Below are positions 1 through 64,000 of a DNA stretch of 64,000 bases, piece after piece; position 1 is the stretch's first letter, and each line of letters begins with the position of its first letter. The translations under genes and the position numbers were made by a program. The stretch is from Rossellomorea sp. y25 (GTDB lineage Bacteria; Bacillota; Bacilli; Bacillales; Bacillaceae_B), in NCBI RefSeq assembly GCF_038049935.1, contig NZ_CP145886.1, positions 4,015,001-4,079,000 on the forward strand, read 5' to 3'. The notes under the pieces are model-generated. The model did not search any database. It worked only from the letters and a program-made list of their open reading frames with translations, and was not told the origin of the DNA.

Positions 1-1139
1 TAGAAATAGGATGGCTGTCTGACAGGGATATCCGGTTTGATCCCCTTTTTATGAATCCAGTTTCCATTTGGTGTCAACCACTTGAACATCGTCAGCTTGA
101 TATTGCTTCCATCTCCCATAGGAACGGCTTGTTGCACGGTGCCTTTCCCAAAGCTCTTCGTTCCGATGAGCGGATACCCTTCTGCTTCTTTTAGCGCTCC
201 AGCCAGGATTTCAGAAGCCGAGGCACTTCCCTCATCTATCAACACCACTACAGGATAAGCCTTTCTTGCTTTACTGTTTGAGAAAGATTTCATCACTTCT
301 CCACTTCGCTCTTGAATTTGAACATACGGCTTTTTCTCCGTTACGAATTCTTTAAGAATTTCTTCTACACTTGAAAGGAGACCTCCTGGATTCCCTCTCA
401 CATCCAGAACCAATCCTTCTACCTTTTTCTTTTCAAGTTCGCCTAATTGCTTTTTAAAATCAACGGCTGTATTTTCCGAGAAAGTAGTAATCTGGATGTA
501 GCCTGTTTTCTTTCCATTGACTTCCTTCACATCAGAGAGGACCGTCTCAACAGGAATTTCATCACGTTTCACAGATACTTTGATGGGGTCCGTCAGTCCT
601 TCCCGCGTAATCTCCAATTGAACCTCAGTACCCTTTTTCCCTCTGATTTTCAAAGTAGCTTCGTACAGGTCAAGTCCTTCGATGCTATTTCCGTCTACTT
701 TAATGATACGGTCATTCGGTTTCAGTCCCGCTTCTTCCGCAGGAGAATTTTTAAAAGGAGCGACAATGATCAGCTTTCCGTCCATGATTGTGACTTCTGC
801 TCCGATTCCTTCAAAAGAAGAATCCAGGGCGTCATTAAATTGCGATGCCGTTTCGGCATTCATGTAAACGGAATAAGGGTCATCCAGAGTCTTCAGCATT
901 CCCTGAATCGCACCTTCCACCAGCTGCCCTTTATCCACATCCTGAAAGAACTTGTCACTAATCAAGTCATACGCCACTTCTACTTTGTGCAGCTTGTCAT
1001 TGAGCTCGCCTTTTCCGTCAAACTGAGCAAGCTCGTCCCCACCCTTGCCCGTCCATTCCAAGCCGCCATACATTCCTCCAGCACCGATCAGCATACTGAT
1101 GATGATTGTGATGATGAGCTTTCTGCCCGTCCACTCCAT
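1..1139 (-). CDS. ctpB: Carboxyl-terminal processing protease (S41 family), 3' end beyond window
   Basis: The minus-strand frame is open from the ATG at 1139 (GGAGGGG 6 nt upstream) to the window edge, so the C-terminus is missing. Read by eye, it has an N-terminal membrane/signal segment (KLIITIIISMLIGAG), a PDZ domain (GIGAEVTIMDGKLIIVAPF ... PAEEAGLKPNDRI) and an S41 peptidase core. The catalytic Ser lies in DEGSASASEI and the general-base Lys in GTKSFGKGTVQQ. The order PDZ, Ser, Lys is that of CtpA/CtpB/Prc. In B. subtilis ctpB lies just downstream of ftsEX and its product cleaves SpoIVFA in the sigma-K checkpoint. Here about 9 kb of accessory genes separate it from ftsX. The symbol rests on family plus gene order. 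Confidence 0.9.
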   Translation of the reverse strand, partial: MEWTGRKLIITIIISMLIGAGGMYGGLEWTGKGGDELAQFDGKGELNDKLHKVEVAYDLISDKFFQDVDKGQLVEGAIQGMLKTLDDPYSVYMNAETASQFNDALDSSFEGIGAEVTIMDGKLIIVAPFKNSPAEEAGLKPNDRIIKVDGNSIEGLDLYEATLKIRGKKGTEVQLEITREGLTDPIKVSVKRDEIPVETVLSDVKEVNGKKTGYIQITTFSENTAVDFKKQLGELEKKKVEGLVLDVRGNPGGLLSSVEEILKEFVTEKKPYVQIQERSGEVMKSFSNSKARKAYPVVVLIDEGSASASEILAGALKEAEGYPLIGTKSFGKGTVQQAVPMGDGSNIKLTMFKWLTPNGNWIHKKGIKPDIPVRQPSYF

Positions 1140-1218
1140 ATATTCCCCTCCAGCTTGTTGTTGGTCTTTGTATAGATAAGAGTGGCGCGACTAAGGACGC
1201 CAGCCTTTCTTATCCAAC

Positions 1219-1265
1219 GAAAAAGACACCACACAAAAACGCGCTAAGGCGGTGCAATGTCTTTG
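1219..1265 (-). terminator. Probable terminator after metX
   Basis: On the minus strand AAAGACA(ttg)CACC pairs with GGTGTCTTT across a long loop and is followed by T-rich sequence. It lies between the metX stop and the ctpB start. The stem is bulged, so strength is uncertain. Confidence 0.5.
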
Positions 1266-1313
1266 CTTATCTAACTATATGCCGGAGGGGGACGAGTTAT
1301 GATAAGAGAGCTC

Positions 1314-2387
1314 TCATTTTGTCCCTGTAAAAACTCTTTGAACGTGATGGTTTTTGAGGTGAGAAGCAATGATTCCTCCCCACTTTTCAAATTCAACCAG
1401 GAATCCGTCATGACCAAAGGCGGTGGAGATGAAGTAGTGTTCACTCTTTGGTACGAGATGTGTAAACTCCTTTAGATAGTGAGGTGAATAAATTAAATCA
1501 CCTTCATAGCTAATCGAAATCAGTTCGCACTGATAATTCTTCGCTACCTCTTCTGTTCCTCCTCTCCCCCTTCCAATATCATGTGAGTTCATGGCTTTCA
1601 GCAGGGTAAGATAGCTGTTTGGATCAAACCGCTTTCCTAATTTCTTTCCTTGGTAATCGAGATAGCTTTCGACATTGAATTGTTCGTTTTGCTTTTCACG
1701 TTGGAAACGCTGATCGAACAGTTCCTGAGTCCGGTACGTGACCATCCCAACCATTCTGGCAATCTCTAATCCTTTTAAGATAGCGCCTGGTGGATAATGT
1801 CCCTTTTGAAATCCGGGGTCCTCTTCAATCGCTGTGATCCCGATGTGATTAAAAGCGAGACCATAATCATTCAAGGAAGGTGTGACGGCAAGAGCGAAAA
1901 CTTTATTTATATAGGCAGGATACAGGGCTCCCCATTCCAGGGCCTGCATCCCTCCCAGTGAGCCTCCGATAACCGCTTCGATGCGGTCGATCGAAAGTTG
2001 TTGGAGTGCTTCATATTGGGCATGGACCATGTCTCTTATCGTAACACCCGGGAAGTCCGGACCGTAACGTTCTCCGGTATGTCGATTGGTTGACGTTGGT
2101 CCCGTACTTCCTTCACATCCTCCTAATACATTAAAGGCAATCACATTAAAATGTTCGGTATCAATATACGACCCGGGACCAATCAGTCCATCCCACCAGC
2201 CCCGGTCTTCACTCGTTCCCTTTACGATATGGGTCCCTGTGAGGGCATGGCAAACCAGGATGGAGGGTCCTTCTTTGTTTCCTGTCCGTTCATACGTAAG
2301 ATCTACATTTTTTAACGTGGTGCCTGACTCTAATGTGAGGGATGGGATGGTAATGGAGCTTACTTCATACGTGTATGACTTCTCCAT
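1314..2387 (-). CDS. metX: Homoserine O-acetyltransferase
   Basis: 357 aa alpha/beta-hydrolase fold enzyme that acylates homoserine to O-acetylhomoserine (O-succinyl transfer is possible in this family), the activated substrate for MetY. The nucleophile Ser (about residue 143) sits in GGSLGGMQ. The triad Asp and His are visible in SYEGDLIYSP and FGHDGFL near the C-terminus. The motif NVLGGCEGSTGP is typical of MetX. The start is set by AGGAGGTGGAGGA directly upstream. It is second in a metY-metX transcription unit with a 400-nt spacer containing phased repeats, and is followed by a probable terminator. The unit is led by a SAM-I riboswitch, so expression should fall when S-adenosylmethionine is high. 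Confidence 0.92.
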   Translation of the reverse strand: MEKSYTYEVSSITIPSLTLESGTTLKNVDLTYERTGNKEGPSILVCHALTGTHIVKGTSEDRGWWDGLIGPGSYIDTEHFNVIAFNVLGGCEGSTGPTSTNRHTGERYGPDFPGVTIRDMVHAQYEALQQLSIDRIEAVIGGSLGGMQALEWGALYPAYINKVFALAVTPSLNDYGLAFNHIGITAIEEDPGFQKGHYPPGAILKGLEIARMVGMVTYRTQELFDQRFQREKQNEQFNVESYLDYQGKKLGKRFDPNSYLTLLKAMNSHDIGRGRGGTEEVAKNYQCELISISYEGDLIYSPHYLKEFTHLVPKSEHYFISTAFGHDGFLVEFEKWGGIIASHLKNHHVQRVFTGTK

Positions 2388-2574
2388 TCCTCCACCTCCT
2401 TTTTTGGTGTTGTAGCGGGGGGATCAGGATTCCACACCAGATAGCCCCGCTTGTAAAACAGTTGACTTTGGACTGATTTTTGGATATTGCCATTAGGGCG
2501 TTGAGAATTCGTCGTTAAGACTTTCGTCAAGAATTCAGATATTCATTCTAGGGGACGGCGCGTGCATCCTGTTC

Positions 2575-2680
2575 GCTGATACAATCCCGATTTTGCTGAT
2601 ATATTCGAAATTCCGCTGATAAAATCAGGTTTTCGCTGATATATTCGAAATTCCGCTGATAAAATCAGGTTTTCGCTGAT
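2575..2680. repeat. Phased 20-bp GCTGAT array in the metY-metX spacer
   Basis: The hexamer GCTGAT starts at 2575, 2595, 2615, 2635, 2655 and 2675, exactly every 20 bp. The 14 bp between cores alternate between two types (atattcgaaattcc and aaaatcaggttttc), giving a 40-bp higher-order repeat. It lies between the metY stop and the metX start. Function is unknown. Confidence 0.9.
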
Positions 2681-2789
2681 ATCTCCCTTAAGTAGACCCC
2701 GGATGCTCTATAAATAGTATCTAAATCCACCTTTTCACCCTGTAAAGTGATTTCAATGACGATTTTAGGGCCATATTCTCCAGTTTCTA

Positions 2790-4085
2790 TCACACCCGTG
2801 ATGTTTCCAACGCCACTTCAATAGCATGGTCCAAGTCCTCGATCAGGTCCTTCGCAGACTCTAATCCAACAGAAAGTCTCACAAGATCCTCGGTTACCCC
2901 TGTAGCACGAATTTCCTGGTCGTTTAATTGCTGATGGGTCGTGGATGCCGGGTGGATGATCAGTGATTTTGCATCCCCTACATTGGCCACATGAGACCAA
3001 AGAGAAATGTTATCGACTACTTTCCGTCCGGAATCTCTCCCACCTTTAATACCAAATACGACGATGGAACCCGCTCCGTTTTTCAAGTATTTTTGAGCAA
3101 GCTTGTGAGACGGATGCTGAGGCAACCCTGGATAGGATACCCACGCAACGCCATTATGCTGATCTAAATGCTCCGCAATCTTAAAGGCATTCTCTGTGTG
3201 ACGTTCGATGCGAAGATGAAGCGTTTCTAATCCCTGCAACAGAAGGAATGCGTTTTGCGGACTTAAGCACGCCCCTAAGTCACGAAGCAGCTGCACCCTT
3301 AATTTTGTAATGAATGCTGCCGGTCCTACATCCTGTGCGTAGCGCAGTCCATTATAGCTTCGGTCCTCTTCTGTGAAACCCGGGAACTTTTCATGATTCC
3401 AATCGAACTTCCCACCGTCAATGACAACTCCCCCGATTGCTGTACCGTGACCTCCGATCCATTTTGTTGCAGAGTGGATGACGATATCCGCTCCCCACTC
3501 GATCGGCTTACATACATATGGAGTGGCAAAGGTATTATCGATGATCAACGGGATATGATGGTCATGTGCCACTTTTGCTACCGCTTCAATATCAAGCACA
3601 TGTAGACTTGGATTCCCGATTGTTTCAGCGAATACCGCTTTCGTTTTAGGAGTGATCGCTTTGCGGAAATTTTCCGGGTCTGTCGGATCTACGAAATGCA
3701 CCTTGATACCGTATTTCGGGAGAGTGGTAGAGAATAGATTATAGGTTCCACCATAGAGATTGGTAGCTGCTACAATTTCATCACCTGCTCCGGCGATATT
3801 TAAGATTGATAGTGAGATAGCGGCCATTCCGGATGATACACCAAGTGCTCCGATTCCTCCTTCTAACAGAGCAAGGCGTTTTTCCAACACGTCTACAGTC
3901 GGGTTCATGATGCGCGTATAAATGTTACCCGGCACTTCAAGGGCAAATAATTTTGCCGCATGATCACTGTTATCGAAAACGTAGGATGTCGTTTGGTAAA
4001 TCGGCACTGCCCTCGAACCTGTAGATGGATCCGGCTCCTGGCCGCCGTGAAGTAGTAGTGTGTCGAAATCGAATGATTTTGTCAT
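2790..4085 (-). CDS. metY: O-acetylhomoserine sulfhydrylase / aminocarboxypropyltransferase
   Basis: 431 aa PLP enzyme of the Cys/Met metabolism family that makes homocysteine from O-acetylhomoserine and sulfide. The N-terminus [20 protein letters not shown] is typical of the long (about 430 aa) MetY class rather than the 380-aa cystathionine synthases. The PLP-binding Lys is in [16 protein letters not shown] and the cofactor-binding Asp in [10 protein letters not shown]. The start is supported by TAGGAGGAATTCTC upstream. The leader carries a promoter, a SAM-I riboswitch and its terminator, and then a 285-nt stretch with 25-bp phased repeats before the start codon. With metX it forms a direct sulfhydrylation route to homocysteine. 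Confidence 0.92.
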
Positions 4086-4154
4086 AGAGAATTCCTCCTA
4101 AATGGTTTTGGTGATTGGGTTTCCGTTTTGCGGTTGAATGTTTTGGACGTTTGC

Positions 4155-4309
4155 CTGTTAAAGTTTGTTAGAATTTTGACTGTTGAATTCAGAATGATAT
4201 TTGACTGTTAAAATAATGCGTTTTTTTAACAGTTGAATTTTCGACTTATTTTAACTGTTAAATATCGTCCCATTTTCTCCTGTTAAATTTCCACCAAAAT
4301 TCTGCTGTC
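4155..4309. repeat. Phased 25-bp CTGTT array in the metY leader
   Basis: CTGTT (or a close variant) starts at 4155, 4180, 4205, 4230 (as CAGTT), 4255, 4280 and 4305 (as CTGTC), exactly every 25 bp. Sequence between cores is AT-rich and poorly conserved. The array lies between the riboswitch terminator and the metY start. Function is unknown. Confidence 0.85.
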
Positions 4310-4365
4310 GAACTCTGAAACTGAAAAATCGAAGAAGTATGTTTCCTTAAGAAGATAGAAGAGGA

Positions 4366-4397
4366 AAAAATAAAAAACCCTCTTCCTAAGAAGAGGG
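4366..4397 (-). terminator. SAM riboswitch expression-platform terminator
   Basis: On the minus strand CCCTCTTC pairs with GAAGAGGG around a short loop, followed by a T-rich tract. It lies 20 nt downstream of the S-box aptamer, as expected for a SAM-induced terminator. Confidence 0.9.
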
Positions 4398-4416
4398 TCT
4401 AATTTAATAGGGTCCT

Positions 4417-4538
4417 CCTCTTATCTTTCAGGCAATCGCCTGCAGGAATTAGCACCTTTTCATGCGACGCATTACTGCGTACATGAAGGTTGCCGGGTTT
4501 CATCGGGCCTAGTCCCTCCACCTCTCTGGATAAGAGCA
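4417..4538 (-). promoter_or_regulatory. SAM-I (S-box) riboswitch controlling metY-metX
   Basis: The minus strand reads CTCTTATCCAGAGAGGTGGAG, then GGGACTAGGCCCGATGAAAC, CCGGCAACC, a variable hairpin, GGTGCTAATTCCTGCAG and AAAGATAAGAG. These are the P1-P4 signature blocks of the S-box, with P1 closed by CTCTTATC/GATAAGAG. The aptamer is preceded by a sigma-A promoter and followed by an intrinsic terminator, so SAM binding should terminate transcription before metY. Confidence 0.97.
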
Positions 4539-4575
4539 TGTAGTTGTCAATGTGAAAATTCTTGCGTTGAGATGA

Positions 4576-4605
4576 ATTATAAGGGGTAACCGACCTCAAC
4601 GTCAA
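4576..4605 (-). promoter_or_regulatory. Sigma-A promoter of the metY-metX unit
   Basis: TTGACG (-35, 4605-4600), 18-bp spacer, TATAAT (-10, 4581-4576) on the minus strand, about 40 nt upstream of the riboswitch aptamer. Confidence 0.85.
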
Positions 4606-4631
4606 GAGTATTTTTAGAATTTTTACATTAT

Positions 4632-5771
4632 TTAATTTTTAACCGAAGCTGTAATCGCTTCGTTAAATTGCACGACGATGTCTTCCCCATCCTCAATACC
4701 TAACGATATGCGCACGACATGTGTGTTTATTCCGAGTTTTTCCTGCGCATCCTTCGGCAGGGCACGATGAGACGTTCCTAATGGATATGAGACCGTAGTC
4801 TCCACGCCGGCAAGAGAAGGGATGATTTTAATCCAGCCAAGTGATTTGAAGAATGTGCTGATGTCACATGTGTTGGATAGCTCGATCGTTACGATGGCTC
4901 CATTTCCTTTATCGGATAAATCCGTTGGGTAATAAACTTCCTTCACGTATTCATTTGCTCGAAGGTCCGCCGCAAGAACTTCGGCATTCCTTGCTTGGGT
5001 CCCCATTCGGAGAGCCAGTGTTTTCGCTCCGCGGCATGTCAGCCAGGCTTCAAATGGACTCAGGTTCGAACCGATGTTGACGACTTTTTCTCTCGCTTTT
5101 TGAACAAGATCTTCCTTCCCGACTATGACTCCTGCTGTGATATCACTATGTCCTCCGATATACTTCGTGGCACTGTGAGCGACCAGATCCACCCCTTCTA
5201 AGAAAGGGTGGCGCAGAAACGGTGTGGCGAATGTGTTATCGATCATTGTTTTCAGGTTGTGTTTTTCAGCGAATCCGACCATTTTAGGGATATCTTCCAC
5301 TCGCATAAACGGGTTTGTGACGGTCTCACTGTAGATGAGTTTGGTTTGTGGAGTAATGGCTCCCTCTAATTCCTCTAAACTTGTAAAATCAACGAATGAA
5401 GTAGAAATACCGAGTGATTTCAGCTCTTCTTTCAGCATATGGAACGTACCCCCGTATAAATCCTCGGCAGCAATGATGTGATCCCCTGATTGCACAACAG
5501 CGAGGATACCAACAAGGATGGCCGATAATCCAGAAGAAGTTGCTACACCTGCCGGGGCTCCTTCCAAGTCTGCCACCATCTTTCCAAGCTCGTCTGTATT
5601 TGGATTTCCCGTTCTTGTGTAGAGATAAGGAGACTTCCCTTCATAGAAACCCTCCAACTCCTCTAAAGAAGTAAAAGAAAAAGCAGAGGTCTGATAAATC
5701 GGAGTCGTCTTACTGCGGATTTCCTCTGTTCCTTTTAACTGACTGTGCACGACCTTAGTTGTGAATTTCAT
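4632..5771 (-). CDS. PLP-dependent transsulfuration family enzyme (cystathionine gamma-synthase / beta-lyase / methionine gamma-lyase type)
   Basis: 379 aa using the ATG at 5771 (GGAAGGA upstream). A longer in-frame start at 5918 would overlap the terminator and end of the next gene and is unlikely. The PLP Lys is in AHSATKYIGGHSD and the cofactor-binding Asp in [30 protein letters not shown] is the conserved tyrosine-phosphate-binding region. Length fits the 370-390 aa MetB/MetC/MGL class, but these activities cannot be separated by eye. It is immediately upstream of, but transcribed separately from, the S-box metY-metX unit, so a role in methionine or cysteine interconversion is inferred. 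Confidence 0.85.
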   Translation of the reverse strand: MKFTTKVVHSQLKGTEEIRSKTTPIYQTSAFSFTSLEELEGFYEGKSPYLYTRTGNPNTDELGKMVADLEGAPAGVATSSGLSAILVGILAVVQSGDHIIAAEDLYGGTFHMLKEELKSLGISTSFVDFTSLEELEGAITPQTKLIYSETVTNPFMRVEDIPKMVGFAEKHNLKTMIDNTFATPFLRHPFLEGVDLVAHSATKYIGGHSDITAGVIVGKEDLVQKAREKVVNIGSNLSPFEAWLTCRGAKTLALRMGTQARNAEVLAADLRANEYVKEVYYPTDLSDKGNGAIVTIELSNTCDISTFFKSLGWIKIIPSLAGVETTVSYPLGTSHRALPKDAQEKLGINTHVVRISLGIEDGEDIVVQFNEAITASVKN

Positions 5772-5856
5772 CTCTCTTTCATCCTTCCTGAATCTATGTA
5801 TTTTTAAAAGTGTATCATATTCAGAAGATTGTGAGGAGTAAGATCTTTTGGAGGCA

Positions 5857-5888
5857 TAAAAAAACACCTGCCAAATTGCAACAGGTGC
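5857..5888 (-). terminator. Terminator after the DUF302 gene
   Basis: On the minus strand GCACCTG and CAGGTG(T) form a hairpin followed by TTTTTTT. It lies just past the stop of the 5897 gene and supports a start at 5771, not 5918, for the next gene. Confidence 0.8.
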
Positions 5889-5896
5889 ACTGCGTT

Positions 5897-6280
5897 TTAT
5901 TGAACGTTTTCCAAACATCCGATCAGGCGATTTTCAATATCCAATGCCAGGCTTTTTAGTTCATCGTTATCCACCATCTCGATCAGCTTGCTTGGTTTTG
6001 CCATACCGATCTTGGTGGTACCGCCTTCTGTGTATACCGTCACTTTGCAAGGAAGGAAGTAGCTTACGAGCATGCTTTCTTCCAGCACCTTTTTAGCTTC
6101 ATGTGGATTACACACCTCTAATACGACTACTTCTTCGTTGAAATCAAGGCCCTTATCCTGCAATTTCTGGGCAAGATCGAGATTCCATAGTACACCGAAG
6201 CTCTCATCTTTCAGGACAGTTTCTACCGCTTCCACTGCTTCTTTCACACTCATTGAAACTTCCTTTGTGTAATGAAACAT
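5897..6280 (-). CDS. DUF302 family protein
   Basis: 127 aa from the ATG at 6280, preceded by AAGGAGGAGATGTGAAC; the ATG 11 codons earlier lacks a site. The sequence matches the DUF302 pattern: SVKEAVEAVETVLKDESFGVLWNLD, then VVLEVCNPHEAKKVLEE with its Cys, then LPCKVTVYTEGGTTKIGMAKPS. Family members are often found in sulfur-oxidising or redox contexts, but the biochemical role is not established. It has its own terminator. The neighbouring methionine enzymes and TlpA-like protein make a sulfur/redox role plausible, but this is inference. The stretch of more than 20 residues quoted here is shown only in separated pieces of the family pattern. Confidence 0.8.
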   Translation of the reverse strand: MFHYTKEVSMSVKEAVEAVETVLKDESFGVLWNLDLAQKLQDKGLDFNEEVVVLEVCNPHEAKKVLEESMLVSYFLPCKVTVYTEGGTTKIGMAKPSKLIEMVDNDELKSLALDIENRLIGCLENVQ

Positions 6281-6371
6281 GTTCACATCTCCTCCTTTTT
6301 TTATCACATTCATTTAATACCTCATAGAGTATAAGGTCAAACATCGATATTCAGAGGTCCGTCCCTCTCCA

Positions 6372-6953
6372 TTATTCCATTCCTTCGACCATTTTACCCA
6401 TCATGTCTTCGTTCATGGGGCCGACGATTTTGTGTTGGATGATGCCTTTGGTGTCGATCATGTAGGTGGTCGGGATGGTAAATACACGGTATTCGTCACC
6501 GACCGCCCCCTCTTTATCCATTGGGACAGGGAAGGTCAGTTCATAACCGTCGACAAATTGGTGGACTGCTTTTTCCCCATCGTCCATGGACGTCAGATTG
6601 ACGGCAAGGATTTCAACGTTTTCTTTCTCTGCATTGTTTTCGTAGTAACTCTGCATATGGGGCATTTCAGCTTTACATGGCGGACACCAGGTTGCCCAGA
6701 AATTCAGGATCACTTTCTTACCTTGATAATTTGAAAGCTTTACGGCTTCACCCTCTAAGGTGGTTAATTTAAAATCCGGAGCGCGGTCCCCTTTTGCGAG
6801 CCCCTGCTGTGCATTAGAAAGATCCATGGATTCATTGGCTAATTGTGCAGCCTCTTCCCTGGCCTTCTTTTCCTGTTGATCCTGAAAAAAGTTCACTAAG
6901 AAAATGCCGATAAGAAGCGCAACGATGGCCAAAGCAAAATTTCGTTTATTCAT
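6372..6953 (-). CDS. Membrane-anchored TlpA/ResA-like thiol-disulfide oxidoreductase
   Basis: 193 aa. Residues 6-23 form an N-terminal membrane anchor, followed by a charged linker and a thioredoxin-fold domain from about residue 56 (APDFKLTTLEG). The active site CPPC is at 90-93 within FWATWCPPCKAEMP. PTTYMID carries the cis-Pro loop. Domain order and length fit the ResA/StoA/YneN group, which reduces or oxidises Cys pairs outside the membrane. The start overlaps the stop of the upstream membrane protein gene by 8 bp, so translation is probably coupled. Partner substrates cannot be read from sequence; a cytochrome c maturation role is possible but unproven. Confidence 0.88.
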   Translation of the reverse strand: MNKRNFALAIVALLIGIFLVNFFQDQQEKKAREEAAQLANESMDLSNAQQGLAKGDRAPDFKLTTLEGEAVKLSNYQGKKVILNFWATWCPPCKAEMPHMQSYYENNAEKENVEILAVNLTSMDDGEKAVHQFVDGYELTFPVPMDKEGAVGDEYRVFTIPTTYMIDTKGIIQHKIVGPMNEDMMGKMVEGME

Positions 6954-7569
6954 TGTGTTTCCTCCTTATGTTTAAGAGAAAGATGAGATAGGTCATCATG
7001 ATCAGATATGTCCAGGTGGTGACGGTAAATTCAAAGCCGCCGATGAAGGCACTTAGAAATAACTGTACTAAAGTAAACATGACTAATAACTGTCCTGCCC
7101 AGATATCACCACCGGAATCACTGGCTTTTTTAATAAAAAAGACAGTGATCAATAGATTGAGCAGTACTTGAATACCAGCTAGAAGATAGTGGTGATGAAG
7201 CATATGAAGGACAGCTTCAAAGACAAGAACTGTGACCATCCATGAAATGATGATAGTAGACGGATGATCCACTTTTTTAACAAATATGTAAGTAAGCGCC
7301 GCTATCAGTCCCAACCAGTACCCAACGACTCCTCCGTGAAAGTAGAGGATGGTAATGGGATGCTTCATAACCGTTTGGAAGTCAACCACAATCACACTCA
7401 GTTTCCAGACGAGTAAAAAGGTAAAAATACCATTGGAATACCAATCGCTTGCCTTTCTATCCCAGAAGAAGAGGAACAGGAAAGTGAGTATGACCGAAGA
7501 GATAATGGCTCCCCACGAAGCCGGGAATGTGAAGGAGCCTATGGTGTACCACTGTTCAATCATAGCCAT
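6946..7569 (-). CDS. Polytopic membrane protein paired with TlpA-like protein
   Basis: 207 aa, almost entirely hydrophobic with about six to seven membrane segments. The stretch ILYFHGGVVGYWLG recalls the conserved GG-HGG-G region of prolipoprotein diacylglyceryl transferase (Lgt), but other Lgt residues were not recognised, so only a distant relation is suggested. The 8-bp overlap with the downstream TlpA-like gene indicates a two-gene operon and a likely functional pair at the membrane. No clear start alternative; the ATG at 7569 was used, with GGAGG upstream. Confidence 0.7.
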   Translation of the reverse strand: MAMIEQWYTIGSFTFPASWGAIISSVILTFLFLFFWDRKASDWYSNGIFTFLLVWKLSVIVVDFQTVMKHPITILYFHGGVVGYWLGLIAALTYIFVKKVDHPSTIIISWMVTVLVFEAVLHMLHHHYLLAGIQVLLNLLITVFFIKKASDSGGDIWAGQLLVMFTLVQLFLSAFIGGFEFTVTTWTYLIMMTYLIFLLNIRRKHNE

Positions 7570-7602
7570 TCAACTCCCTCCAGTCACGTTCTGGTTTATT
7601 TA

Positions 7603-8172
7603 TTATTCTTTTTTAACGACAATGTAATAAACCGATGGATGCAAGTGACCTATTGTTGTGCGGAACCCGGATGATTTGAGCTGTCGATCGAGTTCCCCGG
7701 AAGAAATGCGATGATCTAAAGGCGGTCCCATTTCTGATTCTACCTTTTCCCAATCCAGGATCAGCCAAATGCCATCTTCCTTCAGCATATCGTGTAAATC
7801 CTGAAATACTTTGATCAGATCGGGAACTTCATGCAAGACAAAGGCAGATACAATTTTATCCAAAGTGCCTTTATTGAAACTGAGGTATTCAAGGGACGAT
7901 TTCACATAAACGATATTGTCTACATTTTCTTCATTTGCACGGTGTTTCAAGTATTCCAGCATTTCCTGCTGCAGATCTACTGCCTGGACATTCGATTCAA
8001 CCGTTTTCGCAATGGGAAGGGTCAGGTAGCCATTCCCACAGCCCAAGTCGGCGACGATATCGTCTTCATTGAGTTTGAGAAGTTCGAGAACTTTTTCCAC
8101 CGGTACGAGCTCTTGACGTCTTGGATCCAGGAGCTTTGAAGCTCTATGGTGTTCAAATAAATCTCCGGCCAT
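7603..8172 (-). CDS. Class I SAM-dependent methyltransferase
   Basis: 189 aa from the ATG at 8172, chosen because GGAGG lies 8 nt upstream; an ATG 5 codons earlier is inside that site. Motif I is VADLGCGNGYLTLPIA, followed by the acidic end of beta-2 (VQAVDLQQEM) and motif IV-like DKIVSAFVLHEV, the layout of Methyltransf_11/25 proteins. The substrate cannot be inferred. It ends 34 nt before the membrane protein gene at 7569 and may be co-transcribed with it and the TlpA-like gene. Confidence 0.85.
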   Translation of the reverse strand: MAGDLFEHHRASKLLDPRRQELVPVEKVLELLKLNEDDIVADLGCGNGYLTLPIAKTVESNVQAVDLQQEMLEYLKHRANEENVDNIVYVKSSLEYLSFNKGTLDKIVSAFVLHEVPDLIKVFQDLHDMLKEDGIWLILDWEKVESEMGPPLDHRISSGELDRQLKSSGFRTTIGHLHPSVYYIVVKKE

Positions 8173-8317
8173 TGGGAATTCCTCCATTCGTTAAATATAC
8201 CCTTATATGTATTAGTATCTTAAATCTTTTATATACAAGCAAGTTATTTACTCATAGTGTATCCTATAGGAGAATTATTACAGATAGCATGGAGTAATGT
8301 GTGTCGAAATTTTGAAT

Positions 8318-8354
8318 TATAAAAGGATTCCCCATGAAGGAGAATCCTTTATTT
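8318..8354. terminator. Bidirectional intrinsic terminator
   Basis: AAAGGATTC (8322-8330) pairs with GAATCCTTT (8342-8350), with A/T-rich flanks on both sides. On the minus strand it would end a transcript arising near the Zur box at 8466. Confidence 0.7.
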
Positions 8355-8465
8355 CTGCTTTTGTAGTATAGGGGTTTCCTCTATGTTTTTTGCAGTGATT
8401 GATCAGTGGACAGTATAGAAAGAAAAACACCGGTTCCCTGCTATTTCCTACTAAGTATTGCTTTT

Positions 8466-8486
8466 ATAACGAAATGATTACGATTT
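8466..8486. promoter_or_regulatory. Zur box without an adjacent recognised gene
   Basis: The minus strand reads AAATCGTAATCATTTCGTTAT, nearly the B. subtilis Zur consensus AAATCGTAATnATTACGATTT. It overlaps a possible TTATAA -10. The only features before the terminator at 8318 are about 110 nt of sequence with no convincing ORF. See findings. Confidence 0.75.
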
Positions 8487-8506
8487 AAACTCTAAACTTC
8501 TACTTA

Positions 8507-8881
8507 TTATTTAGTATATGCATGATTCATGGAAAAGAAGAAGTATCTTGAATTTATTGCTTCTGTTCCTTTCATCGATCGAATGGTGTCTGTATAATCA
8601 ATCCACGTTACATTTTGCAGCTTTTGATCTAATTTCGCATTAATCTCTTGTTCGATTTCCCTCATCCGCCTCATCAGCTCTCCAAAGCTCATTTTAAAAT
8701 GAGTGGCTGCCTGTTGATGAGGAGAGTTTTTCACAAGTAAGGCCATAAATTCCTCAGACGTCTCGGATCGGCTCGCCAATTCATCTTCAAGTCCGACCAC
8801 ATATTGATAGATGTCCCTTTTTTTATTTGGCAGGCCTTTAACAATATCCCGTGCGACAATTTCCATTAAATGTTCGTTCAT
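8507..8881 (-). CDS. Uncharacterised 124-aa protein
   Basis: Start at the ATG at 8881; the in-frame GTG at 8890 is part of the GAGGTG ribosome-binding site. The protein is hydrophilic and helical, without signal or membrane segments. SPHQQAATHFKMSFGELMRRM resembles a helix-turn-helix, so a DNA-binding role is possible, but I recognise no family. It lies 60 nt downstream of rpmE2 and could be in the same zinc-responsive transcription unit; a second Zur box lies just past its stop. Confidence 0.6.
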   Translation of the reverse strand: MNEHLMEIVARDIVKGLPNKKRDIYQYVVGLEDELASRSETSEEFMALLVKNSPHQQAATHFKMSFGELMRRMREIEQEINAKLDQKLQNVTWIDYTDTIRSMKGTEAINSRYFFFSMNHAYTK

Positions 8882-8941
8882 CGTATTCACCTCGGCATAA
8901 GTTTATACCTTAACCTATTCTTTGTAGTGGTACGACATGCA

Positions 8942-9187
8942 CTAGTTCATGTTGTATTTTTTCAAGAAGCGTTCTGCACGGCCTCCGCGATCAGAGAACT
9001 TCTGTCTTCCTGTATAAAATGGATGCGTGTCCGAACTTACTTCTACTTTTAATAAAGGATACGTGTTCCCGTCTTCCCACTCAATCGTTTCATTGGATGT
9101 TTTCGTAGATCCAGTTAAAAAGGAAAAACCGCTGTTCGTGTCCATAAATACCACTTGTTGATACTCTGGATGAATGTCTTTTTTCAT
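8942..9187 (-). CDS. rpmE2: Ribosomal protein L31 type B (zinc-independent)
   Basis: 81 aa. [20 protein letters not shown] at the start and [20 protein letters not shown] at the end are typical of L31. The CxxC zinc motifs of the housekeeping form are absent, so this is the C-minus type (B. subtilis YtiA). It is 30 nt downstream of rpsN2, under the same Zur box. In zinc starvation Zur derepression lets such paralogues displace zinc-containing L31 and release zinc. Confidence 0.93.
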
Positions 9188-9217
9188 TCTTAATTCCCCA
9201 CCTTGAAGATTAATGTA

Positions 9218-9487
9218 TTACCAACTTGATTTTTTGACGCCGGGTATTTGCCCTTTATGAGCAAACTCTCTGAAAGCGATACGGGACATCTTAAATTTAC
9301 GGAGATAGCCTCTTGGTCTCCCTGTAACTTCACAGCGACTGTTTAATCGCGTCGGCGAGGAATCCCTCGGCAGCTTCCTTAACGCTTCATAATCACCCTT
9401 CTCCTTTAAATCCCTGCGCAAATCTGCATACTTCTGAACAAGCTCCTGACGCTTCTTCTCTTTTACTACCTTTGATTTCTTGGCCAA
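9218..9487 (-). CDS. rpsN2: Ribosomal protein S14, zinc-independent paralogue
   Basis: 89 aa S14 with [20 protein letters not shown] and the C-terminal [12 protein letters not shown]. It is the long form without the CxxC-x12-CxxC zinc finger of the housekeeping RpsN (B. subtilis YhzA type). The start is TTG, 9 nt after GGAG. A Zur box lies 19 nt upstream of the start, so it is expected to be induced when zinc is low, together with rpmE2. Confidence 0.93.
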
Positions 9488-9505
9488 AATGATTCACTCC
9501 TTCTT

Positions 9506-9526
9506 TAATCGTAATCATTACGTTTT
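9506..9526. promoter_or_regulatory. Zur operator of rpsN2-rpmE2
   Basis: TAATCGTAATCATTACGTTTT, a close match to the palindromic Zur consensus, placed between the putative promoter and the rpsN2 start. Confidence 0.88.
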
Positions 9527-9639
9527 ATAACGGCATAATGTCATTAAAACATACTCTCTATCTTTTTGCAATGATATTTACCTGCTATCTTTTGGAGTGA
9601 ACTTTCCAGAACCGATCTAAAATGAAATCTATTTAAAAT

Positions 9640-9680
9640 AGTTAAAACCGAATACCATTCAACCCGGTATTCGGTTTTAT
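9640..9680. terminator. Bidirectional terminator after the c-di-GMP-controlled gene
   Basis: AAAACCGAATACC (9644-9656) pairs perfectly with GGTATTCGGTTTT (9666-9678), loop of 9 nt. It serves the minus-strand gene ending at 9686. Confidence 0.88.
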
Positions 9681-9685
9681 ATGTC

Positions 9686-9931
9686 CTATGCTGCTTTTAA
9701 ACCTTCTAAAATAAGTATAAAGTATTTAACTGTATCTCCGCTACGGCGATTGATGACTTCAATGTCCATTAGGATTTTCTTAACCTCTTCAGCACCTATA
9801 CGTTCGATAATTATCTCTGTGATTTCTTCAGCTGTATATTCACCTACATCAGTAGACCTCAAAGCAGTCCTATTCCTTCTACAAAAACTTCTTAATTGCC
9901 TTTTTAATTCAGTCAATTCCAACATCATCAT
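9686..9931 (-). CDS. Small unknown protein under a c-di-GMP riboswitch
   Basis: About 80 aa starting at one of three consecutive ATGs (9931, 9928, 9925), with AAGG immediately upstream; an in-frame TTG at 9958 is less likely. The sequence is hydrophilic and mixed helical (TAEEITEIIIERIGAEEVKK), with a Cys and basic residues near the N-terminus (LRSFCRRNR) and no signal peptide. No family recognised. A c-di-GMP-I aptamer and its terminator sit directly upstream and a strong terminator directly downstream, so it is a monocistronic riboswitch target. A role in the motile-to-sessile switch is inferred only from the riboswitch. Confidence 0.6.
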   Translation of the reverse strand: MMMLELTELKRQLRSFCRRNRTALRSTDVGEYTAEEITEIIIERIGAEEVKKILMDIEVINRRSGDTVKYFILILEGLKAA

Positions 9932-9971
9932 CCTTACTACAGATTCAAATCCTACCAAACACGTCGTAAGA

Positions 9972-9998
9972 TAAAAAAGCCCACCAAAAAGGCAGGCT
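9972..9998 (-). terminator. Riboswitch expression-platform terminator
   Basis: On the minus strand AGCCTGCC-TTTTT-GGTGGGCT forms an 8-bp stem (two G-U pairs) followed by TTTTTT. It lies about 40 nt after the c-di-GMP-I aptamer and before the small gene. Confidence 0.85.
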
Positions 9999-10039
9999 AA
10001 ATGATACTAATAAACGTTCGGAATAGTATTCATTGTAAT

Positions 10040-10138
10040 CCATTGTTTTCGGTAACCCGGCCATCGTTATTCTCATTTAAAATGGTAGACCCGTGGTTTT
10101 GCGTCCTAATTTTTCAATTAGTTTGCCTTTGTCGAAGG
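10040..10138 (-). promoter_or_regulatory. Cyclic di-GMP-I (GEMM) riboswitch
   Basis: The minus strand reads GGCAAACTAATTGAAAAATTAG (P1b stem CTAATT/AATTAG closed by a GAAA tetraloop), then GACGCAAAACCACGGGTCTA, a second hairpin, and ATGGCCGGGTTACCG. These are the diagnostic conserved blocks of the GEMM-I aptamer, including the tetraloop-receptor partner. TATAAT at 10172-10167, with a weak -35, is a plausible promoter. The downstream terminator suggests transcriptional control of the 9686 gene; whether ligand turns it on or off cannot be read by eye. Confidence 0.93.
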
Positions 10139-10270
10139 ACTATACAAATTCAGTTATATAGTTGTCATTATACTAGAAGAAAAAGGATATGAAAATACTA
10201 ATGAGAGTTTTTACTTCCTTTTTCTCATTATACCTATAAGAATTGAAGTATATCGATTCTATCGCATAAA

Positions 10271-10302
10271 AGAAACCCCGCTCATGAGCGGGGTTTCTAA
10301 TT
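10271..10302. terminator. Terminator of the ftsE-ftsX-M23 operon
   Basis: AGAAACCCCGCTC and (G)AGCGGGGTTTCT form a perfect GC-rich hairpin with T/A tracts on both sides, just after the stop at 10308. Confidence 0.9.
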
Positions 10303-10307
10303 AGAAT

Positions 10308-11657
10308 TTAAAAGTTAATATATTGACGTGGGTTTACAGCATTTGATTTCGATGCATTCCATGAACCTGCATGAAGTTCAAAGTGTAAATGCTGTCCGAA
10401 AGAGTATCCTGTGTTACCCATGTAACCGATTCTGTCTCCCTTGTTAACTGCTTGTCCAGTGCTTACAGATGAAGAAGCCATGTGGGCATAAACAGTTGTG
10501 AATGTTTGACCGTTGATTGAGTGAGTGATGTATACTACATTTCCATAGCTTGAGCTATAGTGACTCTTGATGACATATCCATCAGCAGCTGCAGAGATTG
10601 GAACACTGCCACGCGCTGCGATATCTGTACCATAGTGAAAACGCTTTTTACCGTTCAACACGTCCCAGCCAAAGTTTGTTGTAATCGTTCCGGAAGCTGG
10701 AGATGTCCAGGCACCGGCACTTACTGGTGCACTTGGAGCTGTTTCAGCAGGAGCTGAAGAAGAACCACCGCTGCTGCTTGTTGTTGCTTGTTGTTGAGCT
10801 GCTGCACGTTTTGCCGCTTCTGCTTCCGCTTGACGTTTGCGCTCGATCTCACGCTGACGTGCAAGTTCTGCTAAGCGTGCTTGTTCAGCCTGGATTTCAC
10901 CTTCAAGCTGGTGTTCCATTTTAGAAAGCTCATCCGATTCTTTTTGAAGATCTTTTTTCTCTACTTCAAGAGAAGCCTGTTGTGCTTCAAGCTGCTTGAA
11001 TAACTCAGCTTTTTGAGCTTTTTGACTATCAAGATCTTGTTTAAGAGATTCAAGACTTGCTTTAGTAGATTCTAATTCTGCAAGCTTTGCTTCTACTTCT
11101 TCTTGTTTCTTTTCTAATTCAGCCTGATCTCGTTTTTGTTCGTCCATGATTTTCTTATCGGCACTTACGATTGTATTTACTGCTGTTACACGGTTGATGA
11201 AGTCACCGAAGCTGTCCGCGCCAAGTAGTACATCAAGATAATTTGCAGAGCCGCCTTTTTCCTGGATCGCACGTGCACGTTCTTTTAATAGTTCGTTTCG
11301 TTCTTCAATCTTTTTCTTTAGAACCTCAATTTCTTCTTTAAGTTTATTGATTTCTGCAGTTGTTTCATCAATCTCTTTTGTTTTTTCAGCTATCTTATTT
11401 TCAGTATCTTTTAATTTTGTACTGATTTCAGCAATTTGTGTTTGGATTTCTTGTTGTTTATTGATGTTTTGGTTAATTTCTGACTTTTTCTCATCAATCT
11501 TTCCGTTAATTTCTTCTTTTTTAGAAGAAATGTCATCTTGCTGTTTCTTTAGATCCTCCACGGAGGAATGAGCGTTAGCAGTTGTCCCCAATGTTGGTAG
11601 ACTTCCGATTGTTAATGCTGCTGCAATTGATAATGATATGAAATACTTCTTGTTCAA
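10308..11657 (-). CDS. Murein hydrolase activator/M23 peptidase, EnvC/PcsB-like, in the ftsEX operon
   Basis: 449 aa from a TTG start 8 nt after AAAGGAG. An N-terminal signal peptide (about residues 1-29, cleavage near ANA-HSS) is followed by a long coiled coil (about 30-270), an Ala/Ser/Gln-rich linker and a C-terminal LytM domain. Zinc ligands are visible: HYGTDIA (first His and Asp) and HLHFE near the end, so the domain looks catalytically complete. The coiled-coil plus LytM layout is that of EnvC and functionally of PcsB, which are activated by FtsEX. It is the third gene after ftsE and ftsX, 40 nt downstream of ftsX. B. subtilis uses the NlpC/P60 enzyme CwlO for this role instead. Confidence 0.9.
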   Translation of the reverse strand: MNKKYFISLSIAAALTIGSLPTLGTTANAHSSVEDLKKQQDDISSKKEEINGKIDEKKSEINQNINKQQEIQTQIAEISTKLKDTENKIAEKTKEIDETTAEINKLKEEIEVLKKKIEERNELLKERARAIQEKGGSANYLDVLLGADSFGDFINRVTAVNTIVSADKKIMDEQKRDQAELEKKQEEVEAKLAELESTKASLESLKQDLDSQKAQKAELFKQLEAQQASLEVEKKDLQKESDELSKMEHQLEGEIQAEQARLAELARQREIERKRQAEAEAAKRAAAQQQATTSSSGGSSSAPAETAPSAPVSAGAWTSPASGTITTNFGWDVLNGKKRFHYGTDIAARGSVPISAAADGYVIKSHYSSSYGNVVYITHSINGQTFTTVYAHMASSSVSTGQAVNKGDRIGYMGNTGYSFGQHLHFELHAGSWNASKSNAVNPRQYINF

Positions 11658-11696
11658 GCGGCATGCTCCTTTCAGCTTCTATCAACCTATCAAATT

Positions 11697-12581
11697 TTAC
11701 ACTTTTAAGAACTTACGAACAGACATAAAGCTTCCCCATGCCCCGATCAAGCAACCCATTAATAGAATTAATCCGTTTACTTGATAGATAAAGGGGGTAA
11801 AATCCAATATCTGAATAAAATGGTTTTGTAGTTTTGGTTTAATAAAGTCATAGGCATAGTAGTAACCTGTTGTTACAAGAGCGATCGGGATAATAGAACC
11901 TAAAATTCCAAGCCATAATCCTTCTAGTATAAATGGCCAGCGTACAAACCAGTTGGTTGCACCCACGAGTTTCATTATCTCGATTTCCCTTCTTCTTGCG
12001 ACAATCGTAATTTTTATTGTATTTGAGATGAGGAACATGGCGGTAAACAACAGACCGATGATTAACACCAGGCCAACGTTTCGGCTCATTTCCAGTACGT
12101 TAAATAATTTCTCGATCTTCGCTTCACCATACAGGGCTTCATTTACATTCTCATACTTGCTGATTTCAGCAGCAATCTTCCCTGTGTCTCGAGGATTCTC
12201 TGCTTTTACAATAAACACATCATATAATGGGTTATCTTGTTCAAATAATCTGAAATCGTCTCCCAGATCTTTCACAAGGTTCTGAAGTTCCTCTTCTTTA
12301 GAGGAGTACTCGACGGATTCGACTCCACTTATTTGGTTAATCTTCTTATCTATTTCATCAATTTGAGCTTTTTCAGTACCAACCTCGAGTAGGACGCGAA
12401 CTTCAACGTCTTTTTCAATATCGGTTGCAACCTTGTTCATGTTTAGCATTAGTACCATAAACACACCGACAAGCAGTAAGGTTACGGTAACGGCACTCAC
12501 TGATGCAAACGTCATCCAGCCGTTACGTCCGATGCTTTTGAAACTCTCTCTAAGGTGTCGACCATACGTTCTAGCTTTCAT
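11697..12581 (-). CDS. ftsX: Cell division ABC transporter permease FtsX
   Basis: 294 aa from the ATG at 12581 (GAGGTGA 8 nt upstream), which lies inside the last codons of ftsE, an 11-nt overlap. One membrane segment near residues 24-46 is followed by a large extracellular loop (ECL1) and three C-terminal segments, the standard FtsX topology. The cytoplasmic motif RRREIEIMKLVGATNWFVRWPF is in two parts here and is the FtsE-coupling region. Partner of FtsE; ECL1 is expected to contact the coiled-coil hydrolase activator encoded next. Confidence 0.95.
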   Translation of the reverse strand: MKARTYGRHLRESFKSIGRNGWMTFASVSAVTVTLLLVGVFMVLMLNMNKVATDIEKDVEVRVLLEVGTEKAQIDEIDKKINQISGVESVEYSSKEEELQNLVKDLGDDFRLFEQDNPLYDVFIVKAENPRDTGKIAAEISKYENVNEALYGEAKIEKLFNVLEMSRNVGLVLIIGLLFTAMFLISNTIKITIVARRREIEIMKLVGATNWFVRWPFILEGLWLGILGSIIPIALVTTGYYYAYDFIKPKLQNHFIQILDFTPFIYQVNGLILLMGCLIGAWGSFMSVRKFLKV

Positions 12582-13257
12582 AACCGTAATCACCTCGCTG
12601 TTCGTCACGAACAATTCGGCCATTCTCAATGGCAATTACCCGATGCTTGATAGTATTTACGATCTCCCGGTTATGTGTAGCCATGATCACTGTTGTACCA
12701 CGGTTGCTTATTTCTTCAAAGATGTTCATGATATCCCAAGATGTTTCGGGATCAAGGTTCCCTGTAGGCTCATCTGCAATCACAAGCTTCGGCGTATTCA
12801 CAATGGATCGTGCAATTGATACACGCTGCTGCTCTCCCCCTGACAGCTCATCAGGAAGCATTCTTGCTTTATGCTTTAACCCTACCAGGTCAAGTACTTC
12901 CATAACTCTCTTTTTGATTTGCTTAGGGTGTTCTTCTATTACTTCAAGTGCGAAGGCAATGTTTTCATAGATAGTAAGCGATGGTAGCAACTTAAAATCC
13001 TGGAACACGACCCCAACGTTTCTTCTTAAGTATGGAACTCTACTATTTTTTAATTTTGCCAGATTGATACCGTTTACGATGATATCTCCTTTAGAAGGTC
13101 TTTCTTCACGATACATCATCTTAATAAAAGTAGATTTTCCGGCGCCACTTGGACCCACAACATACACAAACTCGCCTTGCTTAATGTGGACGTTAAAACC
13201 ATTAGCAGCCATGACACCATTGTTGTACTGCTTATATACGTCTTTCATTTCTATCAT
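12571..13257 (-). CDS. ftsE: Cell division ABC transporter ATPase FtsE
   Basis: 228 aa ATP-binding subunit. Walker A is GPSGAGKST, the Q-loop is in VFQDFKLLP, the signature is LSGGEQQR and Walker B is LVIADEPTG followed by the H-loop in ATHN. First gene of the ftsE-ftsX-M23 operon with a 140-nt leader behind a sigma-A-like promoter. It drives FtsX to control peptidoglycan hydrolysis during elongation or division. Confidence 0.97.
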   Translation of the reverse strand: MIEMKDVYKQYNNGVMAANGFNVHIKQGEFVYVVGPSGAGKSTFIKMMYREERPSKGDIIVNGINLAKLKNSRVPYLRRNVGVVFQDFKLLPSLTIYENIAFALEVIEEHPKQIKKRVMEVLDLVGLKHKARMLPDELSGGEQQRVSIARSIVNTPKLVIADEPTGNLDPETSWDIMNIFEEISNRGTTVIMATHNREIVNTIKHRVIAIENGRIVRDEQRGDYGYES

Positions 13258-13395
13258 TATAAAATCACCTAATTTGTATTATGTAGTTCCCCTCTTGGCT
13301 GTTATCGACATATGTACATGGTATGAACTCAACAATGTTTTTACCATAATTAGACACGAAATGGCGAAAAACCTCGAATTGCTCTCCCGAAAATT

Positions 13396-13423
13396 ATTAT
13401 AACATCACTTTATACGATGTTAA
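13396..13423 (-). promoter_or_regulatory. Probable sigma-A promoter of ftsEX
   Basis: TTAACA (13423-13418), 16-bp spacer, TATAAT (13401-13396), minus strand. Confidence 0.65.
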
Positions 13424-13727
13424 GGAAAAAAATTATTACATTTACGTTTCAAAACATAAAATAATGTGAATTTTTTACCTTTTTCACTGACAATTGTACC
13501 TATTTTTCACGAAAAATGTAGTCTTTTGTATCTAGTATCAGGTACTAACACCAGATTCGAAAGATTGAGAATCCTTGTTATAGGAATACTAATCTGGTGC
13601 TAATCTGATTAAGTTACTAGGTTATAATCGCGAACGGTTTAAGTGCTGATTTCTAAGAGCGGTTATTGGATTAGCTTTTGTAACAAATATTTAAAAAAGC
13701 GAGAGGATAAAATTTGTGGATATATAA
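13424..13727. other. Intergenic stretch between the ftsE promoter and cccB
   Basis: No ORF seen. It contains an imperfect inverted repeat, TAACACCAGATT (13546-13557) and AATCTGGTGCTA (13591-13602), 11 of 12 positions matching, in AT-rich sequence. No recognised regulatory motif. Confidence 0.5.
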
Positions 13728-13762
13728 AAAAAGAAGAATCCTCACGCAGGGACTCTTCTTCC
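13726..13762 (-). terminator. Terminator of cccB
   Basis: On the minus strand AAGAAGAGTCCC pairs with GGATTCTTCTT and is followed by TTTTT, immediately downstream of the cccB stop. Confidence 0.85.
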
Positions 13763-13766
13763 TCAC

Positions 13767-14081
13767 TTATTTCTTATTCGCCAACCACTCTGCCACTGCT
13801 TCTGCTTCTTCACCTTTGATGAGTCCTGCAGGCATTTGACCTTTACCATTTTGAATGACTTCCAAGATTTGATCTTTGTTTAATTCAGCACCAATTTTAT
13901 TAAGGGCTGGACCCATTCCGCCTTCAAGGTTTCCACCGTGACAGCTGGTGCATTTATTATTTACGATTTTTTCAGGGTCTACTCCGCCAGAGCTTGTTTC
14001 TGTACTTTCTTCGCCTCCGCCACCACAGGCTGCAAGTACCAATGAAGCGCCAAAAACAATTCCAAGTAGCTTTTTCTTCAT
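13767..14081 (-). CDS. cccB: Cytochrome c-551, membrane lipoprotein
   Basis: 104 aa. A signal peptide with lipobox LAAC places the lipid-modified Cys at residue 19, followed by a Gly/Glu/Ser linker. The haem-binding motif is CTSCH (44-48) and the distal Met is in GQMPAG. This is the small Bacillus CccB type, an electron carrier on the outer face of the membrane. The location between ftsE and yvjA/prfB matches the B. subtilis order. It has its own terminator. Confidence 0.93.
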   Translation of the reverse strand: MKKKLLGIVFGASLVLAACGGGGEESTETSSGGVDPEKIVNNKCTSCHGGNLEGGMGPALNKIGAELNKDQILEVIQNGKGQMPAGLIKGEEAEAVAEWLANKK

Positions 14082-14160
14082 TTTTATCCCCCTAGGAAAA
14101 CATTTTAAGAGTAACGGGAAGTATCAAGGTCCGTCCCTCTATTAGTTAATTATACCAAGG

Positions 14161-15033
14161 TTAAACCCGTTTGAAACCTTCACCTAACACCTCTGAGGCG
14201 TCCATTGTGACGACGAAAGCAGAGGGGTCAATGGTTTTGACCAGTTGTTTCAGTTTTGTGAATTCTGTTTGATCGACCACACACATAAGGATCGGGCGCT
14301 CATCGTCCGTATAACCACCGTATGCAGATAGTTTTGTCACACCACGATCAATTTTATTCAGGATTCCTTCGCGAACTTCTTCCTGTCTGTTTGTAATGAT
14401 AAGAGCCATCTTTGAACGACTGATGCCGACTTGAACTAAATCAATTGTTTTACTAGTTACGTATAAGCCGATAAGGGCATATAAACCACGCTCGATGTCA
14501 AACACGATCGCAGCCGATAGAACAATCATTCCATCGATAAGCGCCACACATGTCCCAAGGGATAAACCTGTGAATTTGTTTACAATCTGGGCTGCCAGGT
14601 CCGTCCCTCCCGTGGATGCTTTACCTCGAAAGACGATTCCTAAACCCAATCCTACACCGATTCCGCCGAATAATGCGCCTAATAAAGGGTCTTCTGTCCA
14701 AGGCTCCCAACCTTCTGTTAAGAACACCACTAATGGCAAGAAGACCGTACCGATGGCTGTTTTGACACCAAATTGAAGGCCCAGGAAGATTAACCCTGCA
14801 ATGAATAACGGAATATTAAATGCCCATTGAACAAAGGCAGGTTTCCAATCAAACAGACCTTTAAGGATGGTGGATATCCCGCTCACTCCCCCTGAAGCAA
14901 CCTCATTCGGCAGTAAGAACACATTAAACGCAATGGCCACAATCGTTGACCCAATCACAACAAACAAATACTCTAACAACTTCTCTTTCCGCGGATTAAA
15001 TGCCTGCTCACGACGTCTCTCTTTCAAACCCAT
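14161..15033 (-). CDS. yvjA: YitT/DUF2179 family membrane protein
   Basis: 290 aa. Five or six membrane segments occupy residues about 20-190 and include the family motif ASTGGTDLAAQI. A C-terminal soluble DUF2179 domain follows (MALIITNRQEEVREGIL ... RGVTKLSAYGGYT). The symbol follows B. subtilis gene order (cccB-yvjA-prfB); several paralogues exist in Bacillus, so it is a positional call. Transport function is not established. The gene is bracketed by an inverted pair of the dispersed GGTCCGTCCCT element (14127 and 15094). Confidence 0.88.
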   Translation of the reverse strand: MGLKERRREQAFNPRKEKLLEYLFVVIGSTIVAIAFNVFLLPNEVASGGVSGISTILKGLFDWKPAFVQWAFNIPLFIAGLIFLGLQFGVKTAIGTVFLPLVVFLTEGWEPWTEDPLLGALFGGIGVGLGLGIVFRGKASTGGTDLAAQIVNKFTGLSLGTCVALIDGMIVLSAAIVFDIERGLYALIGLYVTSKTIDLVQVGISRSKMALIITNRQEEVREGILNKIDRGVTKLSAYGGYTDDERPILMCVVDQTEFTKLKQLVKTIDPSAFVVTMDASEVLGEGFKRV

Positions 15034-15093
15034 CCAGTACGACTCCTTTAACCTATGTATTTATAGTATGAGTACAACCTCTTCCTTTATGCA

Positions 15094-15518
15094 GAGGGAC
15101 GGACCTATAATCAAGGGTTTCGTCTCGTCTGTTAAGAGGAAGGTTGTTCACCAATAGTCTCTTTCAACTGATCGTAGAGGTAATGAATTGAGGTGACAAA
15201 TAGAAAAATTCACCCTTCAAACATGCTCTGAATCAACCTTTGAGAGTATAGCATGGGCACATAGTGGTGTAAATAACACTTCAATAACGTGGTAAAGCAT
15301 TAATGGGTTGGGGTGTTATAGTGGTGAGGGACGGACCTTGAGAAATGGGAGGTTATACAACTGAAGTCCGGTTTTCGCAAAGGAAAATTCAGATTCACCT
15401 TTCTACAAACGTAATAATACCAGTAGTTTGTGCGCTTGCCCGTGTATTTAGAGTATATTCCAACCTCACATTTATACATATAATGGAAGAAACTCATCTC
15501 TCTTTGAGGTCCGTCCCT
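15094..15518. repeat. Cluster of three GAGGTCCGTCCCTC elements, yvjA-prfB spacer
   Basis: Copies at 15094-15106 and 15326-15339 (as GAGGGACGGACCT) and 15506-15518 (as GAGGTCCGTCCCT). The last two form an inverted pair about 170 bp apart. No convincing ORF exists in 15034-15528. Single copies elsewhere lie at 6354-6367 and 14127-14139. Confidence 0.8.
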
Positions 15519-15528
15519 AAATAAATTC

Positions 15529-15571
15529 AGAAAAAAGCTGAACCCTCCGTTGGATAGGTGGGTTCAGCTTG
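15529..15571 (-). terminator. Terminator of prfB
   Basis: On the minus strand AAGCTGAACCC and GGGTTCAGCTT form an 11-bp perfect stem followed by TTTT, just downstream of the prfB stop. Confidence 0.9.
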
Positions 15572-15578
15572 GGAATTA

Positions 15579-16680
15579 TTATTGAATTTTGGAACGAAGG
15601 TAGGCATTGATGAATGGATCGATGTCGCCGTCCATGACGCCTTGTACGTTACCGGATTCTGTGTTGGTTCTGTGGTCTTTGACCATGGAGTATGGATGGA
15701 ACACGTAGGAACGGATCTGGCTTCCCCACCCGATTTCCTTTTGTTCTCCACGAATTTCAGCAAGCTCTTGCTCTTGTTCTTCAATTCGCTTTTGATACAG
15801 TTTTGCTTTAAGCATTTTCATGGCTGACTCACGGTTCTTGATCTGAGAACGTTCAGATTGGCATGTTACCACGACATTCGTCGGTAAGTGAGTGATACGG
15901 ACAGCCGAATCCGTCGTATTGATGTGCTGCCCACCGGCTCCACTTGCACGATACGTATCAATTTTCAGGTCTTCCGTACGGATTTCGATTTCGATTTCTT
16001 CATTAAACTCAGGCATGACTTCACAAGACACGAAGGATGTGTGACGACGGCCGGACGAATCAAATGGAGAAATACGTACAAGACGGTGTACGCCTTTTTC
16101 AGCTTTTAAATACCCATACGCATTGTGACCTTTAATGGCAAGGGTTACACTCTTGATTCCCGCTTCATCTCCAGGAAGATAATCAAGGGTTTCTACTTTG
16201 AAACCTCGTTTCTCACCCCAGCGCGTGTACATGCGAAGAAGCATGGAACCCCAATCCTGAGACTCGGTCCCACCTGCACCTGGATGCAGCTCAAGAATCG
16301 CATTGTTCTTATCATGTTCTTCACTTAGAAGAAGCTGAAGTTCGTAATCATTTAATCGTTTGACTAAATCACCCAACTCCTCTTCAAGGTCCTTTTGAAG
16401 TTCTTCGTCCGGTTCTTCTTTGATAAGCTCAAGGGTAAGCTCAAGGTTTTCATGGGATTCAAGCAATGATTTGTATTCATTCACAAGATCCTTCAATCCG
16501 TTTCCTTCATTGATCAGCCCCTGGGCTTTTTGCTGGTCATCCCAGAAGTCGGGTTGAACCATGATTTCGTCAAGTTCTTGAATTCTCGCCTCTTTGTTTT
16601 CTAAGTCAAAGAGACCCCCTGAAGTCCGCTAATGTCTTAGCTGATTTTTCTAACTCTGCTCTGATTTCTGATAGTTCCAT
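15579..16680 (-). CDS. prfB: Peptide chain release factor 2, with programmed +1 frameshift
   Basis: Initiation at ATG 16680 (GAGGTGA upstream). Frame 0 runs 24 codons to CTT and then an in-frame TGA (16608-16606). A +1 shift continues at GAC to the stop at 15579, giving a 366-aa product, the usual RF2 length. The catalytic GGQ is in [17 protein letters not shown] and the stop-codon recognition region contains the SPF motif (RISPFDSSG). It terminates translation at UGA/UAA and autoregulates through the shift. Lies directly downstream of secA as in B. subtilis. Confidence 0.97.
16605..16620 (-). other. RF2 programmed +1 frameshift site
   Basis: Minus strand AGGGGGTCTCTTTGAC: a Shine-Dalgarno-like AGGGGG, 3 nt spacing, CTT slip codon, in-frame TGA and following C. 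This is the canonical RF2 arrangement. Confidence 0.97.
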
Positions 16681-16706
16681 GTGTGGTCACCTCTATAGTT
16701 ATTTGG

Positions 16707-16929
16707 GTTGTGCATTTATTTTTTCAAAATAATCGGTTGCTCTGTTCAATTAGTGTGGGTGTTGATTATAAGGGGATTCGCTCCCTTTCCGCGGACGAAC
16801 CGGCAAGCCTCCTTGCTTCGCTGCGGGGTCTAGCCCAGCTCGTTTTTCCGCAGGAGTCTCGCAAATCCCCTTACAATCATACAAAGAATCAATGAACAGA
16901 GCGATGAAAAAATTAAATTATTTTGCAAC
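16707..16929. repeat. Large imperfect palindrome between prfB and secA
   Basis: Outer arms GTTG...TTTATTTTTTCA / TGAAAAAATTAAAT...CAAC, then GCTCTGTTCA / TGAACAGAGC, then TGATTATAAGGGGATTCG / GCAAATCCCCTTACAATCA. The centre (about 16780-16860) is GC-rich with CCGCGGAC, GCTGCGGGG and CCGCAGGAG. The whole could fold into one long hairpin. No gene is present. The centre resembles a GC-rich intergenic element I associate with Bacillaceae, from memory only. Confidence 0.75.
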
Positions 16930-16984
16930 AATTGTTCTTGAAAGCCCTTGGCCCTATAAAAAAATACATGGGCCGAGAACCCAT

Positions 16985-17035
16985 AAAAAACGGAAAAGTA
17001 CCTGGGACTTATTTTAGCAAAATAAGTCCCAGGTA
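16985..17035 (-). terminator. Strong hairpin, probable secA terminator
   Basis: TACCTGGGACTTATTTT and AAAATAAGTCCCAGGTA (16999-17035) are a perfect 17-bp inverted repeat with a 3-nt loop; the minus strand continues with ...CCGTTTTTTATGG. The CCTGGGAC end resembles the other dispersed palindromes, so it may be a recruited repeat. Confidence 0.7.
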
Positions 17036-17053
17036 TCATCTCATTTCTTTTAT

Positions 17054-19564
17054 TTATCCAGTTATGCCGTGGCAGTGTTTGTACTTTTTGCCGCTTCCGC
17101 ATGGGCATGGGTCGTTGCGCCCTACGTCTTCTTGCTTGCGGACTGGTTGTTTCTTAGCTTTACCGCCTTCTTCTTTCGGGTTCACCGCTTGACCTGTGGC
17201 TACTTCCTGACGTTCAAGATTGTTGCGGATTTCAGCTTTCATGACGTATTTTGCCACGTCTTCTTCGATTGCGAGTACCATGCTTTCGAACATGGCGAAT
17301 CCTTCATGCTGGTATTCGCGCAGTGGGTCGGTTTGACCGTAGGCACGAAGGTGGATACCTTGACGCAATTGATCCATGGCATCGATATGGTCGATCCATT
17401 TCGTATCAACTGCGCGAAGCAGGATGACTTTTTCAAACTCGCGCATTTGCTCCGGAGTAAGCTCTTCTTCTTTTTCATCGTAACGGTGTTTCACATCTTC
17501 ATAGATCAGATCCATCATTTCTTCCGGCTCTTTTCCGCGGAGATCATCGACTGTTACATCGTTTTCAGGAAGAAGATTCGCGTTCACATAATCAACGATG
17601 CCTTGAAGGTTCCAGTTTTCCATATCTTCTTCTGCTGTATGGGCTGCTACCTGACGTTCGATCGCTGATTTGATCATACCCTCAACAATTTCACGAAGGT
17701 TTTCTGAATCGATTACTTCATAACGCTGTTTATAAATGATTTCACGCTGTTGACGTAAAACATCATCGTATTGCAGAAGCTGTTTACGAGCATCGAAGTT
17801 GTTTCCTTCCACTCGTTTCTGAGCCGATTCTACAGCACGGCTGACCATTTTACTTTGGATTGGCTGAGTGTCATCCATCCCAAGGCGCTCCATCATGCTC
17901 TTCATATTGTCAGATCCGAATCGGCGCATCAATTCATCTTCCATTGAAAGATAGAACTGAGTCACACCTGGATCTCCCTGACGTCCGGAACGTCCACGAA
18001 GCTGATTATCGATACGGCGTGATTCGTGACGCTCGGTACCGATAACGGCTAGACCGCCACGTTCGATGACGCCTTCTCCAAGCTTGATATCCGTACCACG
18101 GCCGGCCATGTTAGTCGCGATCGTTACAGCACCTAGCTGCCCGGCTTCTAAAATGATTTCCGCTTCACGGCCATGGTTTTTCGCATTTAATACATTGTGG
18201 CGAACGCCTTTTTTCGTCAATAGCTTAGAGATAAGCTCTGACGTTTCAACGGCAACCGTACCAACCAGTACAGGCTGTCCTTTTTCATGACGCTCTTTGA
18301 TATCCTCGACTACAGCAAGGAATTTCCCTTCTATAGAAGCATAGATGAGATCGGCACGGTCATCACGAACGATTGGCTTGTTCGTTGGGATTACGATAAC
18401 GTTCATATTGTAGATATTACGGAACTCTTCTTCTTCCGTTTTCGCCGTACCGGTCATACCGGAAAGCTTTTCGTACATACGGAAGTAGTTCTGGAACGTG
18501 ATCGTTGCCATGGTCATGCTTTCGTTCTGGATTTCAAGACCTTCTTTTGCCTCGATCGATTGGTGAAGTCCGTCACTGTAACGACGACCTTTCATCAGAC
18601 GTCCTGTGAAAGAGTCAACGATGACGATTTCACCTTCCTGAACCACATAATCCACATCACGGTGCATGCTGACGTGAGCTTTTAACGCTTGATTGATGTG
18701 GTGGTTAAGAGTTACGTGTGAAATATCGAACAGGTTATCGATGTGGAAGGCTCTTTCCACTTTGCTGATTCCTTCTTCGGTTAATTGAACACCTTTGGTC
18801 TTTTCATCATATGTGTAATCTTCATCTTTTTTCAGTGTACGTACGACGGCATTTGCCTGAATATAAAGCTGTGGCGTACGCTGTGCATTACCGGAAATGA
18901 TCAGAGGTGTACGTGCTTCATCGATTAAGATCGAGTCAACCTCATCAATTACGGCAAAATGAAGAGGACGCTGCACCATTTGGTCTTTGTACAGGACCAT
19001 ATTGTCACGAAGGTAGTCGAATCCGAATTCGTTATTCGTACCATACGTGATATCCGCTTTGTATGCTTCACGTTTTTCGTCTTTAGACATCGAGTTTAAG
19101 TTCAGGCCTACAGTAAGTCCCAAGAAATTGTATAGCTTGCCCATTTCCTCGGCATCACGGCTGGCCAGGTATTCATTGACTGTAATAACGTGAACGCCTT
19201 TTCCAGTGATCGCGTTCAAATATACAGGCATAGTCGCTGTCAGCGTTTTACCTTCACCGGTTTTCATCTCGGAGATGTTCCCGCCATGAAGGGAGGCACC
19301 ACCCATAAGCTGGACGCGGTACGGATATTGGTTCAGAACGCGGCGAGCCGCTTCCCTTACGACAGCAAAAGCCTCAACCATCATATCTTCAAGGTCTTCA
19401 CCCTTTTGATAGCGCTCCTTGAATCGTTCTGTTCTTTCACGGATTTCATCATCCGTCAAACGCTCCATATCGGGACCTAATTCTTCTATTTGATCAGCCA
19501 GCTTTTCAAGCCTCTTTAATTCTCTTTTATTCGCATCGAACACTTTGTTTAATAGACCAAGCAT
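17054..19564 (-). CDS. secA: Preprotein translocase ATPase SecA
   Basis: 836 aa, normal length for Bacillus SecA. Walker A is MKTGEGKTL (about residue 100), followed by Walker [17 protein letters not shown]. The C-terminal helicase-like half contains [13 protein letters not shown] and [10 protein letters not shown]. The C-terminal zinc-binding SEC-C motif is [16 protein letters not shown]. It drives Sec-dependent export through SecYEG. The start is ATG with AGGAGCG upstream; prfB follows after the large palindrome. Confidence 0.98.
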
Positions 19565-19791
19565 GTATAAACGCTCCTTTATCTGTGTTTAAATGAGAGT
19601 CGAACGTCACTAGTATAACGAATGAAAATGAAATTCAGATGAGATTGTTGAAAAACTCATGTAAAAAGTCACCATCATCAGCTTCCAATCACTCTACTAA
19701 AAATTCGCTACAAAATCCAAATATCCTCCCACAAAAACACGATATATTCCCTACCAATCTTACCACTATCCTATATGGGTTACAACTCAGG

Positions 19792-20112
19792 GAGGGACGG
19801 ACCTCTCAATCACAGAGCTTTCAATGGGTAGATGCTTTACTATCAACCCGGATTCCTGGATTCATCATGATTTGCGAAGTCCATCCCTCTAGAAAAAGCG
19901 TCGATTGGGGTTCCCTTTCAGGGACGGACCTCAACGAATATAGAAGTCATCCTATGTTTGGCGTTATCATACTAATTTCATATGTTGTGGCTCTGGGATG
20001 AGGGGAATGAGTGGGATGAGGGACGGACCTCACCTACCACATCAATCCGACAAGAGTAGGAGACTTTACAGCATTCCCTCATAAATTTGGTGAAAGGTGA
20101 GGTCCGTCCCTC
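19792..20112. repeat. Cluster of four GGTCCGTCCCT elements upstream of secA
   Basis: Copies at 19792-19805, 19920-19932 and 20018-20031 (as GAGGGACGGACCTC) and 20099-20112 (as GAGGTCCGTCCCTC, inverted). The 600-nt gap 19565-20168 has no supported gene; an ORF of 120 codons on the plus strand there lacks a ribosome-binding site and family features. Confidence 0.8.
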
Positions 20113-20120
20113 AAAAAACA

Positions 20121-20150
20121 AAAAAGTCGCCTATGCAGACGACTTTTGAA
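20121..20150 (-). terminator. Terminator of the SEC-C protein gene
   Basis: On the minus strand AAAGTCG and CGACTTT form a hairpin followed by TTT and T-rich sequence, just after the stop at 20169. Confidence 0.8.
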
Positions 20151-20168
20151 TGTTGATTATATGAATGG

Positions 20169-21299
20169 TCAGGCTTTTGTTGCTTTCAGTAGTTCGTAGA
20201 CGGTGTCCTGGTAGCTTTCCCAGATCTGTTTACTGCGTCTTGAGATGCTGTTGGCAGAGACATCGAAGTATTCGGCCAGTTCTTTTTGAACGTGGCGGAT
20301 GCTGATTTCGTCTATGTTTTTCGCCATGTCCACAAGTGCTCCCGAATAGATTTTCGGATTGCGGATCGTTGGGCGCTCTGTGTAGAAGTATTTCTCCAAT
20401 ACGGCTACTAGCAGCTCACTTTCTTCTTTATCTTCCCCTTTTTCAGTCAGGAAGTTTTGAAGAGAGGTGATCGCTTCAACATATTCAGGAGTCTTCCAGA
20501 TTTCAACTCCTTCGATTGCGTCTTCAGACTTTTCATCTGAACCAGAAGGTGCGTCTGCCGCATCACTTGCTTTATTAGGCGCAGATGATTTTCCGGTCTT
20601 TTTCTTCTCAGCACTATAAAGAACGAATCCGACATCAGCTATTTCCAGGTATTGACCAGATAAGTAGTCATGCAGAGTTTCAAACTCACCTTGTTCAAAT
20701 CGAATCTTAACCAATTCCATCGCTGCTTTCTCAATCGCAGGATAAATGAAGTACTGAGCGAATGGAAGATACTTCTCCCCATTCGGCAATAATAATCCCA
20801 AGAAGAAACTATTCTCTTCTAACTTACCGAACTTTTCAGTTACAATCAGCACATCACCAGTGATGGCTTCTTCCACACGTAACGTATTGTCATCTACCTT
20901 CTCTACGGTACCTGCTGTCACACGCACGTTTTTCCAAGACTCCAGTACTTCAGCTGTCTGAGGACGAGTCACCGTGCTCAACTGCTTATCAACAAAACGT
21001 TCGATCAAACGAACATCGTCAGAATCCTTTTGAGTCGCTCCGTACCAGCTGACAAATGCCATTTCATAAATATCCGGATCCGCTTGCATCAGATCCATTT
21101 TCGCCAAGTAGTGGTGATAGGATTCTTCCATCTCTTTTGACTGTGCCGTAGCAATATAATCATAAAGCTGCGCCTGGAGCACATCAAGCTCCTGGCTTAC
21201 CAGCGTATCTATATTCACAACATTTTCTTTTTCACAGCATTTCTTATATTTTTTCCCACTGCCGCATGGGCATGGTTCGTTTCTTCCGACTGTACTCAT
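20169..21299 (-). CDS. SEC-C motif (YecA-like) protein
   Basis: 376 aa from the ATG at 21299 (GGAGGT 10 nt upstream); an earlier in-frame ATG lacks a site. The N-terminus carries a zinc-binding SEC-C motif, [20 protein letters not shown], like the SecA tail. The rest is mostly acidic and helical without further recognised domain; a linker around residue 255 is rich in Ser, Asp and Ala, and the C-terminus (VQKELAEYFDVSANSISRRS) resembles an HTH. Located between secA and hpf. Function unknown; a ribosome- or SecA-associated role is a guess from the motif. Confidence 0.75.
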   Translation of the reverse strand: MSTVGRNEPCPCGSGKKYKKCCEKENVVNIDTLVSQELDVLQAQLYDYIATAQSKEMEESYHHYLAKMDLMQADPDIYEMAFVSWYGATQKDSDDVRLIERFVDKQLSTVTRPQTAEVLESWKNVRVTAGTVEKVDDNTLRVEEAITGDVLIVTEKFGKLEENSFFLGLLLPNGEKYLPFAQYFIYPAIEKAAMELVKIRFEQGEFETLHDYLSGQYLEIADVGFVLYSAEKKKTGKSSAPNKASDAADAPSGSDEKSEDAIEGVEIWKTPEYVEAITSLQNFLTEKGEDKEESELLVAVLEKYFYTERPTIRNPKIYSGALVDMAKNIDEISIRHVQKELAEYFDVSANSISRRSKQIWESYQDTVYELLKATKA

Positions 21300-21389
21300 G
21301 TTTGTATTTACCTCCAACTTCTTGAGTCCCGTACACAAATGTTCATTATATAACATTTCCAGCGTTCCTTAAACTGTTTTAGAACAAGA

Positions 21390-21422
21390 AAAAAGAACCA
21401 ATCACTTTTGGACTGGTTCCCT
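21390..21422 (-). terminator. Terminator of the DUF1028 gene
   Basis: On the minus strand GGGAACCAGTCC and (GA)TTGGTTCTTTTTT form a stem-loop followed by T's, immediately past the stop at 21429. Confidence 0.85.
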
Positions 21423-21428
21423 TCCAAT

Positions 21429-22265
21429 CTATTCTCCTTGTTTTTTCATATAATCCAAGACATCTAAATCGATATAATTCTCATCCTGTTCACGCATTTC
21501 AAAATTCTCGGTGTGGAGATAGTCTTTCAAGCTCTGATGAAGAGACTGTCTTTCTTTTGCATAGCCGAGACGTGTAAGTTCCCTCTCCACTTCATCGTGG
21601 ATTTCACCTTCCAGCAATACGACTCTACCAGGCTCTGACTCTTTAAAGTAGAGCTGATGCAACAGGTAGATTCGTTTCAATTCTTTAATAGGAGAAGCGT
21701 GATCATCCACCCTCAGATCGATATACCGATCATTGAAGCCACCATATCCACCACTTTCCTTCACTACTAGAAGCGCAGCAGACTGCATGCCTCGGGAATC
21801 GCCCCCCGCTTCCTGACCGGCATCGAGTGCATGGAGTAATCGTTCAGCGAGAGATCCGGTCGTCGACTCGAATGTCTCTGCCATCGCCTTTACGGTATTC
21901 TCATCCACTAAAATATTTCCTTGAGCAGCAAAGTGCTTACCTGTTTGTCCACCAGCCCAATCATAGCAGCCTTCTCCTGTAAAAGTGGCGGGATTTCCTC
22001 CAGCATCAATTAACCCTACTTGTCGTAAAGGACGCTCCGGATCATCCTGTGTGATGATATCCAGCGCTTCCTCTGCCGTCTTTCCTTCTTCCATTAATTG
22101 AAGTGCGTGGGGCCCGTAAGAGGTATTTGCGTAAGACTGAGTCGCCACTGCTCCCACTCCCGCTTTCGCAAAAGGCACGACAGAACCGACACCGAGGAAT
22201 TTGGATTGTACCGCAATCCCCCACTCTTTCTCTTCCGGGTCATAGCCTACAATGGAATATGTCAT
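21429..22265 (-). CDS. DUF1028 family protein
   Basis: 278 aa. The N-terminal Ntn-hydrolase-like DUF1028 domain (MTYSIVGYDPEEKEWGIAVQS, then AVATQSYANTSYGP and GGDSRGMQSAALLV) occupies about residues 1-210, followed by a helical extension. The family has an Ntn-hydrolase fold but no proven general substrate. Monocistronic with its own terminator. AAGGAGGACTTCACC upstream sets the start. Confidence 0.85.
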   Translation of the reverse strand: MTYSIVGYDPEEKEWGIAVQSKFLGVGSVVPFAKAGVGAVATQSYANTSYGPHALQLMEEGKTAEEALDIITQDDPERPLRQVGLIDAGGNPATFTGEGCYDWAGGQTGKHFAAQGNILVDENTVKAMAETFESTTGSLAERLLHALDAGQEAGGDSRGMQSAALLVVKESGGYGGFNDRYIDLRVDDHASPIKELKRIYLLHQLYFKESEPGRVVLLEGEIHDEVERELTRLGYAKERQSLHQSLKDYLHTENFEMREQDENYIDLDVLDYMKKQGE

Positions 22266-22376
22266 GGTGAAGTCCTCCTTAAGTTCTTCTACTATAAATA
22301 TCCTATCTTTGAGGGTGAAAACATAATGTCTACTTACAAACTTCTACAATAATTGTCAAAAATCCTTCTTATTAGA

Positions 22377-22413
22377 AAGATCCTGCAGTCATGTAGACTG
22401 CAGGATCTTCTCA
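22377..22413 (-). terminator. Terminator of hpf
   Basis: AAGATCCTGCAGTC and GACTGCAGGATCTT are a perfect 14-bp inverted repeat with a 5-nt loop and T tracts. Confidence 0.92.
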
Positions 22414-22421
22414 TTTAATAG

Positions 22422-23000
22422 TTAGTTCGTTTCAATCAAGCCATACTTCCCATCACGACGCTTGTACACAATATTCGTTGCATTTGTCTCTGCGTCTGTG
22501 AAGATAAAGAACGTGTGACCCAGCATATTCATTTGAAGAATCGCTTCTTCACTGTCCATAGGCTTAAGATTGAACTGCTTCGTTCTTACTACTTCTGTAT
22601 CGTCCTCTTCCTCCAGTTCAACCGCAGCTGCACCATTTGGAGAAACGTGATTCAGATCTTCCTGAGCCGCGAAAAACTCCTTCGGGCTGCCCTTTTCACG
22701 CATCTTACGGTTCACTCTTGTTTTATGTTTGCGAATTTGACGCTCCAATTTATCTACAATCAGATCAATGGCCGCATACATATCCGTGTTGCGTTCCTCT
22801 GCACGTAACACTAATTGCGGCATTGGAATAGTCACTTCAGTTTTCGTATTTTTATCAGGATACACTTTTAAATTAACATGTACATTTGCATCAGGAGTTT
22901 CATTAAAGTAACGGTCTAACTTGCCAATCTTTTTCTCCACGTGTTCGCGAATCGCTGGAGTTACCTCAATGTTCTCGCCTCGAATGTTGTAGTTCAACAT
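22422..23000 (-). CDS. hpf: Ribosome hibernation promoting factor, long form
   Basis: 192 aa from the ATG at 23000 (AAAAGGAGGAG upstream). The N-terminal S30AE domain ([20 protein letters not shown] ...) binds the ribosome. A linker leads to the C-terminal dimerisation domain ([20 protein letters not shown]), the layout of long HPF that makes 100S dimers in stationary phase. Known as yvyD in B. subtilis. A sigma-B promoter is visible upstream, matching its stress induction there. Confidence 0.95.
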
Positions 23001-23045
23001 GTAAACTCCTCCTTTTAAAAATAAAGCTATGTTTATATATTCTCC

Positions 23046-23071
23046 ATTCCCTTTGTGAATCCTCCTTAAAC
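23046..23071 (-). promoter_or_regulatory. Sigma-B promoter of hpf
   Basis: Minus strand GTTTAA, 14-bp spacer, GGGAAT, matching the sigma-B consensus GTTTAA-N12-15-GGGWAW, 46 nt upstream of the hpf start. Confidence 0.8.
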
Positions 23072-23296
23072 TTTCTAAATTTTTTGTCAATTTTTCGTAA
23101 AGTTTGTAATGTGGTGTCGAAAGTGGTGTGGGATAAGAGCTTGGAGAATATTAGAGTGAGGTGATGGCTGCGAGTATGTAGGGTTCACCTTTCACTCTTT
23201 CTATTATTATTTTCTCACTTTTTGAGGAGAATAAACGGTGGGAATTTGGAGGATTTGTGAATGGTTTGGGGCGGAATTGTGAATGTCTTGGTAGAC

Positions 23297-24165
23297 CTGA
23301 AAGTGCCAGGCACTATTATCATGTTTGGTGCCTGGCACTTTTAACTCGTTTTGTGCCTGGCACCCATTATTATTTAATTACGTCCCAATCTTTCGTATTC
23401 AATTTGGTGTCCACATAAAATTTGTACTTATCATGAGGATTATCACCAAGGTTTGTTAATATCTTTGTGGGATCTACAAGATTCTTGTAACCGACTTTTA
23501 TAAAGGTTTTATAGCTGCTCCAATGATAATCTTCCGGGCTTTTTACATACCTGGACCTTACAGGATTCAGATGGATATAACTACTGGTATCCATCATCTG
23601 CTTCCAGTTTTTGATTAACTTGGCATAATAGCGATCTTGAAATACATGACCAATATAATCGTACCTTTTATTAAAATACTTAGCGTAGTTAGAGTGGAGG
23701 TAATGGATGATTTGAGACAAAGGGTGTTCAATGGTTTCAATTATGAGGTGGATATGATTTGGCATGAGGCAATATGAGTGAAGAATGAAGGGGATTTTCT
23801 CCTTTGTTTTTTGTATCAGGAGTAAATAGTATTGATAATCTTTTCGGTCACGGAAGAGGTTGTTCTTTCTATTTCCACGGGCAGTCGCATGGTATATAGC
23901 TCCAGGATACCAAATTCTAGGCTTTCGAGGCATTGAATCTTCCTTTCTTCTTTGAGTATTTTAGACAAATAATTACATTCGACATTTAGATTAAAAAAAC
24001 CTCTTTTTTGTCGGATTGATGGGTGTCCTACGTGAAAGTTGGTGCCAGGTACAAATTGACCCTTTGGTGCCAGGTACTTTTCTGCCTGTTTGTGCCTGGC
24101 ACTTTTCCCCTAATCGGTGCCAGGCACCAAATCATGCTTCCGTGCCTGGCACCCTATCAAGAACG
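23297..24165. mobile_element. RAYT transposase gene flanked by palindromic repeat arrays
   Basis: Left array (about 23307-23363): three GTGCCAGGCAC/GTGCCTGGCAC units. Right array (about 24040-24162): GGTGCCAGGTAC twice, then GTGCCTGGCAC, GGTGCCAGGCACC and GTGCCTGGCACC. Between them lies one Y1-type transposase gene. The arrangement is that of REP-associated tyrosine transposases and their REP/BIME sequences. The same palindrome recurs at 38288-38330, 43795-43832 and 44059-44097. Confidence 0.8.
23370..23933 (-). CDS. REP-associated tyrosine transposase (Y1_Tnp/RAYT)
   Basis: 187 aa, intact. The N-terminus PRKPRIWYPGAIYHATARGN is typical of RAYT/TnpA_REP proteins. The HUH metal motif HIH lies at about 60-62 in MPNHIHLII and the nucleophile Tyr is near residue 102 in GHVFQDRYYAKLI; SSYIHLNPVRSRYV is another conserved block. 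Such enzymes nick single-stranded palindromic ends. It lacks IS200 left/right ends of its own but sits among GTGCCAGGCAC palindromes. It lies in a stretch inserted between hpf and fliT compared with B. subtilis. Confidence 0.88.
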   Translation of the reverse strand: MPRKPRIWYPGAIYHATARGNRKNNLFRDRKDYQYYLLLIQKTKEKIPFILHSYCLMPNHIHLIIETIEHPLSQIIHYLHSNYAKYFNKRYDYIGHVFQDRYYAKLIKNWKQMMDTSSYIHLNPVRSRYVKSPEDYHWSSYKTFIKVGYKNLVDPTKILTNLGDNPHDKYKFYVDTKLNTKDWDVIK

Positions 24166-24171
24166 GACTTC

Positions 24172-24927
24172 CTAAACATCCACATCCCGCCGACCAAAAA
24201 ACCACCCGGCCAATCCACCAAATCCAATCAAGTACACCACAATAACGCCAATAGAAAATAAAAACGTCATCCCTTCAAAAGGTGGTGTTCCGAAGAAATA
24301 CTGCTGCAGATCCGTATTTGCAAACAACAAATACTTCCCCCACTCCATTCCCCTTTCGTTCATTACAAGTAAGAATGTCCCTGCAGAGAATGTCAGAAAG
24401 ATGGTCGATCCAATGGCAAAGGAACTGCTTCTCGTCAGTACAGACAGAGTGAAAGCAAAGGAACAAATCACGACCAGCTCAAGAAATCTCAGCACATATG
24501 CTCCCGCTACAATAAAAACGTTCACGCTGAAATCAAAGAAGCTGTCATAGAACCAGAGTATGCCCAGTATGGACGAAAATACAAAATGTACAGTGGTCAG
24601 AAGTGTTGCTATGACGATAACCGTTAAGTATTTTGAGAGAAGAACCCTCACACGGTTGACCGGACGTATGAGCAGTAGCTTGATGGTACCTGACGAAAAC
24701 TCGCTTGATACGATGTCCCCTGCTATGATGAGGCAGAAGACTTGCAGGACAATGAGCAGGTTCGAGCTGATTCTCATATATTCCCAGAAGGAGAATTGGA
24801 TTCCGTCGAATAGCATGTAGACGAAAAGGGATGCGATGGTGTTGATGAATACGATGACCCCAAGGGAAATCCACATGCGGGGACGTGATAGTTGTTTTAT
24901 AAGTTCATTGGTGATTAGGTTGATCAT
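24172..24927 (-). CDS. ABC-2 type transporter permease, orphan
   Basis: 251 aa with six predicted membrane segments and the ABC-2 permease pattern (SSEFSSGTIKLLLIRPVNR after segment 2). No ATP-binding subunit gene is adjacent; the upstream gene, 6 nt away, encodes an MmcQ-like protein. No good ribosome-binding site, so coupling to the upstream gene is likely. The 3' end abuts the right palindrome array of the RAYT element. The partner ATPase may be encoded elsewhere or have been lost. Confidence 0.8.
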   Translation of the reverse strand: MINLITNELIKQLSRPRMWISLGVIVFINTIASLFVYMLFDGIQFSFWEYMRISSNLLIVLQVFCLIIAGDIVSSEFSSGTIKLLLIRPVNRVRVLLSKYLTVIVIATLLTTVHFVFSSILGILWFYDSFFDFSVNVFIVAGAYVLRFLELVVICSFAFTLSVLTRSSSFAIGSTIFLTFSAGTFLLVMNERGMEWGKYLLFANTDLQQYFFGTPPFEGMTFLFSIGVIVVYLIGFGGLAGWFFGRRDVDV

Positions 24928-24933
24928 ATGTCT

Positions 24934-25278
24934 TCATCCGTTTCGAACTTGATTTGCCAGTTTCTTGGGTGCCACTCTCAAATAGCCTTCGTGAATCAAG
25001 GCTTCAATTGCTTGCCATCCTACTTCCTCTATCTCTACCAACACCCAGCCGTGTCTACCGATATAGGGAGCTTTTATGTAGCCAGGCTGCTCCAGTAAGA
25101 TTTCTTGCATGGTGGGGAGGGTTTTAATAGATAAGGAGAAATTGTTCTCTTCGCCAATGATCACAAATGGTTTGTCTTTCACTCGAAAAGAAGTGTGTCC
25201 AAAGCCGTCTATGTGTTCATGGACTTCAGGATAGGTGACGCAAAGACTTCTGATTTCATCTACCAGACGATTTTTCAT
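24934..25278 (-). CDS. MmcQ/YjbR family protein
   Basis: 114 aa from the ATG at 25278 (GGAGG 7 nt upstream). It has the MmcQ/YjbR pattern: FGHTSFRVKDKPFVII in the N-terminal half and YIGRHGWVLVEIEE in the C-terminal half. This small double-wing fold is often called DNA-binding, but its role is unknown. TATAAT lies just upstream. First gene of a pair with the orphan permease. Confidence 0.82.
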   Translation of the reverse strand: MKNRLVDEIRSLCVTYPEVHEHIDGFGHTSFRVKDKPFVIIGEENNFSLSIKTLPTMQEILLEQPGYIKAPYIGRHGWVLVEIEEVGWQAIEALIHEGYLRVAPKKLANQVRNG

Positions 25279-25334
25279 CCCGGCTTCCTCCAGCATTTTT
25301 TCTATTATTATAGCATGAGAGTATTTGGAAAAAG

Positions 25335-25366
25335 AAAAAAACCTCGAGTTGGTCGAGGTTTTTTCG
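25335..25366. terminator. Terminator of the fliD-fliS-fliT operon
   Basis: AAAACCTCGA and TCGAGGTTTT form a hairpin with A and T tracts at both ends, just after the fliT stop. Confidence 0.9.
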
Positions 25367-25708
25367 CTATTTCTTTTTGTCGTAAAACATGCCGTCATGT
25401 TGTAAAGATTCGTATGGGTTGGAGTATTTCTGTACGGAGGTTTTTTTCTTGGATAACCCGTTCAAATCTCGTTTTATTGAAGACTGCATTTGTGAGAGTT
25501 TCCTATCTATTTCTTGGTTCCATACAATCATTTGCTTTCCAAGTACGTGTTCCTCTTCAGTAAATGGAGGCTTGATTGCAATGATTATACCCTGTCTTTT
25601 TTCTAAAAGAGACTCTATTATTTCGATCGTGGATTCTCGATTTTCTATGTGTTCTAATGCTTCTTTCAATTGCTTCGTGATGGTATAACAAAGAACGACC
25701 GAGCTCAT
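25367..25708 (-). CDS. fliT: Flagellar protein FliT
   Basis: 113 aa from the ATG at 25708, overlapping the fliS stop as ATGA. It is a helical, charged protein of FliT size (KQLKEALEHIENRESTIEII). FliT is a chaperone for the cap protein FliD. Sequence conservation in this family is low; the call rests on position after fliD-fliS, length and helical pattern. Confidence 0.8.
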   Translation of the reverse strand: MSSVVLCYTITKQLKEALEHIENRESTIEIIESLLEKRQGIIIAIKPPFTEEEHVLGKQMIVWNQEIDRKLSQMQSSIKRDLNGLSKKKTSVQKYSNPYESLQHDGMFYDKKK

Positions 25709-26109
25709 GCCTGCCCAGCCTGTCCTGCGTGCTGCTTCTGGCGATTCAGTTGGATGACTTCTTTCCACGTATCGCGGAACTCTGTGATGAGTCCCTCTAT
25801 TTCTACTAGAATAGAAGCATCATTTTTGATGTTGGCTTCTGTTAAGCGACGGTTGATGTAGTCGTATAAGGACATGAGGTTTTGAGAGACTTCAAGATCC
25901 ATGTTTAACGTAACCATCAGCTCATTCACGATGGCCTGTGTCTTTTGGATATTTGTGTTCTTCAGTTCAATATTCTTATCTTCTATCGCTTTTTTTGCGA
26001 TATGGATGAATTTCAGGCTTCCGTTATAGAGCATAAGGGTGAGCTCACCTGGTGACGCGGTGTTGACCGAGTTGTTCTGATATGCTGTATACGGGTTGTT
26101 GATGGCCAT
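25705..26109 (-). CDS. fliS: Flagellin export chaperone FliS
   Basis: 134 aa. The N-terminus NNPYTAYQNNSVNTASPGEL is the FliS signature, followed by LTLMLYNGSLKFI and helical bundle sequence. FliS binds the flagellin C-terminus and prevents premature polymerisation. Here that C-terminus is encoded by exons beyond the hag introns. 22 nt downstream of fliD. Confidence 0.95.
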   Translation of the reverse strand: MAINNPYTAYQNNSVNTASPGELTLMLYNGSLKFIHIAKKAIEDKNIELKNTNIQKTQAIVNELMVTLNMDLEVSQNLMSLYDYINRRLTEANIKNDASILVEIEGLITEFRDTWKEVIQLNRQKQHAGQAGQA

Positions 26110-26131
26110 AGTAACACTCCTTTAATTGTGA

Positions 26132-27655
26132 TTAGCCGCCAAATTGGTTCATAAGGAACATGGATTGTTGGTTGGAACGCTGGATGGCTTTTTCCATGGC
26201 GGTGAATTGGCGCCAGTAGCGGTCTTCGACTTGGATCAGACGATTTTCAAATCGATCCATTTGATTGTCCATATTGTTTAAGAGGCGACCAAGGGTAAAT
26301 GTATTATTCGTACTTGATGCTTTACCGGCTTTTTTCTCAATGCTGTCCATGGTATTTTTCAACGTATCACGAAGGCGGCGGGCGATTCCCTGTTCACCTG
26401 GGGTCTCTCCATTTTTCGCAAAAATCTCGTATAAGGCATTCGGATCTTTGGAAATGGCTTCTTTCAGCTTGCTTTCATCAATGATCAGCTTTCCACGATC
26501 AAGGTAATTGCTTGACGTTTTGATACCGATTTGTGCCAGCTGGTCGATGCCTGATGTACCGCCTAAAACAGGTGTGTACATGTCTGTTCGCATTTTGTTC
26601 AGGCCCGACGTTAACACTGAATCATTCCGCAACGTTCCACTACGGGACTTTTCTTCCCATAATTCGATTTCCTTTTCTTCCATCGACTCTTTTTGTTCAG
26701 CAGTCAACGGTTGAAAGTCACGGTATTTCTTTTCGTTTACTTCGCCGTTTACTTTTTCGATGAGTTTGTTGTATTCGTCGACGAATTTGACGATTTTCTC
26801 TAGTATTTTATCCGTGTCAGGCTGTGACGCGAAGGTTACATTGGTATTGGATGCATTCTTAAGCGTTAGCTCAAAACCGTTGATAGTAAATGTGTTGAAC
26901 GATCGTTCAGTCGTCATTCCGTTGTATGTAAACTTGGCATTCTCTCCAATGGAGCCTCTATTATTAGCCACGGCAGTATCATTGTCAGCATCAAGATTCA
27001 GATGGGTAGTAAACAGATCTCCCTGCAGCTCGATTTCAGCACCGCCAGCATTGGAACCTGTATTTTTACTCATGACAGACATTTGCTTTGTGTGTTGATC
27101 ATAGAACATCGTGACGCCGGTCTGCGCATTGATCTTCGCGATTAAACTGTCCAACGTTTCATCTTCAGCATTAAATTTGATTTCGGTAAAATCAGCCGCC
27201 ATCGTTCCATCGGCTTTGATTACCTTTACTTTGATGCTCTGTTCACCCGTCATCCCGAACGATTCACTCAACTTCTTTTTGGGATCGAATTCTCCCCCAT
27301 CTGACTGGGTAATCGCCGAACTGTACATAGTAGCGGCAGTAGCTAATTTTTCCACCTTCAATATTCCTGAGAAGTCGGTAGTAGAATTAATATTTCTAAT
27401 AGAGACTTCATTCGGGTTCGAGACAGATACTGTTTTCTGAGTATACGTCGCCTTCCTCATCACCCCATCGAAAATAAGGTTACTAAAGTCAAACATCATC
27501 TTATTCATATCCCGATAGTCATCACGCTGCCACTCAAGGAACTGCTTCTTCTGTTCCAGTTTATCTAAGGGAATTCGCTCTGCCTTCATCAGGTCTTTAA
27601 TGATTTGATCCGTGTCCATGCCACTCGCAAGTCCACCAATTCGCATATCAGCCAT
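26132..27655 (-). CDS. fliD: Flagellar hook-associated protein 2 (filament cap)
   Basis: 507 aa. The N-terminal FliD_N region MADMRIGGLASGMDTDQIIK and the C-terminal D0/D1 region (FENRLIQVEDRYWRQFTAMEKAIQRSN) are present in two conserved blocks. The cap guides folding of flagellin at the filament tip. Operon order flaG-fliD-fliS-fliT. Confidence 0.96.
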   Translation of the reverse strand: MADMRIGGLASGMDTDQIIKDLMKAERIPLDKLEQKKQFLEWQRDDYRDMNKMMFDFSNLIFDGVMRKATYTQKTVSVSNPNEVSIRNINSTTDFSGILKVEKLATAATMYSSAITQSDGGEFDPKKKLSESFGMTGEQSIKVKVIKADGTMAADFTEIKFNAEDETLDSLIAKINAQTGVTMFYDQHTKQMSVMSKNTGSNAGGAEIELQGDLFTTHLNLDADNDTAVANNRGSIGENAKFTYNGMTTERSFNTFTINGFELTLKNASNTNVTFASQPDTDKILEKIVKFVDEYNKLIEKVNGEVNEKKYRDFQPLTAEQKESMEEKEIELWEEKSRSGTLRNDSVLTSGLNKMRTDMYTPVLGGTSGIDQLAQIGIKTSSNYLDRGKLIIDESKLKEAISKDPNALYEIFAKNGETPGEQGIARRLRDTLKNTMDSIEKKAGKASSTNNTFTLGRLLNNMDNQMDRFENRLIQVEDRYWRQFTAMEKAIQRSNQQSMFLMNQFGG

Positions 27656-27670
27656 TTGTATCTCCTTCCG

Positions 27671-28030
27671 TTAAATCTTCCTATCGACCATTAACCCAAC
27701 AAATTCCGTCATCGCGGCATGCATATCGAGCATTTTCTTTGCTGGTATCTCTTTCACTATTTCCTGCGTGAGATCATCCACGATCGTCACATAATATTCC
27801 TGTAATTTATCATGAAATTCAAATTTGAGGTGTGTATTCGAAGTGGACATAAACTCATTCATCCCATGAACGACATCTTCCATTTTTTCTTTGGTGACAG
27901 GTTCTCTGGTTGAGGTTTCTTCATGGTGTCGTTCCTGAGCTTGAATTTGTTTCCCTTCTTCGCTTGTTTGGTTTTTTAATCTAGTAAATGATTGTATTTC
28001 GGAAACTTTGCCTGTCACTTTATCAATCAT
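27671..28030 (-). CDS. flaG: FlaG family flagellar protein
   Basis: 119 aa. The C-terminal FlaG domain (LKFEFHDKLQEYYVTIVDD, then EIVKEIPAKKMLDMHAAM) follows a polar N-terminal half. Called yvyC in B. subtilis, where it sits between hag and fliD and influences filament length. GGAGGATCAAACG precedes the ATG. A sigma-D promoter lies upstream. The spacer to hag is occupied here by the homing endonuclease gene. Confidence 0.9.
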   Translation of the reverse strand: MIDKVTGKVSEIQSFTRLKNQTSEEGKQIQAQERHHEETSTREPVTKEKMEDVVHGMNEFMSTSNTHLKFEFHDKLQEYYVTIVDDLTQEIVKEIPAKKMLDMHAAMTEFVGLMVDRKI

Positions 28031-28060
28031 CGTTTGATCCTCCTGAGGGTTATATGGGTT

Positions 28061-28087
28061 ATATCGGTTTTTGGTGGGGAAAGTTTA
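28061..28087 (-). promoter_or_regulatory. Sigma-D promoter of the flaG-fliD operon
   Basis: Minus strand TAAA, 16-bp spacer, CCGATAT, matching the sigma-D (flagellar) consensus, 31 nt upstream of flaG. Confidence 0.85.
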
Positions 28088-28105
28088 GGGAGGTAGGGTT
28101 TTATT

Positions 28106-28134
28106 TTGTTTCAATAAAGATGATTTAGTATAAT
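28106..28134 (+). promoter_or_regulatory. Sigma-A promoter of the homing endonuclease gene
   Basis: TTGTTT, 17-bp spacer, TATAAT on the plus strand, 42 nt upstream of the ATG at 28176 and divergent from the flaG promoter. Confidence 0.75.
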
Positions 28135-28175
28135 AGAAACAGAACATAAGTTCCTAATCGAAAGGAGTATTATGG

Positions 28176-29030
28176 ATGGAGAAGTTCCTGAATCTATCTT
28201 CTATTCAACGAAATTTACTAGTAGGAAGTATTCTGGGTGATGGTGAAATCACAAAGATATACCGTAACTCACGCAGGAAAAATCATAGTTATCGTGAACA
28301 TTATGGTTTAGAACAAGAGAATTATCGTATCTGGAAAGCCACCTTCTTCCCAGGTCTCTTCTACCTTACTAAGAAAAGCCAAACCATGCGTTCAAAATCT
28401 GATCCCCTTTTCACTGAGTTATTTCCTTACTTCTACAGTAATCGCTCTAAGCAAGTCCCGATAAAACTTCTAAAATACTGTACCTCCCCCTACTTCTTAA
28501 CAGCTCTATATCTAGATGACGGTTCTCTATCAATCTCTAAAAGAATTAATCATCGAAATAAAAAGATTTACTTAACTCCTCACATTTACTTATACCTTCA
28601 AAGCTACCCCAAAGAGCAACTTGAAGTATTAAAACAACACATTTTAGATACCTTTCAAATTGAATTTAATCTAAACAAAAGAAGAGATGGTCACGGTTAT
28701 ATTTTAAAAGGAACCTCAACTGACCTAACATACAATTTCCTGAATTTACTTTCCCCAATTACTTTGACTTGTGAAAGTATGTACTATAAATCCAATTGGG
28801 AATGGAGGCTAAAACGCGAGGAGCAAGAGTTGTTAAAACAATTTCCTAATTATCAAATCGTCGCTTCTTCGTCGAGTAGATTCAAAAATTTTACTGAAGA
28901 CGAAGTAAGAAAAATAATATTACTGAAGAGGAGTGGTGTAAAAGATAAAGACATTGCGAAAAGTTTATGTAGAAGCTATTGGTCTGTAGTGTATAAGATA
29001 CGAGAATTACGACTAGAGGGGATATTGTGA
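28176..29030 (+). CDS. Free-standing LAGLIDADG homing endonuclease
   Basis: 284 aa, intact, with GAAAGGAG upstream. Two LAGLIDADG helices are visible: LLVGSILGDGEI (residues 14-25) and FLTALYLDDGSLS (107-119), each ending in the catalytic acidic residue, so a monomeric two-motif enzyme is likely. The C-terminal 50 residues (FTEDEVRKIILLKRSGVKDK, then DIAKSLCRSYWSVVYKI) look like a helix-turn-helix. It is on the strand opposite to, and convergent with, hag, which contains two group I introns, so it is not encoded within either intron. Its likely target is the uninterrupted flagellin insertion site. It is AT-rich compared with neighbours, consistent with transfer. Confidence 0.88.
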   Translation: MEKFLNLSSIQRNLLVGSILGDGEITKIYRNSRRKNHSYREHYGLEQENYRIWKATFFPGLFYLTKKSQTMRSKSDPLFTELFPYFYSNRSKQVPIKLLKYCTSPYFLTALYLDDGSLSISKRINHRNKKIYLTPHIYLYLQSYPKEQLEVLKQHILDTFQIEFNLNKRRDGHGYILKGTSTDLTYNFLNLLSPITLTCESMYYKSNWEWRLKREEQELLKQFPNYQIVASSSSRFKNFTEDEVRKIILLKRSGVKDKDIAKSLCRSYWSVVYKIRELRLEGIL

Positions 29031-29042
29031 TTTTTTTATAAG

Positions 29043-29080
29043 AAGAAAAAAAAGAGACCCTAGGAAGCCCAGAGTCTCTC
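29043..29080 (-). terminator. Terminator of hag
   Basis: On the minus strand AGAGACTCT and AGGGTCTCT form a 9-bp stem followed by TTTTTTTT, 17 nt after the exon-3 stop codon. Confidence 0.92.
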
Positions 29081-29095
29081 GTAAACCACTTAAAA

Positions 29096-30648
29096 TTAAC
29101 GAAGAAGTTGTAAAACTCCTTGTGGTTGTTGGTTCGCTTGCTTTGCGACTATGTCTTTCAATCATAGAATAGACTATATCTTCACCCTTGTATGTATGGG
29201 GCTGGGCACTTCGAACAGGATTTCCTGCCCTACGAGATTCATAGTCATAGCTTTGCCTTAGACCGTGTTCTCTAGTCGTTGAACCTTCTCCAGAGTTTCC
29301 TCACAGGAGCTTGGCTGCTGATTATCCATTGTTGCATCTCTATCATTTTCCGACCATTCCGCCTACTGTTTCCAGTTTCGTTGTGGTTGATAAAGCTTTA
29401 GGAAGTTCCAGCAATTCACCCAGTAATACTCCAGCTCGTTACCAAACTGGACGCCCTCTAATCAACTATTTCAGAAGTTGTAAAACTCCTTGAGGCATTT
29501 GATTGGATTGAGCCAACATTGCTTGCGCTGCTTGAGAAAGAATAGAATTCTTTGTTTGGTTCATCATTTCTTTCGCCATCGTGCGAACATTTACTTTCAT
29601 AAATGACCAGACTATATCTTCACCCTTTAGCAGGGGTTGGGCACTTCGGATTCACAATGCTGATGACCATTGTTTCACCTACGGATTTCATCACCATGAG
29701 CTTAGCTTTTAGATGGTCTATCCTAGTCGTTGAACCTTCTCCACTCTTTCAAGACAGGAGCTTGGCTGCTGATTGCCCAATCTCTTCTTTTGTTAAAGCC
29801 ATCACGCTTGTCGTTTCCAACTACGTTGTGGCAAGAAAAGCTCTAAGGGGTTTCCAGCAATTCACCCAATTATGATCTCTAGCCGTTACCAGCCAGGACG
29901 ACTGTGCTTGTCACTGCTAAGCAGCTAAAGCATAATCTACGTCACGGATACGTGATTCTGCGGCAGTTAGGTTTTCGGAGGAGTTATCTAAGTTGCTAAT
30001 TGTGTGGTCAAGACGGTTTTGATTAGCTCCAAGTTTAGAACGAGTTGCAGAAACTTTCGCGATTGCTGCATCTACCAATGCAACATCAGCATCAAAAGAA
30101 GTACCATCTGCTACTATTCCGCTAACTGTTAACGAAGCAGAATCAAAACCCTCAGTCGCTACTCCTGAATCAATTGTTAGAGTAAGCTGTTGTCCAATAT
30201 TTGCTCCAATTTGCAAATCAGCCGTATAACTTCCATCAAGTAGCTTTTTACCGTTAAATTCTGTACGGTCAGCAATACCATCTAACTCAGCATTCAACTC
30301 AGTAATTTCATCCTGAATTGCTGTAAGGTCATCACCTTCAAGTGTACCAGCATTTCCTGCTTGAACAACTAACTCACGCTGACGTTGTAAAATAGCATGA
30401 GTTTCATTTAAAGCACCTTCAGCGGTTTGAATTAAAGAAATACCATCTTGAGCATTTTTAGATGCTTGGTCTAAACCACGAATTTGACCACGCATTTTCT
30501 CAGAAATAGACAGACCCGCCGCGTCGTCGCCAGCTCGGTTAATACGTAAACCTGAAGATAATTTCTCCATTGAACTTGATTGTGCTGAATTTGCATTACC
30601 CAACTGACGATAAGTATTCAAAGCCGCAATATTATGATTAATTCTCAT
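29096..30648 (-). CDS. hag: Flagellin, interrupted by two group I introns (exons 30648-29935, 29579-29511, 29140-29096)
   Basis: Start ATG 30648 with AAGGAGG. Exon 1 encodes 238 aa (MRINHNIAALNTYRQLGNAN ... ESRIRDVD). Without splicing it reads YALAA and stops at 29917, losing the C-terminal D0 helix. Exon 2 encodes MAKEMMNQTKNSILSQAAQA then MLA. Exon 3 encodes QANQQPQGVLQLLR and stop. Joined, they give a normal 275-aa flagellin. Boundaries are inferred from flagellin conservation, a G at each intron end and an equal 8-nt distance from the P9 hairpin to both 3' splice sites; the P1 pairing was not resolved. If only intron 1 is removed, exon 2 reads on to QSNQMPQGVLQLLK and a stop at 29466. A sigma-D promoter precedes. 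The leader has GGA motifs, one in the ribosome-binding site, suited to CsrA binding. Confidence 0.88.
29141..29510 (-). ncRNA. Group I intron 2 of hag, with an internal duplicate of the flagellin 3' coding end
   Basis: 370 nt by inferred boundaries. Group I core elements on the minus strand: GGGTGAATTGCTGGAA (29420-29405), AATCAGCAGCCAAGCTCCTG (29323-29304), GTTCAACGACTA (29284-29273) and AAGATATAGTCT (29182-29171), followed by a P9-like hairpin CTATG...CATAG and G at 29141. The core closely resembles intron 1. Its first 45 nt encode QSNQMPQGVLQLLK and a stop in frame with exon 2, so unspliced RNA still gives a complete flagellin. Confidence 0.82.
29580..29934 (-). ncRNA. Group I intron 1 of hag
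   Basis: 355 nt by inferred boundaries. Core elements on the minus strand: GGGTGAATTGCTGGAAACCC (29867-29848), AATCAGCAGCCAAGCTCCTG (29774-29755), GTTCAACGACTA (29735-29724) and AAGATATAGTCT (29620-29609), the P, Q, R and S consensus blocks of group I introns. A P9-like hairpin CATTTA..GAAA..TAAATG and terminal G (29580) precede the ATG GCG of exon 2. No ORF inside. The upstream exon ends in T (GTA GAT), as required at group I 5' splice sites. Confidence 0.88.
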
Positions 30649-30762
30649 AACTAAAATTTCCTCCTTGAAAGTAAGCCCACATCCATGTGAACTATAAAAG
30701 TTTAGTAGTTTGCAACGAGTCACAAAGGTCGGCCGCCCTTTTCCTCATTGCTTACACTACTA

Positions 30763-30788
30763 ATATCGGTCGTTTTGACTAGTGTTTA
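30763..30788 (-). promoter_or_regulatory. Sigma-D promoter of hag
   Basis: Minus strand TAAA, 15-bp spacer, CCGATAT, matching the flagellar sigma-D consensus, about 115 nt upstream of the hag start. The long leader leaves room for CsrA sites. Confidence 0.9.
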
Positions 30789-30806
30789 ATAGCTTCAGAA
30801 AAATAA

Positions 30807-31028
30807 TTACTCATTTTTTGGCAAAAGATTAAACAAATTGTCGATGCCTTTCGAAGCTTCCGTGTTTTCTTCTTGGATAGAAAGGTACACTTCTTTCCGA
30901 TGGATATCTACGTTCTTCGGGGCATTGATTCCCAGTTTGACCTGATCACCACTTACTGAAATCACGGTCAGTTCAATGTCATCCCCAATCTGAATGATTT
31001 CTCCCGTTTTTCTTGTCAGTACTAACAT
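30807..31028 (-). CDS. csrA: Carbon storage regulator/translational repressor CsrA
   Basis: 73 aa from [20 protein letters not shown] (ATG 31028, GGGGTGAGGGG upstream). It contains the RNA-binding residues in [16 protein letters not shown]. In B. subtilis CsrA represses hag translation by covering its ribosome-binding site and is sequestered by FliW. The start lies 4 nt after the fliW stop. Confidence 0.96.
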
Positions 31029-31032
31029 CCCC

Positions 31033-31476
31033 TCACCCCTTCTTTCCTGCAGGCTGGGCAAAGATCTGGTGCTTGGTTTGGTAGTCTGTGTTGTTCAGGA
31101 TGACTTGTTTTCCTTTGCGATTTGCCAGATTAATAATGATCGGAGCCTGGAGATTTGCGGTTGATTCATGAAGGGTTTCGCGTACAGTCAAAATCGAAAG
31201 CACCTGCACCTCTTTTTCCGAAGGGTTCTCTAGTAACTCCACACTCGCCTGATCCAATTCAAAGTCATATTCCTTAAAGAATACAAACGGATTCGTGACC
31301 ACGAATCCAAGTTGGGGTGTGGTCACCGATTGCAAGATGTGAAACCATTCATTTTCAGGGAGGGGCAGCAGAATAAATTGCTTTTCTTCTCCAAATCCGG
31401 GGATTCCGTGTTCAAATATCAGCACTTCCTCTGAATGGATGTCAATGACGCCGTGGTATTTTGTATCTATGTTCAT
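31033..31476 (-). CDS. fliW: Flagellar assembly factor FliW
   Basis: 147 aa. Start chosen at the ATG at 31476, 9 nt after GAAGGA; the ATG 3 codons earlier is too close to that site. [20 protein letters not shown] and [15 protein letters not shown] are characteristic. FliW binds free flagellin and, when flagellin is exported, binds CsrA, closing the hag translation feedback loop. Adjacent to csrA. Confidence 0.95.
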
Positions 31477-31494
31477 CCTTCTCATTCCTTCGTT

Positions 31495-32085
31495 TTATAT
31501 TTCTTGTTCGTAGTTTATGCCGACATGCTTCAAGTTCGCGAAGTCGATTTGTAAATCGGCGTATCGTTTCAGACTGATGTCGACTTTGGCAGGCGTATAG
31601 TGGATGGTCGGTTTCTGTGGACGAGAATTGTTAATCACTTTTTGAGGTTCGAAGTTCACTCTTACACTTCCCGGATCATACCCGATCTTGACGCTTCCGG
31701 CAGAGGGGATCCAACCAATATTAAAGTCGTACATGGGACTTTCGCTGTTTCGTTTTGTCTGGTCTGCTATCGCGTTTCCTCCATGTTCAACCATCATGAG
31801 TTCATCGCCATCCTGGGCCACCCGGGCGAGACCCGCCAACCAGGCTTCGTATCCTTGTTGAGAGTATTCTTCTATCCTGAGGCGCACGGATTTCAAATCC
31901 ATATCTGCCCTGGCCTCTGTTTGATCGATGGTTAATCTGGATGGCCTCCGTTCAATCTCCATTTTCCCCGCCGGCTGTTGAATATCTAGTTCTGCTTTGG
32001 GTTGTTCGATATCCATTCGTCCCGGAGTCGTTTGGATCCCGAGTTCCGCCGGAGTGGATTGTAACCGTATTTGTGGAATGTTCAA
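31495..32085 (-). CDS. yviE: YviE-like flagellar-operon protein (DUF6470)
   Basis: 196 aa from a TTG start, 7 nt after GGAGGTG. The N-terminus repeats short QTTPGRMDIEQPKAELDIQQ-type beta-strand units, each with I/L-x-I and Q. The C-terminus ends YADLQIDFANLKHVGINYEQ. Matches B. subtilis YviE in position between flgL and fliW and in length. Function unknown; it belongs to the flagellar regulon by context. Confidence 0.85.
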   Translation of the reverse strand: MNIPQIRLQSTPAELGIQTTPGRMDIEQPKAELDIQQPAGKMEIERRPSRLTIDQTEARADMDLKSVRLRIEEYSQQGYEAWLAGLARVAQDGDELMMVEHGGNAIADQTKRNSESPMYDFNIGWIPSAGSVKIGYDPGSVRVNFEPQKVINNSRPQKPTIHYTPAKVDISLKRYADLQIDFANLKHVGINYEQEI

Positions 32086-32102
32086 GACTGTTCACCTCCA
32101 AT

Positions 32103-32158
32103 GAAAAAGGGACTGTCCCCTAAGGTGACAAAACACCTTAAAGGGTTAGTCCCCTTGC
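32103..32158 (-). terminator. Intra-operon hairpin between flgL and yviE
   Basis: On the minus strand GGGGACTAACCCTTTAAGGTG and CACCTTA...GGGGACAGTCCC fold into a long interrupted stem followed by TTTTT. It may terminate part of the transcripts or act as an mRNA 3'-end stabiliser within the operon. The flanking 21-nt arm is cited in outline only; paired cores are AAGGTG/CACCTT and GGGAC. Confidence 0.65.
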
Positions 32159-32160
32159 TT

Positions 32161-33066
32161 TTATCGTAAGAAGTCCATTAATGTCGGCTGCATGATTCTT
32201 GCTCCTACGCTAAGGGCGGCACGGTGGACACTTTCCTGGGTTTTCAGGTCGGTGATCACTCTTTCGATATCTGCGTCTTCGTTATCCGAGAGAATACGGC
32301 TGGCGGTCACTTCCTGCTGAGCCAATCGGTCATCGATCATTTCCAGCCTATTGTATCGGGCGCCCAGGTCTGAACGTTCCGCTGAAAGTGTATTCATCAC
32401 TTCATCCAAGTTTTCAAGTTCCGTATCAAGGCTTGAAACATCTCCCGATTCTAATGCTTTTTGGATTGAGTGTACTGTGTTGAATAGTTGTTGACTAAAA
32501 ACATTTGATGGGTTGGCGTTTGCTTTTAGTGATACGCCCTGTGAAACTTCAATGGCGTATTCACCATTTGTTCCATTGAGTATGTTATCAGCTACCCTCG
32601 GGGCGGTCCCATCTGCAGGTGATCCATCCTTCATTGGAGAATTTCCGACATCTGTTCCATTAAAAATGTAACGGCCTGCCACTTTTGTTTCAGCCACACT
32701 GACAAGGTCCTTTTTTATTTGTTCAATTTCAACGGCCACCGCTTTACGGTCTTCTTCACTGAGGGATCCGTTCTTCCCTTGCAGTGTCAATTCCCGAACA
32801 CGCTGCAGTCCCTGATTGGCATGATCAATCCCGGACTCTGAATTCTCCATCCATAAGTAAAGTTCTGATAGATTCCTTTTATATTGTTCGATTTCCGTTA
32901 GATTGGAGCGATAGAACATACCCTTCATCGCAACGACAGGATCATCGGAAGGCTTGGTAATCTTCTTCCCCGTCGCCAACTGGTCCTGTAGTTGCCCCAT
33001 CCGCCCATAAGAAGAACTGAGATTTCTCATCGAGTTCGCCGTCAGCATACTTTGCGTTACGCGCAT
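32161..33066 (-). CDS. flgL: Flagellar hook-associated protein 3
   Basis: 301 aa of the flagellin-like fold. N-terminal MRVTQSMLTANSMRNLSSSY and the conserved TGKKITKPSDDPV, plus the C-terminal D0 helix (VITDLKTQESVHRAALSVGA). FlgL joins FlgK to the filament. 14 nt downstream of flgK in the flgM-flgN-flgK-flgL operon. Confidence 0.95.
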   Translation of the reverse strand: MRVTQSMLTANSMRNLSSSYGRMGQLQDQLATGKKITKPSDDPVVAMKGMFYRSNLTEIEQYKRNLSELYLWMENSESGIDHANQGLQRVRELTLQGKNGSLSEEDRKAVAVEIEQIKKDLVSVAETKVAGRYIFNGTDVGNSPMKDGSPADGTAPRVADNILNGTNGEYAIEVSQGVSLKANANPSNVFSQQLFNTVHSIQKALESGDVSSLDTELENLDEVMNTLSAERSDLGARYNRLEMIDDRLAQQEVTASRILSDNEDADIERVITDLKTQESVHRAALSVGARIMQPTLMDFLR

Positions 33067-33080
33067 ATTCGTTCACCTAC

Positions 33081-34643
33081 CTACCTTCCAACGGTTCCCA
33101 TGCCGTTGATGATTTTATCGAGCATTTCGTCCTGTAGTGTGATCATTCTGGCAGAGGCGTTGTAGGCATGCTGGAATTTGATCATGTCGGTCATTTCTTC
33201 ATCAAGGGAAACGCCGCTTACCGACATCCTGCGTTCCTCAACAGCTGATCTCAGGACATTCGAGTTGCTCGCAAGCCTCAAAGATTCCTGTGATTCAACC
33301 GCCATGCTTCCAATAACTGATTCGAAATGACCTTGAAAAGATGATTCTTTTTCCCCATAAGGTAATTTAGTGGTTGTGATGATATCAGCAAGGGCCAGCG
33401 CATTTGTTGCATCCCCCAGGGTGGGATTTTCTGCACTGGCTGTGGCTATGTTGTCGAGATTGCTAAGTTCATCAGCTATTTGAATTCGTTGAGCGAATCC
33501 TTCTTTATTATCCGGATCCAGATCTGATGAAGGATCTTTTGAATCCTGAAAGAATTTAGGTGTTTCTGCTGCGGAGGTCGGATTATTGATTTGTTCCGCT
33601 GTTACGCCTTGTTGATGCTGATCATTAAAGGCTTTCGCAAATTCAAACGCCATGTTGTCTAATTCTTGGAGCATGGCGACGTAAGATCCTTCTGCCTCAC
33701 CTTTTTCATTTTCGAATCCATATGTATCGATAAGGGCCCTCAATTTCCCTTCACCTTTTGATAAAAATTCTTTTATAGCAATCGTTTCCCCACCGATGGT
33801 TACAGAATCCACCGTATCTTGTTCTCCATTAAATGAAAGACTGAGTTCCTTAGCTCCACTCTTATCAACCAGATTCACCGGATTCTTTCCGTCTTTCCCT
33901 ACTAATGTGATGGTCACGGAACCTTCAGCCATAGGAGAAGACCCTCCACCATTCGACTGGTAACTTGTTTTAATTGTGACCTGTTTTGATAACTCATCAA
34001 TTAAACGATCTCGTTCATCATACAAATCGTTCGGAAGATAGCCGTGGGGCTCTACTTCGGCAATTTGTTTATTAATGCTATCAATCTGTCTTGTAAGAGA
34101 GTTAACTTGCGTTTCACTCACAGACAATTCACTTTTCAAATCGTTTCTCACGCTTGTTAAAGACGATGATAAATAATTGAACGTTTCAGCAACGGCGATT
34201 CCACGCTGACGCACGACAGACCGGGCACCTGAGTTGGTAGGATTGACGGCTAGATCCTGAAGGGATTGCCAGAACATATCCATCGTTTTCGACAAACCTG
34301 AATCAGATGGTTCATTCATCACTTCCTCCATCTTCTTCATGGCTTCCATTTTCGTATCCCAGTAGCCAAGCTTATTATTTTCCCCTCTATATTGCGTGTC
34401 TAAGAAAGAATCACGAACCCGCTGGATCGAACCGGCTTCAACGCCTGTTCCAATTTGACCGGGAATTTGCGGACGGTTCATGGAGGGTGCCGGGTAAGGT
34501 TCTGTTTGTGCAAAATTGACACGTTGTCGGGTGTAACCGGGGGTATTTGCGTTGGAGATGTTATGACCTGTCGTATAAAGGGCTCCTTGTTGGGTGTACA
34601 TCCCACGTTTAGCCGTTTCAAGGCCCATAAAAGTGGATCGCAT
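33081..34643 (-). CDS. flgK: Flagellar hook-associated protein 1
   Basis: 520 aa. The N-terminal rod/hook motif (MGLETAKRGMYTQQGALYTT then GHNISNANTPGYTRQR) and the C-terminal SLDEEMTDMIKFQHAYNASA are characteristic of FlgK. First junction protein between hook and filament. Normal length for Bacillus. Confidence 0.96.
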   Translation of the reverse strand: MRSTFMGLETAKRGMYTQQGALYTTGHNISNANTPGYTRQRVNFAQTEPYPAPSMNRPQIPGQIGTGVEAGSIQRVRDSFLDTQYRGENNKLGYWDTKMEAMKKMEEVMNEPSDSGLSKTMDMFWQSLQDLAVNPTNSGARSVVRQRGIAVAETFNYLSSSLTSVRNDLKSELSVSETQVNSLTRQIDSINKQIAEVEPHGYLPNDLYDERDRLIDELSKQVTIKTSYQSNGGGSSPMAEGSVTITLVGKDGKNPVNLVDKSGAKELSLSFNGEQDTVDSVTIGGETIAIKEFLSKGEGKLRALIDTYGFENEKGEAEGSYVAMLQELDNMAFEFAKAFNDQHQQGVTAEQINNPTSAAETPKFFQDSKDPSSDLDPDNKEGFAQRIQIADELSNLDNIATASAENPTLGDATNALALADIITTTKLPYGEKESSFQGHFESVIGSMAVESQESLRLASNSNVLRSAVEERRMSVSGVSLDEEMTDMIKFQHAYNASARMITLQDEMLDKIINGMGTVGR

Positions 34644-34672
34644 GGTGTTGCCTCCGTTTCAAATGATTGATG

Positions 34673-35167
34673 TTATGCTTTCGAATCGAACATGGATCTT
34701 CCTGCTGGTATCGACTTGTCACCGTTTGGACGAGAATAAGTCAATTTTTCTGATTGAGGCTGCAGCATCGATAGGTTCATATTGACAAATTGAAGAGATT
34801 GATAGACAAGCTTTTGATTGAGTTCGTTCCGGGCCTTTAACTCGGCTATCATATCAACAAGTTTCTGCTGCCAGTATCCAAGAGTCTTTTGATCTTCAGG
34901 TGAACTGTACTGAATACAGAGAGAGATCGTTGGGTTTTTCTCCAAACGGACTCCAAGCGATTGAAGATAGTACTCTGACTCCCGTTGTCTATTCATCTCA
35001 AGCGTATTGATGGCCGCGATATGCTTTTGTTCGTCCTTTAGTACAACGTCCAGTTCGTCCATGGCACCTCTCTTGATAACATCCGTTTTTCCAACAGAAA
35101 GATCGAACAAACTTTTGTGCAGCTTATATAGTTTTTCTAACGTTGCAATTAGTGACGTTACCGGCAT
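34673..35167 (-). CDS. flgN: Flagellar chaperone FlgN
   Basis: 164 aa helical protein of the FlgN family (B. subtilis YvyG): LIATLEKLYKLHKSLFDLS, KTDVIKRGAMDELDVVLKDE and the following conserved helix. It chaperones FlgK and FlgL for export. Located between flgM and flgK, 29 nt from flgK and 12 nt from flgM. Confidence 0.88.
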   Translation of the reverse strand: MPVTSLIATLEKLYKLHKSLFDLSVGKTDVIKRGAMDELDVVLKDEQKHIAAINTLEMNRQRESEYYLQSLGVRLEKNPTISLCIQYSSPEDQKTLGYWQQKLVDMIAELKARNELNQKLVYQSLQFVNMNLSMLQPQSEKLTYSRPNGDKSIPAGRSMFDSKA

Positions 35168-35179
35168 GTTTGTTCGCTC

Positions 35180-35446
35180 CTAGTTTCCGTTATAAAAATT
35201 CTTTAAACCTTTAGCAATCGCTTTCGGATCAATGGTGTAGTTACCGCTCTGCACTTGATCCTTTAATTCTTCAACTCTGGCCTGGCGTTCTTTTCCGAGC
35301 TTTGAAACCTCTTGCATCTCTTTAGCAGCAGAAGAGATCTCAATCTTGTCTGAAGCCAATTTCCCCATTTTGCTGACTTGATCCATTTTGTTAAGATTGC
35401 GCTTATAAGGATTAATGTTTTGATTTCCGATATTGTTAATCTTCAT
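35180..35446 (-). CDS. flgM: Anti-sigma-D factor FlgM
   Basis: 88 aa from the second of two consecutive ATGs (GAGGGG 6 nt upstream; the first ATG at 35449 is 3 nt from it). MKINNIGNQNINPYKRN and the C-terminal sigma-binding helix region (DKIEISSAAKEMQEV ... YTIDPKAIAKGLKNFY) are diagnostic. It holds sigma-D inactive until the hook is complete. It has its own sigma-D promoter. Confidence 0.94.
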   Translation of the reverse strand: MKINNIGNQNINPYKRNLNKMDQVSKMGKLASDKIEISSAAKEMQEVSKLGKERQARVEELKDQVQSGNYTIDPKAIAKGLKNFYNGN

Positions 35447-35489
35447 CATTTTCCCCTCGCTTTCATCACGTCCATTGTTTCTACCTAGT

Positions 35490-35516
35490 ATATCGGATAA
35501 AAACGTGGTTTGTTTA
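35490..35516 (-). promoter_or_regulatory. Sigma-D promoter of flgM
   Basis: Minus strand TAAA, 16-bp spacer, CCGATAT, 41 nt upstream of the flgM start. Confidence 0.87.
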
Positions 35517-35562
35517 GCTCAAGTGACTGGTTAGTTCTTCCTGATTTTCTTGTGTGACGTAT

Positions 35563-35979
35563 CTAGTTCTTATTTCTCACTGTGTAATACGTTTTCAGAC
35601 CCGATTCCTTCACTTTACTCTCCCATTCTCTCTCCGCTTCGAACTGTTTAAGGTCATTTAAAAGCTCACTGGAACACCCTTCGCAGATCCTCCCCGTCCC
35701 AATAATCTTCCCGCATTTATCACACGGATAACCCATGTTCGGAAATTGTTTCGTTTGAATCCTGCCCTTTTTCACCCATTTATAGAGAAGCTCCTCGTCA
35801 ACACCCGTCACTTCGATCACACGGGCCATGGTGGCAGCCCGGTTTTCCCGTTTCTTTAGAAATTGGTAGACTGCTTCGTACATGTTTTCTTCTTCTTTAT
35901 AGCACGTATCACATACATCCCTGAATTTATTTTTCATAAAAATCTCGTTACACCGTGGACAGTTAATAATTTCTGACAT
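35563..35979 (-). CDS. yvyF: Flagellar operon protein YvyF
   Basis: 138 aa. An N-terminal zinc-ribbon CPRCNEIF ... CDTC, a central MerR/HTH-like part (ATMARVIEVTGVDEELLYKWVK cited in outline: VIEVTGVDEELLYKW), and a second CxxC pair (CDKCGKIIGTGRICEGC). The order comFC-yvyF-flgM matches B. subtilis. Known as a flagellar-regulon protein of unclear function; may link competence and motility transcripts. Confidence 0.88.
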   Translation of the reverse strand: MSEIINCPRCNEIFMKNKFRDVCDTCYKEEENMYEAVYQFLKKRENRAATMARVIEVTGVDEELLYKWVKKGRIQTKQFPNMGYPCDKCGKIIGTGRICEGCSSELLNDLKQFEAEREWESKVKESGLKTYYTVRNKN

Positions 35980-36040
35980 CGTTTCATTCCTCCCTGATTC
36001 ACTTCTGTTATTCTCTATATCGGCAGAAATAAGAGTTGCT

Positions 36041-36742
36041 TTAACCTCTGGAAAGAGTCAAAGAGGATACTTCAACAGCTCCCGCTTCCCGCAGCAATTT
36101 AGCTGCCTGCCTCAACGTCGTTCCAGTCGTATAAATATCATCAAACAGAAGGATCCTCTTTCCCTTAACATCCGCTTCACCTAACTGAAACACCTGCTCC
36201 TGCTGTAATCTTTCCTTCCGTGTCTTTTTAGACTGCTTTTCCGAGTGTGAGCGGGTAAGGAGGGAAGAGGGACGGACCTCTGCTTCTTCCAGCAACGCAG
36301 TGGATTGATTGAACCCTCTTTCATATAAACGCTCGTTACTGAGCGGGATGGGGATGACTATATCAAACTCACTTTTTTCAATATAGTTTTTGAGAATGTG
36401 TGCAAATGGTTTAGCCAATGCATAGTCTCCTCTATATTTGTATCGAGCTAGATACTCTTTAAGAAAATCATTATATTGATAGAGTGATTCGTTCTGTAGG
36501 AGCACCCCTTTCCACTCAGTGTCAGACTCCCACCGGTCGCAATCCAGGCACTGCTCCCCTTTTATTAAGTCAGAAGATAACACTTCCATTGCACGGGAAC
36601 ACCCTGAACAACGCTCTCCCTCTATTACCATCAATTGTTTTTCACACTCAGTACACAGAAACGGGGGGACTCTGTAAAATAATCCCTTCCAGGACGTGAC
36701 CTCCACAAGTTCATTCCCACAGTACAAGCAGTTACTTACCAT
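36041..36742 (-). CDS. comFC: Competence protein ComFC (phosphoribosyltransferase-like)
   Basis: 233 aa from the ATG at 36742, which overlaps the comFA stop. N-terminal zinc-finger Cys pairs (CLYCGNEL, CTEC, CSGC, CLDC) are followed by a PRTase domain with ILLFDDIYTTGTTLRQA, the PRPP-binding loop. Needed for uptake of transforming DNA in Bacillus. Codons at 36280-36267 coincide with a copy of the dispersed GAGGTCCGTCCCTC element, encoding EVRPSL in a variable region. comFB is absent between comFA and comFC. Confidence 0.92.
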   Translation of the reverse strand: MVSNCLYCGNELVEVTSWKGLFYRVPPFLCTECEKQLMVIEGERCSGCSRAMEVLSSDLIKGEQCLDCDRWESDTEWKGVLLQNESLYQYNDFLKEYLARYKYRGDYALAKPFAHILKNYIEKSEFDIVIPIPLSNERLYERGFNQSTALLEEAEVRPSSLLTRSHSEKQSKKTRKERLQQEQVFQLGEADVKGKRILLFDDIYTTGTTLRQAAKLLREAGAVEVSSLTLSRG

Positions 36743-38228
36743 CAATCAACCCCCGCTTCACGGCTTCCCTATTCATGCCGTCGATATGAAGGAGCGCTTT
36801 GATCATCTCACCGGTACGGCCGAAGTGAAAATAGACGACGTCACCTTTCGGATAGTCCGAACTCCGACCCACTCTCCCTGCAATTTGAACCAGGGCGCTT
36901 TCCGTGAAAATCTTTTCTTCTGAGCCGAGCACAGCTACATCGATATTAGGTATAGTGACTCCCCTTTCCAGAATGGTCGTCGTGAGTAATATGGGAATCT
37001 CGTTATTTCGCATTTTCATGACTTTTTCTTTTCTATGGGGATCTTCTGCATGCACAGATTCAATGAGAGGATCGATTTCTTGAAAAAGAGGGAGGGCTTT
37101 TTCCATGATTTCAACGGTGGGGAAAAAGATCAGGGCTTGTTTTGATTGGTGGAGTCTTGTGCACGTCCATTTTTTCAATCCACGAGGAATCCGGTTTTTC
37201 TTAAGGGATTTTTTCCAAAGTCCGCACCATTTAAAGCGTGGCAGGGGAATCGGATGGCGGTGGAAGCGTGCCGGGATTTGGATATAGGATCGCTTCCCTG
37301 CCGCGCATTGCTTCTGGGTGTTCCGATCAGGGGTTGCTGTGAGGTAAATAATAGAAGAATCGGGTTTCCGTGCTTTTTCTACTGCCCATTGAAGAGAAGC
37401 GTCAAAGGAATACGGAAAAGCATCCACTTCATCGATGATCATCACGTCAAAGGCGTCGTGAAACCGGAACAGCTGGTGTGTGGTGGTCAGAACGAGCTCG
37501 CCATAGGTGTTTCTTTCTTCAGACCCTCCGTAAAGTGTGATGATCGTTGTGTCAGGAAAGACCTTTTTGAGACGGGGAGACAATTCAAGAATGACGTCGG
37601 TTCTAGGTGCTGCAATACATACCCGCTTGTTTTGTTGAAGAGCTTCATGGATTCCCTCAAAGAGAACCTCAGTCTTCCCTGCCCCGCACACGGCCCATAC
37701 GAGCAGGTCCTTGCTGTCTTTAACAGCAGTGACCATTTGCTGAGAAGCAACTTTTTGCGCTTCTGAAAGAGTTCCAAGCCAATGAAAAGTCGGTGGCGAT
37801 TCAGGAACCGGTGCCGGACCACACCATGTCAGAAGCGGTGTGCATTCAGACACCCTGCCCATCATGATGCAATTCCGGCAGTAGGTACAGTTGTTGTGGC
37901 ATCTTGAACATGAAAAGGAAGCGAACAAATGAGGCTTGTTATTTCCACAACGATTGCACAACCTTTCCTCCACACCTTTTCCATAGGCAATACATCCATT
38001 TAAATAATGCTCATGAAAGACTTCAATGGAAATTGGGATTTCATCTAATAGCAGGGATCGGCTGCTAAGAAAGGATTGGAGTTCTGAAGAATAGGTGAAG
38101 GATTCATTAAGGGGTCGGGGTGGGATGGAAGATAGATCTGAAATCCGCTGCAAACTGTGGTGCTTCTCTTTCACAAGTAATTCCGGAATCAAACGATTGT
38201 CTACAAAAGCAAAACGCAAACACATCAC
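36732..38228 (-). CDS. comFA: Competence helicase ComFA
   Basis: 498 aa maximum. AAAGGAG is only 2 nt from the ATG at 38225; a TTG at 38219 is better spaced (8 nt), so the true start may be there. An N-terminal four-Cys zinc finger (CNRCGNNKPH ... CSRCHNNCTYCRNC) precedes a DEAD-box core: Walker A WAVCGAGKTEVL, box II IIDEVDAFPYS, TATPD, and motif VI QIAGRVGRS. It powers DNA import across the membrane during competence. The promoter region is occupied by a cluster of GTGCCAGGCAC and GTACCTGGTAC palindromes. Confidence 0.94.
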   Translation of the reverse strand: MMCLRFAFVDNRLIPELLVKEKHHSLQRISDLSSIPPRPLNESFTYSSELQSFLSSRSLLLDEIPISIEVFHEHYLNGCIAYGKGVEERLCNRCGNNKPHLFASFSCSRCHNNCTYCRNCIMMGRVSECTPLLTWCGPAPVPESPPTFHWLGTLSEAQKVASQQMVTAVKDSKDLLVWAVCGAGKTEVLFEGIHEALQQNKRVCIAAPRTDVILELSPRLKKVFPDTTIITLYGGSEERNTYGELVLTTTHQLFRFHDAFDVMIIDEVDAFPYSFDASLQWAVEKARKPDSSIIYLTATPDRNTQKQCAAGKRSYIQIPARFHRHPIPLPRFKWCGLWKKSLKKNRIPRGLKKWTCTRLHQSKQALIFFPTVEIMEKALPLFQEIDPLIESVHAEDPHRKEKVMKMRNNEIPILLTTTILERGVTIPNIDVAVLGSEEKIFTESALVQIAGRVGRSSDYPKGDVVYFHFGRTGEMIKALLHIDGMNREAVKRGLIDGK

Positions 38229-38287
38229 TCCTTTCTTGGATAATGATGTATTCTACACCAGGTTATGAAAATCCTGCCTAATAAAAA

Positions 38288-38402
38288 GGTGCCAGGCACA
38301 TAAACATTGTTTTGTGCCTGGCACCGATAGTTCGGAAGTGTACCTGGTACATGATGACCTGATTGTACCTGGTACAGATAGCGCAATTTGTACCAGGTAC
38401 AA
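38288..38402. repeat. Palindrome cluster upstream of comFA
   Basis: One pair GGTGCCAGGCAC/GTGCCTGGCACC (38289-38325), followed by GTACCTGGTAC twice and GTACCAGGTAC once (about 38340-38402). These belong to the same family as the arrays beside the RAYT gene; the GTACCTGGTAC form is a variant. They fill most of the 195-nt comFA-degV spacer. Confidence 0.82.
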
Positions 38403-38423
38403 CCAATCAAAAACACCCAAACT

Positions 38424-39275
38424 TTAACGACTCATCTTCCGAGCCCATCCCATCCCCATCGATCCCTCACCTAAATGAGTACCGATTACAGGACCAAAAA
38501 TGCTGACATTAAATTCAACGTTCGGGTATTTAGCCTGAAGCTCATTCATCCACTCAATCGCCTCTTCTTCGCGATTCGCATGGATGATCGAAGCTTGAAA
38601 CTCTTCTCCGGAAGACACGGCTTCTTCAAGCAAAGACTCCACCCGCTTCAATGCTTTCTTCTTCGTACGGATTTTTTCAAAAGGAACGATGACTTTATCC
38701 ACAAAGTGCAGAAGTGGTTTCACCTGCAAAAGGCTTCCGATGATCGCCTGTGCTTGTGATAATCTGCCTCCGCGTTGCAAATGAGCCAGGTCATCAACCA
38801 TGAAGTATGCCTGTACAGATTGCTTCATTTCATCCAATAACGCAACGATTTCTCCAGCCGTTTTCCCTTGACGACCCAGCTTGGCCGCTTCAATCGCATA
38901 GAAGCCCTGAATCATGCAGCTGATCTCGGAATCATACGCATACACTTCAATTCCTTCGACCATTTCCCCAGCTTGAACGGCCCCTTGATACGTACCGCTT
39001 ATCCCACTCGATAAGTGGATGGAAATGACGGCATCGTAGTTCCGTGAAAGTTTTTCGAATAGCTCGACGAACTTCCCGACAGGGGGTTGAGAAGTCGTTG
39101 GTAGCTTTTGCTGGATGCTGACCTCTTCATAAAATTCACTTGCCGTAATATCAACTTCTTCTTGATAAGTTTCTCCTCCCAAAATAACACTGAGAGGAAT
39201 CATATGTATGTTCAGTTGATCACGCAATTCTTTCGGGATGTAGGCTGTACTATCCGTTACAATTGCCGTTTTCAT
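38424..39275 (-). CDS. degV: DegV family fatty-acid-binding protein
   Basis: 283 aa. The N-terminus KTAIVTDSTAYIPKEL, TTSQPPVGKFVELFEKL and HLSSGISGTYQGA are DegV family signatures. DegV/FakB proteins bind a fatty acid and can present it to the kinase FakA. B. subtilis degV lies upstream of comFA in the same order; degS-degU are not next to it here. AAGGATGG upstream of the ATG. Confidence 0.9.
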   Translation of the reverse strand: MKTAIVTDSTAYIPKELRDQLNIHMIPLSVILGGETYQEEVDITASEFYEEVSIQQKLPTTSQPPVGKFVELFEKLSRNYDAVISIHLSSGISGTYQGAVQAGEMVEGIEVYAYDSEISCMIQGFYAIEAAKLGRQGKTAGEIVALLDEMKQSVQAYFMVDDLAHLQRGGRLSQAQAIIGSLLQVKPLLHFVDKVIVPFEKIRTKKKALKRVESLLEEAVSSGEEFQASIIHANREEEAIEWMNELQAKYPNVEFNVSIFGPVIGTHLGEGSMGMGWARKMSR

Positions 39276-39411
39276 AGAATTACCATCCTTATTGTTTATT
39301 TTTATAGCCCTTGTTACGAGCTTGTTTAGTCTACCTTATGTATCTTTCTCATTTTATATGAAAACAAGTTGGTTTGCATTAGTTTCTAGGGACTTTCAGC
39401 TCCACAAAACT

Positions 39412-39484
39412 AAACAAACGTTTGTTTAAGACCCCGAACCCTAGAGCTATAAGGGATCCAATGTCCTAATCAAACGTTTGTTTA
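39412..39484. promoter_or_regulatory. Twin CAAACGTTTG palindromes
   Basis: AAACAAACGTTTGTTT (39412-39427, perfect 16-bp palindrome) and TCAAACGTTTGTTTA (39470-39484), 58 bp apart, in the degV-eamA spacer. Size and symmetry suit a dimeric regulator such as a TetR-family repressor; no such gene is nearby. Confidence 0.55.
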
Positions 39485-39490
39485 AAGGTC

Positions 39491-40393
39491 TTACCTCGTA
39501 CCGACAGGCATGGTTGAGACCAGTTTTTTCGATTTTCTGGAAGACAGGAACACTCCCGCAAAGATAATCAATAAACCTAAAATGAGATTATGAGTCACAG
39601 GCTCCCTCAGAAGAACAAATCCCCAAATCATCGCTGTACCCGGAATCAAGTACGTCACCGTCGAAGCAAATTCAGGTCCTCCATTGGTCATGATGTAGAA
39701 ATAAAGAAGCGTCGCCACTCCAGACCCTAAACAGCCTAACCCTAAAATGCCCAGGATGACCTCGCCTGATAACAACTCGCCAACTGAGATTGGATTCGTC
39801 AGCATCATTCCCACAAAACCTACCGCTGACCCAATCAACAACTGGAATGTAGAAATCACAACCACGCTCGTTCCAGCCAGATACTTTTTCGTAAACTGTG
39901 AAGCAAACGCGTAGCTCATTGTCGCAAGCACCATCGTCCCTACCCCTACAAAATCAGAAGTGAAAATCCCGCTCACTTCGAAATTCATCAGGACGAGGAT
40001 TCCTATAAACCCAACGATAATCCCAATCCATTGAAATCCGGTCAATAGGACCGAGAAAAATAAAAATCCCGCAAGTCCAGTCCAAATGGGAGTCGTTGCG
40101 TTTAAAATGGAGGCAGTGTTACTGTTGATCTGTGTTTCACTTAACGCGATCAGAGTCCAGGGCAACGCCGCATTACCAATCCCGACAACAAATAACTTCC
40201 ACATAGGGAGCGATTTCTTCTCTCCTTTTTTCCTTTGTATAAAAAAGATCGGAAGAAGCACAAGAGCACCGGCTAAACAGCGTAAGAATACCGTCCCCCA
40301 CACACCTACTGGATCCACCAGCCACTTAATAAAAACGAACGACATCCCCCAAATCAAACTTAAGCCAATTAACGCTATATATAATCTGGCCAA
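39491..40393 (-). CDS. EamA/DMT family transporter
   Basis: 300 aa with about ten membrane segments in two EamA repeats (LIWGMSFVFIKWLVDPVGV near the start; TYLIPGTAMIWGFVLLREPV in the second repeat). It ends in a basic tail (SSRKSKKLVSTMPVG). Drug/metabolite exporter superfamily; substrate unknown. Twin palindromes lie just after its stop. Confidence 0.87.
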   Translation of the reverse strand: MARLYIALIGLSLIWGMSFVFIKWLVDPVGVWGTVFLRCLAGALVLLPIFFIQRKKGEKKSLPMWKLFVVGIGNAALPWTLIALSETQINSNTASILNATTPIWTGLAGFLFFSVLLTGFQWIGIIVGFIGILVLMNFEVSGIFTSDFVGVGTMVLATMSYAFASQFTKKYLAGTSVVVISTFQLLIGSAVGFVGMMLTNPISVGELLSGEVILGILGLGCLGSGVATLLYFYIMTNGGPEFASTVTYLIPGTAMIWGFVLLREPVTHNLILGLLIIFAGVFLSSRKSKKLVSTMPVGTR

Positions 40394-40674
40394 TTTGCTT
40401 CCTCCTCTCCAGATTGTATAATTTAATAGTTAAATAGACGTTATAACATATTTTGTTAGTTCTATCCTATCTTACTTCGCTGGCGATGAAAACATTCTTT
40501 TTTCGTATTTTTGACCTATGATCAAGCATTCTTTTCCTATTAGAATAGGTTCATTCGAAGGGGATTCACATCTGCCAACTGAAACCATTTAACTTTCATG
40601 GGTTTTCGTCATATAATGGTTGGGTAGGATTTAACTTAGAGAAGACATAAATTACTTTATAGGACTGATATAGA

Positions 40675-41595
40675 ATGTACAATAAGGAAAAAGTGTTTGA
40701 AGAATTATCAAAGGTGATGCATTCTGACAATATCAAACGTGACGAATTGTTAAGAGAGCATCTGTATACGAAGTTAGGCGGAAAAGCAGATTTCTTCTTA
40801 ACGCCAACCACTTATGAAGAAGTGCAAAACATCGTGAAGCTGTCAAATGAAGTGGATGTTCCTTTTACTCTATTAGGAAACGGATCGAATTTGATTGTAA
40901 AAGACGGTGGAATTCGCGGGATCGTTCTTCATTTAAAGAACTTCACAGACATCAAAACGACCGATCAACTGATTGTCGCTCAAAGTGGAGCAGCGATCAT
41001 CGATGTGTCAAGACGTGCGTTAGCTGAAAAATTATCAGGACTTGAATTCGCCTGTGGGATTCCAGGTACCGTTGGTGGCGCTCTATTCATGAACGCCGGG
41101 GCTTATGGCGGAGAAATCAAAGATGTTCTGGATTATTGCCATGTCGTCGACCGTGAAGGGAACTTGGTAAAGCGTACAGCTGCAGAATTGGAGCTTGATT
41201 ACCGTCACAGTAATATTTCTGAAAAAGGCGATATTGTACTGGAAGCAACCTTCAGCTTGAAGCCTGGCGACTACGAAGAGATCAAGGCCATCATGGACGA
41301 TCTGACAGATAAACGGGAATCCAAGCAGCCACTGGAATATCCATCTTGCGGAAGTGTCTTTAAACGCCCGCCTGGATATTTCGCCGGAAAGCTTATTCAG
41401 GATAGTGAGCTTCAAGGAACGAACTTTGGCGGCGCTGAAGTCTCCACGAAGCATGCCGGTTTCATCGTGAATAAAGACAATGCGACAGCCTCGGATTATA
41501 TTTCACTCATTGAACACGTTCAAAAAACAGTGAAAGAAAAATTTGATGTGGAACTTGAACGGGAAGTACGCATCATCGGTGAAGATCTAGAATAA
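40675..41595 (+). CDS. murB: UDP-N-acetylenolpyruvoylglucosamine reductase
   Basis: 306 aa FAD enzyme of peptidoglycan precursor synthesis. The FAD-binding block is [39 protein letters not shown] and the catalytic Ser region [13 protein letters not shown] follow, the type IIa layout common in Firmicutes. It stands alone between oppositely oriented genes. The 280 nt upstream (40394-40674) show no gene. Confidence 0.97.
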
Positions 41596-41628
41596 AAAGT
41601 CAGGAATCCTTTGATTCCTGACTTTTTT
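41594..41628 (+). terminator. Terminator of murB
   Basis: AAAAAGTCAGGAATC and GATTCCTGACTTTTTT form a 15-bp stem with a T-run. It is symmetrical, and its left half supplies the stop codon of the minus-strand remnant. Confidence 0.93.
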
Positions 41629-41790
41629 GCTTTACAGCATCTACAATCCACGTTAAAAATTCAGGACCTCCATCCTGATTCAGATGATTGAACGACTTGG
41701 AGTGATAGATGTATCCTCCCTTCTCATTCCCATGTTCGAAATGAAACTCAAGCTCTTTTGATATGTACTGAATTGCGTTCTATGGACGAA
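41600..41790 (-). pseudogene. C-terminal remnant of an unrecognised gene
   Basis: The minus strand encodes AIQYISKELEFHFEHGNEKG then GYIYHSKSFNHLNQDGGPEF and LTWIVDAVKQKSQ to a TGA at 41602-41600, with protein-like composition but no start codon (a TAG precedes it). A +1 frame just upstream reads RLKEVLPFVHR, suggesting a frameshift. It is cut off by the terminator at 41812. Family not recognised. Confidence 0.5.
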
Positions 41791-41811
41791 TGGCAATACC
41801 TCTTTTAAACG

Positions 41812-41843
41812 AAAAAAACAGCCTAAAAGAGTTTTAGACTGAG
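41812..41843 (-). terminator. Terminator of the 42-aa ORF
   Basis: On the minus strand CAGTCTAAAA-CTC-TTTTAGGCTG forms a 10-bp stem followed by TTTTTTT. Confidence 0.88.
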
Positions 41844-41868
41844 CAGGGATGATTCGATTTAATTTTTC

Positions 41869-41997
41869 ACGTTATCTTTTTTTGACAATGGGGGCGGGCT
41901 TCGTTCTACGAAATTCTCTCAGCTTTATCACTTGGGATTGAGATACTTTCGCATCCAGCTCATAGGCTTCACGAGCTTTAAAATAGAGTAACGACAC
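41869..41997 (-). CDS. Small unknown 42-aa protein
   Basis: GTG start 9 nt after AGGAGG, reading SLLYFKAREAYELDAKVSQS then QVIKLREFRRTKPAPIVKKI and TGA stop. It is helical and basic at the C-terminus, without a signal peptide. The good ribosome-binding site and the strong terminator 26 nt after the stop argue for a real gene. No family recognised. It is 140 nt downstream of the NTF2-like gene and might share its transcript. Confidence 0.5.
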
Positions 41998-42136
41998 AGC
42001 TAATGCCCTCCTTTATAAAATAATTAGTTTCTTTTTACCCGAAAAATTCTAAATAAAACCAAATCAGAAGAAAAAAACAGACCTTTTTTAACTTTTATAA
42101 ACCCCTTCCTTTTTCACCTCAAAATGAACGCTTTTT

Positions 42137-42598
42137 TCAAAAGCTATAATCCCAGAGTATCTTCCATTCTCCTTCTTCCAAGGCAACATAACAGGTTTGA
42201 CTGATGGTCAGTTCACCGAATTGACTGTCAAAGAATAAATCGACCTCTGCTTTTCTTACATTTTTAAACGTAAGACCTTCCTCATTAAACGTGAACTTTT
42301 CTAATTTTTCTATTTTTCCCACTTCCACCTCAAACTCATCTACCACCATATGCCCCATGAATACATGGTTCTTCGTTTGAATATATGATGACTTGGGAAA
42401 CTTGTTCTGCATTTCCGGATGAAATAATTCCCATGCGTTACCGAAATCACCGGATTGTTCAAACTGATAAAACTCCTTGATGACTTCCTCTGGTGTATCA
42501 GGTTCCCGGCTTTCCCCTACTATCATGAATAGGGCCACTACGATCAGAATGGAGGCAATTACTCCAATGACCAGAGGAACCGGGCTTCTTCTTCTCAT
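42137..42598 (-). CDS. Membrane-anchored NTF2-like protein
   Basis: 153 aa. An N-terminal membrane anchor (about residues 7-27) is followed by an extracytoplasmic domain with the pattern of NTF2-like/DUF4878 proteins (TPEEVIKEFYQFEQSGDFGN and C-terminal EEGEWKILWDYSF). GGAGTGGTGGAGC precedes the ATG. It follows the HTH-TPR regulator by 69 nt and may be its operon partner. Function unknown. Confidence 0.7.
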   Translation of the reverse strand: MRRRSPVPLVIGVIASILIVVALFMIVGESREPDTPEEVIKEFYQFEQSGDFGNAWELFHPEMQNKFPKSSYIQTKNHVFMGHMVVDEFEVEVGKIEKLEKFTFNEEGLTFKNVRKAEVDLFFDSQFGELTISQTCYVALEEGEWKILWDYSF

Positions 42599-42667
42599 TG
42601 CTCCACCACTCCCTGTCTATAGTAATCTTTATGAGGGACTTGCTGGATGTATGAAAATAAAAGACAT

Positions 42668-43555
42668 TTATGAGAGTGTTTTTTGAGATATCTCCTCTAT
42701 TTTGTTTGTCAAATAAGTTAAATGCTCATCATTTTCAAGCATTTCAAAGATCAAAATCGATTTTTTAATATAAAGTAAGGCTTGTTCGTAATTCTCTTCC
42801 AACTCAAAATTATACCCAATATGATAATGCAGCTGTCCTAAACCGTACAAATGCTCTTCTTCAATACACCATTTTATCGCTTCCTTACAATACTTTATGG
42901 AGTCCTTGTAATTTCCTAATCGTGTTAAGACCCTTGCAATATTGTATAGCAAGCGTGTTTTAATTGATTTATCATTTAGTTGCCCGGTAGTATTTATAGC
43001 TCCTCTGACTTCCTCATAGTAATCAAGAGCTTCTTGATATTTTTCCATACCAAAATAGAAGGCACCAAAAGCAAGAAGAATCTCCATCTCCCTTTCTGAC
43101 AATGCTTTCTTACTATTTGCTGTCAGGGAAAATGCTTTTTCCAGTAGTGGAAAAGCATCCTCCCAGTTATGCTCAACCTCAAATTTATAGATTCCTTTAT
43201 GCCAATAAAGAAGCTGAAGATTAGCCTCTTCTTTAAAGAGTGGGTTGTTTTCTTCTGCAGCCACCATCTCCATCATTTCTGTATATCTGTGCTTGATTCT
43301 TAATTTACGCAATTGACGCTCAACCTCTTTTATGTAATCAAGACGGGGAGTCGTCCCAATTTCAAAGAAATAGTTAACATCCACTCCGAGTTTCTTTGAA
43401 ATTTGATAGAGAGAAGTAGCGCTTGGATAAATGTCTCCTTTTTCAATTCGACTGATGAGAGCTTGGGTACAAATCCCGTCTGCTAATTCACCTTGAGTCA
43501 ATCCAACTACTTTTCTTAGCTCTTTAATTTTTTTCCCAATAACAGAATAATCCAC
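42668..43555 (-). CDS. HTH-TPR transcriptional regulator (RRNPP/Rgg-PlcR-like)
   Basis: 295 aa from a GTG start (GGTGGTGAG upstream). An N-terminal Xre-type HTH (residues about 5-62, VGLTQGELADGICTQALISR) is followed by TPR-like helices through the C-terminus (YQEALDYYEEV, NYKDSIKYCKEAI, NYEQALLYIKKSI). This layout is shared by peptide-responsive regulators such as PlcR and NprR. No secreted pro-peptide was found downstream. The promoter region shares an AT-rich block (AATATTAATAT...TATA...AACAG) with each unit of the adjacent tandem repeat. Confidence 0.8.
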   Translation of the reverse strand: MDYSVIGKKIKELRKVVGLTQGELADGICTQALISRIEKGDIYPSATSLYQISKKLGVDVNYFFEIGTTPRLDYIKEVERQLRKLRIKHRYTEMMEMVAAEENNPLFKEEANLQLLYWHKGIYKFEVEHNWEDAFPLLEKAFSLTANSKKALSEREMEILLAFGAFYFGMEKYQEALDYYEEVRGAINTTGQLNDKSIKTRLLYNIARVLTRLGNYKDSIKYCKEAIKWCIEEEHLYGLGQLHYHIGYNFELEENYEQALLYIKKSILIFEMLENDEHLTYLTNKIEEISQKTLS

Positions 43556-43656
43556 AGTCTCACCACCCAGAAAATATTAATATATTTATATTTTAACAGA
43601 AAACAAGCAATTTTTTTAGGGAAATCCTCACACCTGTCCTCTCAAGCCCGTAGAGC

Positions 43657-44301
43657 GACAATACATACATTTTAAATCTATGTTTTAATAAACCTAACGA
43701 CAAATTACAATACCTTTGGACGGCACTTCTCCTTGTGGGAAGTGCTCTTTTTTTGAGGGACGGACCTCGCATTCAATTGACTATACGCAAAGGGTGCCAG
43801 GCACACAATAGAGGTTCCATGCCTGGGAGCCATTTCACAATATTAATATTTTAATAAATATAAAGATAACAGAGATATTCATAAGAAATGCCTCTATATA
43901 TCAGCCAAAATCGTGCCACAACGACAATACATGCGTTCACAATCTGTGCTTTAATATACATACGACAAATTACAATACCTTTGGACAGCACTTCTCCTTG
44001 TGGGAAGTGCTCTTTTTTTTGAGGGACGGACCTTGCATTCTAATGATGATACATGAATGGTGCCAGGCACAAAAAAGAGGTTCTGTGCCTGGCACCCCAT
44101 TTCACCAATATTAATATTTTAATAAATATAAAGATAACAGAGATATTCATAAGAAATGCCTCTATATATCAACTAAAATCGTGCCACAACGACAATACAT
44201 GCGTTCACAATCTGTGGTTTAATATACCTAACGACAAATTACAATACCTTTGGACGGCACTTCTCCTTGTGGGAAGTGCTCTTTTTTTAGGGACGGACCT
44301 C
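43657..44301. repeat. Tandem ~267-bp repeat, about 2.4 copies, each with a terminator and both dispersed palindromes
   Basis: GACAATACAT starts at 43657, 43923 and 44191 (periods 266 and 268). Each unit ends in a hairpin GCACTTC...GAAGTGC plus T-run on the plus strand (43722-43755, 43988-44020, 44256-44288), followed by GAGGGACGGACCT. Complete units then carry GGTGCCAGGCAC/GTGCCTGGCACC (degenerate in the first), the AT-rich AATATTAATATTTTAATAAA block and ATAAGAAATGCCTCTATATA. A short plus-strand ORF in the second unit is broken in the third, so an RNA is likelier than a peptide. Confidence 0.85.
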
Positions 44302-44696
44302 TACTCGCTTTCATATATTTCTAGTGGAAGTCCATCGGGATCCTCAAAGAAAGTGAAACGTTTATGAGTATATGGATCTAGTCTTATTTCTTCTGTTTCA
44401 ATATCCTTTTCATTTAAACGTCTTACACTCTCCTCAATATCCTCTACTTCAAATGCTAAATGGCGTAACCCTTGAGCTTCCGGATAACTTGGGCGGACCG
44501 GTGCGTCAGGGAATGAAAATAGTTCGATGATGTATTCTCCATTTAGCGCTAAATCCAGTTTGTATGAGTCTCTTTCTTCCCTGTAGATTTCTTGTTTTAT
44601 TTCAAAACCAAGTTTGTTGACATAAAAGTCTTTTGAAAGATGGTAATCTAAGCAGATGATTGCGATGTGGTGGATTTTTTTAAAATTCATGGTCAT
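44301..44696 (-). CDS. VOC (glyoxalase-like) family protein
   Basis: 131 aa from the ATG at 44696 (GGGAGGTG 10 nt upstream). One vicinal-oxygen-chelate domain: KIHHIAIICLDYHLSKDFYV, metal-ligand candidates His in the first strand, LRHLAFEVEDIEESV and PDGLPLEIYE at the end. Resembles the SMU1112c/YaeR group. Substrate unknown. The stop codon overlaps the last copy of the dispersed GGACGGACCTC element. Confidence 0.82.
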   Translation of the reverse strand: MTMNFKKIHHIAIICLDYHLSKDFYVNKLGFEIKQEIYREERDSYKLDLALNGEYIIELFSFPDAPVRPSYPEAQGLRHLAFEVEDIEESVRRLNEKDIETEEIRLDPYTHKRFTFFEDPDGLPLEIYESE

Positions 44697-44724
44697 GGGC
44701 CACAGGCACCTCCCGTTTTTTGTC

Positions 44725-44758
44725 GAAAAAAAAGAAGCAGCCAAAAGACTGCTCCTCT
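44725..44758 (-). terminator. Terminator of ppaC
   Basis: On the minus strand GAGCAG and CTGCTTC form a short hairpin followed by TTTTTTTT. Confidence 0.78.
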
Positions 44759-44768
44759 CAATTCTTTC

Positions 44769-45695
44769 TTATTTCATCGCATCCGTCAACACAGGTACGA
44801 TCTGCTTCTTACGTGATACAACGCCTTTTAATAGGGCTGTATTGTTTTGAAGTGTTACATTGAATGCTTTTTCCACTTCCGCAGTTTTGCTTCCAAGAGC
44901 CAATGCCGTTGAGTCATTTTCCAGAATGTCAGTCACAACAAGTAAGAAAAGATCCAATCCTTTTTCTTTGATCATTGTTTCCATCGCAGCTTCCACTTCC
45001 GCTTGACGTCCGAATACGTCATTCACATCGACAACGTTGATTTGAGCCACTTCCACCTTCGCGTTGCCCATTGAGAATTCTTTCGCATCAAGGGTTACAA
45101 GCTCCGCCACGGATTTCGTGCTCATGTTCGCACCGGCTTTTAACATGTCCAATCCGTACACTTGAGCATCAACACCAGCGATTTCAGCCAGTTCATTCGC
45201 TGCTGCTACGTCTTCATCAGTACAGGTTGGAGATTTAAATAATAGAGAATCTGAGATGATCGCTGAAAGCATTAATCCAGCCATTTCCTTCGTTACCTCT
45301 ACTCCTTTTTCCTTGTAAATCTTGTTTAAGATCGTTGCCGTACAACCAACCGGCTCTGCACGGTAGTATAAAGGGTCTGCCGTTTCGAAGTTGGCGATTC
45401 GGTGATGGTCGATGACTTCAAGAACACGTACTTCTTCGATGTCTTCTGCGCTTTGCTGGCGCTCATTATGGTCAACAAGGATAACCGTGTCGGTTTCACC
45501 GGCAACCTTTTCAACCAAACGAGGTGCGTCAACGTTAAAGTAGTCAAGGGCATATTGGGTTTCACCGTTGACTTCACCTAAACGTACAGGCTCAACGTCC
45601 ATCCCGATTTTTGTCTTCAAATCAGCATATACGAGTGCAGACGTGATCGTATCTGTATCTGGATTTTTGTGTCCGAAAATAAGTGTTTTACTCAT
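44769..45695 (-). CDS. ppaC: Manganese-dependent inorganic pyrophosphatase
   Basis: 308 aa from the third of three consecutive ATGs (AGGAG 7 nt upstream). Family II (DHH) PPase motifs: [29 protein letters not shown] and the C-terminal DHHA2 domain ending [14 protein letters not shown]. It hydrolyses pyrophosphate in the cytoplasm. Monocistronic with its own terminator. Confidence 0.96.
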
Positions 45696-45871
45696 CATCA
45701 TTCTCCTAACTCTATGTAATAGTCATCATTGATTTCTCTCTTTACATTTTCTTATATTACCATATTTAATAGCAAAACCGTATCCGTTGGGGAAGATTTT
45801 TTCCAGTGATTATGAAGGCAGCATTCCCAAATTCTTTGTTATACTCGGGTGAAAAGGAGGTTACAAATAAC

Positions 45872-46111
45872 TTGGATCAGATTTTACAAGCCGTTAGAGA
45901 GTTGCAAGGGCAGATGACTCGATTTGAAAACAACATGAATGAACGCATGACGAAATTAGAAACCCGTATGGTCAAGCTTGAATCCAGAATGACCGTCCTC
46001 GAAGAAAATCAACAAGACACCCAGGATAACATCACGATTCTGATAAAAGAAAACTGGGATCACAAAAAGGAACTTCATAAAGTAAAACGACGAGTGGGAA
46101 TGGAGCAATAA
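45872..46111 (+). CDS. Small coiled-coil protein
   Basis: 79 aa if translation starts at the TTG at 45872 (AAAGGAGG 11 nt upstream); the upstream in-frame ATGs lack a site. Nearly all coiled coil (MTRFENNMNERMTKLETRMV, KLESRMTVLEENQQDTQD) with heptads of M, L and I, and a basic C-terminus. No membrane segment. Function unknown. Confidence 0.6.
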   Translation: MDQILQAVRELQGQMTRFENNMNERMTKLETRMVKLESRMTVLEENQQDTQDNITILIKENWDHKKELHKVKRRVGMEQ

Positions 46112-46187
46112 CCAAAACTTTTCACTCCCACTCTTTCCTCTTAGATAAACTTCAGCATTAACCACCAATCACATACCTGACCACTTT

Positions 46188-47222
46188 TCATTCAATCTCC
46201 CTCATTAATTCCTTCCCTATTTCATCTTTGTATTCTTTATACATAGGAGCCAGCTTCTTCATCCACTCTTCTTTTTCCGAATTCAACAGAATGTGAATAT
46301 CCAAATCAGTATTTCTCTTTAATTCACGCATATGGTCATCATTGATTTCTATGGAATGCCGGCGGATCCATTCAGTCGTTTGCTTCATCGCTTCTTCAAT
46401 TTCCACCCGGTATTCTTCAGGCAAGTCCTCCCAAAATTCTTCGTTCATTAATACAACATAGCCTAAATAAGTATGATTGCTGACAGTAAGGTAGGATTGA
46501 TGGTCATAAAGCTTCTTGGAGTAAATATTCGAAATGGTATTTTCCTGTCCATCTATAAATCCTACTTCTAAGTTCTCGTATGTTTTATTAAAAGGCAGGT
46601 GACTTACGGCAGCCCCCATCCTTTGATATTGATCTTTTATCACCTCACCCGGCATTGTACGGAAGTGGAGCCGATTGAAATCACCCGGCCTGATCAAGGG
46701 TCGCTGACTATTGGTGATTTGTTTAAATCCGTTATACCAAAAGGTAATCCCCTTCACGTTTTCTTGTTTTTCTACCTTTTTAAGTAATATATCTCCTATA
46801 TTCCCCTCAAATGCCCGTTGAACATCTTCATAACTATTAAACGCAAAGGGTAAGTCGAACACACTATACTCAGGAACATAAGCAGAGACTTTAGACGTGG
46901 CAGGGATAATCATTTGAACATTATTATTTTCAAGGGCATTCCATTCACTAATATCCGAATAGAGCGAGCCGTTTGGGTAGATTTCAACCTTCACTTTTCC
47001 CTTGGTATTCTTTTCTACTAGTGCTTTAAAACGCCTGATTGCTTTTCCTTTCGGTGTGTTTTCGGAAACAACATGACTGACTTTAATGACGATGCCATCT
47101 TTCAGCTTTTCTTGATCGTCATCATATTCCGAGGTAAAGCCGGTCTGAGATTGAAATCCAACAAAATAGGCTGTAGCAATTCCTGTTAAAATAAACAACC
47201 CTATAAAGAAAAATGTTTTCAT
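46188..47222 (-). CDS. dctB: DctB-like C4-dicarboxylate-binding protein
   Basis: 344 aa. An N-terminal signal anchor (residues about 3-21) leads to a DctP/TRAP-type periplasmic-binding fold (IVIKVSHVVSENTPKGKAIR, then GVDLPFAFNSYEDVQRAFEG-like block and LHFRTMPGEVIKDQYQRMGA). The conserved Arg in HFRTM contacts the ligand carboxylate. In B. subtilis DctB is an accessory sensor for DctS rather than part of a TRAP pump. It is divergent from dctS, consistent with that role. The second quoted block is paraphrased; the actual residues are VFDLPFAFNSYEDVQ. Confidence 0.85.
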   Translation of the reverse strand: MKTFFFIGLFILTGIATAYFVGFQSQTGFTSEYDDDQEKLKDGIVIKVSHVVSENTPKGKAIRRFKALVEKNTKGKVKVEIYPNGSLYSDISEWNALENNNVQMIIPATSKVSAYVPEYSVFDLPFAFNSYEDVQRAFEGNIGDILLKKVEKQENVKGITFWYNGFKQITNSQRPLIRPGDFNRLHFRTMPGEVIKDQYQRMGAAVSHLPFNKTYENLEVGFIDGQENTISNIYSKKLYDHQSYLTVSNHTYLGYVVLMNEEFWEDLPEEYRVEIEEAMKQTTEWIRRHSIEINDDHMRELKRNTDLDIHILLNSEKEEWMKKLAPMYKEYKDEIGKELMREIE

Positions 47223-47296
47223 TATGGGACCTCCCCTCTCTCCGTTCTATTAAAAATGGTACAATAACTTTGAATGAAGAGGAAGGAATATTCAGA

Positions 47297-48907
47297 ATGA
47301 ATCGAAAACAAATGCCCATCCGTTGGAAAATGACGATATTATCCTTTGGTGTAGTCCTGTTTGCGCTAATCATTGGATTTATTATATTTGTAGGAAAAGC
47401 GATTGAAATGAAGAAAGAAGAGTTAGGAAACCAGGCACTTATTACAGCTAGAACAGTAGCGAATCTTCCAACTGTACAAAGCCATCTCGAGGATTCCGGA
47501 GGATGGGGTGAAATCCAGCCCATTGTAGAAAATATCAGGACTGTAAATGGCTCTGACTATATCGTCGTCCTCAATATGAACCGGATCCGTTACTCACACC
47601 CGTCTGATGAGCAGCTTGGGATCATTTCTGCCGGAAAGGATGAAGGTCCTGCTTTTGCCGAGCATAGTTATGTGACGACAGCTAAGGGGGAAATCGGTAC
47701 GGCGGTCAGGGGGTTCGTTCCGATCATGAACGATCAGCACCAACAAATAGGTGTGGTCATTGTAGGCATCCTGCTCCCTTCTACACTCGATATAATAAGG
47801 AATCTCCAAAATGAACTCATCATTATAGGTGCCATCACTCTCCTGTTCGGCATCATTGGTTCTTGGTTACTGGCAAGACAAATAAAGAAAGATACCTTTC
47901 ACCTGGAACCTCATGAAATTGGAAAACTTCTGGTGGAAAGGACCGCTACTTTTCAAGCCATGAATGAAGGGATCATTGCCATTGATAATCAAAAAAGGAT
48001 CACCGTCTTTAATGAGAAAGCCAAAGATATATTGGTGTTAAATGGAGATCCAACCGGAAAATCCATTCAAGAGGTACTTCCTTCTTCAAAATTACCGGAC
48101 GTGTTACACAAGAAGGAACCGATTTATCATGAGGAAATGAGATTAGAGAATAAGATCGTATTAAGCTCCAGGGTTCCTATTCTGGTAAACGGGGACATTG
48201 TCGGAGCCGTCGCCGTGTTTCAGGATCGAACGGAGATGACTCAACTGGCAGAAGAGCTGACTGGAGTGAAAGAATTCGTTGAGGCATTGAGGGTCCAAAA
48301 TCACGAACACCAGAATAAATTACATACCGTTGCCGGTCTGATTCAATTAGAAGAAGGAGAGAAAGCTCTCGATTATATCTTTCTATCCTCTCAAGAAGAG
48401 GAAAATCTCACCACCTCCCTGACACGGCAGATCAAGCTTGATAGTTTGACAGGATTACTATTAGGCAAGATCAGGAGAGGAAATGAAATGGGGATAGAAG
48501 TAAAGATCGATCCCGATAGCTATCTATCATTCCTTCCCCCTCTTCTGGATGAACATGATTTTGTCATTATCTTAGGTAACCTGATTGAAAATAGCTTTTA
48601 TGCCCTAAAAGATTCTGAAGAATATACCAAGGTCATTCATGTCTATTTAAAAGAAGATCTGGACACTTTTCATATTGAAATAGAAGATAATGGAGCAGGA
48701 ATGACGAAAGAACAGCTTCCCCACTTATTTCAAAAAGGATACACTACCAAAGGAAAAAATGGCTCAGGAATCGGACTCTACTTGATTCATAGCATTATAG
48801 AGAAAGCAGATGGTCATATTAAAGTGGAGTCAACCCCTGGTGAAGGGACGTTATTCCAACTTACTTTTCCAATGAATGGAGGGAACAATCATGAAGGAAC
48901 CGATTAA
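47297..48907 (+). CDS. dctS: Sensor histidine kinase of the DctS/CitA family
   Basis: 536 aa from the ATG at 47297 (GGAAGGA upstream). Two membrane segments (about 12-34 and 175-195) flank an extracytoplasmic PAS-like sensor. A cytoplasmic PAS (about 220-330) follows, then a short SpoOB-like dimerisation helix with the phospho-His in VQNHEHQNKLHTVAGLI. The ATPase has N-box NLIENSFYA, G1 DNGAGM and G2 GSGIGLYLI. This is the layout of C4-dicarboxylate/citrate kinases. Adjacent to dctB and dctR. Confidence 0.92.
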   Translation: MNRKQMPIRWKMTILSFGVVLFALIIGFIIFVGKAIEMKKEELGNQALITARTVANLPTVQSHLEDSGGWGEIQPIVENIRTVNGSDYIVVLNMNRIRYSHPSDEQLGIISAGKDEGPAFAEHSYVTTAKGEIGTAVRGFVPIMNDQHQQIGVVIVGILLPSTLDIIRNLQNELIIIGAITLLFGIIGSWLLARQIKKDTFHLEPHEIGKLLVERTATFQAMNEGIIAIDNQKRITVFNEKAKDILVLNGDPTGKSIQEVLPSSKLPDVLHKKEPIYHEEMRLENKIVLSSRVPILVNGDIVGAVAVFQDRTEMTQLAEELTGVKEFVEALRVQNHEHQNKLHTVAGLIQLEEGEKALDYIFLSSQEEENLTTSLTRQIKLDSLTGLLLGKIRRGNEMGIEVKIDPDSYLSFLPPLLDEHDFVIILGNLIENSFYALKDSEEYTKVIHVYLKEDLDTFHIEIEDNGAGMTKEQLPHLFQKGYTTKGKNGSGIGLYLIHSIIEKADGHIKVESTPGEGTLFQLTFPMNGGNNHEGTD

Positions 48908-49580
48908 CGTATTACTTATTGAAGACGATCCCATGGTTCAGGAAGTCAATCGAATGTTCATAGAACGTGTACCGGGCTTTACAGTGTGTGCCATTGCGGG
49001 AAATGGACAGGAAGGTGCGGAGAAGGTTTCTTTCTATCAGCCTGACCTTGTCCTTCTGGATAACTTTATGCCTAAACAAAATGGTCTTGAAACCTTACAA
49101 GCTTTCCGGCAGCAGGATACAGACGTGGATGTAATTGTCATATCTGCTGCACAGGATAAAGAAACCATCAAGATGATGATGAGATTAGGAGTATTCGATT
49201 ACATCATTAAGCCTTTCAAGTTTGAACGATTGAAACAAGCTCTTGAGAAATACCAAATGTTCAAACACCGAATGACAGGAGAGGGACCCGTGGGACAGCA
49301 GGAATTAGATCAGCTTCAGGGTGTTCCCTCCCCCATTGAACCACAGGAAAAGAAAGAAGAATTACCAAAAGGATTGAACCAGCAAACGTTACAGCAGATC
49401 ATTCAATTTATAAAAGACCAAAAAAGCCCCTTATCAGCAGAAGAAACCGCTGAAGGAATCGGCATCGCCCGTGTAACAGCCCGAAGATATTTAGACTATT
49501 TACAGAAATCAGGCCAGGTTCAAATCACGATCGAGTACGGTGGAATTGGGCGTCCAATCAATCGATATCAATGGCAGTAA
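48891..49580 (+). CDS. dctR: Response regulator DctR-like
   Basis: 229 aa from the ATG at 48891 (GGAGGG 7 nt upstream), overlapping dctS by 17 nt. Receiver domain with acidic pocket (LLIEDDPM), phospho-Asp in LVLLDNFMP and Lys in DYIIKPFKF. The C-terminal HTH (AEETAEGIGIARVTARRYLD) is typical of the CitB/DctR group. Likely activates the TAXI-TRAP genes downstream in response to a carboxylate. Confidence 0.93.
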   Translation: MKEPINVLLIEDDPMVQEVNRMFIERVPGFTVCAIAGNGQEGAEKVSFYQPDLVLLDNFMPKQNGLETLQAFRQQDTDVDVIVISAAQDKETIKMMMRLGVFDYIIKPFKFERLKQALEKYQMFKHRMTGEGPVGQQELDQLQGVPSPIEPQEKKEELPKGLNQQTLQQIIQFIKDQKSPLSAEETAEGIGIARVTARRYLDYLQKSGQVQITIEYGGIGRPINRYQWQ

Positions 49581-49583
49581 ATA

Positions 49584-49620
49584 AGAATGAGGCGAAAGGT
49601 GGATGCCTCATTCTTTTTTA
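49584..49620 (+). terminator. Terminator of dctS-dctR
   Basis: GAATGAGGC and GCCTCATTC form a 9-bp stem followed by TTTTTT. Confidence 0.92.
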
Positions 49621-49692
49621 TTCTCCTCAATCGCACTCCCAGACCAAAAAGACCAAAACGTCCTTTAAGTTCTAAATATTCTCATTTTAATA

Positions 49693-49706
49693 TGTAAGCG
49701 TTACCA
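49693..49706 (+). promoter_or_regulatory. Candidate CcpA cre site upstream of the TRAP operon
   Basis: TGTAAGCGTTACCA matches the cre consensus TGWAANCGNTNWCA except at position 12. It lies 34 nt before the TAXI-protein start, so it could mediate catabolite repression. Confidence 0.6.
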
Positions 49707-49739
49707 TATTTAATAGGTAACGTAAAGGAGGACGAAACG

Positions 49740-50738
49740 ATGAAAAAATTAAAATGGATTTCGATGGTAGCCATCATTTCATTATTATTGGCGGCATGTG
49801 GCAGTGATGGTGCAAGCGGAGACGATTCAAGCAGTGGCGATGACTCTTCCAGCCAATCAATCGTATTTGGGACAGGTGGAACGTCCGGTGCTTATTATGC
49901 GATTGGCGGATCACTTAAACCAATTTTCGAGGAAAGTGATTCGATCGGGAATGTAACAGTAGAATCGACAGGAGCTTCTGTAGCCAATATCCAGAACATT
50001 ACAGACGGTCTAAATCAAATGGCGATTGTCATGAGTGATGTTGCTTATGATGCAGTAGAAGGAAAAGGACAGTTCGAAGGCAATAAAGTAGAGGTTCAGG
50101 CGCTTGCGGGCATGTACCAAAACGTTGTACAGGTAGTCGCTATGTCTGATAGCGGAATTAAGAGTATTGAAGATTTAAAGGGTAAGAAAGTGGGAGTCGG
50201 CCAGGTAGGTTCCGGCGTGGAACAGAGCGCTAAGAAAGTATTGGAAGCGGCCGGCTTAACGTATGATGACCTTGAAAAAGTCACTCACACAGGGTACGCG
50301 GATTCAGTACAGGAAATGAAAAATGGCACACTTGACGCTGCATTTTTCACTTCAGGTGTACCGAACAGCAATATTACAGACCTTATGCAGCAAAATGATG
50401 TATCGTTTGTTGAAATCAAAGGAGATCTTGCTGATAAGCTAATGGAGAAATATCCGTTCTATAAAACATTTACGATTGAGTCAGGAGACGAGGCAAAATA
50501 TAATCTGGATTCAAAAGTTGAAACCGTCGGGATTCAAAATATGCTGATTGTATCGAAGGATGTAAGTGAAGACACAGTATACGACTTAACAAAACGTTAT
50601 TACGACTACTTAGGAACAGACGCAGTTGCGGTTGCACCGCTTAAAGAAGTCAACCGGGATGAAATGGCGAAGGGTCTCATAACTCCCCTGCACCCGGGAG
50701 CGAAGAAGTTTTATGAAGAAAAAGGATTACTGGAATAA
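49740..50738 (+). CDS. TAXI-family TRAP transporter solute-binding lipoprotein
   Basis: 332 aa. A lipoprotein signal peptide (LLLAACGSDG, Cys about residue 20) and Ser/Asp-rich linker precede a TAXI domain (VFGTGGTSGAYYAIGGSLKP, ASVANIQNITDGLNQMAIVM, GVPNSNITDLM). Binds the substrate (TAXI proteins often bind glutamate or other dicarboxylates) for the fused permease encoded downstream. AAAGGAGG precedes the ATG. First gene of the operon. Confidence 0.92.
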   Translation: MKKLKWISMVAIISLLLAACGSDGASGDDSSSGDDSSSQSIVFGTGGTSGAYYAIGGSLKPIFEESDSIGNVTVESTGASVANIQNITDGLNQMAIVMSDVAYDAVEGKGQFEGNKVEVQALAGMYQNVVQVVAMSDSGIKSIEDLKGKKVGVGQVGSGVEQSAKKVLEAAGLTYDDLEKVTHTGYADSVQEMKNGTLDAAFFTSGVPNSNITDLMQQNDVSFVEIKGDLADKLMEKYPFYKTFTIESGDEAKYNLDSKVETVGIQNMLIVSKDVSEDTVYDLTKRYYDYLGTDAVAVAPLKEVNRDEMAKGLITPLHPGAKKFYEEKGLLE

Positions 50739-50743
50739 TAGAG

Positions 50744-50772
50744 AAAGGGCATCAATCCTGGTGCCCTTTTCA
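50744..50772 (+). terminator. Attenuator after the TAXI-protein gene
   Basis: AAAGGGCA and TGCCCTTTT form a stem with a short T-run, between the binding-protein gene and the rest of the operon. Such hairpins commonly raise binding-protein expression over permease expression. Confidence 0.78.
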
Positions 50773-50780
50773 TTCTATCT

Positions 50781-51254
50781 ATGAGAAAAAGATTTCTGGG
50801 CGCCTCTGCCCTTCTCCTTCTTACCCTTCTCGCCATTGTCCCGATGAACACGATCATCTTATCCTATGAGAATAAAAATATAGTCGTGCAGCCTGTTTTC
50901 AACCAAAAGGAAGTATCCATCCGCTGGACACATTCTGTTGAAAAAGAAGATTGGGAAGAATTTTTTCACATTAAAGATACTACCATCACCTTGACCTCCA
51001 CCCGTTTCAAAACGTTTGGTGCCGGTGTTCCGGACCATGCAGGCGAAGACACATATATTAAAGACGGATGGGTGTATATGACGAATATCCATCAATCGAT
51101 TGGAGACTCATTGCGCTTCCAGACAGGTAAGAATACGAATCATCGAATTTCATTCAATGAACGAACTCTAGTACTCGATTCTCAGCGGTCCTACCAATTA
51201 TCGGTGAGGTCCGTCCCTATGTATCAACTGATTTATATGATTGTTAATGATTAA
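50781..51254 (+). CDS. DUF1850 domain protein of the TAXI-TRAP operon
   Basis: 157 aa. An N-terminal membrane segment (about 5-24) is followed by the DUF1850 pattern (VSIRWTHSVEKEDWEEFF ... FKTFGAGVPD). DUF1850 genes typically sit beside TAXI-TRAP permeases; function unknown. No strong ribosome-binding site. The last codons contain a copy of the GAGGTCCGTCCCT element (51206-51218), encoding VRSVP near the C-terminus, so the end may have been altered by insertion. Confidence 0.8.
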   Translation: MRKRFLGASALLLLTLLAIVPMNTIILSYENKNIVVQPVFNQKEVSIRWTHSVEKEDWEEFFHIKDTTITLTSTRFKTFGAGVPDHAGEDTYIKDGWVYMTNIHQSIGDSLRFQTGKNTNHRISFNERTLVLDSQRSYQLSVRSVPMYQLIYMIVND

Positions 51255-51266
51255 GCGAGGTGACTC

Positions 51267-53432
51267 ATGATGAGAAAACAAAAGAACACATCTGTGGAAG
51301 AGTTGGATCGGGAGGGAAATACGAGAAGCCAGTTCCCCAAGGTGATCGGTTTATTTATTTTAGTAGTGGCAGCCGGGATTGCACTCTTCCACTTATACAC
51401 GTCTTATGCAGGTGCATTAGTCGATGTAAAGCAGCGAAGCATCCACTTATATGGCTTAATGGCGATTGGATTTATCCTGTACCCTATTATTAGTAAAAAG
51501 AAAGGCCACCCTGTTCCATTTTATGACTATATCTTAAGCGGGTTGTCCTTATTCGTTGGTATTTATCTGTTATTCAGTGCGGAGCGCATCATTAAAATGG
51601 GGGGACAAATCAACGATACCGATTTCATCGTCGGGATACTCGTCATTGTCCTTCTTCTCGAACTGACAAGGCGTGTGACCGGATGGGGCTTGACCCTTCT
51701 TGCCCTTGGATTTTTAATCTATGGTCTCTATGTAAAGCTGGCCATCTATCCGGAATTGAATTCTCAAATCACATTGACTGTGACAAAGAAAATGATTTCC
51801 CAGCTTGTTTACATTACGGAGGGGATCCTTGGTACAGCGATCGGCGTCTCGGCAAGCTACATCATTCTCTTTATCTTGTTTGGAGCATTCCTTAGCCGCT
51901 CCGGCATGGGGAAATTATTCAATGACCTTGCACTGGCAGTCGCTGGTCATACAAAAGGCGGGCCTGCTAAAGTTGCCGTTATCGCCAGTGGATTTCTCGG
52001 TTCCATTAATGGTTCGGCTGTTGCCAATGTCGTGACAACAGGGGCTTTCACCATTCCATTGATGAAAAAAATCGGCTATAAGAAAGAATTTGCAGGAGCG
52101 GTTGAATCAGCGGCAAGTGTCGGTGGGCAGATCCTCCCTCCCATCATGGGTGCAGCCGCCTTCATTATGGCAGAGAATCTGAATATTCCTTATACCAAAG
52201 TGATCTTGGCAGGTATCATCCCAGCACTGCTATTCTACATCGGTATCCTGCTTCAGGTGCACTTTAGAGCTTCCAAACGCGGATTGCATGGGGTACCGAA
52301 ATCAGAACTTCCATCCGTGAAAGCCGTTTTGGCCGAACGGGGACATTTGATCATCCCGATGGTGATTCTCCTGTACTTATTATTCTCAGGAAAAACACCG
52401 TTCTACGCTGCGTTCTGGTCGATTTTGGCAACGATTATCATTTCTGGTTCGAAGCAGGTCCTGGCGTTATCAGCCCTTCTCGGAGTATTTTTCATTTTCC
52501 AACCACAGGTCAATGGCATCCTTTCAGGAGAAGGCATCCCTCCCCTCAAAAACGGATGGTGGGAACTCCTGTTGATTGTGGTAATTCCATTAGTCATCAA
52601 TCTCGTTAGGAAAACCAAAAACCTGGAAGCCGAAGAAATAGGCTTAAAGGATTGCGTACAAGCATTGGAAGAAGGAGCGAAAACGACGATTCCGGTTGCA
52701 GTCGCCTGTGGTGCTGTTGGAATCGTCGTCGGAATTGCTTCACTCACTGGAGTTGCACTGGAGCTCGCAAACAGTATTGTCGGTATTGGTGAAATGATTG
52801 ACAGCCCGCTCCTTCAGCTCGTTATTACATTACTGCTGACAATGGTCACTTCCATCGTGCTGGGAATGGGCTTACCAAGTATCCCAACCTATATCATCAC
52901 GAGTACGATGGCAGCACCTATCCTTTTACAGCTGCCATTGTTCCGTGAATTGGCCGGATCGACGGAAACGGCCGTGTTTGTTGCTCACATGTTCGTGTTC
53001 TACTTTGGAATCTTTGCGAATATCACCCCGCCTGTCGCCCTGGCAGCGTTTGCCGGAGCAGGCATCAGTGGCGGTGACCCGACTAAGACCGGATTCCAGG
53101 CGATGAGACTTGCGATTGCAGGGTTTATCGTGCCGTTTATGTTTGTGTTTTCCCATGAAATGCTGATGGTTGATGCATCTGTTACGAGTATTCTTGTCCT
53201 GACCGTTACATCTGTTATCGGAGTGTTCCTGTTGTCGGTTTCCATCGAGGGTTTTTTCAAGAAGAAAATCCCTGTCAGTATGCGCTTGATAAGTGCAGTA
53301 GCCGCTTTTCTCCTGATCTATCCTGGCTGGATGACGGATATCATTGGCTTCACCGTCTTCGTCTTTGTTCTGTTTTGGAATTACCAAGGAAAGGGTAAAC
53401 CGATGAATAAGGAGATCAATATTCCCAATTAA
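51267..53432 (+). CDS. TRAP transporter fused permease (4TM/12TM)
   Basis: 721 aa with about 17-19 membrane segments. The N-terminal quarter corresponds to the small (DctQ) subunit and the remainder to the large DctM subunit. Typical motifs: GFLGSINGSAVANVVTTGAF, ESAASVGGQILPPIMGAAAF and LGMGLPSIPTYIITSTMAAP. The fused form is characteristic of TAXI-TRAP systems. Sodium or proton-driven uptake of a dicarboxylate-like substrate is expected. Starts 12 nt after the DUF1850 gene. Confidence 0.94.
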   Translation: MMRKQKNTSVEELDREGNTRSQFPKVIGLFILVVAAGIALFHLYTSYAGALVDVKQRSIHLYGLMAIGFILYPIISKKKGHPVPFYDYILSGLSLFVGIYLLFSAERIIKMGGQINDTDFIVGILVIVLLLELTRRVTGWGLTLLALGFLIYGLYVKLAIYPELNSQITLTVTKKMISQLVYITEGILGTAIGVSASYIILFILFGAFLSRSGMGKLFNDLALAVAGHTKGGPAKVAVIASGFLGSINGSAVANVVTTGAFTIPLMKKIGYKKEFAGAVESAASVGGQILPPIMGAAAFIMAENLNIPYTKVILAGIIPALLFYIGILLQVHFRASKRGLHGVPKSELPSVKAVLAERGHLIIPMVILLYLLFSGKTPFYAAFWSILATIIISGSKQVLALSALLGVFFIFQPQVNGILSGEGIPPLKNGWWELLLIVVIPLVINLVRKTKNLEAEEIGLKDCVQALEEGAKTTIPVAVACGAVGIVVGIASLTGVALELANSIVGIGEMIDSPLLQLVITLLLTMVTSIVLGMGLPSIPTYIITSTMAAPILLQLPLFRELAGSTETAVFVAHMFVFYFGIFANITPPVALAAFAGAGISGGDPTKTGFQAMRLAIAGFIVPFMFVFSHEMLMVDASVTSILVLTVTSVIGVFLLSVSIEGFFKKKIPVSMRLISAVAAFLLIYPGWMTDIIGFTVFVFVLFWNYQGKGKPMNKEINIPN

Positions 53433-53447
53433 ACGAGGTGGATTTTA

Positions 53448-54239
53448 ATGGATTTTGGCTTAAAAAATAAAGCAGTGATTGTCACTGCTTCCAGTAAAGG
53501 ATTAGGAAAAGCAACGGCACTCGAGCTTGCAAAAGAAGGGGCTCACGTGCTTATTTCCAGCCGAAATGAACAAGAGCTTAGATCTACTGCAAAAGAAATC
53601 ATTGAACTGTCCGGGAATCACCAAGTCTATTTTGCAACATGTGACATGACGAAACCAGGAGACATTCAAGCACTCGTTGAAACAGCGGTAAATAAACTTG
53701 GAGGAGTCGACATTCTCGTCAACAACACAGGAGGTCCACCTGCAGGGGGCTTCCAGCAATTCGATGATGAAGACTGGCAATATGCCTTTGAGCTTAACCT
53801 GCTCAGCTATATCCGGACCATCAGAGAGGTTATTCCCCATATGAAAAAGAATAAGGGCGGACGGATCGTCAATATCGCTTCTTCCTCCACGAAGCAGGCA
53901 ATTGATGGTCTGATTCTATCCAACACCTTCAGAACAGGTATCGTCGGCTTATCGAAGAGCTTATCAAGGGAACTGGCCCAGGATCATATTCTTATCAACA
54001 CGGTGGGTCCAGGTAGAATCGCAACAGAACGAGTGGCTCAGTTGGATCAATTAAACGCAGATAAACAAAATGTTTCTCATGAGGAATTTAAGAAGCAAAG
54101 TGAAAAAGCGATTCCGATGGGAAGGTACGGCGAGCCTGAAGAATTTGCCCGGGCCATTACCTTCTTAGTTTCAGACGCCAACACTTATTTAACCGGTCAA
54201 TCCCTCGTCGTTGATGGCGGATTGGTTACCGCACTATAA
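53448..54239 (+). CDS. SDR-fold protein lacking the usual catalytic Tyr and Lys
   Basis: 263 aa. Rossmann start VIVTASSKGLGKATALELAK (TAxxxGLG instead of TGxxxGIG), then DILVNNTGG and RIVNIASSSTKQ. Where classical SDRs have YxxxK this protein reads SNTFR before TGIVGLSKSL, so both residues are replaced. The C-terminus (TYLTGQSLVVDGG) is normal. This resembles a known FabG-like subgroup without a canonical tetrad. It is 15 nt after the TRAP permease and shares its transcription unit, which ends at the following terminator. Confidence 0.88.
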   Translation: MDFGLKNKAVIVTASSKGLGKATALELAKEGAHVLISSRNEQELRSTAKEIIELSGNHQVYFATCDMTKPGDIQALVETAVNKLGGVDILVNNTGGPPAGGFQQFDDEDWQYAFELNLLSYIRTIREVIPHMKKNKGGRIVNIASSSTKQAIDGLILSNTFRTGIVGLSKSLSRELAQDHILINTVGPGRIATERVAQLDQLNADKQNVSHEEFKKQSEKAIPMGRYGEPEEFARAITFLVSDANTYLTGQSLVVDGGLVTAL

Positions 54240-54240
54240 A

Positions 54241-54283
54241 AAAGCAAAGCCCCAATGGCTATTACCATTGGGGCTTTGCTTAT
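54241..54283. terminator. Bidirectional terminator
   Basis: AAGCAAAGCCCCAATGG and CCATTGGGGCTTTGCTT form a perfect 17-bp stem serving both convergent genes. Confidence 0.95.
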
Positions 54284-54288
54284 TCTGT

Positions 54289-55368
54289 TTATACCGTAAC
54301 TTTCCCACCGTTAGGCTCGCAACCCATCCGTATGATCATCTCAATCGTCTCATTCGACATATCCAAATGGGACACCCCGGTACCTTTCATCAGGTCTTGA
54401 GTATTGCGATCATCAAACGTCAACGCCCCTGCCAGATACACCTTGAACACATCAATCAAGGTATTAAGCTTTACTTCCTCTTCATCTAACTCATACTCAC
54501 CCGTGTTTTCAACGACCGATAAGTTCTCAAATTGAAGAGCTTCTTTTAACATCTTCAAAAGCTCGATGTTCTCAGGAGGATTCGGATTCGTAATATGATA
54601 GATTTTGTTCGCTTGGGCTTTTTCTGGAGCCAGGCTTAGAATGTCCGCAACATAATCCACTGGAACAAGATTGGAAGTACCGTTTTTCGCAGCAACCAGT
54701 CTGTAGGTCCGCTCTTCTCCCTTGCGCCTTGCCGTCTTACGCTTGAACACCCCGAGAGCACGCATGAATCCGTACAGTGTGAATTGAGAGTCCGCTTCCC
54801 CCGTTTTAGAATCTCCTACAATAATAGCCGGGCGGAAAATGGACACATCCATTTTGTCTCGATAAGAAAAAACAAGATGCTCCGATTTCACTTTGCTCTC
54901 CTCATATGGATTATGGAACTCTCCATTTGTTGGATAGAGCTCTTCAATCCCTTTATTCAGCTTCCCGACCGTGTAAGCCGTACTCACATAATAAAACTTC
55001 TTCACTTCTAGAAGTGAAGCCAATTCAAGGATATGCTTGGTCCCATCGTAATTAGCAGCAAACAATTCATCACGCAATTCCAAATCAAACTTTACCAGGG
55101 CAGCGAGGTGATAAACCGCATCAATTTTTCCCGTTAACCATTCAAGGTCATCCCTGCTCAGGCCGGCATTGGGAATGGTAATGTCCCCTTGAAATATGTG
55201 AATTCTCTTTTGCTCATCCGCTTCAAAGGAATCTCTTAATCTTTCAGCCTTCTCTACATTTCTCACTAAAATATAGACTTCGTTCACTTTATTTTGTAAA
55301 AGGTTCTTGATGAGCCTTCCACCAAGGAAACCTGTCGATCCCGTTAAAAATAAATTCAAATTGATCAC
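54289..55368 (-). CDS. SDR family thioester-reductase/NAD-dependent epimerase-like protein
   Basis: 359 aa extended SDR. NAD(P) loop LFLTGSTGFLGGRLIKNLL, then DAVYHLAALVKF, the NYDGTKHILELA block and the active-site Tyr-Lys in NPYEESKVKSE. This matches the NAD_binding_4 (male sterility/thioester reductase) group. Substrate unknown. Stands alone in convergent orientation to the TRAP operon. Confidence 0.85.
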   Translation of the reverse strand: MINLNLFLTGSTGFLGGRLIKNLLQNKVNEVYILVRNVEKAERLRDSFEADEQKRIHIFQGDITIPNAGLSRDDLEWLTGKIDAVYHLAALVKFDLELRDELFAANYDGTKHILELASLLEVKKFYYVSTAYTVGKLNKGIEELYPTNGEFHNPYEESKVKSEHLVFSYRDKMDVSIFRPAIIVGDSKTGEADSQFTLYGFMRALGVFKRKTARRKGEERTYRLVAAKNGTSNLVPVDYVADILSLAPEKAQANKIYHITNPNPPENIELLKMLKEALQFENLSVVENTGEYELDEEEVKLNTLIDVFKVYLAGALTFDDRNTQDLMKGTGVSHLDMSNETIEMIIRMGCEPNGGKVTV

Positions 55369-55482
55369 TCCTGTTGAATTTCAACCTCAAGGGCTATTTT
55401 GTCTATCATAGCACATATTGAAAGCGGAATCGTTGTGAATGAGAGAGTTGGAACATGATGTCAAAATGCGGAGCTTTAATAG

Positions 55483-55520
55483 AAAAAAAACGGTGAGACT
55501 ATGCCTGCTCACCGTTTTTG
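55483..55520. terminator. Terminator of the penicillin-binding protein gene
   Basis: AAAACGGTGAG and CTCACCGTTTTT form an 11-bp stem with A/T tracts on both strands, just after the minus-strand stop at 55539. Confidence 0.88.
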
Positions 55521-55538
55521 ATTCATTTTCTTTCAACT

Positions 55539-57551
55539 TCACCAGCTATCATAAAATCTCTTCGTCACTTCTACCGTATGCGTACTACCTCCCGCATCTT
55601 CTACATCTTCAAGAAGCATGGCAAGGAGCATCGTCGGGTCATTTTGATCATAGGATACAAATAATCCATTTTCAGTCCCGGTTGTCCCCTGTTCAGATTT
55701 GATTTCTGCCGTACCGGTTTTACCGGCGATTGCTTTCCCTTTTACACTCGCTTTTCCGGCAATTCCTTCCGTGACAACTTTTCGCAAATCTGTTTTCAGC
55801 ATGTCAGCTTGTTCTTTCGTCAGTAAGTTTTCCTTCCAAACCTCATGTTCTTCATCCATTAGAAGCCTCGGTTTCATCATTTTTCCATCATTGATGATGC
55901 CGCCATAGGCGCTGGCAAGATGTACGATACTCATGAGAACTTCACCTTGACCAAAGGCTGAATCGGCCAGTTGGACCTCTTTGGAGATTGTTCCGTCATT
56001 TGAAATCTGTGATTTGTAAATCGGATAGGAAGATGGGATCTCCTCACCAAAACCAAAGTCTTTCAAACCGGCGATAAAGGTTTCTGCCCCCATCTCCAAC
56101 CCGACTCTTGCGAAATAAATATTATCCGAGAATTTCAACGCACTTTCTAAGTCAACCTTACTGTCATTGTCAAATACACGGACGACCTTGTAATTTCCCC
56201 AAGAATCATCCTTTTGCCACTTCTTCCCCTTAATATCATAGATTTTATTTGGATCTAACTTTCCGGATTTCAATCCAACGGAAGCGGTGATCCCCTTCAT
56301 GGTTGAACCGGGAGAATAAGCAATAGGGAAACGATTACGGAATGGCTTTTTCGGGTCATCCGCAAGTTTCTTATACTTCTCAGAAGATATTCCCAGTACA
56401 AGCTCATTTGGATTATAAGCAGGTGTGCTGACAAGGGCCAGTGCTTCACCTGTTTGCGGATTAAGAGCGGCAGCTGTTCCTGTTTCACTCTTCATCTGTT
56501 CATAAAGCTTCTTTTGCATTTCGGCATCGATGGTCAAGGTGATGTTTTTGCCATCTTCCACCGGTTGTTCTGCAACGGTGACTACTTCTTCAGATTCTTC
56601 TTTTTTTAAATAAATCCGCTGTCCATCTTTTCCTCGCAACTGATCTTCATATACTTCTTCAGCACCGCTGAGACCCATTAATGACTGAGCTGTATAGCCT
56701 TCACCTTTTAGTTTCTCCAGCTTTTCTGCAGTCAGCTTTCCAATATATCCGGTCAGGTGGGCGGCAGCTTCTCCGTATGGGTATTCTCTTGCAGGCACCC
56801 GCTTAGAGTACAGACCGCCTAATTCTATAACTTCCAGAGCTAAAGGTCGCTCAGTAAGGGCGATCTTTTTAATCGGCACAAAAAATTCCGGTTTCACCCA
56901 GCTCTGATCAAGCTTACCCTGTATGGATTCCGCTGACATATCGAGCAGGGATGAAAGCTTCTTTAAGTCACTCTCGTTAAACTCTTTCGGTACGATCCCC
57001 AGTTCAAATGCTTCTCCATTCATCGCAAGGGGCTGTTGATTCCTGTCAAGTATATCTCCACGCTTGGCGGTAATACTTTCTACGCCTACTTTATCTCCCT
57101 TTTCCAATTCCGGCAGGATAAAAGAAGGCTCCCATTCTACAAACCAATTTTCATCTTCACCCTGTTTTTCTTTTGTTAAAGTGATTTCTTTATCATAGGA
57201 AACCTGACCAGCCAAAGTATTGAACGAAATAGTCAAAGGAAATCCCGCTTTTGTTTCTTTGTCCCAGTCCACTTCTTTTTCCGGCTTTTCAAAAGATACC
57301 TTTACATCCTTCACTTCTAAATCTTCATAGATGTCCTTGTATCTCGTGACGAAATCTGCTTTTTTGAACGAATCTTGAGTGGAAGTGTTTAGATACCCGT
57401 CAAACATATGATCGAACTTTTCTTTATTCCAAAGATCGACGTATTCCTGCAAGCGATCATCAGGCTTAGGCTTTTCTTGACATCCGGCGACCAACAGGCT
57501 AGCAACTAAGAGACAAAACAGCATGACTTTTCTATACATATGTACTGACAA
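55539..57551 (-). CDS. pbpC: Class B penicillin-binding protein 3 type (MecA-N lipoprotein)
   Basis: 670 aa. Lipoprotein signal peptide LLVASLLVAGCQEKP (Cys about 24); a MecA N-terminal NTF2-like domain (about 30-150); a PBP dimer domain (about 155-320, GDILDRNQQPLAMNGEAFEL); and a C-terminal transpeptidase with the SxxK Ser in SPGSTMKGI, SxN as KFSDNIYFAR and KTG in IAGKTGTAEIKS. This is the domain order of B. subtilis PbpC (PBP3) and staphylococcal PBP2a. It crosslinks peptidoglycan outside the membrane. Low beta-lactam affinity is common in this group but cannot be judged here. Confidence 0.93.
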   Translation of the reverse strand: MSVHMYRKVMLFCLLVASLLVAGCQEKPKPDDRLQEYVDLWNKEKFDHMFDGYLNTSTQDSFKKADFVTRYKDIYEDLEVKDVKVSFEKPEKEVDWDKETKAGFPLTISFNTLAGQVSYDKEITLTKEKQGEDENWFVEWEPSFILPELEKGDKVGVESITAKRGDILDRNQQPLAMNGEAFELGIVPKEFNESDLKKLSSLLDMSAESIQGKLDQSWVKPEFFVPIKKIALTERPLALEVIELGGLYSKRVPAREYPYGEAAAHLTGYIGKLTAEKLEKLKGEGYTAQSLMGLSGAEEVYEDQLRGKDGQRIYLKKEESEEVVTVAEQPVEDGKNITLTIDAEMQKKLYEQMKSETGTAAALNPQTGEALALVSTPAYNPNELVLGISSEKYKKLADDPKKPFRNRFPIAYSPGSTMKGITASVGLKSGKLDPNKIYDIKGKKWQKDDSWGNYKVVRVFDNDSKVDLESALKFSDNIYFARVGLEMGAETFIAGLKDFGFGEEIPSSYPIYKSQISNDGTISKEVQLADSAFGQGEVLMSIVHLASAYGGIINDGKMMKPRLLMDEEHEVWKENLLTKEQADMLKTDLRKVVTEGIAGKASVKGKAIAGKTGTAEIKSEQGTTGTENGLFVSYDQNDPTMLLAMLLEDVEDAGGSTHTVEVTKRFYDSW

Positions 57552-57693
57552 CCCCTATATTAGACTTTTCATCTCACTTCTAATTCTTTCAAAAATAACA
57601 AATTTTTTCAAATTTAATGTATCTATATGCTTGTATCTCTCGGTTATGATGATGACCTGAAAGGGGAGCGAAATTTGTCGTATATTGATAAGT

Positions 57694-57801
57694 GGCAGAT
57701 ATATCAGATTTTTGGCAGATAAAATGAAAATATGGAAGATATATTTTCAAATATGGCACGTAAATCCGAAATACGGCAGATAAATCTCAAATACGGCCCA
57801 T
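57694..57801. repeat. Phased 20-bp GGCAGAT array upstream of pbpC and trhO
   Basis: GGCAGAT or a variant starts at 57694, 57714, 57734 (GGAAGAT), 57755 (GGCACGT), 57775 and 57795 (GGCCCAT); spacings 20, 20, 21, 20, 20. It lies in the 455-nt divergent spacer between pbpC and trhO, which otherwise shows only AT-rich sequence and TATAAT at about 57925. Confidence 0.85.
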
Positions 57802-58006
57802 AACACTCCGGAAAAGCCGATTATGCGCACCTCTCCCCCTCCAAAAAACCAAAATCCACCACTTTTTCCTCACAATCCCCAGCTTTTCTCCACCATACAT
57901 AATGCATTTCTTTAAAAATTTGTTATAATAGTACATCGTAAGAGTAATAAGGAACAGAATCCTAAGATTATATCTTGCAAATATATATCGATAGGTGGAA
58001 ATAAAC

Positions 58007-58972
58007 ATGAAAAATTATCGAGTACTACTGTATTACAACTATGTAGCCATTGAGAATCCCGAGGAGGTTACGGCCCAGCATAAGCAATTGTGCGAGGAGC
58101 TTGGCCTTATGGGACGCATCCTGATTTCATCTGAAGGAATCAACGGAACATGTTCCGGTACGATTGAACAGACAGATGCATATATGGAAGCGATGAGAAA
58201 GGATCCTCACTTCTCCGACACAGTGTTTAAGATCGACGAAGCAGACGGTCATGCCTTCAAGAAATTGAAAGTTAAGCACCGTCCAGAGTTAGTGACACTT
58301 CGTCTTGAAGATGATGTGAATCCGAATGAACTCACAGGTAAATACCTTGAACCAAAAGATTTCTTTGAACAAATCCAGCAGGAAGATACGATTCTTCTTG
58401 ATGCACGTAATGACTATGAATATGAATTGGGACACTTCAGAGGAGCCGTGAAGCCGGATATCAAAAACTTCCGTGATCTTCCGAATTGGGTCCGTGATAA
58501 TAAAGATAAACTGGAAGGCAAGAAAATCATCACGTATTGTACAGGTGGTATCCGTTGTGAAAAATTCTCAGGCTGGTTAGTGAAAGAAGGCTTTGAGGAT
58601 GTGGCTCAGCTTCACGGTGGAATCGTCACCTATGGCCAGGACCCTGAAGTTAAAGGTCAGCTATGGGACGGTCAGCTTTACGTATTCGATGAGCGTATCG
58701 GTGTTCCTGTAAACCAGACAGAGCATGTCGTTGTCGGGAAAGACTTCTACACAGGTGAACCTTGTGAACGCTACGTAAACTGTGCGCACCCGCCTTGTAA
58801 CCGAAAAATCCTTTGCTCTGAAGAAAACGAGCATAAATATATGAGAAGCTGCTCAGATGAGTGCCGCAAGAGCCCTGAAAACCGCTATATTAAAGAGCAT
58901 GGTTTGACGGAGGAAGAAGTGGCAGAGCGTTTGGCAGTGATTGAGAATGAAAAGGAAACAGCAACAATCTAA
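58007..58972 (+). CDS. trhO: tRNA uridine(34) hydroxylase, rhodanese family
   Basis: 321 aa from the ATG at 58007 (GGTGG 8 nt upstream); an ATG 4 codons earlier lacks spacing. An N-terminal ferredoxin-like part ([16 protein letters not shown]) is followed by a rhodanese domain (about 120-215) with the active Cys in [15 protein letters not shown] Cys-rich tail ([23 protein letters not shown]) follows. TrhO (YbfQ in B. subtilis) makes ho5U at the tRNA wobble position. Confidence 0.94.
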
Positions 58973-58979
58973 TTAATAC

Positions 58980-59016
58980 TAAAAAAGAACCGTCTGCAAT
59001 GAGCCGGTTCTTTTTT
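58980..59016. terminator. Bidirectional terminator
   Basis: AAAAAAGAACCG and CGGTTCTTTTTT form a hairpin ending both trhO and the convergent gene at 59022. Confidence 0.93.
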
Positions 59017-59021
59017 AGTAT

Positions 59022-59555
59022 TTATCGCTTCTCTCTCTTCTGACTCTCCATATACTTCTTTTCTTCCTTAGTCGACAGCAATCCTGTTGCTCTTCCGATA
59101 TTCCCGTTTCTCATTCTCCAAACGGCATTATGATCGCTGACTGCATCTGAAAAGTCTCCTTCTTTCCAGCTTACTAAGATTTCGTTGTAGGTATGTTCAT
59201 GCTTATATTTGTTAATCTCTAATTGTGAAAGCAAGTAATCGATTCGTTCATCGGTGATTTTAAAGTACGACCATTTTTCATCTGCCTCAACCTTTTGATG
59301 ACTCATCGCGTGTATGTATTGTTGGATCAGATCTTCACTTAGCGGCGTCTTTACTTTTTCCCCGAATGGGTTTTCCTTCCCCGTTTTGGTTTGTGGTGCA
59401 GTGGTTTCCACACCAGCGGTAGAGACTACGTCAGTCTGGGTTGTATCTTCATTGGTGCTGGTATTGTTTAAACTGCCTACGGCGATATACACTCCGATGG
59501 CCGTTAAGAGCAGGACGCTTCCCACTATAATGATAAATGATTTTTTTCGTAGCAC
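59022..59555 (-). CDS. Membrane-anchored protein, DUF6241-like
   Basis: 177 aa. A membrane anchor at residues 7-27, a Thr/Ser-rich linker (about 28-60), then NPFGEKVKTPLSEDLIQQYI and KWSYFKITDERIDYLLSQL. The second part resembles the family I know as DUF6241, recalled by pattern. The C-terminus is strongly basic. Function unknown. Confidence 0.7.
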   Translation of the reverse strand: MLRKKSFIIIVGSVLLLTAIGVYIAVGSLNNTSTNEDTTQTDVVSTAGVETTAPQTKTGKENPFGEKVKTPLSEDLIQQYIHAMSHQKVEADEKWSYFKITDERIDYLLSQLEINKYKHEHTYNEILVSWKEGDFSDAVSDHNAVWRMRNGNIGRATGLLSTKEEKKYMESQKREKR

Positions 59556-59788
59556 GATGATACTCCCCCTGTATGCTATGGAATCTGTGTTTTTTCTGTA
59601 GTACTTCCTTCTATATATTAGGCTAAATGTCCTGCAAGGATCTGTAAACGAATTGTAATACTACCATATTTTTCTTTGATACTAAAGAGATAGTCGCTAA
59701 GTTGGTTGTATTCCCCATCTAACTTCTATATAATTACTCAATGTTTGTAAATTGATTTCCAGTCTACATAAAGGGAGTTTTGATAGAT

Positions 59789-60955
59789 TTGAAGAATCAG
59801 ACGTGGTTGTCCGTTCAATTCTTTACGATTTTTTTCACTTGGGGAATTTTCATACCTTATTGGACAGCGTGGCTGGTGGAAAGTAAGGACTTTTCCATTT
59901 CGGCTGCAAGTACGGTGATTGCAGTTGGGATGATTGCGCGGTCGTTTTCGAGCTTTTTCTTATTTCCAAAATTGAGTCAGACGGTTGCATTGGGACGACT
60001 TGCTCGTTGGCTGGTATTGATTTCCGGGGCTTCATTGCTGCTGTTCCTGCCTATGAATTCGTTTGGGATGATTTTGGTTTGCATGGTGTTATTCAGCCTT
60101 GTTTATCCGATGCTGCTTCCCATGGTTGAGAGCATGGCGGCTGTGATGATGAAGGAAGATGGCATCGATTATGGCCGGAGCCGTTCGTGGGGATCAATTG
60201 GATATACGGTTGCGCTGCTTGCGGTTGGATTTTTGACGTCACTTTTTACCGAGGGTGCCGTGATTTATCTGTTATTCGGTGGGATTGTGGTGATATTACT
60301 GTCTTCTCTTGCGAAGCTGCCTCAGTCCATGAGCGGGACCCGTGGTCAGGAGAAGCTTTCGTATCGCGGATTGCTGAAATCCCGTAAGTTTGTCTGGGCA
60401 ATGGTGATTGTCGTGTTGATTCAGGGTGCTCATGCTTCTTACTATAATTATGGTGTCCTTTATTTAAAGGAATTAGATGTAAGTTCTTTATATATAGGTG
60501 TTATTTTAAATGTTGCCGTTCTATCTGAAATTCTGTTCTTTACGTTTTCAGATCGGTTATTAAAAGGCAAGAGCATTTCCATTATGTTTATGATTGCAGC
60601 AGGGGCTGCTGTGACGCGTTGGACTTTGTTGTTCCTGTTCCCCAGCACCCCTGTGTTCATCTTTACCCAAATCTTTCACTCTCTAACCTTCGGATTGACA
60701 CATTATGCATTTATGCGATTGATTTATGAAGAATTGGAGAGCAAAGACATCCCGGCTGCCCAGGGAGTGTATACGTCGTTGGGTATGGGATTGAGTACCG
60801 CGATTCTGACGTTTATCGGTGGATTCCTGTATGATATCTCGCCTGGTTCTGCGTTTCTTGGAATGGCTGTGGTAGTAGTTCCATGCGTGGTTCTTGGTGG
60901 ATGGATGTATTGGAAGTATGATCGAGTGGCGGATGGTGTGTTTAGTTATAAATAG
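59789..60955 (+). CDS. MFS permease (MFS_1_like)
   Basis: 388 aa with about 12 membrane segments. The TTG at 59789 is 10 nt after GGGAG; a TTG at 59780 is too close. QFFTIFFTWGIFIPYWTAWL at the start and the YGRSRSWGSIGY loop after segment 4 match the MFS_1_like/LacY-NupG group (B. subtilis YwbF is similar). Sugar or nucleoside substrate is possible but not assignable. Confidence 0.83.
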   Translation: MKNQTWLSVQFFTIFFTWGIFIPYWTAWLVESKDFSISAASTVIAVGMIARSFSSFFLFPKLSQTVALGRLARWLVLISGASLLLFLPMNSFGMILVCMVLFSLVYPMLLPMVESMAAVMMKEDGIDYGRSRSWGSIGYTVALLAVGFLTSLFTEGAVIYLLFGGIVVILLSSLAKLPQSMSGTRGQEKLSYRGLLKSRKFVWAMVIVVLIQGAHASYYNYGVLYLKELDVSSLYIGVILNVAVLSEILFFTFSDRLLKGKSISIMFMIAAGAAVTRWTLLFLFPSTPVFIFTQIFHSLTFGLTHYAFMRLIYEELESKDIPAAQGVYTSLGMGLSTAILTFIGGFLYDISPGSAFLGMAVVVVPCVVLGGWMYWKYDRVADGVFSYK

Positions 60956-60968
60956 AGTTTGTTGGGAG

Positions 60969-61003
60969 GCCGTTCAGGATGTGGATTCTGGGCGGTTTTT
61001 TTA
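60969..61003 (+). terminator. Terminator of the MFS gene
   Basis: CCGTTCAG and CTGGGCGG form a stem followed by TTTTTTT. The rest of 61004-61230 has no convincing gene; a plus-strand 76-codon ORF there lacks coding character. Confidence 0.75.
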
Positions 61004-61230
61004 TGTGAAGATGTTGGTGTACACGGTGGATTTGGTGGAGCCCTCCGTTTTGAGGTTGAGGGATTGCAGGATTAGTGTGGCTGATCTAGGCGATGACAGG
61101 TTCAGGAAGTTTCGCAGTTCCTGATTGGTGATGGTGGGTTTGGTGAGGAGGAAGAAATCCAGAATCTGATTTATCAATCCTATTTTGAATTAATTGATCC
61201 TCCGTGTCGAATTTCCTCGGAAATAACACA

Positions 61231-61264
61231 AATAAAAAACGCCCCGCCAAGGCAGGACGCTCCA
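61231..61264 (-). terminator. Terminator of the LysM-NlpC/P60 gene
   Basis: On the minus strand GCGTCCTGCC-TTGG-CGGGGCG forms a mostly paired stem followed by TTTTTT. Confidence 0.82.
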
Positions 61265-61269
61265 TAAAA

Positions 61270-62202
61270 TTAGTTAAATCGCTTATATCCGACAAACTTC
61301 GGATTCCAATACGTGTTGCTCAACTTGGAAATCGTCACACCGCTGTCTGAAGCGTGGATGAATTCTCCGTTTCCAAGGTAGATTCCCATGTGGCTGATGC
61401 CGGCTTTGTATGTATTCTCGAAGAATACCAGGTCGCCTGCTTTCGGGCTTGAGACGAAGGATGATTTGCTGTAATAGCCATCTGTGTTGGTGCGTGAAAT
61501 CGATTGTCCCGCTTGGTTGAATACATAGTAGATGAACCCGCTGCAGTCGAAGCCGGATGGTGATGTTCCGCCCCATGCGTATGGAGTTCCTACGTATTTT
61601 TTCGCAATGTCGACTACGTTTGAAGTAGGAGCAGGAGTTTGCGTTCCGCCGTCAGACGTTCCTTTAATAGAAAGTTTTTGACCGACGTAGATGTTATCGG
61701 AAGTTAATCCGTTCCATGACTTGATGGACGAAACACTTACATTATAGCGGACTGCGATGTGTGATAACGTGTCACCGGATTGGACCGTGTATGTACTTGA
61801 TCCCGTTGGGGCTGTCGGAGTCGTGCTTGTTCCCCCTGAAGAAACGATCAGCTTTTGACCAGGATAGATGACATCACTCTTCAAGTTGTTCCATGCTCTA
61901 AGTTCAGCCAGATACACATCGAATTTGACACCGATTTTTGACAGGTAATCACCTGATTGAACGGTATAAGTTTTGGCAGAAGTACTGGTTGGTGCTGATA
62001 CTTCAAGGACTTGGTTTACATAGATCATGTCGGAGCTCAGGTTATTCCAGCTCTTCAGGTTTGAAACAGATGTATCATATTTATAAGCAATCACCGAAAG
62101 GGAATCCCCTGATTGTACGCGGTAAGAAGCCGCTTCCGATGAATTGACAGCAACGGACGAAAGTAATGCAGCAGTAGTGAAGGCAATAATGGTTTTCTTC
62201 AA
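61270..62202 (-). CDS. LysM-NlpC/P60 D,L-endopeptidase (LytE/CwlS-like)
   Basis: 310 aa from a TTG start 8 nt after AAAGGAG. Signal peptide (about 1-24), three LysM repeats (about 26-70, 80-123, 138-181, each YxVQSGDxLSxIAxxY-like) separated by Ser/Thr/Pro linkers. A C-terminal NlpC/P60 domain follows, with Cys in PSGFDCSGFIYYVF, His in GISHMGIYLG and the third polar residue in GEFIHASDSG. It cleaves the D-Glu-mesoDAP bond in the wall. Family and domain count match LytE/CwlS; which one cannot be said. Confidence 0.93.
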   Translation of the reverse strand: MKKTIIAFTTAALLSSVAVNSSEAASYRVQSGDSLSVIAYKYDTSVSNLKSWNNLSSDMIYVNQVLEVSAPTSTSAKTYTVQSGDYLSKIGVKFDVYLAELRAWNNLKSDVIYPGQKLIVSSGGTSTTPTAPTGSSTYTVQSGDTLSHIAVRYNVSVSSIKSWNGLTSDNIYVGQKLSIKGTSDGGTQTPAPTSNVVDIAKKYVGTPYAWGGTSPSGFDCSGFIYYVFNQAGQSISRTNTDGYYSKSSFVSSPKAGDLVFFENTYKAGISHMGIYLGNGEFIHASDSGVTISKLSNTYWNPKFVGYKRFN

Positions 62203-62650
62203 AAAAATGTCTCCTTTATCGATAATGTCGAATTTTGTTGCTTGTCCATTATGGAGGAAGAAGACTGATATTTTAATAGGCTAAAATTCTTATATGAAGA
62301 AAAATAAGGAAGAAACCCCAGTATAATAAGGTTTAGTAATTTATGGTTCTATTACCATAATCGGTAACTAGATGCCGATCCGTGGCTATTACATATGTTT
62401 TTATAGGTGAATGTCCTTATTTCCCCAAATATCCGGTTCATCCCCTCCCTCACGCACTTTAGAAATTTATGGTTGCGCTTCCATCCTTGTAATGACCGCT
62501 TTGTAGGTCTTTACTCGCGATTCTTTCCCATCTCATTCACCCTCTCACCTTTCCTATGGACCAGTCGATCCCAGGCAATCCCTCCCTATTACCCACTCCC
62601 CGATTTCATCAAGAAAATTCTGAATGACAAGACGATTTTTATAGATTAAA
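62203..62650. other. 450-nt gene-free stretch between the cell-wall hydrolase and acyltransferase genes
   Basis: No supported gene. It contains a small hairpin TTATGGT/ACCATAA (62341-62360) and a TATAAT on the plus strand at about 62322. I looked for a ydaO-type c-di-AMP aptamer, common before wall-hydrolase genes, and did not see its conserved blocks. Confidence 0.5.
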
Positions 62651-63739
62651 ATGAATAGAATTTATATTTATGTAAACAAGGGGCGGGTTGGATTGGCGGA
62701 GAAAATTAGGCTGTCAAACTTTGAATCTCTCAGGGTACTGTCGATGGTCATGATCGTCTTGTTGCATTTCGGTACCTACGGATTTTCAAAATATATTTCG
62801 ATATCAGAGTTAAGCATGGTGAATCAATATCTATTCCATTTCATAAAGGTGCTTTGTATCGTTGGGGTCAATGTGTATGTCTTGATTAGCGGGTATTTTT
62901 TATGTAAGTCACAATTTAAGATGAGTAAAGCGTTCAGAGTCGTAAGGGAAACATTCATTTTCTCGGTTCTTATTTTTGCAGGACTGACCGTTTTACAATT
63001 AACGGATGGGTCCTATACCAGCTTCATCAGGTCGGTATTCCCGGTGTATCTGTCCACCTACTGGTTCATCACCGTGTACATCGTATTGTTCTTGCTTTCA
63101 CCTTATTTAAATATCTTGATCTATCAGCTCTCGAGGAAAGATTACGGAAAATTTCTCTTCTTATTATTTATGATCAATTGTGTATGGCAGTTCTTCCATC
63201 CGTTGGGAAGCTTCGGGGTGAACGGCGGCTATAGCATCGTGCATTTCATATTCCTATATTTTGTGGCAGGGTATTTACGGCAGCATGGACAGTTCCTGTC
63301 TTCCTTTAACAAGCACTATTATTTAAGCGTTTACATATTACTTGGGGCCGTTACGGCTTTGGTGATATTGCAAGCGTGGGAATTACCATTTAAGCTGTTG
63401 TCGTATAACTCACCTGTCATCGTGGCGATGTCACTTGCGCTATTCCTCTTCTTCTCGAAGCTTACGTTTGTATCAAGACCGATCAACTTCATATCGGGAT
63501 ATGTGTTGGGGGTTTACTTGATCCACGAGCATCCGTTGATCAGGCAGCGATTGTGGAATAACGTGATGGAATGGATGAGCACGGGGAATGAATCTTTATT
63601 GATTGTTCAATATCTTCTATTTGCAGTTGTAGTATTCGGAATTTGCCTGGGAATTTCGTACGGAGTTTATTCGATGATTAATTATAAGGCACTACTTAAG
63701 AAGAAGAAGCCAGTTGAAAAAGTGAAGATGGCCGGTTGA
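62651..63739 (+). CDS. Membrane acyltransferase, acyltransferase-3 family
   Basis: 362 aa maximum with about ten membrane segments. The ATG at 62651 has no ribosome-binding site; the TTG at 62693 follows AAGGGG and may be the true start, giving 348 aa. The catalytic His is in MIVLLHFGTY at the end of the first segment after NFESLRVLSM, as in OafA/WecH-like O-acetyltransferases. Conserved TYWFITVYIVLFLLSPYLN follows. Likely modifies a surface polysaccharide or wall polymer. Followed by a strong terminator. Confidence 0.85.
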   Translation: MNRIYIYVNKGRVGLAEKIRLSNFESLRVLSMVMIVLLHFGTYGFSKYISISELSMVNQYLFHFIKVLCIVGVNVYVLISGYFLCKSQFKMSKAFRVVRETFIFSVLIFAGLTVLQLTDGSYTSFIRSVFPVYLSTYWFITVYIVLFLLSPYLNILIYQLSRKDYGKFLFLLFMINCVWQFFHPLGSFGVNGGYSIVHFIFLYFVAGYLRQHGQFLSSFNKHYYLSVYILLGAVTALVILQAWELPFKLLSYNSPVIVAMSLALFLFFSKLTFVSRPINFISGYVLGVYLIHEHPLIRQRLWNNVMEWMSTGNESLLIVQYLLFAVVVFGICLGISYGVYSMINYKALLKKKKPVEKVKMAG

Positions 63740-63761
63740 TGGCATCCTTTAATATATGAAA

Positions 63762-63796
63762 GCACGCCAGCTTGCAAACAGCTGGCGTTTTTTTAT
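63762..63796 (+). terminator. Terminator of the acyltransferase gene
   Basis: ACGCCAGCT and AGCTGGCGT form a 9-bp stem followed by TTTTTTT. Confidence 0.92.
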
Positions 63797-63826
63797 TGGA
63801 ATTACTGACGAATTGTCCCAAAGTGG

Positions 63827-63869
63827 TTTACACTTAGAAAAAACAGGTAAATTTACATATAAGTGTAAA
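63827..63869. promoter_or_regulatory. Spaced inverted repeat upstream of the last gene
   Basis: TTTACACTTA (63827-63836) and TAAGTGTAAA (63860-63869) are perfect 10-bp inverted arms 23 bp apart, ending 18 nt before the TTG start. A repressor or activator site is plausible. Confidence 0.55.
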
Positions 63870-63887
63870 ATACTTAGGAGGGGTACT

Positions 63888-64000
63888 TTGGAAGCTTTAT
63901 TTTATTTGTTTAATATTCTTATTGCCGTTTATTTGTTTATCGACGCGAAAAAGCATAACAAAAATAAATGGTTATGGGCCATTTTGGGACTGATTTTCAG
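63888..64000 (+). CDS. Membrane protein, 5' part only
   Basis: TTG start 6 nt after AGGAGGGG, then EALFYLFNILIAVYLFIDAK, KHNKNKWLWAILGLIF and open to the window edge. One membrane segment, a basic loop and the start of a second are visible. This pattern occurs in small PLD-nuclease-N-like membrane proteins, but the fragment is too short for a family call. Confidence 0.6.
   Translation, partial: MEALFYLFNILIAVYLFIDAKKHNKNKWLWAILGLIF

Follow-up and report, generated by a model that had tools for sequence, protein, structure and literature searches.

We suggest, and consider likely, that the two predicted group I introns in the flagellin gene hag of Rossellomorea sp. y25 each encode a fail-safe against missed splicing: intron 1 an ssrA-like degron for ClpXP and intron 2 a substitute for the flagellin C-terminus. 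Flagellin genes of thermophilic Bacillus were already known to carry group I introns; what is new here is the reading frame inside each intron. From sequence we infer that the introns splice, that the -AA tail acts as a degron and that filaments can be built with the substitute C-terminus. All coordinates refer to the window, the stretch of 64,000 nucleotides that was analysed. The genome itself is a single contig of 4.63 Mb, and was compared with its genus group of 36 genomes.

The hag gene and its introns

The hag gene lies on the minus strand of the window at 30648-29096, with its ATG at 30648. Exon 1 (29935-30648, codons 1-238) was recognised by its ORF and by Pfam PF00669/PF00700 and runs to RIRDVD, a boundary set by the empty sites of relatives. 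The unspliced frame continues as RIRDVD-YALAA-stop, with the stop at 29919-29917, and the abnormal stop pointed out in an earlier sequence-only reading is thus borne out by the ORFs of the minus strand. The closest database match of this unspliced product is a Priestia flexa flagellin (93% identity). Joining the three exons gives an intact flagellin of 275 aa with the C-terminal end QANQQPQGVLQLLR.

Intron 1 (29580-29934, 355 nt, minus strand) is inserted at site 1 after a U (GAU|) and ends with G (CACG|AUG). It is followed on the same strand by exon 2 (29511-29579, 23 codons, MAKEMMNQTKNSILSQAAQAMLA), intron 2 at site 2b (29141-29510, 370 nt; after U, GGCU|, and with final G, AAAG|CAAGCG) and exon 3 (29096-29140, QANQQPQGVLQLLR and stop). 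Exons 2 and 3 were assigned from the sequences of relatives and from the joined exons. Both introns show the group I hallmark of a final U in the 5' exon, paired with G in P1, and a final G in the intron. The junctions, GAT|TATGCT...GCACG|ATGGCG for intron 1 and GGCT|CAATCC...GCAAAG|CAAGCG for intron 2, are exact because relatives lacking one or both introns provide natural empty sites, and the gap lengths of 355 and 370 nt given earlier are correct to the nucleotide.

The covariance model RF00028 covers both gaps over its full length (1-253), at 29929-29588 with 87.1 bits and at 29485-29149 with 72.0 bits against a cut-off of 50 bits, which agrees with the earlier proposal that both gaps are group I introns. 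Searching the whole genome with RF00028 gave no further match besides these two. Weak matches of about 277 nt (35-45 bits) occur in many genomes of the genus, e.g. at G023:C1:3666332-3666609. The P1 of intron 1, whose folding had been proposed as a check, was obtained as expected: GAUU and the following UGCUU pair with AAGCACAGUC. The element AGUCGUC (29897-29903, minus strand) contains intron 1's internal guide sequence and pairs with GAU|U at the 5' splice site in the minimum-energy fold of P1-P2. For intron 2 the minimum-energy fold contains the distal P1 stem and not the four splice-site pairs, which were paired by eye only. If the 5' splice site of intron 2 were instead placed behind AUGCCU, where six pairs to GGGCGU were seen by eye, it would likewise be in frame. 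The 3' boundary of intron 2 is supported by seven loci of the class that have an in-frame stop within the last few intron codons, after which exon 3 still starts with QAN. No ORF longer than 90 aa was seen inside either intron.

It is well supported by these comparisons that hag is a gene with two predicted group I introns near its 3' end, and that intron 1 would have to be spliced for a complete flagellin. For intron 2 splicing seems dispensable, as a whole C-terminus that could replace the normal one is encoded at its 5' end. The dependence on splicing that had been claimed for intron 1 is retained, as judged by sequence; an unspliced intron 2 would not truncate the protein.

Among the 36 genomes of the genus, the flagellin gene has both introns in seven, intron 1 alone in 11, intron 2 alone in six and, by the search used, neither in 11; G014 and G032, without a flagellin match, are included in the last number, and G030, where hag is split over contigs, was counted apart. 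A DNA search with the intron-1 core matched 166 of 397 Bacillales genomes, in 69 of 135 genera, and 76 of 398 genomes of the class, some of which are shared with the Bacillales set. Not all of these matches are at site 1, as site-2 and reductase introns were also found. The first site-1 set comprised 89 loci with 79 distinct P1 regions, and AGUCGUC was present in all 89. The intron-2 arrangement follows downstream in 36 of them; with 7/36 genomes of the genus and 36/89 site-1 loci, two introns in one hag gene are common and not, as first supposed, unusual.

The tree of site-1 introns was based on the core, with P1 left out, and contained 105 distinct introns, including those of the class and four clostridial loci. 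We rechecked 14 loci without a site-1 row: L050 and eight copies of loci already in the set have the tail YALAA or YTLAA, while L139, L158, L173, L174 and L192 have no site-1 structure and were left out, as was one row of L145 that was too short. Of 28 additional loci we kept those in which the host frame could be read.

The tail encoded by intron 1

The in-frame tail YALAA, our proposed ssrA-like degron, occupies 29920-29934 (minus strand), and the TAG stop of the unspliced product lies behind it at 29917-29919, in the P1 loop. The sequence-only reading had seen YALAA and the stop and had overlooked the conserved ssrA-type character of the -AA end. Among the 105 distinct introns, which come from across Bacillota, 98 tails end in AA, five in VA, one in AV and one in AS (L129), so AA, VA or AV are found in 104/105. 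The most frequent tails are YALAA (59), YAEAA (8), YVLAA (5), YTEAA (4) and YALVA (4); others include YDLIAA, YVLTAA, YASAA, YSFAA, YAKAA, YASVA and YALAV, and YALAASAA where the first stop is lost. Parsimony on the core tree gave 1/1/46 changes at codon positions 1/2/3 of the last codon (-1), 0/5/17 at codon -2, 14/9/10 at codon -3 and 0/1/14 at the stop, which is thus kept as a stop triplet. Tail length changed three times, by whole codons, and the loop after the stop 32 times. Of 48 ORFs of at least 150 aa in the window, the unspliced hag frame is the only one that ends in AA.

The tmRNA tag of the host is GKTNNNLALAA, as compared with the tail YALAA. Among 30 host genomes the tag could be read by ARAGORN in 21, and all 21 tags end in -AA. 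A strict match of the tail to the tag of each host is not supported; G219, with the tag FAFAA and the tail YTEAA, shares only the -AA. A passage of PMC9382460 names LVA, AAV and SVA as variants of a critical LAA end, AAV being used for ClpXP degradation; YALVA, YASVA and YALAV are tails of this kind in our set. We infer that the tail marks unspliced flagellin for ClpXP. It should be noted that the Leu of LAA, the motif named in that passage, is missing from YAEAA and from the clostridial EEIAA.

Clostridia carry flagellin introns 4 nt upstream of site 2 of Bacilli, with the junctions AUGCU|U...GGAAG|AGCACAGG (pairing read by eye). At this site, 2a, the tails are unrelated in sequence to those of site 1 (ERMAA, EEMAA, EEIAA, EGIAA, EGMAA, DEMAA, EGLAA, EVLAA, EAPAA and EVRWAA), and they end in -AA in 16 of 16 distinct readable loci; 12 of these loci come from one class, Thermoanaerobacterium-like genomes, and have much of their sequence in common. 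L318 was not readable at site 2a and was left out. Three database searches pointed in the same direction: the best 120 matches of each, with our own translation P0121 excluded, held 359 distinct proteins. Among those listed, 282 are full length and 39 end at site 2, all 39 with -AA, including one at site 2b (AQPFAA). Another 34 listed proteins have site-1 tails, 31 with -AA and the others with YAEAV, YAEVA and YALVA. P0042 and P0053 look shortened and were not counted, and two proteins are unclassified. The database and genome counts are not independent, as proteins and loci overlap.

As controls we read the introns of ribonucleotide reductase genes, found with the same DNA query in other Bacilli. 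Of 20 control regions 13 were readable, L292, L293, L296 and L297 having only an ORF unlike the host and L295, L301 and L303 having none. None of the 13 ends in -AA; in 12 (L286-L291, L294, L298, L299, L300, L304 and L305) the unspliced frame is GGSR-stop, as in L300, or GGSRR-stop, with no tail, and L302 has a longer tail, KFECLVYKKTS. Pfam identified the reductase host frames of L286, L289 and L021 (Priestia), and the remaining frames were assigned from the end that they have in common. The reductase introns of Priestia give the tails KVA, KTA, K and K, and L227 ends in K; a tail with a final A is not unique to flagellin, as the two Priestia introns ending KVA and KTA show. A multi-copy intron of G662 ends SQRI in the two of five copies that were read. 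With -AA missing from these controls, the -AA rule is confined to flagellin hosts as far as the introns that we read are concerned. Two side observations may be added: the five G662 copies of one group I intron have identical RF00028 scores and are perhaps IStron-like, and L291 has, at 1837-2835 on the minus strand just ahead of its second intron core, a LAGLIDADG_3 ORF with weak helix-turn-helix matches.

The tail and its stop might serve only to halt the ribosome before it disturbs the intron core and so let splicing proceed, the residues themselves being irrelevant. The stop at site 1 is near-invariant, and the review PMC3984707, in a passage on introns with an in-frame stop, of which there are many, views the stop as aiding folding and splicing. 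We find this explanation unlikely, however, as Ala-Ala at two sites whose RNA is unrelated would not be expected from it, and as the related reductase introns mostly stop at once (12/13 readable loci) with no tail.

The Ala codons also overlap an RNA helix. In most introns their positions 1 and 2 make up a hairpin arm, which pairs 5/5 with a downstream stretch in 70/105, and the last codon has its position 3 in the loop. RNA pairing may therefore account for part of the 1/1/46 bias, and because of this overlap codon bias alone is no proof of coding selection. At the neighbouring codon -4, second in the tail, 3/3 positions are paired with the P1 partner in 101/105 introns, with compensatory sets including GCT/AGC, ACT/AGT, GAC/GTC and GTC/GAC; RNA pairing of this kind has shaped codons -5 and -4. 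One could thus argue that the tails are by-products of RNA structure, and that GCUGC, the hairpin arm at the tip of P1, happens to read Ala-Ala. The 5/5 arm pairing and the covariation of codon -4 agree with such an origin, and it predicts the free variation of the one last-codon position that sits in the loop. Against it stands the subset of 61 introns with equal loops, where the stem positions of the Ala arm changed 0, 0, 1, 3 and 5 times (9 in total) and those of the partner arm 2, 5, 6, 8 and 15 times (36 in total), a contrast that is clear but moderate. In the same subset the loop-located stop changed 0/0/6, to other stops only, and so remains a stop. In the full set there are 26-41 changes per position after the stop, a number inflated by loop-length changes, and the comparison is weaker with equal loops. 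Further, the hairpin is mostly broken (at most 3/5 pairs) in 12 introns, 11 of which still end in -AA, and the introns at site 2a reach -AA through other sequences. From the codon counts, the equal-loop subset and the introns with broken hairpins we judge an origin of Ala-Ala in RNA structure alone to be quite unlikely. These comparisons point instead to a tail that is selected for what it encodes, over and above any RNA pairing.

The substitute C-terminus in intron 2

The first 14 codons of intron 2 (29469-29510, minus strand) read QSNQMPQGVLQLLK and are followed by a stop at 29468-29466; relatives usually end LLR. Of the 75 distinct loci with intron 2, 72 contain such a 14-codon copy of the C-terminus. 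Exon 3, the presence of which was a selection criterion, stands in all 75, and the pattern used for the intron-2 loci of the order set under-counts them. Seven loci of the class that apparently had no exon 3 were found to have it on recheck. Two flagellin loci with a spare C-terminus of the intron-2 type are also present in G422, which is a more distant genome.

By codon position the intron copy changed 81/25/216 times and exon 3 35/12/110 times, and VLQLL is invariant in 72/72 intron copies. The mean nucleotide identity of the intron copy to exon 3 is 0.68. The exceptions are L146 (QFEQIAA), L174 (immediate stop) and L183 (an unrelated tail of 23 residues) in the order set, and L265 (QFEQVA) and L275 (QLLVA) in the class set. 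Of these five tails, three again resemble ends of the SsrA type, while L174 and L183 fit neither the degron nor the spare-C-terminus class at site 2b.

The last residue of the intron-borne C-terminus is the same as that of exon 3 in L169, L176, L148, L186 and others (G/G, Q/Q), and conversion or matched selection is therefore suggested. Were the copy a passive leftover of insertion or of gene conversion, such agreement, frequent in the QLLG and QLLQ lineages, is what conversion would give. The copies have diverged to the identity of 0.68 and yet the intron copy shows the 81/25/216 pattern, VLQLL is retained throughout and exon 3 is kept as well, which makes a passive leftover very unlikely in our opinion. 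By its pattern of changes the copy in intron 2 is instead kept under coding selection beside an intact exon 3, in 72/75 loci.

Just past exon 3, outside intron 2 and convergent with hag, lies an ORF resembling a LAGLIDADG_2 homing endonuclease (28176-29030, plus strand; PF03161, 60 bits). Homologs occur in 5/36 genomes of the genus, one of them broken in two, and always beside a hag gene with intron 2 or, in G030, beside hag exon 3. Intron 2 possibly has its homing partner in this ORF, although the ORF lies outside the intron.

That hag is a pseudogene or an assembly artefact, in a strain without a working flagellin here, is suggested by the interruption of the frame in the DNA but is extremely improbable and was rejected, as many relatives have the same architecture with intact exons and as hag is the only flagellin found in the genome, next to what we take to be other flagellar genes. 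No intact second flagellin, which by the sequence-only reading would have made this copy a pseudogene, turned up: the sole other PF00669 match in the 4.63 Mb falls in the ORF at 32161-33066, presumably flgL from its usual place in the gene order. Elsewhere in the window we noted a SAM riboswitch (4418-4536, minus strand), a c-di-GMP-I-GGC riboswitch (10047-10136, minus strand) and, near the flagellar cluster, an ORF (23370-23933, minus strand) that we assume, from a motif we recognised, to be a REP-associated (Y1) transposase.

Proposed mechanism and relation to known systems

We propose that the start of each intron, consisting of the 5' strand of P1 and its loop, is a short coding element that would be read on the not-yet-spliced message. 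At site 1 a ribosome on unspliced message would add Y-A-L-A-A and stop inside the P1 loop. The C-terminal helix, which is missing from this product, is needed by filaments. The -Ala-Ala-COOH end would imitate the tmRNA/SsrA tag, and ClpXP would most likely degrade the truncated flagellin. At site 2b, what is added would be a substitute for the last 14 residues, and the unspliced message would still give a complete flagellin; intron 2 would in this way solve the same problem of missed splicing by providing the missing end. It is plausible that flagellin, unlike the reductase, needs a fail-safe because of its abundance and the harm done by truncated flagellin.

Insertions P7.1/P7.2 are a feature of group IA2 introns. 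Flagellin introns of thermophilic Bacillus and Geobacillus were described by Hayakawa and Ishizuka (2009, 2012), as cited in PMC3984707 and PMC4853749; a passage of the latter calls the thermophile intron IA2, and the same paper describes it as temperature dependent, with a possible regulatory role. The likeness to our case is a group I intron in hag, and the citing passages mention no degron-like tail, substitute C-terminus or Bacillota-wide breadth. With the tmRNA/SsrA tag and the poly-alanine tails of RQC, the intron-1 tail would share a C-terminal -Ala-Ala as a signal for proteolysis; it differs in being encoded by an intron of one gene and made by ordinary translation, whereas those tails are added by tmRNA or RqcH. 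In the passages of PMC3984707 on the c-di-GMP group I ribozyme of C. difficile and on IStrons, the outcome of splicing alters the product of the message, as we propose here, but that ribozyme acts with a ligand at the ribosome-binding site, and in hag the outcome would be a different C-terminus. The reductase introns (L021, L286, L289 and others) have a related core, found by the same DNA query or by RF00028, and differ in their unspliced ends, with -AA in none of the 13 readable loci of other Bacilli and with KVA, KTA, K and K in Priestia. Our search of an open-access library found no published account of an intron-encoded degron or substitute C-terminus.

Further, we speculate that the introns have been domesticated as a switch between splicing and translation, in which a race of ribosome and ribozyme would settle for every message if degraded or full-length flagellin results, and in which the SsrA mimic would set flagellin output according to conditions, e.g. 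temperature. Degron introns would have arisen at two flagellin sites, and site 2b would later have exchanged its degron for a spare C-terminus. We regard this extension as possible and tentative, and rather doubtful as a whole.

It is an old problem that ribosomes arrive before splicing when introns lie in highly translated bacterial genes. Here the intron sequence itself appears to hold an answer, either a disposal tag made by translation or a reserve copy of the end of the gene, selected in many species. Database flagellins that end in -YALAA, -YAEAA or -EEIAA are probably unspliced readings and not real proteins. The arrangement would amount to tmRNA tagging in encoded form, and the question of how cells tolerate self-splicing introns can be put to a simple test with it.
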